Part shown: piece after piece, positions 1 through 33,114 of the stretch
Layout: each line of letters begins with the position of its first letter
How positions within the stretch are numbered: position 1 is the stretch's first letter
Assembly (NCBI GenBank): GCA_030041455.1
Contig: JASHNV010000144.1
Location: forward strand, 1-33,114
DNA from: Spirochaetia bacterium
GTDB lineage: Bacteria; Spirochaetota; Spirochaetia; DAHUYW01
Length of the DNA stretch: 33,114 nucleotides
Reading direction: 5' to 3'
The notes under the pieces: generated by a model
Told to the model about the DNA's origin: nothing
Database searches by the model: none
Seen by the model: the letters and a program-made list of their open reading frames with translations, nothing else
Translations under genes and position numbers: made by a program

Positions 1-276
<276 letters not shown>

Positions 277-284
277 GCTTTTTC

Positions 285-311
285 CCGATTCAAAGTAACG
301 CTTTGAATCGG
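285..311. promoter_or_regulatory. Perfect 11-bp inverted repeat upstream of uvrA
   Basis: The arms CCGATTCAAAG (285-295) and CTTTGAATCGG (301-311) are perfectly complementary around a 5-nt spacer, TAACG. The repeat ends nine bases upstream of the proposed uvrA start codon. It could be a repressor operator (uvrA is often in the SOS regulon) or a hairpin in the 5' leader. It does not match the SOS boxes I know, such as GAAC-N4-GTTC. The symmetry is seen directly; the function is inferred. Confidence 0.5.
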
Positions 312-770
312 ACGCGTCCAGCCGAGCCGGATTCTCCGCCCGGTGCGCGCCATGCGCTCTCTCAGACGGGCTGAGGCCCTCGAGGCTTCGCAGGCGGGCG
401 CATGAGCCGGGGAAGAAGGGCATGACCTGGATGGTCATCCGGCCGAAGAGCCCGAGGCCGGCGCTTCCGGGCTCGCTCGCCGTGTTTCCTTCGGAACGCG
501 GCGTTCAGGCGCCATGATGTGCGGGGATTCGGGAAAGACGGAGTGCGCCGCCTCGGAATCGGCTTCGGGAGCCTCGCGGAGGCGGTCGTCGCGACGAAAC
601 ATCGCTTGATGCGTCTACGAGATCAAGCGGATCGTCATCGTTCAGGAGCCTGCGACCTACGGTGCCCCTCCGCAGGGATCGGCGCCCGCGGTCGCGATGA
701 TCTCGGGCCCGGGAGCGGGCTTGCAACGAGCCGTCCTCCGGTCCAAATAGCCGCGCGGGGCGGATGGTCG
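312..770. other. Stretch without a supported gene between uvrA and the aarF-like gene
   Basis: About 460 bases separate the divergent uvrA and aarF-like genes. Long open frames cross it only because of the high G+C content, and none resembles a known protein. A 46-codon frame at 610-750 on the plus strand looks mildly protein-like (EIKRIVIVQEPATYG) but lacks a start codon and follows directly on a stop. It may be a decayed remnant. A small hairpin with arms ATGACC/GGTCAT occurs near 421-438. Nothing else is supported. Confidence 0.4.
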
Positions 771-776
771 TATACT
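771..776 (+). promoter_or_regulatory. Candidate -10 box for the aarF-like gene (leaderless arrangement)
   Basis: TATACT lies seven bases before the ATG at 784, so a transcript starting at the usual distance would begin at or next to the start codon. There is no Shine-Dalgarno sequence in front of the ATG and no clear -35 hexamer. This suggests a leaderless mRNA but does not prove it. Confidence 0.35.
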
Positions 777-783
777 CTTGACC

Positions 784-2418
784 ATGCTGAAAGCCCGGCA
801 CCTGCGCATCGTGAGCTTTTTCGGGCGCGCCCTGTTCTCGGTCCTCCTCTGGGACGTCGTCCTCCCGCGGATCGGCCTGCGCTCGCTCTCGCGCCTCACC
901 CGCTCGAGGCGGCTCAGGAGCATAGCGGCTCGTTTCCGCGTCTTCGCGGCGCGGATGGGAGGGGTCCTCATCAAGGCGGGGCAGTTCCTCTCCTCGCGGC
1001 TCGACGTCCTTCCGCGCGAGATCACCGGCGAGCTCTCGGGCCTCCAGGACGAGGTGGGCGCCGAGCGTTTCGAAGACATCCGCCGCGTCGTCGAGACCGA
1101 GTTCGGGATGCCGATCGAAGCGCGGTTCGCCGAGTTCTCCCGGGAGCCCCTCGCCTCCGCGTCGATCGGCCAGGTTCACGCCGCGAGGCTTCACGAGGCC
1201 GCGCAGGGGCTGTCGACGGTCGTCGTCAAGGTGCAGCGGCCCCGGATCCGGGAGATCGTCGACATCGATCTCCAGGCGATCAAGGTCGTCGGCGCCTGGC
1301 TCGGCCGCTTTCGGGCGGTGAACCGGCACATGAACGTCGCCGCTCTCATCGAGGAGCTCAGCCGGTCGCTCCGCGAGGAGACGGACTACCTCCGGGAAGG
1401 GAAGAACGCGGAGCGGTTCGCCGCCAATCTCGCGAAGGTTCCGGACGTCCGGGTTCCCCGCGTGGTGTGGAGCCACACGACGCGCGCCGTCCTCACGCTC
1501 GAGGACGTCGGTGCGATCAAGATCACCGACTACGCCGGGATCACGGCGGCGGGCCTCGATCGGAAACGGGTCGCCCGGCGGCTCCTCGACGTCTACCTGA
1601 AGCAGGTCTTCGAGGACGGTTTCTTTCACGCCGATCCGCATCCCGGCAACCTCTTCGTCGCGCCCTCGGGGGGCGAATCGTGGCGGCTCGTTTTCGTCGA
1701 TTTCGGCATGGCGGGGGAGCTCGCGCCAGAGGCCTTCGCCGGGCTGCGCGAGGCTCTCGTCGCGCTCGGCACCCGCGACGCGCCGAAGCTCGTGAGCGCC
1801 TACCAAAAGCTCGATCTCCTCCTCCCGGGCGCCGACCTCGAGGCGCTCGAGCGCGCCAACGAGCTCCTCTTCGACCGCATCTGGGGGAAATCGACGCGCG
1901 ACATGCTGCGCATGAGCGGCGAGGAGGGGCGGAGATTCGCGAAGGAGTTCGGCGAGCTTCTCTACGAGATGCCGTTCCAGGTGCCCGAGAACCTCATCCT
2001 CCTCGGACGCTGCGTCGGGATGCTCTCGGGCCTCGCGACCGGGCTCGACCCCGATTTCAACGTATGGACCGGTCTCGTTCCCTATGCGAGGAAGCTGATG
2101 GGCGAGAGGGGCGGGCAGGGGTGGCGGCTCGCTCTCGGCGAGCTCGGCAGGGCGGCCAGGGCCCTCTTCGGGCTGCCTAGGCGGCTTGAGTCGATCGTCG
2201 CCCGGGCGGAGAAGGGCGGGCTTGAGGTCAAGATGCCCGAGCTCAAGGAGCATGTCGTGCGCCTCGAGCACGCGGTGCGCAAGCTCGCGGGCTCGATCAT
2301 CCTCGCCTCGCTCCTCCTCGCCTCGACGCTGCTCTTCCTCGGGGGCCGCGAAACCCCGGGGATCGTCGGCGGCGCTCTTTCCGGGCTCCTCCTCCTGTGG
2401 CTCCTTTTCGGCAGATAG
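784..2418 (+). CDS. AarF/ABC1/UbiB-family atypical kinase, membrane anchored
   Basis: The protein has 544 residues and belongs to the UbiB/ADCK protein-kinase-like family, whose best-known member supports ubiquinone biosynthesis. The family signatures occur in order: KAGQFLSSR (the KxGQ motif), LASASIGQVHAA (the Ala-rich nucleotide loop), VVKVQRP (Lys), an EETDY segment, HADPHPGN and FVDFGMAG (metal-binding DFG). The C-terminus carries two hydrophobic helices (about residues 495-520 and 525-542) that would anchor it in the inner membrane, as in UbiB. I chose ATG 784; TTG 778 is in frame but less likely. No quinone-biosynthesis gene is nearby. If the host is an anaerobic spirochaete, the substrate could be another prenyl or membrane lipid process. 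The family is certain, the role unknown. Confidence 0.88.
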   Translation: MLKARHLRIVSFFGRALFSVLLWDVVLPRIGLRSLSRLTRSRRLRSIAARFRVFAARMGGVLIKAGQFLSSRLDVLPREITGELSGLQDEVGAERFEDIRRVVETEFGMPIEARFAEFSREPLASASIGQVHAARLHEAAQGLSTVVVKVQRPRIREIVDIDLQAIKVVGAWLGRFRAVNRHMNVAALIEELSRSLREETDYLREGKNAERFAANLAKVPDVRVPRVVWSHTTRAVLTLEDVGAIKITDYAGITAAGLDRKRVARRLLDVYLKQVFEDGFFHADPHPGNLFVAPSGGESWRLVFVDFGMAGELAPEAFAGLREALVALGTRDAPKLVSAYQKLDLLLPGADLEALERANELLFDRIWGKSTRDMLRMSGEEGRRFAKEFGELLYEMPFQVPENLILLGRCVGMLSGLATGLDPDFNVWTGLVPYARKLMGERGGQGWRLALGELGRAARALFGLPRRLESIVARAEKGGLEVKMPELKEHVVRLEHAVRKLAGSIILASLLLASTLLFLGGRETPGIVGGALSGLLLLWLLFGR

Positions 2419-2517
2419 GCTCCCGTCTTCGTCTCGCCCTCGTGCCGTCGTCAAGATAGCCGGAATCCGCTTCAATAAAATCCCATCTATTCAATAAATA
2501 CCAAGTTCTCTATTTTA

Positions 2518-2535
2518 TCGTATTTTATTTCACAA
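2518..2535. promoter_or_regulatory. Possible Rex-like redox operator upstream of adhE
   Basis: The 18 bases ending in ATTTCACAA match 13 of 18 positions of the palindromic Rex consensus TTGTGAAATATTTCACAA. One half is intact and the other degenerate. It lies just upstream of the adhE -35 box. Rex (an NADH/NAD+ sensor) controls adhE in many fermenters, so the location is sensible. A match in A+T-rich sequence can arise by chance. Confidence 0.3.
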
Positions 2536-2539
2536 TATA

Positions 2540-2568
2540 TTGACTTTTATCACGATAGATGATACCTT
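2540..2568 (+). promoter_or_regulatory. Candidate sigma70 promoter of adhE
   Basis: A -35 box TTGACT at 2540-2545 is followed 15-17 bases later by GATACCTT (2561-2568), which offers GATACC or TACCTT as the -10 box. The region from about 2470 to 2565 is strikingly A+T-rich against the G+C-rich background. A GGAGG ribosome-binding site at 2581-2585 lies seven bases before the adhE ATG. Confidence 0.5.
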
Positions 2569-2592
2569 GAACTCAGCGATGGAGGCAGGAAG

Positions 2593-5253
2593 ATGCGTAC
2601 CGAACAATTCCGGACGGAGATGATCCCAGCCGCGCCAGCCGAAGGATGCGGCCCGACGACAGGGCCGGCAGCGTGCGCGGGCCAGGATCTCGACGAGCTC
2701 ATGCGACGGGTCACGATTGCTCAAGAGAGGTATTCAACGTTTACCCAGGCGCAGGTCAATAGGATCTTCCGCGAAGCCGCGCTCGCGGCGAACGAGGCGC
2801 GCATCGCGCTCGCGAAGATGGCCGTGGAAGAGACCGGCATGGGGGTCGTCGAAGACAAGGTCATCAAGAACCACTTCGCGGCGGAATACGTCTACACCAA
2901 GTACAAGGACACCCTGACCTGCGGAGTTCTCGAAGAGGATCCGACGTACGGGATCAAAAAGATCGCCGAGCCGATCGGCGTCATTGCCGGGATCGTGCCG
3001 ACGACGAATCCTACCTCCACCGCGATCTTCAAGGCCCTCCTCGCGTTGAAGACGCGGAACGCGATCGTTTTTTCCCCGCATCCCCGCGCCAAGGCCTGCA
3101 CGGTCCGGGCGGCCCGCGTCGTCCTCGACGCCGCCGTGAAGGCCGGCGCCCCGCCCGACATCATCGCGTGGATCGAGGAGCCGACCGTCGAGCTCTCCCA
3201 GGCGCTCATGCGCCATCCGGCGGTCGGGCTCATCCTCGCGACCGGCGGGCCCGGCATGGTGAAGGCCGCCTATTCCTCCGGCAAGCCCGCCATCGGCGTG
3301 GGATCGGGCAACACGCCGGCGGTCATCGACGAGACCGCCGATATCCCGACCGCCGTGAGCTCCATCCTGCTCAGCAAGACCTTCGACAACGGCATGGTCT
3401 GCGCCTCCGAGCAGTCGCTCATCGTCGTCGAGGAGCGGTACGACGCGGTGAAGCGCGAGCTCGCCGCCCGCGGAGCCCACTTCCTCACCGCCGAGGAGAA
3501 GCTCGCTCTCGAAGGGGTGATGATGAGGGACGGAAAGATCTCTCCCGACGTGGTGGGGCAGTCCGCCGAGCGGATCGCGCGGATGGCGGGGTTCGCCGTA
3601 CCGCCCGACACGAAGATCCTCGTCGGCGAGGCGGAGCGCGTCGGCGCCGAGGAGCCCTTCGCCTTCGAGAAGCTCTCCCCGCTCCTCGCCATGTACCGCG
3701 CCCCCGACTTCGACGCCGCGTCGTCCCTCGCCGAGGCGCTCGTCGAGTTCGGCGGGATCGGCCACACGGCGGTGCTCTACACCGATCAGCGCGCGAACGA
3801 GGACCGGGTGCGCGCGTTCGGCCTTCGGACGAAGACCGGCCGGGTCCTCGTCAACATGCCGGCGTCCCAAGGCGCGATCGGCGATATCTACAACTTCAGG
3901 CTCGAGCCGTCCCTCACGCTCGGCTGCGGCTCCTGGGGAGGGAATTCCGTGAGCGAGAACGTCGGCGTCAAGCATCTGCTCAACGTCAAGACGGTCGCCG
4001 AGCGGCGGGAAAACATGCTGTGGTTCCGCGTGCCTCCGAAGATCTACTTCAAGCCCGGCTCGCTTCCGACCGCGCTCGGCGAGCTCGCGGGCCGCGCGCG
4101 AGCCCTCATCGTCACCGACAAGCCGCTCTACGACCTCGGCTACACCGCCTTGGTGACGAAGGTCCTCGACGGCATGAAGATCAGGAGCGAGGTATTCTTC
4201 GACGTCGAGCCGGATCCCAAGCTCTCGACGGTCGAACGCGGTCTTAAGCTCATCAACGCGTTTCAGCCCGACGTGATCATCGCCCTCGGCGGGGGATCCC
4301 CGATCGACGCGGCGAAGATCATGTGGATGCTCTACGAGCACCCGGAGGTCAGCTTCGAGGGGCTCGCCATGAGGTTCATGGACATCCGAAAGCGCATCTA
4401 CGCCTTCCCGGAGATGGGCAAGAAGGCGATCCTCGTCGCCATCCCCACGACCTCCGGCACGGGGTCCGAGGTGACGCCCTTCGCGGTGGTCACCGACGAT
4501 CAGACGGGCATCAAGTACCCGATAGCCGACTACGCGCTCACGCCGAGCATGGCGATCGTCGACCCCGATCTCGTCGCCTCCATGCCCAAGCGCGTCGCGG
4601 CCTACAGCGGCATCGACGCCGTCACGCACGCGATCGAAGCCTACGTATCGGTCTTCGCGACCGACTACACCGACGGCCTCGCGCTGCAAGCGCTGCGCCT
4701 GCTGTTCCGGTATCTGCCGGACTCCTATCGCGGCGGCAAGGGGAATCAAGAGGCGCGCGAGAAGGTCCACTACGCCGCGACGGTGGCCGGCATGGCCTTC
4801 GGCAACTCCTTCCTCGGCGTGTGCCACTCCATGGCGCACAAGCTCGGCTCGACCTTCCACCTCGCGCACGGGCTCGCGATCGCGCTTCTCCTCACCGAGG
4901 TCATCCGGTACAACGCGGTCGACGCTCCGAGCAAGCAGGTGGCCTTCCCGCAGTACCGCTATCCGCACGCGAAAGAGCGCTACGCCGAGATCGCCGAAGC
5001 GCTCGGGCTCGCTGGCGACAGCGTCGACGCGAAGGTCGCCGCGCTCATCCTCGCGATCGAGCGCCTGAAGGCCGACCTCGAGATTCCCGGATCGATTCGC
5101 GAGATCGGGATCTCGGAAGAGGACTTCCGCGCCGCGCTCGACTCCATGAGCGAGCAGGCCTTCGACGATCAGTGCACCGGCGGGAATCCGCGCTACCCGC
5201 TCATCGAGGAAATCAAGGCGCTCTACCTCGCCGCGTACTCCGGTCGCGCCTGA
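2593..5253 (+). CDS. adhE: Bifunctional acetaldehyde-CoA dehydrogenase / iron-dependent alcohol dehydrogenase
   Basis: AdhE (886 residues, normal length) reduces acetyl-CoA to acetaldehyde and then ethanol, oxidising two NADH. The N-terminal half is the CoA-acylating aldehyde dehydrogenase, with the catalytic cysteine at residue 270 in DNGMVCASEQ. The C-terminal half is an iron-dependent alcohol dehydrogenase with the nucleotide loop GGGSPIDAAK from about 566 and IPTTSGTGSEVTPF. Its metal ligands D675, H679, H745 and H759 keep the exact spacing of E. coli AdhE. The protein should be cytoplasmic and may form spirosomes. The start is set by GGAGG seven bases upstream of the ATG. The gene stands alone: a promoter with a possible Rex site lies upstream and two hairpin terminators lie downstream. 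Together with ldhA at 15179 it points to mixed ethanol/lactate fermentation. Confidence 0.97.
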   Translation: MRTEQFRTEMIPAAPAEGCGPTTGPAACAGQDLDELMRRVTIAQERYSTFTQAQVNRIFREAALAANEARIALAKMAVEETGMGVVEDKVIKNHFAAEYVYTKYKDTLTCGVLEEDPTYGIKKIAEPIGVIAGIVPTTNPTSTAIFKALLALKTRNAIVFSPHPRAKACTVRAARVVLDAAVKAGAPPDIIAWIEEPTVELSQALMRHPAVGLILATGGPGMVKAAYSSGKPAIGVGSGNTPAVIDETADIPTAVSSILLSKTFDNGMVCASEQSLIVVEERYDAVKRELAARGAHFLTAEEKLALEGVMMRDGKISPDVVGQSAERIARMAGFAVPPDTKILVGEAERVGAEEPFAFEKLSPLLAMYRAPDFDAASSLAEALVEFGGIGHTAVLYTDQRANEDRVRAFGLRTKTGRVLVNMPASQGAIGDIYNFRLEPSLTLGCGSWGGNSVSENVGVKHLLNVKTVAERRENMLWFRVPPKIYFKPGSLPTALGELAGRARALIVTDKPLYDLGYTALVTKVLDGMKIRSEVFFDVEPDPKLSTVERGLKLINAFQPDVIIALGGGSPIDAAKIMWMLYEHPEVSFEGLAMRFMDIRKRIYAFPEMGKKAILVAIPTTSGTGSEVTPFAVVTDDQTGIKYPIADYALTPSMAIVDPDLVASMPKRVAAYSGIDAVTHAIEAYVSVFATDYTDGLALQALRLLFRYLPDSYRGGKGNQEAREKVHYAATVAGMAFGNSFLGVCHSMAHKLGSTFHLAHGLAIALLLTEVIRYNAVDAPSKQVAFPQYRYPHAKERYAEIAEALGLAGDSVDAKVAALILAIERLKADLEIPGSIREIGISEEDFRAALDSMSEQAFDDQCTGGNPRYPLIEEIKALYLAAYSGRA

Positions 5254-5277
5254 GTGAGCGTCTCGATCCTTTCAAGC

Positions 5278-5309
5278 CGGTCGGGGACCGAATTGGCGGT
5301 CCCCGACCG
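5278..5309 (+). terminator. Strong 13-bp hairpin after adhE
   Basis: The arms CGGTCGGGGACCG (5278-5290) and CGGTCCCCGACCG (5297-5309) pair perfectly around a 6-nt loop, 25 bases after the adhE stop. The following sequence (CTCGTTCCC) has no real T-tract. It is therefore a terminator or mRNA-end stabiliser rather than a textbook intrinsic terminator. Confidence 0.55.
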
Positions 5310-5426
5310 CTCGTTCCCGCTCTTCCTGCTCCGACGCTGATCCGCCCTCGGACTGTCTCGTCCTCGGCGTGACTTCGAGGCGCCTTTATTGTAGACACCG
5401 GTGAAAAACGACGCTTCCGCGCGGAC

Positions 5427-5450
5427 AAGGGCCTCGCGGGAGCCCCTTTT
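5427..5450 (+). terminator. Intrinsic-type terminator between adhE and the sugar ABC operon
   Basis: AAGGGCCTC (5427-5435) pairs with GAGCCCCTT (5440-5448) around GCGG with a single C-C mismatch, and the 3' arm runs into TTTT (5447-5450). It ends eight bases before the -35 box of the next promoter, so it would insulate the ABC operon from adhE read-through. Confidence 0.55.
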
Positions 5451-5457
5451 GCGCTGC

Positions 5458-5486
5458 TTGACGACTCGGAGCCCGTCGCATATGAT
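5458..5486 (+). promoter_or_regulatory. Sigma70 promoter of the sugar ABC transporter operon
   Basis: TTGACG (5458-5463) and TATGAT (5481-5486) are separated by exactly 17 bases. This is the best canonical promoter in the window. Transcription would start near 5493, inside the adjoining palindrome. A good ribosome-binding site (AAGGAGA, 5515-5521) precedes the ATG at 5527. Confidence 0.75.
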
Positions 5487-5492
5487 AGACCG

Positions 5493-5506
5493 TGCAATCG
5501 ATTACA
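5493..5506. promoter_or_regulatory. LacI/GalR-type operator overlapping the transcription start
   Basis: TGCAATCGATTACA is a near-perfect 14-bp palindrome with the central CG typical of LacI-family operators (consensus about TGNAANCGNTTNCA). It lies six bases downstream of the -10 box, where a bound repressor would block initiation. No LacI-family gene is present in this window, so the regulator must be encoded elsewhere. The sequence match is direct and the regulatory role is inferred. Confidence 0.6.
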
Positions 5507-5526
5507 TTTCGGGTAAGGAGAACCAT

Positions 5527-6660
5527 ATGCGAAAATGTACCGTTTCAGTTTTCGTTCTAGCGGCGCTCTCGCTCATCGCCGTCCCCCTCGCGTTCGGCAA
5601 CGGCCAGCCGGAAAGCTCCTCCGGAGCCGCAATGAGCAGCGCTTCCTACACCATTGGTCTTTCCACGAAGGAAGTCACCAACCCCTGGGAGGAGTATTTC
5701 CAAGACTCCTTTGAGTGGTACTCGGCCGACAACGGCTATAAGTTCTTCGACGAGAACGCGAACGGCGACCCGGCCGTCCAAGTGACCCAGGCCGAAGAGC
5801 TCATCAACCGCGGAATCAACGGATTGATCGTTTCGGCGCAGGACCAGGAAGCGGCGGTCCCGATCGTACAGTACGCGACCGAGCACAAGGTGCCCGTCTT
5901 CACCGCCGACGCCGATATCGATTCGCCGGACGTGAAGATGTACGTCGGCTTCTCCGGCGAGCGCGCGGGCAAGGAGCTCGGCCAGGACATCCTCGCCTAC
6001 CTGCAGAACAAGTACGGCTCGCCGAAGGGCACGGTCCTCGAGATGCAGGGTCCGCTCGGCGGCTCCTCGGCGCAGCAGCGGAGCAAGGGACTCCACGACG
6101 TGCTCGACCAGTACCCGAACATCACGATCATCCAGGCCGAAGGGCAGTTCCAGGAGCAGCCGGCGAAGCAGGCCGCCGAGGACAAGCTTCGCGCCAATCC
6201 CAACATCGACGCCGTCTACGGCGCGAACGGACCCATGGCGAGCGGCGCGGTGGCCGCCATGCAGGATCTCGGAATCGACCCGACGAAGGTATACACGGCG
6301 ACCGTCGACGCGACCCCCGACGTCATCGACAATCTGAAGAAGGGATACATCTCCATCGCGCTTGACCAGGCGGCCGGCTTCTACGTGCCGATCGCCGAGT
6401 ACTACCTCGTGCAGTATCTCAAGAACGGCGACGCGGGGCTTCCGAAGGTCGGGACCACGGTCAACGCCTCGGACCTCAACCTGAACACCGGCAAGACGCA
6501 CGCGACGATCCTGCCGTGGTCGAACAACAGCGCGTGGGCGCCCGCCACCATCACCACCGAGAACGGACACCTCTGGTTCCAGACCGGCGCGGTCAAGGTC
6601 ACCCAGGCGAACGCGGGCGACCCGTCGCTGTGGGCGAACGTCCCGCTCAATCAGAAATAA
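5527..6660 (+). CDS. Periplasmic sugar-binding protein of an ABC transporter (ribose/fructose-type, Peripla_BP_4)
   Basis: This 377-residue solute-binding protein captures a sugar in the periplasm and delivers it to the permease encoded next. The N-terminus has a basic start (MRKC), a hydrophobic core, and a cleavage region around LAFGNGQPE. The only Cys is at residue 4, so it is not an evident lipoprotein. The two-lobe type I fold shows in TIGLSTKEVTNPWEEYF, INGLIVSAQDQEAAVPIV, VPVFTADADI, YVGFSGERAGKELGQDI, the hinge region near QEQPAKQAAED and DAVYGANGPMASGAVAAM. I use ATG 5527 because AAGGAGA lies correctly upstream; an open frame extends further 5' but crosses the promoter. The gene order binding protein-permease-single-domain ATPase resembles FrcBCA fructose importers. 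The true sugar is not determined. Confidence 0.9.
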   Translation: MRKCTVSVFVLAALSLIAVPLAFGNGQPESSSGAAMSSASYTIGLSTKEVTNPWEEYFQDSFEWYSADNGYKFFDENANGDPAVQVTQAEELINRGINGLIVSAQDQEAAVPIVQYATEHKVPVFTADADIDSPDVKMYVGFSGERAGKELGQDILAYLQNKYGSPKGTVLEMQGPLGGSSAQQRSKGLHDVLDQYPNITIIQAEGQFQEQPAKQAAEDKLRANPNIDAVYGANGPMASGAVAAMQDLGIDPTKVYTATVDATPDVIDNLKKGYISIALDQAAGFYVPIAEYYLVQYLKNGDAGLPKVGTTVNASDLNLNTGKTHATILPWSNNSAWAPATITTENGHLWFQTGAVKVTQANAGDPSLWANVPLNQK

Positions 6661-6675
6661 CTCCAGCACCATCGA

Positions 6676-6726
6676 GCCGGAGGGCTCCGCCCTCCGGCGG
6701 CACGAGAGCCGGCGGCCTAGGCCGCC
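6676..6726 (+). repeat. Two adjacent hairpins between binding-protein and permease genes
   Basis: GCCGGAGGG/CCCTCCGGC (6676-6698, loop CTCCG) is followed by the perfect palindrome GGCGGCCTAGGCCGCC (6711-6726). No T-tract follows. In binding-protein transport operons such structures commonly stabilise the upstream message and reduce downstream expression, giving excess binding protein. That role is inferred here. Confidence 0.5.
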
Positions 6727-6762
6727 GCGCTTTCATGCCAAAAATCTTCGAAGGCAGGATAC

Positions 6763-7776
6763 ATGGAATCGACGAAGCTCGTTCGAACCTCCTCATCCAC
6801 GCGGGTTCAGGTCTTCCTGTTGGACAACCTTATCTGGGTGATCATGATCGTCCTTTTCTTCATATTCTCGCTCACGATCCCGAACTTCTTCACCGTTCTC
6901 AACATCCACTTCATGTTCTACGACGCGTCGGCGATCGGCATGCTCGTCTTCGCGCAGGCGCTCGTCCTCATCAGCGGCAACATGGATCTCTCCGTCGCGC
7001 GCAACGCCGGTCTCACCGCGATGTTCGTCGGCATGCTCGTCCGCGTCTGGGCCAAGGGGGTGATTCCGACGTGGGCGGGGATCATCCTCATGCCCGTCTT
7101 CGGCGGGCTGCTCGGGATGGTGAACGGCTTTCTCGTCGGGAAGCTGAAGATCAACGCGTTTCTCGCGACCCTGTCGACCTTCTTGATCTATGACTGGATG
7201 ACCTACGTCATCAACCAAGGCGCCATCATCAATCTCGGCCGCGCGCTCGATTTCCCGGGCGGCGGGACGATCTTCGGGTTTCACTTCGCGATCCTGGTGC
7301 TCTTCGCCGTCGGAGCGGTGCTCTACTTCCTGCTCCAGCACACCCGCTTCGGCGCCTACCTCCGCGCGATGGGCGGCAACCCGGAGGCCGCCGGGATGCT
7401 CGGCATCAACCTCACCTCGATGAACTTCCGGGTCTTCACGATCGCGGGCGTCCTCGGGGGGGTGTCGGGCCTCCTCTACACGGGCTACCTCCGCTCGATT
7501 CCGAGCACGATCGCGACGGGAGACTCGATCTTCCTCTCCTTCGCCGGGGCGATCATCGGCGGCGTGAGCCTGCGCGGAGGCGAAGGCTCCATCGTCGGCG
7601 CCCTCGGAGGCGTGCTCCTTCTCGGGCTCATCGACACGGGAACCACCATGACGTCGGTGGCGCCGGCGCTCCGGGGCGTCATCAACGGGCTTATTCTGCT
7701 GCTCGCGATTCTCATCAACAAGTCGCGCCTCGACCTGCGCGACCGCGTGCTCATGCCTCCGCAGCGGCAGGCGTGA
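6763..7776 (+). CDS. Sugar ABC transporter permease (RbsC/FrcC type, BPD_transp_2)
   Basis: This 337-residue inner-membrane permease would form the homodimeric channel of the importer. It is highly hydrophobic with about eight to ten predicted helices. Family landmarks include LIWVIMIVLFFIFSLTIPNFF near the N-terminus, ALVLISGNMDLSVARNAGLTA (the conserved GGIDLSVG-like segment), GLLGMVNGFLVGKLKINAF, HTRFGAYLRAMGGNPEAAGMLGI and the coupling region SIFLSFAGAIIGGVSLRGGEGS. The usual GGIDLS appears here as SGNMDLS, a mild variant. AGGCAGGA lies just before the ATG. The next gene follows within 30 bases of the stop, so translation of the two is probably coupled. Confidence 0.92.
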   Translation: MESTKLVRTSSSTRVQVFLLDNLIWVIMIVLFFIFSLTIPNFFTVLNIHFMFYDASAIGMLVFAQALVLISGNMDLSVARNAGLTAMFVGMLVRVWAKGVIPTWAGIILMPVFGGLLGMVNGFLVGKLKINAFLATLSTFLIYDWMTYVINQGAIINLGRALDFPGGGTIFGFHFAILVLFAVGAVLYFLLQHTRFGAYLRAMGGNPEAAGMLGINLTSMNFRVFTIAGVLGGVSGLLYTGYLRSIPSTIATGDSIFLSFAGAIIGGVSLRGGEGSIVGALGGVLLLGLIDTGTTMTSVAPALRGVINGLILLLAILINKSRLDLRDRVLMPPQRQA

Positions 7777-7802
7777 GGCAGCGCGAGAGAGGGGGCTTAC
7801 GG

Positions 7803-8600
7803 ATGGCGAAAAACGAATCGAAGTCCCTGGGAGCGGCGAAGGACCGCGACCGGGCGCTCCTGCGGCTTGAGGATATCGGCAAATACTACGGAACCGTTCA
7901 CGCGCTTCGCGGCGTGAGCTTCTCGGTGAGCGAGGGGGAGGTCGTGGGCCTGATCGGCGACAACGGCGCCGGCAAGTCGACGCTCATCAAGATCGTATCG
8001 GGCGTCACGCCGAAGTCGAGCGGGTCCATCTTCTGGAAGGGCGAGGAGGTCGAGATCTCGTCGGTCAAGCTCGCGCGCCGGCTCGGCATCGAGACGGTCT
8101 ACCAGGACCGCGCCGTCGTCGGCTCGATGACGGTGGCGGAGAACATCTTCATGGGACGGGAGCTCGTGCGGCCGTTCCTCGGGGTCGTTCCCCGCCTCGA
8201 CCGCAAGCGCATGCGCGAGGAGGCCGGCCGCCTCGTGGTCGACTTGAAGCTGAACATTCCCACCGCCGACCATCTCGTTCGCTTCTGCTCGGGCGGCGAG
8301 ATGCAGGGCGTGGCGATCTCGCGCGCGATGCGCTTTCGCGCCTCGCTCGTCATCCTCGACGAGCCGACGACCGCCCTCGCGGTGAGCGGCGCCCAGCAGG
8401 TTCTCGACTTCATCCGGCGGCTGAAGCGGGAAAACATCGCCTGCATTTTCGTCACCCACAACCTCCACGACGTCTACGAGGTCGCCGACCGCTTCGTCGT
8501 CATGCTTCAGGGAAAGGTCGTGAGCGACGTGAAACGGGACGACACCACCGTCGAGGGGCTCGTCGGCCTGCAGCTTCCGAGGAGCGCGACGGGAGCCTAG
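7803..8600 (+). CDS. Sugar ABC transporter ATP-binding protein, single nucleotide-binding domain
   Basis: This 265-residue ATPase energises the importer. It has a single nucleotide-binding domain, unlike the roughly 500-residue double-domain RbsA/MglA proteins, which fits the FrcA branch. Visible motifs are Walker [10 protein letters not shown] (residues 52-60), the Q-loop Gln101, Walker B LVILDEP with catalytic Glu187, and switch His219 in VTHN. The ABC signature reads CSGGE at 162-166 instead of LSGGQ. The start is ATG 7803 with AGGGGG upstream; an earlier GTG at 7773 overlaps the permease stop but has a poorer ribosome-binding site. It is the last gene of the transport operon before a 134-base gap and the chemoreceptor gene. 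Confidence 0.92.
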
Positions 8601-8649
8601 CGCGCGACGGGGCTCAAGCGCGGGCGGCAGGCGGACCTCCTCGAAGAGA

Positions 8650-8665
8650 CGGCTCCGATGAGCCG
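8650..8665 (+). terminator. Short hairpin in the gap after the ABC ATPase gene
   Basis: CGGCTC (8650-8655) pairs with GAGCCG (8660-8665) around CGAT. It lies in the 134-base gap between the ATPase and chemoreceptor genes. No T-tract follows, so termination here is uncertain and the chemoreceptor could be co-transcribed with the transporter. Confidence 0.25.
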
Positions 8666-8734
8666 CGCGGCTACCCTGGGGCCGCTCCCTCGCCCGGAGG
8701 AGAGTCCCCGGAATCCCGGGAGAGGGATCGTGAG

Positions 8735-10600
8735 ATGAGTATTCGAGTGAAGCTTCTCGATCTGATAGCGCTTCTCGTGGCGGCGTTCGGCGTCTCGGTC
8801 GCGGCCTATTTCGTCATACGGGCGCCCCTCGCGAGAATCCAGGCGGAGCAGCAGACGCTGATCGGCCTTCGCTCGTCGATTCTCGACGAAATAGCGGCCG
8901 CGAACCAGCTTTCGACGGTGCAGTTCCAGACGCAGCTGCCCGTGTTCGAGAAAACGGTTGAGAGGACCGACTCCTACTTCGAGCGGGTGGGGAATCTCAA
9001 GGTGCTGCCGACTCTCTCCAAGCCGATTCGCGACGCCTTGAGCTCCATCGAGAGGCTGAAGCAGGTGCTCGACGAGAACCTGCAGTCCTTCAAGAGCGCC
9101 CTCCTCGCCGTCAACCGGGACGCGAGCGAGCTGTACGGGGGAGGGGGAAGCTCCGTGCGCGGCTCGGCGGGGGCTTTCGACCTCTTCCATCTCGCCATGG
9201 ACGAGGCGATGCGCCCGAACCGCGCGGGCGCCCGGACGATCTCGGACCTCGACGATTTCTCAAGCGGGCTCTACAGCATCAGCCAGGGCCTCCAGACGGC
9301 GGTCGTCGTGATCGACACGCAGAACGTCACCATCGCGAAGGAGATCGCGCTCGTCGAGCAGCGGAGCGCCGCCGTCGGGCTTTCGATCGTGATCGTGCTG
9401 ATCGCGATCACCGTCGCCGCGGCGTTTTTCATCGCGAACCGGATCGTGCGCTCGGTGCGCTCGATCGAGACGAGCGTCGCGGGAATGAGCGAGGGGGACC
9501 TCACGCGAAGCTTCGCGGTGGAGACGAGCGACGAGATCGGGAGGCTTTCGCGGAATCTCAATCGGTTCATCGCGGCGCTCGCCGGGTCGGTGGGGAGCGT
9601 GCAGGCGGCGAGCGCGGAGAACGTTCGGATGAAGGAAAGCCTCATCGTGACCACCGAGCAGACCTCCGCCTCGACGAACGAGATTGCCTCGAACGCGACC
9701 TCGATCGACCGGCAGATCTCGACGCTCGACGAGCGGCTGCTCTCGACGGGCGCGGCGGTGGCGGGCATCGCGGAGAGCGTCAAAGGCCTCGACGAGCAGA
9801 TTCACGAGCAGATGGCGATGGTGGAGGAGTCGACGGCGAGCGTGACGGAGATGATCGCCTCGATCGACAACGTGACCAAGATTGCCGAGCGTCGGCGCGA
9901 GGCGAGCGAGAAGCTCGTGAACACGGTGACGGTCGGCGGGGAGAAGATGACGGCGACCTTCGACGGGGTGCGCGCGATCAACGAGAGCGTCGACTCGATC
10001 AAGGAGATCACCGGGATCATCGAAGGCTTAAGCGCGCAGACGAACCTGCTCGCGATGAACGCCGCGATCGAGGCCGCGCACGCCGGAGAGGCGGGGCGGG
10101 GCTTCTCGGTAGTCGCCGACGAGATCCGCAAGCTCGCCGAGGCGAGCGCGGAGAACAGCCAGCAGATCAGCAAGATCCTGAAGGGCATCGTGGATCGCAT
10201 CAGCGAAGCGGGCGCCTCCGGCTCGCAGATGACGAGCGCCTTCGCCGAGATCGACCGGGAGGTCAAGGAGCTCTCGGAGTCGCTCGCCGAGATCTACGCG
10301 AGCATGAGCGAGCTCAGGAGCGGAGGCGACCAGATCCTCGGGGCGATGAGCGGGCTCTCCGACGCCTCGGTGAACGTGAAGAGCGGCTCGAGCTCGATCA
10401 ACGAGCATACCCAGGAGATCGGCGAGACGATGGCGAGCGTCCAGCGCGTCAGCGCCGAGGTACGAAGCGGCATGGGGGAGATCGGGCGGGGCATCAAGGA
10501 GATCTCCGCGGCCGTCGCGAACGTGCTGTCGATCGCCGAGCGGCTCGGCGCCCAGGGCGAGTCGCTGAACAACCAGATCACCAAGTTCAAGACGGCGTAG
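8735..10600 (+). CDS. Methyl-accepting chemotaxis protein
   Basis: This 621-residue transmembrane chemoreceptor has helix TM1 at about residues 8-29, a periplasmic region of about 180 residues, and TM2 at about 211-235 ([20 protein letters not shown]). A HAMP domain ([22 protein letters not shown]) and a long coiled-coil signalling domain follow. The diagnostic hairpin tip that contacts CheA and CheW is clear at about 428-465: [39 protein letters not shown], seen in two adjoining parts. The C-terminus (ITKFKTA) has no CheR-tethering pentapeptide. A strong GGGAGAGGG lies before the ATG. Its place directly after a sugar ABC operon suggests it may sense that sugar, perhaps through the binding protein; this is inferred from context only. 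Confidence 0.93.
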
Positions 10601-10619
10601 CGCGGCCCGGCGCTCGATG

Positions 10620-10628
10620 TGGTATAAT
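10620..10628 (+). promoter_or_regulatory. Extended -10 promoter for the glycosyltransferase-acyltransferase gene
   Basis: TGG directly before a perfect TATAAT (10623-10628) makes an extended -10 element. No -35 hexamer is seen, as is usual for this class. The start codon is 36 bases downstream, with AGGGAAG as ribosome-binding site. The same GTGGTATA core recurs at two other promoters in the window. Confidence 0.6.
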
Positions 10629-10663
10629 TTCGCCATTCGCGCCGTCCAGGGAAGCGGCAGAAC

Positions 10664-12517
10664 ATGGTACCGCACGATATCGTCTTACGGCTGGCTCTCC
10701 TCTTCGATCTCTATTTTCTCCTCGTGACGCTCTCGAACATTCGCTTCCTCAACAAGCACACCTTCCGTCCCGGGACGACGGACGAGGCGCCGCCGCGGGT
10801 TTCCGTGATCCTCCCGGTGCGGAACGAGGAGCGGCGCCTCAGGCCCTGCCTCGACTCCCTGCTCGCCCAGAGCTACGCCAATCTCGAGATCATCGCGGTG
10901 AACGACAATTCCGAGGACGGGACCGAGGCGATCCTCCGGGAGTACGCGCGGAGGAGTCCGAGGATCTCCGTCGTCGAGGGGTCGCCGCTTGAGCCCGGCT
11001 GGATCGGAAAGAGCTTCGCGTGCAAGCAGGGCGTCGACGCCGCGGCGGGCGATTTCCTGCTCTTCACCGACGCGGACACCGTTCACGGACCCGACAGCGT
11101 CGCGTGGGCCGTGCGAAACATCGTCGGTCACCGCGCCGGCTTTCTCTCGGCCTACGTCAGGCAGCGCCTCGGGAGCCTCGGAGAGCTGCTCGTCGTGCCC
11201 GTGATCTACATCATGACCGCGCTCCTGCTCCCGCTCGGCTTGATTCCGCGGCGGAACTCGAGCCTGTTCTCCTTCGCGATCGGGCAATTCATCATCTGCC
11301 GGAACGACTCGCTGCACGCCATCGGGGACTACGAGCGGTTCAAGGGCTCGGCGGTCGACGATATCTCCATGGCGCGCGAGATGAAGCGCGCCGGCTACAA
11401 GACGATCTTTCTCGACGCCCAGGGCTATGTCTCCTGCCGGATGTACTCCGGCTTCGCCGGAGCGTTCCGCGGGATCGGCAAGAGCCTGTTCGCGGCGGTC
11501 GGGTCGAGCCTCGTCGTTCTCGTCGGTCTCATGGGCGTGATCCTGATCGCGGTCGAGTATCCGGTCTTCACCGCGCTCAGCGGGGTCTTGGGCGGGCAGC
11601 CGGTCGTCTCGCCGAGGATCGTTCCCGTGCTCCTCTTCGCGCTCGTATGGGGCATGAAGCTCGCCAACCGGCGCATGCCGCTTCTCGCGATCGCGGTGTA
11701 CCCCTTCACCTTTTTCATTCTCGTCCTGATCGGCCTGTACTCGGCGGTCATGACCGGCATCGGCCCGGGTCTCGATTGGAAGGGACGGCTCGTGACCGCG
11801 ACGGCGCGGACGGACGCCCCTCTCGACGGCCGGCCGATCGTCGACGTTTCCCCGTTGTTCCAGCTCGCGGCGGGTGTCGTGTTCCTCTCCACCCTCGCGC
11901 TCGTCTACCTCGTCGCGCGGATCCTGTACCGGATCCAGATCGAGGGGCGCGAGCGCCTCGCGCCCGCGGGCCGCAGGCGCTTCCTCGTCTCGAACCACGT
12001 TCTCTACCTCGACGCCGCGATGGTCGCCTGCGCGATCCATCCCCGCAAGACCTTCTTCTCGGCGCTCGAAGAGACGTTTTCGATACCCTTCGTCGGCACC
12101 TATATCCGCCTGCTCGGCGCCTTCCCGCTTCCCGAGCGCGACGCGCTTCGCGCGATCGAGGCGCCCGTGAGGCGCATGTTCGCGATGGGGCGATTCGTGC
12201 ACTTTTTCCCGGAAGGAGCGCTCAGCCTCGGAAGCCAGGAGATCAAGCCCTTCAAGCTCGGCGTGTTTCTCCTCGCGACGCGCTTCGACGCGCTCGTGAC
12301 GCCGGTGACCTTCGCCCTCCTCGGCGTGCGAAACGGCCGGCCTGAGAAAGTCAAGGTGATTATCGAAGAGCCGATCGATCCCCGCGACTATCTGCGTCGC
12401 TCGCGCGCCTCCGAGGCGATCCGCGCGATGGCGAGCGACGCCCGCCGATCGATGCAGCGGACGATCGACGCCGCCCGCGCGAAAGCCGCTCCGGCGCTCA
12501 GGAGCGCTTCGCGGTGA
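10664..12517 (+). CDS. Fusion of a GT2 glycosyltransferase with a PlsC-type acyltransferase
   Basis: This is a two-enzyme protein of 617 residues. Residues 1-370 are a family-2 glycosyltransferase with VSVILPVRNEERRLRPCL, VNDNSEDGT, the metal/sugar-nucleotide motif TDADT (D136, D138) and a late DDISMAREMKRAGY acceptor region. Membrane helices follow at about 280-370 and 400-425. This arrangement resembles CruC/CrtQ-like lipid and carotenoid glucosyltransferases. Residues 430-617 are a 1-acylglycerol-phosphate-type acyltransferase with the HX4D motif NHVLYLD (H445, D450) and FPEG (515-518). The natural reading is glycosylation followed by acylation of one lipid acceptor, as done by the separate CruC and CruD or CrtQ and CrtO enzymes. 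The acceptor is unknown and no carotenoid genes are visible. The 3' end overlaps the convergent MBL gene by 20 bases. Confidence 0.85.
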   Translation: MVPHDIVLRLALLFDLYFLLVTLSNIRFLNKHTFRPGTTDEAPPRVSVILPVRNEERRLRPCLDSLLAQSYANLEIIAVNDNSEDGTEAILREYARRSPRISVVEGSPLEPGWIGKSFACKQGVDAAAGDFLLFTDADTVHGPDSVAWAVRNIVGHRAGFLSAYVRQRLGSLGELLVVPVIYIMTALLLPLGLIPRRNSSLFSFAIGQFIICRNDSLHAIGDYERFKGSAVDDISMAREMKRAGYKTIFLDAQGYVSCRMYSGFAGAFRGIGKSLFAAVGSSLVVLVGLMGVILIAVEYPVFTALSGVLGGQPVVSPRIVPVLLFALVWGMKLANRRMPLLAIAVYPFTFFILVLIGLYSAVMTGIGPGLDWKGRLVTATARTDAPLDGRPIVDVSPLFQLAAGVVFLSTLALVYLVARILYRIQIEGRERLAPAGRRRFLVSNHVLYLDAAMVACAIHPRKTFFSALEETFSIPFVGTYIRLLGAFPLPERDALRAIEAPVRRMFAMGRFVHFFPEGALSLGSQEIKPFKLGVFLLATRFDALVTPVTFALLGVRNGRPEKVKVIIEEPIDPRDYLRRSRASEAIRAMASDARRSMQRTIDAARAKAAPALRSASR

Positions 12518-13145
12518 GGACCATGGCGCGCTCGCCGAGAAGGCCTGAGAACGTGTCGCCCGCGCGCTTTCCCCCGAGTATCGCGCCGAAATGGATGGGA
12601 ATGGCGAGCGAGCCGCCCATCGCGTCGAGCGCGCGAGCGGCTTGGGCCGGGTTCATGGTGACAAGCCCTCCGATCGGGAGGAAGGCGATGTCGGGCGAAA
12701 GGCCCGCCATCTCCGGTATCTCGTCGGTATCGCCCGCGTGGTAGATTTTCAGGCCGTCGAGCTCGAGGAGGTACCCTACCCACCGCTTCGACCGGGAATG
12801 GAAGCGCTTCGCGACGTTATAGGCCGCCACCGCGGAGACCTTGATGCCCTGGATCACGGCCGTTTCCCCGATGGAGATTCGTCGAAGGCCGTCGCCCTCC
12901 ATCGAGGCCGGTCCGACGACCGGGACCTCCCCGACGCGAAGTCCCGCGACCGCCTTTCGGTCGTAGTGGTCGCCGTGAGGATGGGTGATGAGGATGAGAC
13001 CGACGGGGCCAGCGCTCGCCGGCACGTGGAAAGGGTCGATGAACACGACCGTGCCGGAGCGCGGCGATAGGCGCACCGCCGACTGGCCGAACCACGTGAC
13101 GTGGTCGGCGACGTAGCTCTTCAGCGTGTCAAGTTTGTCGGTCAT
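12498..13145 (-). CDS. MBL-fold metal-dependent hydrolase (UlaG/UPF0173-like)
   Basis: This 215-residue metallo-beta-lactamase-fold protein has the metal-binding motif HPHGDH at residues 55-60, preceded by VVFIDPFHVP and followed by the metal ligand Asp in YHAGDTDEIPE and a late His in IPIHFGA. The short size and the opening VTWFGQSAVRLS match the UlaG-like/UPF0173 branch, which hydrolyses small phosphorylated lactones or remains uncharacterised. The substrate cannot be read from sequence. It is cytoplasmic, with no signal peptide. A -10-like TAAAAT lies only 11 bases before the ATG and no clear ribosome-binding site is present. It runs tail-to-tail into the glycosyltransferase-acyltransferase gene with a 20-base overlap. 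Confidence 0.85.
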   Translation of the reverse strand: MTDKLDTLKSYVADHVTWFGQSAVRLSPRSGTVVFIDPFHVPASAGPVGLILITHPHGDHYDRKAVAGLRVGEVPVVGPASMEGDGLRRISIGETAVIQGIKVSAVAAYNVAKRFHSRSKRWVGYLLELDGLKIYHAGDTDEIPEMAGLSPDIAFLPIGGLVTMNPAQAARALDAMGGSLAIPIHFGAILGGKRAGDTFSGLLGERAMVLTAKRS

Positions 13146-13156
13146 CCGTCTGCGAC

Positions 13157-13162
13157 ATTTTA
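13157..13162 (-). promoter_or_regulatory. Candidate -10 box for the MBL hydrolase
   Basis: On the minus strand TAAAAT ends 11 bases before the ATG at 13145. It would give a leader of only about five bases. No -35 box or Shine-Dalgarno is evident, so this is another near-leaderless arrangement. Confidence 0.3.
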
Positions 13163-13207
13163 CCCGGCGGCTGCCGCCCCCCGAGGGAAAGACGGCGCCG
13201 CTTCCGG

Positions 13208-13233
13208 GAGGACGATGTTCCGGGGTCGTCCTC
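13208..13233 (-). terminator. Hairpin downstream of the RRM/basic-protein pair
   Basis: GAGGACGA (13208-13215) and TCGTCCTC (13226-13233) form a perfect 8-bp stem with a 10-nt loop, 57 bases after the stop of the small basic protein on the minus strand. No T-tract follows, so termination is tentative. Confidence 0.3.
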
Positions 13234-13289
13234 TCGCCCCACCTGAGGAAGAAAACAATCGACCTGCTGGCTTTCGAACAACTAGCCGC

Positions 13290-13430
13290 CTACGGTGTCC
13301 CTTCGGCGGCGGGATCGTTGTCAATCTTTGGCTGGTCTTTCTGGAAACGCTTTGCCCGCTTAGCTTCCTGCTTCTTTTGCCGTTCGACTTCGCGTCTGCG
13401 CTTTTCTGCGCCGTAATTCGGCCGCCCCAA
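13290..13430 (-). CDS. Small highly basic protein (46 aa) downstream of the RRM protein
   Basis: A TTG start at 13430 gives MGRPNYGAEKRRREVERQKK followed by further Lys/Arg/Gln-rich helix and an acidic-proline tail ending EGTP. A ribosome-binding site (AGGGG) lies about eight bases upstream, overlapping the stop codon of the RRM gene. Small charged proteins starting in this way are, from my recollection of the family, often found next to bacterial RRM genes; I cannot confirm it here. The predicted structure is one long charged helix, plausible for RNA binding. It would be translated from the same transcript as the RRM gene. No enzymatic motif is present and the function is unknown. Confidence 0.6.
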   Translation of the reverse strand: MGRPNYGAEKRRREVERQKKQEAKRAKRFQKDQPKIDNDPAAEGTP

Positions 13431-13441
13431 CCCGCAGTCCC

Positions 13442-13726
13442 CTAATAACGGTCGTTCGATCGGGGTCTGCTGCTGCGCTCTTTGTCCTGAGCCTCGTTGA
13501 CTCGCAACTGGCGACCGTCCAGCTCGACGCCGTTCAGCGCGCTGATCGCGGCTTTCGCGGCGTCGCTCGATTCCATTTCCACAAACGCGAAGCCTCGCGC
13601 CCGCCCGGTCATCCGATCGGTGATGATGTTGACGGACGTCACCTTTCCGTACTGGGCGAACAACTGTTCCAGACTGCTGGATTCAGTGTCGTAGCTGAGG
13701 TTGCCGACATACAACTTGTTGGCCAT
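13442..13726 (-). CDS. RNA-binding protein with one RRM domain
   Basis: This 94-residue protein is almost entirely one RNA recognition motif. RNP2 is LYVGNL (residues 5-10) and RNP1 is RGFAFVEM (about 44-51), with the expected beta-alpha-beta spacing. A short Arg/Ser-rich tail (SSRPRSNDRY) follows. Bacterial proteins of this type resemble cyanobacterial Rbp proteins and bind single-stranded RNA, sometimes in the cold. GAGGGAC lies upstream of the ATG. Codon use differs from neighbouring genes: more TTG, CAG, CAA, AAA and GAA and a less extreme third-position G+C. Together with the A/T-richer flanks this hints at horizontal acquisition. The small basic protein follows within 12 bases. Confidence 0.93.
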   Translation of the reverse strand: MANKLYVGNLSYDTESSSLEQLFAQYGKVTSVNIITDRMTGRARGFAFVEMESSDAAKAAISALNGVELDGRQLRVNEAQDKERSSRPRSNDRY

Positions 13727-13873
13727 TCAATGTCCCTCGGGGTTCGTGACCCCAAATTCCTTGTTTTTCCTGGAGCTTATCAACGACAAACTAATCATGT
13801 TCGCTCTTGAGGGCTAACACATTCATGCAGCCGACGCTCCGCGCAGGCGCGGCATGCCAAACTACAAGCCAGT
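13727..13873. other. Compositionally distinct spacer with attC-like features
   Basis: This spacer between the RRM gene and srkA is less G+C-rich than its surroundings. It holds GGCTAAC (13812-13818), an internal CCGCGC-AG-GCGCGG hairpin and, just beyond at 13890-13897, GTTGTAGC. That spacing of about 85 bases and the near-complementary ends recall an integron attC site, but the right end is imperfect. No integrase is present. I give this only as a possible vestige. Confidence 0.2.
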
Positions 13874-13904
13874 CCCCGAAGCATATCACGTTGTAGCGTC
13901 GGGG
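13874..13904 (-). terminator. Hairpin immediately after the srkA stop
   Basis: CCCCGA (13874-13879) and TCGGGG (13899-13904) pair around a 19-nt loop, directly after the srkA stop codon on the minus strand. There is no T-tract. The stem is short and the loop long, so this is weak support for termination. Confidence 0.25.
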
Positions 13905-14891
13905 TCAAGAGGCGACTACGTCGGCTTGATCCCTCATATCCTCGATCTCTTTCATCCAGAAGGCGGCGGTTCCCCAGTCGGGGTAGGCGGCGTGGAAGTG
14001 CCGGTCGCCCCGCTGACGCGCGCACCACGCGAGAAAATAGAGCATTCGCATGAAACGGAGAGGCTCGATGAGCCCCAAGGTCGAGCGGTCGAAGGGCATG
14101 AACTCCTCGTAGCCCTCGAGGATCATCGCGAGCTCCCCGGCGCAATCGCCCATGCGGCCGGGAAGGAGGAGCCAGAGATCCTGGACCGGCGGCCCGGTCA
14201 TCATGTCGTCGAAGTCGATCAGGAGCAGCCCCTCTTCGCCCCTCGAGAGGATATTTCCGCGGTGGCAGTCGCCGTGGATCCGCTGGACCGCCGCGCCGCG
14301 AAATTGCGGCGCGATCCGATCGAGGACCGTCCTCGCGACCGAGAAAAACTCCTCTCGTACGTCGGGGTGAACCGCGTCGCTCGCCTCGAGCTCGCTCAAG
14401 AAGGCCGCGGAGGAGGCCTCGGGGCTGCAGAGAAGGCGATGGTGCGCCGCGCGCGCGGCGCCGACCGCGTGGAGACGGCCGACGAGGCTCCCGAGCCTGC
14501 GCCAGTCCTCCGGGGTCTCCGCGTCGAAATTGCGTCCGGCGCGCTTCGGATAGAGCGAAAAGAGGTATTCCGTCTCCCGGTCGTCTCCCGAGGCGCTCGT
14601 CGCGTGGAGGGTTCGTCCGCCCGCGCCCGGGATGGGCGCAACGACCGGCAGCTCGGCGGCGGCGCAGTCGCCGACGAACTCGTGCTCCTCGAGGATCGCG
14701 TCGACCGTCCAGCGGCCGGGCCGATAGAACTTGACGACGTACGGAAGGCCGTCCTCGTCCGCGACGCCGTACACGCGGTTCACGTAGCTCGGGTAGGCGG
14801 TAAGCGCGCCGTCGAGGCGAATATGGAGGGTCTCCTCCACCGCCTTCGAGACGACGAAGGGCGTGAGCGGATCGAAAGCGCCGGATTCCAT
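13905..14891 (-). CDS. srkA: SrkA/YihE-type stress-response Ser/Thr kinase (APH fold)
   Basis: The protein has 328 residues, the same length as E. coli SrkA (YihE), a eukaryotic-like kinase that limits stress-induced cell death. Shared landmarks are YPSYVNRVYGV near residue 33, VVKFYRPGRWT (Lys54, 52-62), ILEEHEFV, the catalytic loop HGDCHRGN (206-213), LIDFDDM with the metal Asp (225-229), and VQDLWLLLPG, YEEF and GLIEPLRFMRMLYFLAW towards the C-terminus. I use ATG 14891 because conserved sequence begins there; a longer frame reaches 15083 but crosses the putative ldhA promoter. No Shine-Dalgarno is present, and an extended -10 box lies seven bases before the ATG, suggesting a leaderless mRNA. 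Confidence 0.9.
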   Translation of the reverse strand: MESGAFDPLTPFVVSKAVEETLHIRLDGALTAYPSYVNRVYGVADEDGLPYVVKFYRPGRWTVDAILEEHEFVGDCAAAELPVVAPIPGAGGRTLHATSASGDDRETEYLFSLYPKRAGRNFDAETPEDWRRLGSLVGRLHAVGAARAAHHRLLCSPEASSAAFLSELEASDAVHPDVREEFFSVARTVLDRIAPQFRGAAVQRIHGDCHRGNILSRGEEGLLLIDFDDMMTGPPVQDLWLLLPGRMGDCAGELAMILEGYEEFMPFDRSTLGLIEPLRFMRMLYFLAWCARQRGDRHFHAAYPDWGTAAFWMKEIEDMRDQADVVAS

Positions 14892-14897
14892 TGGGCG

Positions 14898-14906
14898 AGG
14901 GTAGCA
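14898..14906 (-). promoter_or_regulatory. Extended -10 element of srkA
   Basis: On the minus strand TGC-TACCCT ends seven bases before the srkA ATG, placing the likely transcription start on or next to the start codon. The hexamer is a weak match to TATAAT but keeps T1, A2 and T6. The promoter is tentative. Confidence 0.3.
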
Positions 14907-15054
14907 TGGAGGCGAAGAGCCCGCAATCGCGGCTTGCCCGGAAGGCCGGTCCCGGGCGCGGGGAGACGGAACCAGGTCCCTTGGTTCCGATGGCGCCTCA
15001 CGCACGTTCGGCCGAGGAGTCTCGCGGGCGCCGGTTGGCATCACGGCTCCCCGC

Positions 15055-15063
15055 TGGTATGAT
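15055..15063 (+). promoter_or_regulatory. Extended -10 promoter of ldhA
   Basis: TGG-TATGAT (15055-15063) is a good extended -10 element about 115 bases before the ldhA start codon. No -35 hexamer is obvious. The start would lie near 15070, giving a leader of about 110 bases. Confidence 0.5.
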
Positions 15064-15178
15064 GCCGCGGCGGGAGGGTCCATGGCGGGCCGCGTCTTCG
15101 GACCGCCCGACTTTGAGTCGGCGCTTTCGCGGGCCGACGACCAGCCGGCAGGCGCCGGGCCCCGAGGAGCGTACGCCC

Positions 15179-16177
15179 TTGAGTCGGATTTGCGTGGCTT
15201 TTTTCGACGCGAAGCCCTATGACATCCAAACGTTCGACCCGATTCGACCCGACGGGTGGGACTTTCGGTACTTTCGCGAGCATCTCACGGCGAACACCGT
15301 CGGGCTCGCGACCGGATTCGACGCGGTTTGCGTCTTCGTCAACGACCGGCTCGACGCCGAGGTGATCGAACGGCTCCGCGGCGGGGGAACTCGCCTCGTC
15401 GCCCTCCGGTGCGCGGGCTACAACAACGTCGACCTCCCGGCGGCGAGAGGGAGGATTCGCGTGGCCCGCGTTCCCTCCTACTCTCCGCACTCGGTCGCCG
15501 AGCACGCCGTCGCGCTCATGCTCGGCCTCAACCGCAAGACCCACCGCGCCTATTACCGTATTCGGGACAACAATTTCAACATCAACGGCCTGCTCGGCTT
15601 CGATATGTTCGGCAAGACCGCCGGCATCGTCGGCACCGGCCGGATCGGAGCGTGCCTCGCGACGATTCTCAAGGGCTTCGGCATGAAGGTTCTCGCCTTC
15701 GACTCGTTTCCCGCCGCGGAGCTCGCGGAATCCGTCGGATTCGAGTACGTGACGCTCGATCAGCTCTACGGGCAATCCCACATCATCTCCCTCCATTGCC
15801 CCTTGACCCCCGAGACCTATCACCTGATCGACGAGCGAAGCCTCGCGAAGATGAGGCCCGACGTCATGATCGTCAACACGAGCCGCGGCCAGCTCGTCGA
15901 CACCAAGGCGCTCATCCGCGCGCTGAAGACGCGGCGGGTGGGCTACGCCGGCCTGGACGTCTACGAGGAGGAGGCCGACTACTTCTTCGAGGACCTGTCG
16001 GGCTCGACGATCGCCGACGACGCGCTTGCCCGCTTGATGACCTTCAACAACGTGCTGATCACGTCGCACCAGGCCTTTTTCACCGAGGAGGCGCTCTTGA
16101 ACATCGCGACGACCACCGTCGAGAACATCGCGGCCTTTTTCGAAGATCGGGAGCTCGTGAACGAGATCGCGGGATGA
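15179..16177 (+). CDS. ldhA: D-lactate dehydrogenase (NAD-dependent, fermentative)
   Basis: This 332-residue D-2-hydroxyacid dehydrogenase closely follows E. coli LdhA, which reduces pyruvate to D-lactate with NADH. Matching segments are FFDAKPYD, AVCVFVND, ALRCAGYNNVDLPAA, VPSYSPHSVAEHAVALMLGL, the Rossmann loop GIVGTGRIG, ISLHCPLTPETYHLID, VNTSRGQLVDT (catalytic Arg), GLDVYEEEADYFFEDLSG (catalytic Glu) and ITSHQAFFTEEALLNI (catalytic His). I chose TTG 15179 because GAGGAG lies nine bases upstream and the family sequence begins at once. The longer open frame to 14891 crosses the promoter and lacks homology. The protein is cytoplasmic and should complement adhE in NADH reoxidation. Confidence 0.94.
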   Translation: MSRICVAFFDAKPYDIQTFDPIRPDGWDFRYFREHLTANTVGLATGFDAVCVFVNDRLDAEVIERLRGGGTRLVALRCAGYNNVDLPAARGRIRVARVPSYSPHSVAEHAVALMLGLNRKTHRAYYRIRDNNFNINGLLGFDMFGKTAGIVGTGRIGACLATILKGFGMKVLAFDSFPAAELAESVGFEYVTLDQLYGQSHIISLHCPLTPETYHLIDERSLAKMRPDVMIVNTSRGQLVDTKALIRALKTRRVGYAGLDVYEEEADYFFEDLSGSTIADDALARLMTFNNVLITSHQAFFTEEALLNIATTTVENIAAFFEDRELVNEIAG

Positions 16178-16234
16178 TTTTTTGCGCGCCGTCGCGGCGG
16201 GGATCCGGGGCTCGACGGCGCGGGAGTGCGGAGG

Positions 16235-17287
16235 ATGCTTGGAGCCGGGAACCTGTCCGATCGATCGCCCTTTGAAGTGTTCGCGAGGGGTCTCGACAAT
16301 CCGCGCGGGCTGAAGTTCGGACCCGACGGCTGGCTCTATGTCGCGGAGGCCGGAAGGGGCGGTACGTCCCTCGCGACCAAGCCGGAGGAGTACGAGCAGG
16401 TCCCGGAGCCGATCGGGCCCTATACCGCCGGGCCCGCAAGCGCCCGGGTGCGCGGCATCAGCCCCGACGGCAGGCGGCAGGTCGTCGTCGCCGACGGGCT
16501 GCCGTCCAGCCAAACGAGCGCGAAGTCCGGCGGGATGGTGAGCGGAATCGCCGACGTCGCGTTCGTCGGGCGCACGCTCTACCTCCTCGTGGCGGGCGCG
16601 GGCGGCTCGCACGGGCTCGCGGGAACGACGAACGCGGTCATGCGGGTCGAGGGGGACGGCACGCTCGCGCAGGTCGTCGACCTGAGCGCCTTCTGGCGCG
16701 CGCATCCTCCGGCCGTCGGGGACCCCGGGGACGCGGAGCCCGACGGCACCCCGTTCGCGATGATCCAGGCCCGCGGCAGGCTCTACGTGGTCGAGGCGCA
16801 TAGCGGCGCGATCGACGAGGTCGCCGCCGACGGAAGGATCACGAGGCTGATCGACCTCTCCCGGAGCCTCGGGCACGTCGTTCCGACCGGCATCGCCTTT
16901 CGGGACGGCGCATTCTTCGTGGGAAACCTCCACGGATTTCCGGTCCGGGTCGGCGCCGCGCGGATCCATGAAGTCGCGGACAACGGGGAGATCAACGCCC
17001 TCCCCGCGAAGCTGACCGCGGTGCTCTCGGTGGCCGTCGACGCCCGGGGGCGGCTCTACGCCTTGGAGTCGACCACCTCGGAGGGGTCCCCGCCGGTCCC
17101 CGGAACCGGCCGGCTCGTGAGGCTCGCTCCTCGCTCGGCGGAGGTCGAGGCCATCGCGACGGGCTTGACGTTCCCCACCTCGATGGCGTTCGGTCCGGAC
17201 GGCGCCCTGTACGTCTCGAATTTCGGCTTCGGTTTTCCCCCCGGAGCCGGACAGATCGTCCGGATCGCGATGCCGCCCGGCGGCTGA
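16235..17287 (+). CDS. ScyD/ScyE-family beta-propeller protein (SMP-30/NHL-like)
   Basis: This protein of about 350 residues is built of repeated blades of the form RGLKFGPDGWLYVAEAG, SGIADVAFVGRTLYLLV, PFAMIQARGRLYVVEA, TGIAFRDGAFFVGNL, LSVAVDARGRLYALE and TSMAFGPDGALYVSNFG. This is a six-bladed propeller like the ScyD/ScyE and gluconolactonase group. Family members are usually exported, but no signal peptide is visible here, so it may act in the cytoplasm. I prefer ATG 16235 with GGGAG eight bases upstream; an in-frame GTG at 16226 is the alternative. It follows ldhA after 57 bases and may share its transcript. The enzymatic role and substrate are unknown. Confidence 0.75.
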   Translation: MLGAGNLSDRSPFEVFARGLDNPRGLKFGPDGWLYVAEAGRGGTSLATKPEEYEQVPEPIGPYTAGPASARVRGISPDGRRQVVVADGLPSSQTSAKSGGMVSGIADVAFVGRTLYLLVAGAGGSHGLAGTTNAVMRVEGDGTLAQVVDLSAFWRAHPPAVGDPGDAEPDGTPFAMIQARGRLYVVEAHSGAIDEVAADGRITRLIDLSRSLGHVVPTGIAFRDGAFFVGNLHGFPVRVGAARIHEVADNGEINALPAKLTAVLSVAVDARGRLYALESTTSEGSPPVPGTGRLVRLAPRSAEVEAIATGLTFPTSMAFGPDGALYVSNFGFGFPPGAGQIVRIAMPPGG

Positions 17288-17689
17288 CGCCTGAAAGCCT
17301 CGAGGGCGGGCACCCGGTTCGGTCCGGCGCGAAGGCAGGCTGCGCCGAGATCCGATCGACCTTCTCGTTGCTCGCGCTCAACGACCTCCGCGCCCGCAAG
17401 GGGGCGACGTCTCGACCTGGATCGCGATCGGCGCCGCCCAAGCTCGCCGCGCGCCTCGGGCCGGAAGCGGGACGATCGATCCTTTGAGCTTCTTCGGCCG
17501 CGATCGTCTCCTCGCGAGGCGCTTGGACGGCTTCGCGGAAGGCGCGTTCGAGGCCAACCCGGGTCCCCTGACGGACACAGGAGTCCGACGGCGCTCCTTT
17601 GGGTAGGAGTTCGCCCCACAGGCAGGGGCGGCGCTTGTGGAAGGAACGGACCCTTCGCCTCAAGCCGAGCGAAGCCTCCGGGATCGACT
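17288..17689. other. Gap of about 400 bases with no supported gene
   Basis: This region lies between the convergent ScyD-like and methyltransferase genes. Open frames exist on both strands, but none has recognisable sequence or a convincing start. A plus-strand frame reading STWIAIGAAQA and later IDPLSFFGRDRLLARRLDGF looks faintly protein-like and could be a decayed gene. I see no strong terminator, repeat or RNA gene. Confidence 0.4.
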
Positions 17690-18415
17690 TTAGGCGGCGG
17701 GTCCGGATTCCGACCCTTCGCGGCGCGCGAGCCAGGCGCCCCAAAACAGGCTCGAAAAAAATCGAAGCGGCCGCTTAAAGCCCGAGCGCGCGAGCAGCTC
17801 GGCGACCGCCTCCTCGGAGGCCGGCGGATCGCCGCCCGCGAGGATCGTCTCGAGCCCGCGCTTCCGCTCCTCCGCCGACGCCCCGGCGAGGCGCCAGCGC
17901 TCGCCCCAGGCGGCGAGGAGCAACGGCTCGCTCGCGTAGGCGCGGTGGTTGCAGGCGAGAATGAGCGGCGCGCCGGGGTCGAGCCTCTCCGCGATCGAGC
18001 GCAGGAGCTGCGCTTTCGCCTCGTCGCCCGCGAGGTGGTGGAGGACGCCGATGAGGGTCGCCGCCTCGAAGCGGACGTCGCGGGGGAGCTCTTCCACGTA
18101 GCCGAGGTGCACCCGCGTGCGCTCGGCAAGCCCGCGCTCGCGCAGGCGCGCGACGGCGAGATCGAGCATCGAGGGCGAGGGGTCGACCGCGGTGAACCTC
18201 CAGCCGGGCTCCAAGGCGGCCGCCGTGACGATCTCCTGCGCCGTTCCGCCCGCGCCCACGACTAGGATGGACCGTTCCCCCTCGCCGCCGAGCGCCGCGG
18301 CGAGCATGCACGCCGCAAGCTCGTGGCATGCCTCGTATCCGGCGAGCGCGATGCGGCTCTGTCGCTCGTATGCCCCGGCCCGCTCCGGGCCGAACTTCTC
18401 CGCCGATTCCGTCAT
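17690..18415 (-). CDS. Class I SAM-dependent methyltransferase
   Basis: This 241-residue protein carries the standard class I fold. Motif I is ILVVGAGGTAQE (residues 50-61, binds S-adenosylmethionine). The acidic end of strand 2 is FTAVDPSPSMLDLA (75-88), motif II is in VRFEAATLIGVLHHL, and a later strand carries PLILACNH. The YERQSRIALAGYE opening and the PSPSMLDLA segment fit small-molecule methyltransferases of the Methyltransf_25/12 type. The target is unknown. ATG 18415 is preceded by GAGGA eight bases upstream; the longer frame to 18661 crosses two promoters. It is transcribed divergently from the GGDEF-EAL gene, and the two promoters share the element TTTCGTGGTAT. Confidence 0.85.
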   Translation of the reverse strand: MTESAEKFGPERAGAYERQSRIALAGYEACHELAACMLAAALGGEGERSILVVGAGGTAQEIVTAAALEPGWRFTAVDPSPSMLDLAVARLRERGLAERTRVHLGYVEELPRDVRFEAATLIGVLHHLAGDEAKAQLLRSIAERLDPGAPLILACNHRAYASEPLLLAAWGERWRLAGASAEERKRGLETILAGGDPPASEEAVAELLARSGFKRPLRFFSSLFWGAWLARREGSESGPAA

Positions 18416-18433
18416 CGCTACGTCCTCGCGGGG

Positions 18434-18442
18434 GACATACCA
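18434..18442 (-). promoter_or_regulatory. Extended -10 promoter of the methyltransferase gene
   Basis: On the minus strand the sequence reads CCCTTTCGTGGTATGTCC, giving TGG-TATGTC as an extended -10. Its upstream flank TTTCGTGG is identical to that of the divergent promoter at 18555. The leader would be about 12 bases. Confidence 0.45.
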
Positions 18443-18554
18443 CGAAAGGGCGTCCGGGGCAAGACCGCCCTTCGCCCGCCTGAGAAGGGGCGGCGCTCTC
18501 CTCCGCAGGCTCCCCTCTTCGCGCGAGGCGGAGTCCCCCGGGGCACCTTTTTCG

Positions 18555-18563
18555 TGGTATAGT
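18555..18563 (+). promoter_or_regulatory. Extended -10 promoter of the GGDEF-EAL gene
   Basis: CCTTTTTCGTGGTATAGT contains TGG-TATAGT (18555-18563). It shares the 11 bases TTTCGTGGTAT with the divergent methyltransferase promoter about 115 bases away. No -35 box is seen. The leader to the start codon is about 140 bases. Confidence 0.5.
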
Positions 18564-18662
18564 GGTGAAGGCTCAAGCGATCGATTGAGGGGGAGCGGGG
18601 ACCTCGGCGCGAGAGCATCGAGGCGTATGTCGGACGCCGAACCCTCGGGCGGTTGAGACAAG

Positions 18663-18682
18663 CGGGCGAGCTTCCTCGCCCG
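18663..18682 (+). other. Hairpin in the leader of the GGDEF-EAL gene
   Basis: CGGGCGAG and CTCGCCCG form a perfect 8-bp stem closed by CTTC. It ends about 15 bases before the AGGGGGG ribosome-binding site, so it could influence translation. I looked for c-di-GMP riboswitch consensus features in the 140-base leader and did not find them. Confidence 0.35.
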
Positions 18683-18709
18683 GAGCAGTATCTTCGTAGG
18701 GGGGACCGG

Positions 18710-20842
18710 TTGGGCGCGACTGAATCACCGGAAGACATGGCGAAGACTCACGCCGCGCGGATCCTCTACCTCGTCGGCGGCCCCGGCGATGCGGACGCCG
18801 CGCGCCGCGAGCTCGCCGGGCTGGAGGTCGACTTCGTCGTCGAGGCGGTGTCGAGCGAGGCGGAGCTCCGCGAGGCATTGAACCCGGGCGCCTATGACGC
18901 GGTCCTCGCCGCTTCGAGGTGGTGGCCGGGCGCCGCCGCGAAAGTCGGCTCCCTCGACCCCGGCGTCCCTCTCGTCCTCGTCGTCGACTCCTTCGACGAG
19001 CTTGACGAGCGCGAGCTCGTCGCGAGCGCCGTCACGGACATCGTCGTTCGAGATCGTCTCAAGCGGCTTCGATTTTCCATCCTGCGGGCGCTGCACGTAC
19101 GCGACGCCCGCGCCCTGCATTCTCGCGCGGAGGCGGAGCTCGCGCTCGAGCGCACCCTCCTCACGGCGCTTCTCGACAACAGCCCCGACCAGATCTACTT
19201 CAAGGACCGCCAGAGCCGCTTCCTCCGGATCAGCAACGTCCAGGCGAGGCGTTTTCGCCTCTCAAACCGCGCCGAGGCGGTCGGGAAGACCGATTCCGAC
19301 TTCTTCACGGAGGACCACGCCCGGGAAGCCTTCGAGGACGAGCAGTGGATTCTCAATTCCGGCGCGTCCATTCTCGGCAAGGAGGAGCGCGAGACCTCGG
19401 CCGGCCGTCCCGACAGCTGGGTCCTGACCGACAAGATGCCGCTCGTCGACGAGCGCGGAGCGGTCATCGGCACCTTCGGCGTGTCGCGGGACATCAGCGA
19501 GATCAAGCAGGCCGAGGAGCGGCTGAAGTTCATGGCGACCCACGATCCGCTCACCAACCTGCCGAATCGCTTTCTCATGGCCGACCGGCTGAGGATGGGC
19601 ATGGCGCTCTCCCAGCGAACCGGCTCTCCGCTCGCCGTCATGCTCATCGACCTCGACAGCTTCAAGACCGTGAACGACACCCTCGGTCACGAAGTCGGCG
19701 ACCTGCTGCTGCGCTCGTTCGCCGACCGGGTGCTGAAATGCCTTCGATCGAACGACACCCTCGCGCGAATGGGGGGCGACGAGTTCGTCGCGATCCTCTC
19801 GGAGATGAAGTCGGTCGAGGACCCCGGCGTGGTCGCCGAGCGGATCCTCGCCGCGCTCGAGGAGCCGCACCACGCGGGCGGCCACGAGCTTTTCGTCTCG
19901 TCGAGCATCGGGATCAGCGTCTACCCTCAGGACTGCGACAGCGCGGAGACGTTGCTCCAGAACGCCGACGTGGCGATGTACGCGATCAAGTCGACGGTCA
20001 AGAAGGGCTACCGGTATTATCACCAGGAGCGGACGAAGGGCTCCGCGGGCGACGTCGTCACCGAGCAGAACCTCATGAAGGCGCTCACCGAGCGGCAGTT
20101 CGAGCTCTACTATCAGCCGATCCGCGACGCCGACTCGAACGGGATTACCCTCGCGGAGGTGCTCCTGAGGTGGAATCATCCCGAGAAGGGCCTTCTCGAG
20201 GCGAGCGCCTTCTTTCCCGTCGCCGAGAAAAGCGGGCTCATCATCCCGATGAGCGAATGGGTGCTCCGCCGGGCCTGCGAGAAGAAACGGGAGTGGTCCG
20301 ACCGGGGGCTCGTCGACCTCGCGATCGCGCTGAACATCTCGCCGAAGCATTTTCAGATCGACGGTTTCGCCGCCCTCGTCGGGCGCATTCTGGCCGACAC
20401 CGGCGTGAAGCCCTCGGAGCTCTTTTTCGAGATCACGGAGAGCTCGGCGATGAAGAACCTCGACAAGGCGAGGACGACGATGCTCCAGCTCTCCGAGCTC
20501 GGCGTGCGCATAATCATCGACGATTTCGGCACCGGGTATGCCTCGCTCCGCTGGCTGAAGACCATGCCGACCTACGCGATCAAGATCGACCGGTTTTTCG
20601 TGCATCATATCCTGGGGGATCCGAACAACGTCGCGATCCTCAGGGCCATCATCTCGATGGCGCACAGCCTCGGTCTGAAAGTGATCGTCGGCGGGGTCGA
20701 GACCGAGGAGCAGGCGAGCATGCTCCGCTCCCTCGGCCGGCGGGAGGCGCCGTCCCTGCGCTGCGACTGCCTGCAGGGTTACTTCGTGGGGCGCCCGGCT
20801 CCGGCCACCGAGCTCGCGGCGTTGGTGGCGGGCTCGACCTGA
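18710..20842 (+). CDS. PAS-GGDEF-EAL protein with degenerate receiver-like N-terminus
   Basis: This 710-residue protein belongs to the cyclic-di-GMP signalling families. Residues about 12-130 resemble a receiver domain (AYDAVLAASRWWPGAA, VPLVLVVDSFDELDE) without a clear phospho-acceptor context. A PAS domain follows (about 145-275; LLDNSPDQIYFKDRQSRFLRIS, GTFGVSRDISEIK). The GGDEF domain has an intact MGGDEF (354-359) and should make c-di-GMP. The EAL domain has EVL (483-485) for EAL and keeps DDFGTGYASL and Lys625. It carries Gly661 where the motif AEGVE has a glutamate needed for metal-assisted catalysis, plus an eight-residue insertion (RREAPSLR) before CDCLQGY. Phosphodiesterase activity is therefore doubtful. 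The TTG start is supported by AGGGGGG five bases upstream; ATG 18737 is the alternative. No membrane segment is seen. Confidence 0.9.
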   Translation: MGATESPEDMAKTHAARILYLVGGPGDADAARRELAGLEVDFVVEAVSSEAELREALNPGAYDAVLAASRWWPGAAAKVGSLDPGVPLVLVVDSFDELDERELVASAVTDIVVRDRLKRLRFSILRALHVRDARALHSRAEAELALERTLLTALLDNSPDQIYFKDRQSRFLRISNVQARRFRLSNRAEAVGKTDSDFFTEDHAREAFEDEQWILNSGASILGKEERETSAGRPDSWVLTDKMPLVDERGAVIGTFGVSRDISEIKQAEERLKFMATHDPLTNLPNRFLMADRLRMGMALSQRTGSPLAVMLIDLDSFKTVNDTLGHEVGDLLLRSFADRVLKCLRSNDTLARMGGDEFVAILSEMKSVEDPGVVAERILAALEEPHHAGGHELFVSSSIGISVYPQDCDSAETLLQNADVAMYAIKSTVKKGYRYYHQERTKGSAGDVVTEQNLMKALTERQFELYYQPIRDADSNGITLAEVLLRWNHPEKGLLEASAFFPVAEKSGLIIPMSEWVLRRACEKKREWSDRGLVDLAIALNISPKHFQIDGFAALVGRILADTGVKPSELFFEITESSAMKNLDKARTTMLQLSELGVRIIIDDFGTGYASLRWLKTMPTYAIKIDRFFVHHILGDPNNVAILRAIISMAHSLGLKVIVGGVETEEQASMLRSLGRREAPSLRCDCLQGYFVGRPAPATELAALVAGST

Positions 20843-20902
20843 CCGCACGGCGGTCGGCCGCCCCGCCTTGCGAGGCGCCGAGCGGCGACATCATAGGCCG
20901 GC

Positions 20903-20924
20903 CGGGCTCTCGGTAGGGAGCCCG
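20903..20924 (+). terminator. Hairpin between the GGDEF-EAL gene and uidA
   Basis: CGGGCTC (20903-20909) pairs with GAGCCCG (20918-20924) around an 8-nt loop in the 138-base gap. No T-tract follows. It could separate the two same-strand genes, but no separate promoter for uidA is evident. Confidence 0.3.
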
Positions 20925-20980
20925 CCGGACGGTCGCGCTTCCCGAGGGCCCGCGACCGAGGCTCACGCGAGGGAGAGGGC

Positions 20981-22783
20981 GTGCTGTACCCGAAGATCAA
21001 CGAATATCGCGAGCTCATGGACCTCTCGGGCTTCTGGGATTTTCGCGCGGATCCCGGCGACGACGGCCTCGCGGAAGGCTGGGCGGAAGGGCCGCCCCGT
21101 TGCGTTCCGATCGCCGTGCCGGCGAGCTGGAACGACCAGCTCCCCTCGCTCCGCGACTTCCTCGGGCCCGCCTGGTATGCCACGCGCTTCGAGCTTCCCC
21201 GCGCGTGGCATCACGGCAGGCTCCTCGTGCGGTTCGACTCCGTGAACTATCTCGCCGAGGTCTGGATGAACGGGAAGCGGCTCGGCTCCCACGAGGGCGG
21301 TCACCTGCCTTTCTCCTTCGACGCGACCGAGGCGGCGCGCGCCGGGGCGAATCTCCTCGTCGTGCGCGTCGACGGCCGGCTCGCTCCGGATCGGGTTCCC
21401 CCCGGCGGCGTTCCGCCGAGCCCCCTCGACGCCTTCCCGAGCGGACCCTTCTTTCCCGACGGCTCGTTCGATTTCTTTCCGTTCTGCGGCATTCAGCGAA
21501 CGGTGCGTCTGTGCCTCCTCCCCGAGGGGGCGATCGAGCGGATCGAGGTCGAACCGTCCCTCGCGGGGCCGGGAGCGCTCGTGCGCGTGCGGATCGACGG
21601 CGGGGCGGGGAGCTCGGCGCGGGTGACGCTCGCCGGCCACGGCGCCGAGCTCGCCGCGCAGGCCGACCTTCCGTCGGGGGAGGCGACCGTCGAGCTCCGC
21701 GTGCCCGGGCCGGCGCTCTGGAGCTGCGAAACGCCCAACCTCTACGAGCTCTCCGTCGCGCTCTCCCGCGGGGGCGTCCCCTTCGATTCCTACTCGCTTC
21801 CGGTCGGCCTTCGCGACGTGGCGGTCGACGGGGAGCGGCTGCTCGTGAACGGACGGCCGGTCCGCCTGAAGGGCTTCGGCCGGCACGAGGACTTTCCCGT
21901 CGCGGGACGCGGCTTTCTCCCGCCGGTCATCGTGAGGGACTACGAGCTCATGAGGTGGGTCGGAGCCAACTCGTTCCGGACGACCCACTATCCCTACTCC
22001 GAGGAGATGATGGATCTCGCCGATCGTTTCGGATTCCTCGTGATCGACGAGACGCCCGCCGTGGGTCTCTTCTTCGCCGAAGCCGGCCTTACGCGGCGCT
22101 CGGAGCTCTGCGCCGCCTTCACCCGCGAGCTCATTGAGCGAGACCGCAACCATCCCTGCGTCGTCGCGTGGAGCCTCGCGAACGAGCCGCACTCGAGGCG
22201 GCCCGAGGCGCTTGCCCGCCTGCGGGCGCTCGTCGACCTCGCGAAGTCGCTCGATCCCTCCCGCCCGGTCACGCTCGCGAGCTATCTCGGCTCAGGCGAG
22301 GAGGCCTTCGCCTTCTGCGACGTCGTCTGCCTCAACCGGTACTTCGGATGGTACGAGGCGGGAGGGCGCATCGAGGAGGCCGCAGGCAGGCTTTCGGAGG
22401 AGCTTGATACGCTCCACGCGAAGCTCTCCAAGCCGATCATCCTCACCGAGTTCGGCGCGGATGCCGTCCCGGGCTTCCACGCCGAGCCTCCCGAGATGTT
22501 CAGCGAGGAGTACCAGGCCCGGCTCATCGAGCGCCTGCTCGAGGTCGCCCGATCCAAGCCGTACGTCGTCGGGGCGCACGTGTGGAACCTCTGCGACTTC
22601 AAGACCGGCCAGGCGGTCCACCGCGCGGAGGGCATGAACTTCAAGGGCGTGTTCACCCGCGACCGCCGACCGAAGATGGCGGCCCACCTCCTTCGCCGAC
22701 TCTGGGGGGCGTCGGAGGCGAGGCCTTCCCTTCCCGCGACGCCTGATCGGCGCGCCGAGACTCCCGACGGTTCCGCGTTCTAA
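20981..22783 (+). CDS. uidA: Beta-glucuronidase, glycoside hydrolase family 2
   Basis: This 600-residue enzyme hydrolyses beta-D-glucuronides. It follows E. coli GUS from end to end: the sugar-binding domain (VPASWNDQ, WYATRFELP, HEGGHLPFSFDAT), the immunoglobulin-like domain, and a TIM barrel starting near VNGRPVRLKGFGRHED. The catalytic acid/base is E402 in ANEP and the nucleophile is E490 in ILTEFGAD. The N553-x-K555 pair in MNFKGVFTRDRRPK, which recognises the glucuronate carboxylate, is intact and separates it from beta-galactosidases. The active-site loop after DETPAVG is short, as in enzymes without loop 1. It has no signal peptide and should be cytoplasmic, so glucuronides must be imported. 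The GTG start has GGGAG five bases upstream. It converges with the FGGY kinase gene, overlapping by four bases. Confidence 0.93.
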   Translation: MLYPKINEYRELMDLSGFWDFRADPGDDGLAEGWAEGPPRCVPIAVPASWNDQLPSLRDFLGPAWYATRFELPRAWHHGRLLVRFDSVNYLAEVWMNGKRLGSHEGGHLPFSFDATEAARAGANLLVVRVDGRLAPDRVPPGGVPPSPLDAFPSGPFFPDGSFDFFPFCGIQRTVRLCLLPEGAIERIEVEPSLAGPGALVRVRIDGGAGSSARVTLAGHGAELAAQADLPSGEATVELRVPGPALWSCETPNLYELSVALSRGGVPFDSYSLPVGLRDVAVDGERLLVNGRPVRLKGFGRHEDFPVAGRGFLPPVIVRDYELMRWVGANSFRTTHYPYSEEMMDLADRFGFLVIDETPAVGLFFAEAGLTRRSELCAAFTRELIERDRNHPCVVAWSLANEPHSRRPEALARLRALVDLAKSLDPSRPVTLASYLGSGEEAFAFCDVVCLNRYFGWYEAGGRIEEAAGRLSEELDTLHAKLSKPIILTEFGADAVPGFHAEPPEMFSEEYQARLIERLLEVARSKPYVVGAHVWNLCDFKTGQAVHRAEGMNFKGVFTRDRRPKMAAHLLRRLWGASEARPSLPATPDRRAETPDGSAF

Positions 22784-24294
22784 GTCCGAGGCGAGGAGCG
22801 GAGGCGCCCCCAGTCCCGCGCGAGCTTTCCGACCGCCTCGGAAAGCTCGAGGTACTTCCCGAAAATCTCCCGGTAGCGCGCCGCCGTCGGGGGGTTCGGC
22901 TCGAAACGCCGCTCGATGCGCACGATCCGGCCGGCGGCCTCCTCGGCGGAGGAATAGACCCCGCTTCCGAGACCCGCGAGGATTCCCGCGCCGAGCGCCC
23001 CGGCTTCCGTGACGAAAGGCCGCGCGGCCGGTCGGTCGAGGATGTCCGCGCACATCTGCACGGCGGCGTCGGAGCGGCTCCCTCCGCCGACCGCCGTGAA
23101 CCCATCGATCGAGATGCCCACCGAGGCGAGGCGGTCCACCGATTCCTTGTGGAGGAAGGCGTTCCCCTCCACGATGCCCTTCAGGATATCGGCGCGCGTG
23201 GAGGAGGTGCGCAGGCCGAGGATGACGCCGGAGGAGTCCTGGGTATAGTCGGGGGGCCCGAGGGGGGTAAAGTGGGGAAGGACGAGGAGGGGCCCGGGCC
23301 CGTCGGGGAGCTCGGAGAAGAGGCGGTCGTAGAGCCCCGCGCGCTCCTCGTCCCGGGCGAAGGTGTCTCGGTACCACTTCACGATCGCGCCGCCCATGTG
23401 GTAGATGAAGCTCACGTAGCGGCCGGGGACCGCGTGGTGCTCGGTGTTCAAGCCCAGTCGCAGCATCCCCTCGGGGTCCCTCGCCGACTCGAAGACCGGG
23501 ACGATCGTGGGAAAGGTCCCCATGCCGTACATCGCCTGCCCGGCCCGGACGACCCCGCAGCCGAGGGCGTTCGCGCACTGGTCGTGCGCGCCGCAGGCGA
23601 TCGGCAGGCCCTCGGGGAGGCCGAGCGCGGCGGCCGCCTCCGGCGCGACCCCGCCCACGATCGTGCCCGCCGGAACGCAGTCGGGAAGCTTCTCGCGGTC
23701 GATCCGGCAGGCGGCGAGGAGACGGGGGGACCAGTCGAGCCGGCCGAGATCGAAGAGGAGGAAGCGGTTCGCGAGCGAGTAGTCCACGCGCGGCTCGGCG
23801 CCGAGCATGAACGGCACGAAGCTCGCCCAATTGAGGAACTTGAAGGTCCGCGCGTAGAGCTCGGGGAGGCTCTCCTTGATCCACATGATCTTCGTGAAGC
23901 CGTACTGGCTCACCACCGGGTTCCCGCTGATCCGATAGGAGTCGGCGTCGCTCACCCTGGAGCGCACTTCGGCCACGTACTCCGCGCCGCGGGGGTCGTT
24001 CATGAGGATCGAAGGGCCGAGAATCTCGCGGTCCCTGGAGACCGGGACCACCGCCTCGCCCATCGAGGCGGCCGCGAGCGCCCGAAGCGGGTCCCGCCCG
24101 GTCGCCGCGCGCGCGGCGCCTCGAACGCAGGCTTGAACCGCCTTCCAGACGCGCGGAGCGTCGAGCTCCACCCAATCGGGCCTCGGACTGAGGAGATCGT
24201 ACTCCGCGGACTCGGAGGAGAGCGTCTCCCCCGAATCGGAGAAAACCGCCGCCTTGCAGGCGGTCGTCCCCACGTCGATGCCGAGGAGACTCAC
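22780..24294 (-). CDS. FGGY-family carbohydrate kinase
   Basis: This 504-residue FGGY kinase (xylulokinase/ribulokinase/gluconokinase superfamily) phosphorylates a sugar or polyol with ATP. The N-terminal phosphate loop is LLGIDVGTTACKAAVF (Asp7). The likely catalytic base is Asp238 in CGAHDQCANALG, and the C-terminal ATP-binding motif is AVGGGSRSDAAVQMCADILDRP followed by EAGALGAGILAG. The GTG start overlaps the aldolase stop (GTGA), so the two proteins are translationally coupled and should act in one pathway. Most likely the kinase makes a ketose phosphate that the aldolase then cleaves. Sequence alone does not identify the sugar. The gene ends tail-to-tail with uidA. Confidence 0.88.
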   Translation of the reverse strand: MSLLGIDVGTTACKAAVFSDSGETLSSESAEYDLLSPRPDWVELDAPRVWKAVQACVRGAARAATGRDPLRALAAASMGEAVVPVSRDREILGPSILMNDPRGAEYVAEVRSRVSDADSYRISGNPVVSQYGFTKIMWIKESLPELYARTFKFLNWASFVPFMLGAEPRVDYSLANRFLLFDLGRLDWSPRLLAACRIDREKLPDCVPAGTIVGGVAPEAAAALGLPEGLPIACGAHDQCANALGCGVVRAGQAMYGMGTFPTIVPVFESARDPEGMLRLGLNTEHHAVPGRYVSFIYHMGGAIVKWYRDTFARDEERAGLYDRLFSELPDGPGPLLVLPHFTPLGPPDYTQDSSGVILGLRTSSTRADILKGIVEGNAFLHKESVDRLASVGISIDGFTAVGGGSRSDAAVQMCADILDRPAARPFVTEAGALGAGILAGLGSGVYSSAEEAAGRIVRIERRFEPNPPTAARYREIFGKYLELSEAVGKLARDWGRLRSSPRT

Positions 24295-25217
24295 GGCGGG
24301 AGCTCGATCCGGGCTCGGGTGCCGCGTGCCGCGAGGAGGTCTCTGATGAGGGATCGGGTCTTGGCGTAGACTCCGGACCTCGCCCGTTCGACGTCTCCCG
24401 TCTCGCGCAACGCGCGCTCGTAGGCCTGGCGGATCTCGGTCCCGATGTTGACCTTCGCGATCCCGATCCCCACCGCCTGCTCGATGTCGCGCGGGTCCAC
24501 GCCGGAGCCCCCGTGGAGGACGAGCGGAATCCCCGCGGCCTCCTCGATGTCCCTCAGGCGGTCGAGGTCGAGCCTCGCGCGGGGCTTCTTCGTATCGCGA
24601 AGCACGCGCGAGACGGCGCCGTGGACGCTTCCCACCGCCACCGAAAGCCAATCGCAGCCCGTCTCCCGCGTAAAGAGCGCGGCCTCGCCCGCGTCGGTGA
24701 AACCGCGCTTGCTCGCGAAGATCTCCTCGTACGACTGCCGAGGGCCCTCCTCGTGGCCAAGCACCGCGCCGAGCTCCGCCTCGAGCGGAAGACCGCCTGC
24801 GTGCGCGACGTCGGCCGCCGCGCGCGTCGCGAGAATGTTCGCCTCGAGGGGCAGGCGCGAGCCGTCCACCATGACCGAGTCGTAACCGAGCTCGACCGCG
24901 CGGCCGATGATGGGGAGGTAGTCGACCCGCAGGTCGTCCTCGTCGATGATCGGCGTATGATCGAGATGCAGGCGCACGTGCCGGACGTCCTTCCAGCGGA
25001 GGTACTCCTCGGCGACCGCCTCGAGACTCCCGCTCTCGAACTTGATCCACTCGAGGCGGGCGACCGCAACGAAGGCGAAGGAGTCCTCGTCGCGAACGGC
25101 TTCCACGATGGGTTTCATCATCGGCAGGTAGGGAACGTTGAAGGCGGGAACCACGAGGCCAAGCCGGCGCGCGCGCGCCACCATATCGGCGCCGCGCGCC
25201 GCGGAGTGGAGGGTCAC
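24291..25217 (-). CDS. Class II (zinc-dependent) ketose-bisphosphate aldolase family protein
   Basis: This 308-residue protein has the class II fructose/tagatose-bisphosphate aldolase fold. Catalytic Asp86 and zinc ligand His87 lie in RLHLDHTP, further zinc ligands are His199 (VGSVHG) and His235 (VLHGGSGV), and the phosphate-binding VNIGTEIR lies near 256-263. MVDGSRLPLEANI and EAELGAVLGHEEG are also typical of the family. It differs enough from housekeeping FbaA to suggest a dedicated substrate. The GTG at 25217 has GGGGAG upstream; a longer frame to 25301 has no better signal. It is coupled to the FGGY kinase by a 4-base stop/start overlap and is divergent from the ERG2-like gene. Role: cleavage of the phosphorylated sugar into triose units (inferred). 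Confidence 0.88.
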   Translation of the reverse strand: MTLHSAARGADMVARARRLGLVVPAFNVPYLPMMKPIVEAVRDEDSFAFVAVARLEWIKFESGSLEAVAEEYLRWKDVRHVRLHLDHTPIIDEDDLRVDYLPIIGRAVELGYDSVMVDGSRLPLEANILATRAAADVAHAGGLPLEAELGAVLGHEEGPRQSYEEIFASKRGFTDAGEAALFTRETGCDWLSVAVGSVHGAVSRVLRDTKKPRARLDLDRLRDIEEAAGIPLVLHGGSGVDPRDIEQAVGIGIAKVNIGTEIRQAYERALRETGDVERARSGVYAKTRSLIRDLLAARGTRARIELPP

Positions 25218-25381
25218 GGTCTCTCCCCGCGCCTTGGATCGAGGCGCGTCGCGGACGAATCCGCTTCCTACGAGTATGCCCCAGGGAGAGCGCGGGGGCA
25301 AGCGCGCTTTCGGAAGGCCGCGAACTCGGATAGGATGGCTTCGCAGGCCCGAGGCTTCTCAGGATCGGCGAAGGAGGTCGC

Positions 25382-26110
25382 ATGGTTCCCTATCTGTTCG
25401 ATCCGGACGTGATCGACGAGTGCGCGATGGCGTGTCTCGGCCTTCCGAAGCCGCAGATGTTCGACCGCTTCGCCTCGGAGGCCGACAGACGCTACCCCGG
25501 CCTCATCGACGACAACCAACCGTGGATCTACAGCATCGCGGGCGGCGCGATGATCCAGATGAAGCTCTACTTCGCCTCCCTCCACGAGTACGTCATGATC
25601 TGGGGAACGCCGATCGGCTCCGAGGGCCACTCGGGACGCCACCACGTCGCCTTCTGGGATACGGTCATCGACGGCGAGGCCTGGTACTACGCGGAGGGCC
25701 AGTTCGAGAAACGCGTCTACCGACCGGGAGCCCGCATCTACGTCGGCAAGGGCCAGGCCTGCGGCATGAGCTTCACCGACGGGGTCTGGGCCGTGGAGTA
25801 CGCTCGAGGTCCCCTGACGCGAAGCCTTCCGTTCGGGCTCGCCGACGAGCTCGTGAGCGCGCGCGATTTCGTCGCCGCGAAGCAGACGCTCTCGATCTAC
25901 GCGACCCTCATCGGCCGCCACTGGTCGAGCGAAGCCAACCGAGCCTATCCCCTCCTCGTACCGCTCAAGAGGCTCCTCGGCGCGATCATGCGATCAGTCG
26001 GGACCAGGATCACGAAACGGCTCATGCCTCCGCCGCCCAGGGAGCTTCCGAGGCGCTCGGAGCCCGAGGGCGACGGACGGATACATGGCCCGCGTCCCGG
26101 CGCCCGATAG
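25382..26110 (+). CDS. ERG2 / sigma-1 receptor family protein (bacterial C8-sterol-isomerase homologue)
   Basis: This 242-residue protein is clearly related to eukaryotic ERG2 (sterol C8-C7 isomerase) and the sigma-1 receptor. Shared blocks are YLFDPDV (4-10), AGGAM (53-57), ASLHEYVMIWGT (65-76), GSEGHSGRHH (79-88), DTVIDG (93-98), YRPGARI (113-119), WAVEYARG (136-143) and LPFGLADELVSARDF (149-163). The two acidic residues that bind the ligand amine in sigma-1 (Asp126, Glu172) correspond to Asp93 and Glu139, with the same 46-residue spacing. The N-terminal membrane helix of the eukaryotic proteins is missing, while the C-terminal amphipathic helices seem present. About 60 extra residues follow. 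AAGGAGG precedes the ATG. The last 117 bases overlap the convergent SDR gene. The reaction in this organism is unknown. Confidence 0.85.
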   Translation: MVPYLFDPDVIDECAMACLGLPKPQMFDRFASEADRRYPGLIDDNQPWIYSIAGGAMIQMKLYFASLHEYVMIWGTPIGSEGHSGRHHVAFWDTVIDGEAWYYAEGQFEKRVYRPGARIYVGKGQACGMSFTDGVWAVEYARGPLTRSLPFGLADELVSARDFVAAKQTLSIYATLIGRHWSSEANRAYPLLVPLKRLLGAIMRSVGTRITKRLMPPPPRELPRRSEPEGDGRIHGPRPGAR

Positions 26111-26875
26111 CGCGATCCCGGCTCGCCGCGGAAGAAGCGCGGCGAGCCGGGAGGCGAGCCTGTTCGCCCGGCCGGGGACGATCTCGGGGCCGCGGCCGAG
26201 GGCGCCGAGCGTCTGACGGACCGCGCTCTCGCAGCCCATCACCGGCAGCGCAAGCCATCCCGGCCGGCGCGGGCTTCCGCTCCTGAAGGTCGGCGTCTCG
26301 GTCAAGCCCGCGCAGCAGGCGAGTACGTCGACCCCCGAAGGACGAAGCTCGTCCCAGAGGCCTTCGGCGAGCACCCGCACGTAGGCCTTCGAGGCGGCGT
26401 AGTGGCTCACGAGCGCGGTGCCCCGAAATCCCGCCATCGACGAGACGAGGATGATGCCGCCTCTGCCGCGAGCCTGCATCCGAGCGCCGAACGCGAGGGA
26501 GAGCAGCGCCGGAGCGCGGCAGTTGAGGTCGATCAGCCGCTCGTGGACGCTCGGGGCCTCGCGCAGGTAGGGGCCGATGAGGGAGAGCGCGCCGTTGCAG
26601 ACGAGGAGACCGACGTCGAGCCGCTCGGTCTCCTCGACGAGCGCGCCCAAGCCGCGCGGATCCGCGAGATCGAGCGACAGCGGAACCGTCTCGACGGCAA
26701 AGCGCGACGCGATCTCCGAGGCGAGGGCGGTAAGAGGCTCCGTTCGCCTCGCGACGAGCACGAGGCTGAGCCCGCGTCCGGCGAGCTGGCGGGCGAACTC
26801 CGCGCCGAGACCGTCGGAGCCGCCGGCGACCACCGCCCACGGGCCGTAGCGCGCGTGAAAATCCGCATCCTTCAT
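25994..26875 (-). CDS. Short-chain dehydrogenase/reductase
   Basis: This 293-residue NAD(P)-dependent oxidoreductase has the nucleotide loop as GGSDGLG (18-24) after the opening RYGPWAVV, NGAL at 94-97 in place of NNAG, the catalytic Ser in LVSSMAGF, and YAASK with Tyr159 and Lys163. The CAGLTETPTF segment follows. The N-terminus resembles the branch that includes eukaryotic 3-ketoacyl-CoA/17-beta-hydroxysteroid reductases, but many bacterial SDRs share it, so no substrate is claimed. GGAGGAG lies just upstream of ATG 26875; the longer frame reaching 27019 lacks homology. The 3' end overlaps the convergent ERG2-like gene by 117 bases, and the last 25-30 residues may be a non-conserved extension. 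Confidence 0.85.
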   Translation of the reverse strand: MKDADFHARYGPWAVVAGGSDGLGAEFARQLAGRGLSLVLVARRTEPLTALASEIASRFAVETVPLSLDLADPRGLGALVEETERLDVGLLVCNGALSLIGPYLREAPSVHERLIDLNCRAPALLSLAFGARMQARGRGGIILVSSMAGFRGTALVSHYAASKAYVRVLAEGLWDELRPSGVDVLACCAGLTETPTFRSGSPRRPGWLALPVMGCESAVRQTLGALGRGPEIVPGRANRLASRLAALLPRRAGIALSGAGTRAMYPSVALGLRAPRKLPGRRRHEPFRDPGPD

Positions 26876-27022
26876 CCGCTCCTCCGCGTTCCTTAGGGAC
26901 CGGGTAGTGTGAACCGAACGCGCCTCGATGTCGACACCGCGCCGGGGCTCGGCACCCCTGTACACGGACCCGTTTTTGTTGTATCTTCTCCCGGACGTTC
27001 GTAAACGCAAACAAATCAAAGC

Positions 27023-27031
27023 TGATACGAT
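27023..27031 (+). promoter_or_regulatory. Tentative extended -10 for the DEAD-box helicase gene
   Basis: TGA-TACGAT lies about 57 bases before the start codon in an A+T-richer stretch (about 26960-27080). No clear -35 is seen. AAGGA at 27078-27082 is the ribosome-binding site for ATG 27088. Confidence 0.3.
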
Positions 27032-27087
27032 ATAGCGATTTCACCCGATACCCGCCCTATCCTATCGCCTGGTTTATAAGGAAACGC

Positions 27088-28446
27088 ATGAGCGATATCA
27101 CGTTTGAGTCTCTGGGCTTGAACCAAGCCCTGCTTGCGACATTGCGCGAGGAGGGCTACCGCGAGCCCACGCCAATTCAATCCAAAGCGATCCCGAGCCT
27201 CCTCGACGGCAGGGATCTCATGGGCTGCGCCCAGACCGGGACCGGGAAGACGGCGGCCTTCGCCCTTCCGATCATCCAGCGGCTCGCCGAGAAGCGCGCG
27301 CGGCGCGAGCCGAGAAAGGCTCGCGCGCTCGTGGTGGCGCCCACCCGCGAGCTCGCCGCGCAAATCGACGCGAGCTTCGCCGCCTACGGAAGAGGAGCGG
27401 GACTGACCCGCGCCTGCGTCTGCGGCGGCGTCGGCAAGGTCCCCCAGGCGCGCGCCCTTTCGCGCGGCGTGGACGTTCTCGTCGCGACGCCGGGGCGGCT
27501 TCTCGACCTCCTCAACGACGGGGCGGTACGACTCGACTCCGTGGAGACCGTCGTCTTCGACGAGGCCGACCGGCTCCTCGACATGGGATTCGTGCACGAC
27601 GTGCGGCGCATCGTCGCGCTTCTGCCCGAGGTACGGCAGACGCTCCTCTTCTCGGCGACCATTCCCTCCGGGATCCGGGCGCTCGCCGATACGATCCTGA
27701 AGGATCCGGTTCGCGTCGAGGTCTCCCCCGAGCAGCCGGCCGTCGAGCTCATCGAGCAGAAGCTGATGTACGTGGAGAAAGGGGACAAGAAGGCGCTCCT
27801 CGTGGCGCTCCTGAAGGGGGCGGAGGTCGCGCGGTCCATCGTGTTCACGAAAACCAAGCACGGAGCGAACCGTCTCGCGGAGAGCCTGACCGGAGAGGGC
27901 ATCCGCTCCGACGCCATCCACTCGAACAAGAGCCAGAGCCAACGCACGCGGACGCTGGACGCCTTCCGGGGCGGGCGGCTGAAGGTCCTCGTCGCGACCG
28001 ACCTCGCGGCGCGCGGCATCGACGTCGACGGGATCACCCACGTCTTCAACTACGAGCTTCCGCACGAACCGGAGGTCTACGTCCACCGGATCGGCCGGAC
28101 CGCGCGGGCGGGCACTCGGGGCGTCGCGGTGACGCTCTGCGACTCCGAGGAGAGGACGCTTCTTCGGGACATCGAGCGGCTGCTCGGCAAGCGGGTTCCG
28201 GTCGAGATCGACCATCCCTTCCGGGCGGCCTTCCGCCCGGAGGAGCGGCGCGGCGGGGGAAACCGGGCGCTTCCGCCGCGGACGCTAGGCGGCCACCGCG
28301 CCGCAGGACCCGAGGGACGGAGCTCCCGCGGATACTCGCCGCGCGCCGCCGAGGAGCGCTCGAGCGGCACGGAGAGGAGATCGGCTCGGTACGGGAGATT
28401 CGGGCTGGACGGCGCGGGAAGGCCCGGCGGAAGAGGGCGCGCCTAG
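27088..28446 (+). CDS. DEAD-box ATP-dependent RNA helicase (RhlE-like)
   Basis: This 452-residue helicase unwinds RNA duplexes in ribosome assembly or mRNA turnover. All core motifs are present in order: the Q motif (F-ESLGL ... REPTPIQ), motif I AQTGTGKT, Ia PTRELA, Ib TPGR, II DEAD (in VVFDEADRLLDMGF), III SAT, V ATDLAARGID and VI HRIGRTAR. The C-terminal tail from about residue 375 is Arg/Gly/Ser-rich and unstructured (RRGGGNRAL and later GRPGGRGRA), as in RhlE-type proteins that bind RNA nonspecifically. The AAGGA site upstream fixes the ATG. It converges on the thioredoxin gene with 15 bases between the stops. The A+T-richer leader would fit cold-related control, which is only suggested. 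Confidence 0.93.
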   Translation: MSDITFESLGLNQALLATLREEGYREPTPIQSKAIPSLLDGRDLMGCAQTGTGKTAAFALPIIQRLAEKRARREPRKARALVVAPTRELAAQIDASFAAYGRGAGLTRACVCGGVGKVPQARALSRGVDVLVATPGRLLDLLNDGAVRLDSVETVVFDEADRLLDMGFVHDVRRIVALLPEVRQTLLFSATIPSGIRALADTILKDPVRVEVSPEQPAVELIEQKLMYVEKGDKKALLVALLKGAEVARSIVFTKTKHGANRLAESLTGEGIRSDAIHSNKSQSQRTRTLDAFRGGRLKVLVATDLAARGIDVDGITHVFNYELPHEPEVYVHRIGRTARAGTRGVAVTLCDSEERTLLRDIERLLGKRVPVEIDHPFRAAFRPEERRGGGNRALPPRTLGGHRAAGPEGRSSRGYSPRAAEERSSGTERRSARYGRFGLDGAGRPGGRGRA

Positions 28447-28461
28447 CCTCGCAGGCGAGCT

Positions 28462-28878
28462 TCAGCTGAAGCGCGCGAGCTGGGAAAGGAGCTTCGAAGC
28501 GGTCGCGACTCCCTGGTTCACGTGGCGCGCCCTGCCGTCGCGGTCGAGGACGAAGGTCGTCGGCACGGTGAGCACGCGCCACGCCTTCGCGAGCTCCGGC
28601 CGCTCGTAGGCGTCGATCTCGATCACCTGGAGGCGCCCGGCGAGCCGGTCCTTGAGCTCCTTGAGCGCCGGCCGCTGCGCCGCCCTGCAGGCGACGCAGT
28701 CGGGCGTCGTAAAGTAGACGATGCCCGGGGTGCCGGGCTCGAACTCGGCGAGACGCGCGGCGAGAGCGCGGGCGCGCGCGAGAAGCCCCGCGCTTACGAG
28801 CCTGAAAGCCGCGACGGCGAGCGCGGCGATGAGGACGGCGAGAGCGAGGCGGAGCAGGAAGGGCGGGAGCGCCGGCAT
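28462..28878 (-). CDS. Membrane-anchored thioredoxin-like protein
   Basis: This is a thioredoxin-fold protein of about 138 residues. A hydrophobic N-terminal helix (residues 7-30, FLLRLALAVLIAALAVAAF) acts as anchor or uncleaved signal. The redox motif is C61-V-A-C64 in TTPDCVACRAAQRP, and the cis-proline loop is VPTTF (about 106-110). CVAC is a variant of the usual CGPC. ATG 28878 begins four bases after the DUF4395 stop, so the pair is one operon. An in-frame TTG at 28896 is an alternative start. The likely role is periplasmic disulfide reduction or relay with the DUF4395 partner, inferred from the pairing. Confidence 0.85.
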   Translation of the reverse strand: MPALPPFLLRLALAVLIAALAVAAFRLVSAGLLARARALAARLAEFEPGTPGIVYFTTPDCVACRAAQRPALKELKDRLAGRLQVIEIDAYERPELAKAWRVLTVPTTFVLDRDGRARHVNQGVATASKLLSQLARFS

Positions 28879-28882
28879 ACGA

Positions 28883-29374
28883 CTACGCCGCGCCAAGCCT
28901 CTTCGGCCGCATTCCCGGGAAGGTTCCCTCGGGCGGATTCTTCGCGAAACCCGGCACTCCCAAGCGGTTGAGCCAGTAGTAGACCGCGCAGCCCGCGCAG
29001 AACCCGGCGAAGAGGTTCAGCGCCGCGAGCGCCACGACGATCCACGCCAAAACCCAACCGAGGACCTCGCCGCCGAGGAGGCAGGCTATTCCCGCCGCCG
29101 CGGCGACCACTCCCCCGAAGCCCTGGGCGAAGCGATGCGGCTGCGGGTTGTCCGGGATCGGGTCCGGTTTCACGATCCCGAGGGGGCGGAGCACGCCCGC
29201 GTAGAGGGGCAGGAAGCCCGGCCGACCGACTAGCGTTCCGGCGAGCATGACCCCGGCCACGAAGAGCGAAAGCCACGGAAAGTTCGCGACGTACGCCGCG
29301 ACGAGAAGAACGATAATCGCCGCCTGATTGACCCGCAGGCTCGAATGATCGACCGTTCCGAGCGACTCAGCCAT
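28883..29374 (-). CDS. DUF4395 family membrane protein
   Basis: This 163-residue membrane protein has about four hydrophobic helices: AAIIVLLVAAYVANFPWL with the adjoining LFVAGVMLAGTLV, then FGGVVAAAAGIACLL and GWVLAWIVVALAALNLFAGF. It carries a CxxC pair at C126 and C129 (GFCAGCAVYYWL). These are features of DUF4395 proteins, which are often encoded next to thioredoxins as here. The two cysteines at the end of the last helix suggest thiol exchange with the neighbouring thioredoxin. ATG 29374 is supported by GGAGGAG six bases upstream and a promoter at 29407-29435. The function is otherwise uncharacterised. Confidence 0.82.
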   Translation of the reverse strand: MAESLGTVDHSSLRVNQAAIIVLLVAAYVANFPWLSLFVAGVMLAGTLVGRPGFLPLYAGVLRPLGIVKPDPIPDNPQPHRFAQGFGGVVAAAAGIACLLGGEVLGWVLAWIVVALAALNLFAGFCAGCAVYYWLNRLGVPGFAKNPPEGTFPGMRPKRLGAA

Positions 29375-29406
29375 CCTATACTCCTCCAAGGTAATCAACA
29401 TAGTCA

Positions 29407-29435
29407 AGTATGAGCGAAACGGCGCCGGAAGTCAA
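29407..29435 (-). promoter_or_regulatory. Sigma70 promoter of the DUF4395-thioredoxin operon
   Basis: On the minus strand TTGACT (29435-29430) and CATACT (29412-29407) are 17 bases apart. The start near 29400 gives a leader of about 26 bases to ATG 29374. It is back-to-back with the cobalamin-riboswitch promoter, the two -35 boxes being 21 bases apart. Confidence 0.6.
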
Positions 29436-29456
29436 TGCTTTTTTTCCCGCTCCCGC

Positions 29457-29485
29457 TTGACAGCGCGAAGCGATGAGTCCATCGT
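29457..29485 (+). promoter_or_regulatory. Promoter upstream of the cobalamin riboswitch
   Basis: A perfect -35 TTGACA (29457-29462) is followed after 17 bases by a weak -10, CATCGT (29480-29485). The start would be near 29492, just before the riboswitch P1 stem at 29503. Confidence 0.5.
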
Positions 29486-29502
29486 CTCGGGCAAAGCCTA
29501 AA

Positions 29503-29670
29503 GTTTCCAGCATGAGGAATGCGGTGCGAAACCGCAGCGGTCCCGCCACTGTAACCGGGGATGGGGGCAGCACGCTCTGCGCGCGAGCGCGGAGCGGCCA
29601 TTGTGGGCGAAACCCATGAGAAGGCGCTGCGCCGTCAGAGGATCCGGGAGCCAGGATACCGGCTGGAAAC
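29503..29670 (+). ncRNA. Cobalamin (B12) riboswitch
   Basis: The aptamer is closed by a perfect 9-bp P1 stem, GTTTCCAGC (29503-29511) with GCTGGAAAC (29662-29670). Inside are the conserved GAATGCGGTGCGAAACCGCAGCGGTCCC-type core, given here as two adjoining parts, the B12 box GCCACTG (29545-29551) followed by TAACCGG, and the distal GAGCCAGGATACC before P1. A side hairpin with a GCGA tetraloop lies at about 29572-29595. It controls the TonB-dependent receptor downstream. No terminator with a T-tract follows in the 126-base expression platform, so control is probably translational, through access to the AGGAGGAG site before ATG 29797. Confidence 0.93.
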
Positions 29671-29796
29671 ACGTCACCTTCGAGGCAAAGGGAGAGGCAT
29701 GAGCGTCCCGCTCGATCTCTTCAACGTCGTCGCCGCGCTTCTCGACCGATTCCTCGGGGGAGAGGGCTTCCTTGTCTCTTCAGGAGGAGTACCGAC

Positions 29797-31749
29797 ATGC
29801 ACAAGGGGAAGGCTCTCGCGTTCGCGCTGCTCGCCGCCTCGGCAGGAATGGCCGGCGCGCAGTCGCAGGATCTCACGCTCTCGGACGTCGCGGTCACCGC
29901 GACGAGGATTCAAGAAAGTACGATAGATGCGCCCGCCGCGATCGCGGTCGTCACGGCCGCCGACATCGCCGCGAAAGGCGCGACGACCGTCGCGGAGGCT
30001 CTCGAGGGGGTCCCCGGCCTTACCCTCACGAGCTACGGGCCCGAGGGGTCCGTCGTGAGCGCGTCGATCCGCGGCTCGACCTCCAACGAGGTCGTCGTGC
30101 TGATCGACGGCGTCAGGGTGGCGAACGCCCTGAACGGCACCGTCGACCTCTCGACCCTTCCGGCCGACAACATCGAGCGCATCGAGGTTCTGCGGGCGGG
30201 AGCGAGCGCGCTCTACGGTCCCGACGCGGTCGGCGGCGTGATCAACATCATCACGAACTCGAGCTCCGCGACACGGCTGAGCGCGACGGTCGAGAACGGC
30301 GCGTTCGTTCCCGGCGAGTCGGTCTCGAGCGCGGGCTCGCCTGAGGGGGCCGACGCGGGGAGCCTCGTCGACTCGCAGAAGCTCTCGGTCTCAGGCGGCA
30401 CGGCGCTCGGGGCGGTCGGGGTGGAGGGCGCCGGGACCCTTTCGCGGGCCGGGAACGCCTACCTCTACACGGACCCGAGCGGCATAACGAGGCAGCTCGC
30501 GAACGCCGGCCTCCTCGGCGGGGACGGCTCGCTTGCGCTGCGCGCTCCGCTTGCCTCCGGCACGATCGCGGCGGAAGGGGCGGTCGACTACTCCAACGTC
30601 GGCGTTCCAGGCTCCGAGGAGGACCCGAGCCCGAGCGCGAACCAGCAGAACACGCGCCTGAGCGGCACGCTCGGCTACACGACCGGCCATTTCCTTTCCG
30701 ACCTCCTCACGACGTCTCTCACCGCGTACGCCGAGTACACCGAGGTCGCCTACGTCTACGATCCCACGCAGCCTTCCACGGCCTCCGACGACAAGCTGTG
30801 GACCTACGGCGCCGACCTCCAGGAGGAGGCCTCCGTGAGCGACGCGCTCACGCTCGTGTACGGCCTGAGCCTCGAGTACGACAGCGCGCTCAGCACGGAC
30901 GTCGGCAGCCCGACGCGCCTTTCAAGCGGCGTCTACTTCGAGCCGTCGCTCGTCGTCGGAAAGCTCTCGATCGTCCCGGCGATCCGCTACGACTACTATT
31001 CCGATTACGCCCCCGGGGACGTGAGCGGCATGCTCGGCTTCTCGTATCGGCTGTCGGACGACGTCGCGCTCAAGCTGGACGCCTCGCGCGCCTATCGGGT
31101 GCCGACGTTCGAGGACCTCTACACCCAGGACGCCTACGGCGACACGGGCAATCCCAACCTCCTCCCGGAATCCGGGTGGAGCGGCGAGATCGGCGTCGTG
31201 GTCGACACCGGCCGGCTCTCCTACTCGGGCTTCGTCTTCACGCGCTACATGGAGGACCTCATCGTCTGGGAGACCGCGCCTGACTTCACCTCCCATCCCT
31301 ACAACATCGGCGCGGCGCTCTACCCGGGAGCGGAGCAGGAGCTGAAGCTGCGCTTCGCCCGGCGCTTCTACGTCGACGCCGCGTACACCTTCCTCGACGC
31401 CTATGACCTGTCCGACGGCCTCACGATCGCCGACAACGTGAGGCTCCCCTACACCCCGGAGGACACGGCGAGCCTCGCCGTGGGTTCCGACCGGGGGCCG
31501 GTCACCTGGCGTCTCGGCGGCTCCTACGCGAGCGCGCGCTTCGAGGACTCGACCAACACCACCTCCCTTCCGCCCTATTTCGTCCTCGACGCGCTCGTGC
31601 GTGTCGCGCTTGCGCGCGGCTGGTCGCTCTACGTGGCCGCAGACAACGTGCTCGGCGAGCAATACCAGCTCAGCGCGGGCTACCCGATGCCGCCGACCGA
31701 GATTCGCGTGGGGGCGAATCTGAGCGCTCACGGGGCGGCGAGCCGATAG
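29797..31749 (+). CDS. btuB: TonB-dependent outer-membrane receptor, cobalamin transporter (BtuB-like)
   Basis: This 650-residue outer-membrane receptor has a signal peptide of about 21 residues ending AGA before QSQDL. A TonB-box-like segment (SDVAVTATR, about 29-37) is followed by a plug domain with DAPAAIAVVTAADI, LEGVPGLTLTSYG, IRGSTSNEVVVLIDGVR, DNIERIEVLRAGASALYGPDAVGGVINIIT, and then a beta-barrel rich in alternating aromatic strands. The barrel includes the typical RVPTFEDLY and GNPNLLPESGWSGEIGV. The upstream cobalamin riboswitch makes B12 or a precursor the likely cargo. The AGGAGGAG site fixes the ATG. The C-terminus (EIRVGANLSAHGAASR) lacks the usual terminal aromatic residue, possibly because the gene runs 22 bases into the convergent TonB-domain gene. 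Confidence 0.92.
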   Translation: MHKGKALAFALLAASAGMAGAQSQDLTLSDVAVTATRIQESTIDAPAAIAVVTAADIAAKGATTVAEALEGVPGLTLTSYGPEGSVVSASIRGSTSNEVVVLIDGVRVANALNGTVDLSTLPADNIERIEVLRAGASALYGPDAVGGVINIITNSSSATRLSATVENGAFVPGESVSSAGSPEGADAGSLVDSQKLSVSGGTALGAVGVEGAGTLSRAGNAYLYTDPSGITRQLANAGLLGGDGSLALRAPLASGTIAAEGAVDYSNVGVPGSEEDPSPSANQQNTRLSGTLGYTTGHFLSDLLTTSLTAYAEYTEVAYVYDPTQPSTASDDKLWTYGADLQEEASVSDALTLVYGLSLEYDSALSTDVGSPTRLSSGVYFEPSLVVGKLSIVPAIRYDYYSDYAPGDVSGMLGFSYRLSDDVALKLDASRAYRVPTFEDLYTQDAYGDTGNPNLLPESGWSGEIGVVVDTGRLSYSGFVFTRYMEDLIVWETAPDFTSHPYNIGAALYPGAEQELKLRFARRFYVDAAYTFLDAYDLSDGLTIADNVRLPYTPEDTASLAVGSDRGPVTWRLGGSYASARFEDSTNTTSLPPYFVLDALVRVALARGWSLYVAADNVLGEQYQLSAGYPMPPTEIRVGANLSAHGAASR

Positions 31750-32726
31750 ACCACGCGCTCCTCGAAGGCGAAGGCGGCTCGGGAGTCGTTCGGCACGGGG
31801 AAGACGCTCCTGAGAAGGCCGATCGCCGCCCGGTCGAGGAGCGCGCTTCCCGACGACTCGGCGATGCGGGCGTCCGCGAGGCCGCCGTCGGCGTCCACCC
31901 GCGCGGCGAGAACGACGGTACCCTCGATCCCGCGCTCCCGCGCGAGGCGGGGATAGGTCTTGCGCTCGGCCATCCGTCGCTCGATGAGCGCGACGACCCC
32001 GGCGGGCGACGGGCCTCCGGTCCCCGCCTCGGCGGTCCGCCTGCCGGCCGGGCTCGGCGCGCTCGCCCCGACTTCGGGCTTCCCGATGCCGGGCTCTTCC
32101 GGCCCGGGCGCGACCGAGGCCGAGAGCTCGGCGAAGGAGAGGAGCTCGCCGCGCGCGGGCTCCTCGATCGCGCTCTCGACGGAGAGGCCGAGAATGGAAA
32201 TGCCCCGGGACCGGTCGAAGTGCGCGTTGTACTGGACGATCCCCGAGAGGTCGTCGGGACCCGGCGGGGGCAGCACGGCGGTGAGCCGGGTCCAGCTCGA
32301 GGCGCCGAGGCTCCCCATGAAGAGGGCGTGGCGCAGCCCGAGGAAGTCCTCGATGATGAGCTCGACCCGCTCGCCCCCGCGCCGGGCGTGGACGAGGACC
32401 GAGATCGCGAGACAGCGGTCGGCGACGAGGATCGGCAGGCGGGGGACGATCGCGAGACGGTGCGTTCCCCGCGCGAAGAAGTCCGCCCGCACCCGGTAGA
32501 GGAGCGGGGGAGCTTCCGGTCCGGAGGCCGACCGAAGGGGGAGGCCGATGGGCCGGGGAACGGCGCGTCCGACGGCGACTCCCTCGTCGGGGGCGATCGC
32601 GCAGCTCCAGGAGCCGGGATCGTTGAACTCGTCGAGGATGAGCTCGCGGGGGGCCTCTTGAGCGAGGCCCTTGGCGGCGCTCGCGAGGAGCCCGGCGGCG
32701 AGAGCGAGCGTTTTCAGCGGATGCAC
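31728..32726 (-). CDS. FlaA-like domain fused to a TonB C-terminal domain
   Basis: This 332-residue protein combines two unrelated parts. A cleavable signal peptide (1-22, KTLALAAGLLASAAKGLA before QEA) is followed by a region (about 28-200) resembling the spirochaete flagellar sheath protein FlaA: LILDEFNDPGSW, VELIIEDFLGLRHALFMGSL then SSW, and GISILGLSVE, comparable to HRYFMGYLYFDGW in T. pallidum FlaA. A Pro/Gly/Ala linker (205-242) leads to a TonB C-terminal domain (243-332) with YPRLARERGIEGTVVLAARVDADG, SSGSALLDRAA and VFPVP, seen in adjoining segments. There is no retained transmembrane anchor of the usual TonB type. Its place beside the cobalamin receptor suggests energy coupling or periplasmic bridging, which is inferred. 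A GTG start is used without a Shine-Dalgarno; a TACCCT box lies 15 bases upstream. Confidence 0.8.
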   Translation of the reverse strand: MHPLKTLALAAGLLASAAKGLAQEAPRELILDEFNDPGSWSCAIAPDEGVAVGRAVPRPIGLPLRSASGPEAPPLLYRVRADFFARGTHRLAIVPRLPILVADRCLAISVLVHARRGGERVELIIEDFLGLRHALFMGSLGASSWTRLTAVLPPPGPDDLSGIVQYNAHFDRSRGISILGLSVESAIEEPARGELLSFAELSASVAPGPEEPGIGKPEVGASAPSPAGRRTAEAGTGGPSPAGVVALIERRMAERKTYPRLARERGIEGTVVLAARVDADGGLADARIAESSGSALLDRAAIGLLRSVFPVPNDSRAAFAFEERVVYRLAAP

Positions 32727-33114
32727 GATCGAACCGGGAGAAGGGTAGCCGGGGAGCCCGGCGACGTCAACACGCGCGGCTTGCCGGCTCCTATCGGATA
32801 CCTCGATCTCCGACCGGACGCTTCAGGCCGCGGCCGCCCTTCAGCAAGCGCGGTACGAGGACGCGAAGAGTCCCTACGAGAGAGAGATCGAGCGCGCTCT
32901 TCCGGTCGGGCGCGATTCCCGAGCGGCCGCACAGTCGCCGTCGGGGGCCCGAAGGGATCCTGAAGGACGGGCGTGTCCTCCCGGGTGACGCGGTCCTCGG
33001 GCGCCTGTGAAGGTGTGGTCGTCGTGCCTCATGAGCCGTCGTGACGGAGGCCGGCGTCGACGAAGGTCTACGTGCTTGAGCGCGGCGATCGTCGACGGCG
33101 TCGCGCCCTCCTGA
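32727..33114. other. Right-hand end without a supported gene
   Basis: These 388 bases lie upstream of the FlaA/TonB gene. A plus-strand frame at about 32820-32990 reads TLQAAAALQQARYEDAKSPY followed by EREIERALPVGRD, which has the look of a helix-forming protein. It has no start codon in reach and no recognised family, so it may be a remnant. A frame reading GILKDGRVLPGDAVLGRL ends at a stop near 33009. No RNA gene, strong terminator or repeat was seen. Confidence 0.35.

Follow-up and report, generated by a model that had tools for sequence, protein, structure and literature searches.

An ERG2/sigma-1-receptor homologue from a spirochaete belongs to a bacterial subfamily paired with SDR genes in three phyla

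The window analyzed here, the whole 33,114-nucleotide stretch of contig JASHNV010000144.1 from a Spirochaetia bacterium (assembly GCA_030041455.1), encodes a protein of the ERG2/sigma-1-receptor family whose gene runs tail to tail into that of a short-chain dehydrogenase (SDR). An ERG2–SDR pair recurs in every close relative found, over three phyla, which suggests that the pair remodels externally acquired steroid-like molecules. Bacterial PF04622 proteins are already known; the new element is a distinct SDR-linked subfamily spread over Spirochaetota, Myxococcota and Chloroflexota. The features that define the locus are as follows.

25372–25378, plus strand: Shine-Dalgarno-like AGGAGGT, three bases 5′ of the ATG of the ERG2 gene (direct reading)
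25382–26110, plus strand: ERG2/sigma-1-receptor family protein (PF04622), 242 amino acids, without N-terminal membrane helix (profile, phmmer, predicted structure)
25994–26875, minus strand: convergent SDR gene (PF00106), likely partner of the ERG2 gene, which it overlaps tail to tail by 117 bases

Family membership, fold and selection

An earlier note on this DNA had read the gene as a bacterial ERG2/sigma-1-receptor homologue, an assignment borne out by both profile and fold. The PF04622 profile (ERG2_Sigma1R) matched the 242-residue product of the ATG-initiated open reading frame with an E value of 3.3e-43 and 148 bits (curated cut-off, 21), aligning protein residues 4–177 to profile positions 22–202 of 210, and phmmer paired the protein with the human sigma-1 receptor (5hk1) at an E value of 2.4e-30. 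An NCBIfam search returned no model for it, and a plasmid collection gave no match. An AlphaFold2 model built with 40 bacterial homologues as input (mean pLDDT 92.7, pTM 0.86) contains the cupin-like barrel with C-terminal helices that is a trait of the PF04622 family. In a comparison against PDB structures, the top 42 matches of this model were all sigma-1 receptor, with cupins coming next, and the model superposed on the human receptor chain 5hk1_A at 1.1 Å over 174 columns. Neither outcome named in the earlier note as refuting, a lack of a significant PF04622 match or of the barrel in the model, was thus obtained.

A second species of the same genus (G001, locus L005) carries a copy that is 87% identical in the aligned part. 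Comparison of the two genes yielded a dN of 0.118 and a dS of 0.894, the resulting dN/dS of 0.13 indicating purifying selection; given this conserved second copy, the window reading frame is neither a chance one nor a pseudogene. The gene upstream of ERG2 encodes a histidine kinase in the second species and an aldolase in the window. In the assembly of the former, contigs C150 and C169 have ~55 bases in common, at the end of L108 and the start of L005, located inside the ERG2 gene, and are probably neighbors because of this shared stretch.

The receptor-type acidic pair and the missing N-terminal helix

Three further features lie within the ERG2 gene.

25658–25660, plus strand: D93 codon; the residue aligns with D126 of the sigma-1 receptor
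25796–25798, plus strand: E139 codon; the residue aligns with E172 of the sigma-1 receptor and is invariant in 40 aligned bacterial proteins
25949–26023, plus strand: predicted extra C-terminal helix (model), residues 190–214, beyond the end of the shorter, ~185-residue bacterial ERG2 proteins

The alignment agreed with the earlier claim that Asp93 and Glu139 correspond to Asp126 and Glu172 of the sigma-1 receptor, with a spacing of 46 residues in both proteins. Each of the 46 grouped bacterial rows in our residue table has glutamate at receptor position 172. Aspartate at position 126 is found in all window-type proteins (the clade described below), in their sister group from Chloroflexota and likewise in 19 of the 19 other bacterial proteins tabulated, as against 12 yeast-like myxobacterial proteins with phenylalanine at 126 and aspartate at 124. 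Yeast ERG2 shares this latter arrangement. The acidic pair thus comes in two arrangements, and the window protein has that of the receptor; at the position of receptor I124 it carries a phenylalanine (F91), as do 12 of 12 window-type proteins.

The N-terminal membrane helix was rightly described as absent: the highest 19-residue mean hydropathy is 1.09, leaving no membrane-helix-like stretch, the family sequence begins with FDPDV after only five residues, and the open frame, which measures 258 codons between its flanking stops, holds no in-frame start upstream of the ATG at 25382. Judging from the model, the extra helix at residues 190–214 may attach the protein to membranes.

The sigma-1 receptor (SIGMAR1; 5hk1, 7w2b) is 36–37% identical to the window protein and shares with it the fold, the D126/E172 pair and residues H116, R119, Y103 and F184. 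It differs in possessing the N-terminal membrane helix that the window protein lacks, whereas the latter has the extra C-terminal helix, is bacterial and lies beside an SDR gene. Several pocket residues have also changed from receptor to window protein (V84 to S51, N85 to I52, H154 to V121 and W164 to F131). With yeast ERG2, a C-8 sterol isomerase, the window protein shares the family profile, the invariant glutamate at 172 and ~30% identity; the two part ways at the other acidic position, where Asp 124/Phe 126 of ERG2 and of the 12 yeast-like myxobacterial proteins stand against F91/D93. Myxococcota PF04622 proteins encoded near sterol genes belong to the same family at 34–43% identity, and the shorter ones among them likewise have no membrane helix. 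Human EBP catalyzes the same reaction as ERG2, substitutes for it in yeast and has an unrelated five-helix membrane fold (PMC6549186).

A window-type clade across three phyla

The earlier note described the family as best known from the eukaryotic endoplasmic reticulum. A bacterial gene of this kind is not unusual: PF04622 carriers made up 34 of 379 sampled Myxococcota genomes, six of 350 Chloroflexota and four of 393 Spirochaetota. C-8 isomerases have already been named in bacterial sterol pathways (PMC10202945, PMC13277303); no paper devoted to a bacterial sigma-1 receptor turned up in the literature collection searched. Among Myxococcota, a full cyclase match (E < 1e-20) was present in 28 of the 34 carriers as compared to 10 of 40 sampled non-carriers (Fisher p = 8e-7, computed over related genomes that are not independent), which ties the bacterial family as a whole to triterpenes.

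Within the family, the window protein falls in a clade of 12, referred to here as window-type, with support of 100/99 in the tree without long branches and 98/97 before their removal. This clade comprises the two species of the window genus, six Myxococcota loci (L007, L008 and four Anaeromyxobacteraceae), L006 (labeled Deltaproteobacteria) and three Dehalococcoidia, and its sister is a group of three Chloroflexota proteins. A single spirochaete clade was rejected (AU p = 1.8e-6), which implies repeated acquisition of these genes within the spirochaetes.

This scattered origin and the rarity of the gene in the phylum, together with a bin contamination of 4.3%, would fit a gene gained by horizontal transfer and now of little use, or a contig assigned to the wrong bin. 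We nevertheless regard either as very unlikely. The second species has the gene with the same SDR neighbor, and the purifying selection described above largely refutes little present use already; as to misbinning, AdhE on the same contig is 62–67% identical to copies in spirochaete genomes.

An SDR gene accompanies ERG2 at all window-type loci

The adjacent SDR, absent from the earlier note, is the most informative neighbor of the ERG2 gene. ERG2 genes and their neighbors were located by profile search of all open reading frames plus tblastn. By tblastn, 12 of 12 window-type loci have an SDR-superfamily gene no farther than 450 bp from ERG2, and mostly within 100 bp; several being near-identical, these loci represent about five independent lineages. 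The same test placed an SDR gene that close at two of 33 more distant ERG2 loci, with the proviso that its queries were drawn from window-type loci and could miss distant SDRs. Eight of the 12 loci share the same classical SDR (38–62% identical to that of the window). Its gene converges on ERG2 in Spirochaetota and Myxococcota; in Dehalococcoidia (Chloroflexota) it precedes ERG2 on the same strand. The four Anaeromyxobacteraceae loci have an extended SDR instead, which in three flanks ERG2 on both sides. An extended SDR also adjoins ERG2 at three of four loci of the Chloroflexota sister group, the fourth contig being short; two members of that group also have a gene for an F420H2-dependent reductase next to ERG2, and in one the reductase is fused to it. 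A partner retained despite changing order and outer neighbors is the usual mark of joint function. The yeast-like myxobacterial clade is found next to genes for cyclase or squalene epoxidase/synthase, and the Myxococcota family members near sterol genes, unlike the window type, have no constant SDR neighbor.

Among solved structures, the window SDR is closest to 5fyd/5gt9, a 7beta-hydroxysteroid dehydrogenase. Searched against NCBIfam, the SDR, a member of a huge family, matched no model at equivalog cut-off; mycolate reductase ranked first and 7betaHSDH second, both far below cut-off. On sequence similarity, these partner matches lean towards steroid-like substrates without proving them. For a 3Beta_HSD neighbor in the sister species, the OleD score (206 bits; cut-off, 580) exceeded those of the sterol models, and a search of the window genome for its ortholog returned nothing close, the best candidate being 32% identical.

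The overlap of the SDR and ERG2 genes (25994–26110) measures 117 bases in the window and ~25 in the sister species; the window SDR tail may have been extended by a frameshift or a lost stop. With respect to fusions, a Chloroflexota open reading frame (L083:982–2148 / L090) encodes an ERG2 domain and an F420H2-dependent quinone reductase domain (PF04075) in one chain, and the PF04075 reductase is a separate ERG2 neighbor in L092 and L094. Among the long ERG2 reading frames, a genuine second domain occurs only in L083: apparent fusions in the G+C-rich L007, L044, L047, L048, L057 and L063 are most likely start-codon over-extensions, and the four that were scanned (L044, L047, L048, L063) contain no other Pfam domain.

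Most window-type genomes lack squalene synthase and a full cyclase

The earlier note had left a choice between modification of a sterol or hopanoid-like lipid and binding of another ligand. Searches of the window genome (95% complete) and its same-genus relative matched neither squalene synthase (PF00494, for which controls matched in seven of 14 genomes) nor the squalene/oxidosqualene cyclase family (PF13243). Squalene synthase and a full cyclase are jointly missing from eight of the 11 window-type genomes tested, namely the two of the window genus, three Dehalococcoidia and three Anaeromyxobacter, with weak partial cyclase matches in two of these last six. By gene content, de novo synthesis of sterols or hopanoids in these eight is unlikely, and a steroid-like substrate would therefore probably be acquired. 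A sterol or hopanoid made by the host itself was accordingly rejected as an unlikely substrate, given the missing synthase and cyclase, and the evidence leans towards a steroid-like compound taken from outside.

An incomplete assembly could in principle have hidden a complete sterol or hopanoid pathway of which the gene is part: the window genome falls short of full completeness, and the three remaining window-type genomes (G098–G100) have both cyclase and squalene synthase. We consider this most improbable, as the eight genomes without either gene come from three phyla and include both of the window's genus, and loss of the same two contigs in all of them has a small chance.

A sterol reductase partner was also sought in the window genome and rejected, PF01222 giving only sub-cut-off matches to its C-terminal part; with that profile and the 3Beta_HSD copy as the objects of the search, no sterol-specific gene was found there. 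Elsewhere, ERG2 lies beside an ERG4/ERG24 sterol reductase (PF01222) at L066, L104, L105 and L106, and near a cyclase plus a squalene epoxidase/synthase reading frame at L074, the epoxidase/synthase frame also occurring at L071 and L075. That of L074 (2819–6247) encodes 1143 residues combining squalene epoxidase (PF08491) and squalene synthase (PF00494) in one chain. Another spirochaete (G203; L066) has two ERG4/ERG24 reductases, no squalene synthase and no full cyclase, a further hint of outside sterol use. Spirochaete G257 has a full cyclase match (1.4e-58) and no match to squalene synthase.

A putative ring-double-bond isomerase acting with the SDR

The reading we favor, with a confidence a little short of even, is that of a soluble or peripheral ring-double-bond isomerase acting together with the neighboring SDR on a steroid-like molecule acquired from outside. 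The ligand, steroid-like or possibly another triterpenoid and bearing a double bond in a ring, would be taken up and enter the barrel, where E139 and D93 could serve as an acid/base pair that protonates and deprotonates neighboring ring carbons so that the double bond moves; the adjacent SDR would then oxidize or reduce a hydroxyl or keto group of the same molecule. The sterol genes beside other bacterial members support this combination. Counting against its steroid part are the lack of a sterol-specific gene in the window genome, the sub-cut-off SDR matches and the higher rank of mycolate reductase over 7betaHSDH. Against isomerization speak the same acidic pair in the sigma-1 receptor, known as a receptor rather than an isomerase, and F91 in place of a yeast-like aspartate at the I124 position.

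The same chemistry, again with the SDR, might instead act on a non-steroid substrate such as a polycyclic or isoprenoid lipid, a quinone-like compound or a long-chain beta-keto lipid. A window genome without triterpene synthesis would suit this alternative, as would the mycolate reductase match of the SDR, the closeness of its same-genus neighbor to OleD, and the pairing or fusion of ERG2 with an F420H2-dependent reductase in the sister group. Yet these NCBIfam scores are far below cut-offs, several other bacterial members are flanked by sterol genes and, to our knowledge, every characterized ERG2/sigma-1 family member has sterols or steroid-like amines as substrates or ligands; we judge such a substrate unlikely, if worth serious attention.

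The sigma-1 receptor, with the same acidic pair, is known as a receptor and not as an isomerase, and the window protein could similarly be a non-enzymatic ligand-binding sensor or chaperone. The receptor does join the window side, albeit weakly (70/83), when long branches are left out of the tree. The constant pairing with oxidoreductase genes, however, fits a pathway better, and the D126-type pair also occurs in bacterial members encoded beside ERG4/ERG24 reductases (L104, L105), rendering a receptor-like role rather improbable.

Relation to the eukaryotic proteins

The sigma-1 receptor is a drug target whose natural ligand and original job are still debated. A helix-free bacterial relative that has the receptor's acidic pair and a constant enzyme partner should be easy to express and would allow the idea that the fold is basically a steroid-modifying enzyme to be tested directly. 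An acquired steroid-like substrate, the reading preferred above, points to the handling of such molecules by bacteria incapable of their synthesis. This is relevant to the alteration of sterols in sediments and to their interpretation as molecular fossils.

The weak placement of the receptor is accompanied, in the same tree, by that of yeast ERG2 inside the yeast-like myxobacterial clade, and one eukaryotic clade was disfavored (AU p = 0.01); eukaryotes are represented by three long-branched sequences, so that the topology is a lead only. Fungal ERG2 could conceivably descend from the yeast-like Myxococcota group with its cyclase link, and the animal sigma-1 receptor from near the SDR-linked window-type group, two different bacterial subfamilies; we hold such an origin to be quite doubtful on these phylogenies. 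Were it true, the window-type group would be an extant bacterial cousin of the receptor, one that could reveal the job of the receptor's ancestor. In one genome, G099, a yeast-like ERG2 gene coexists with a window-type one, which argues for different jobs of the two.
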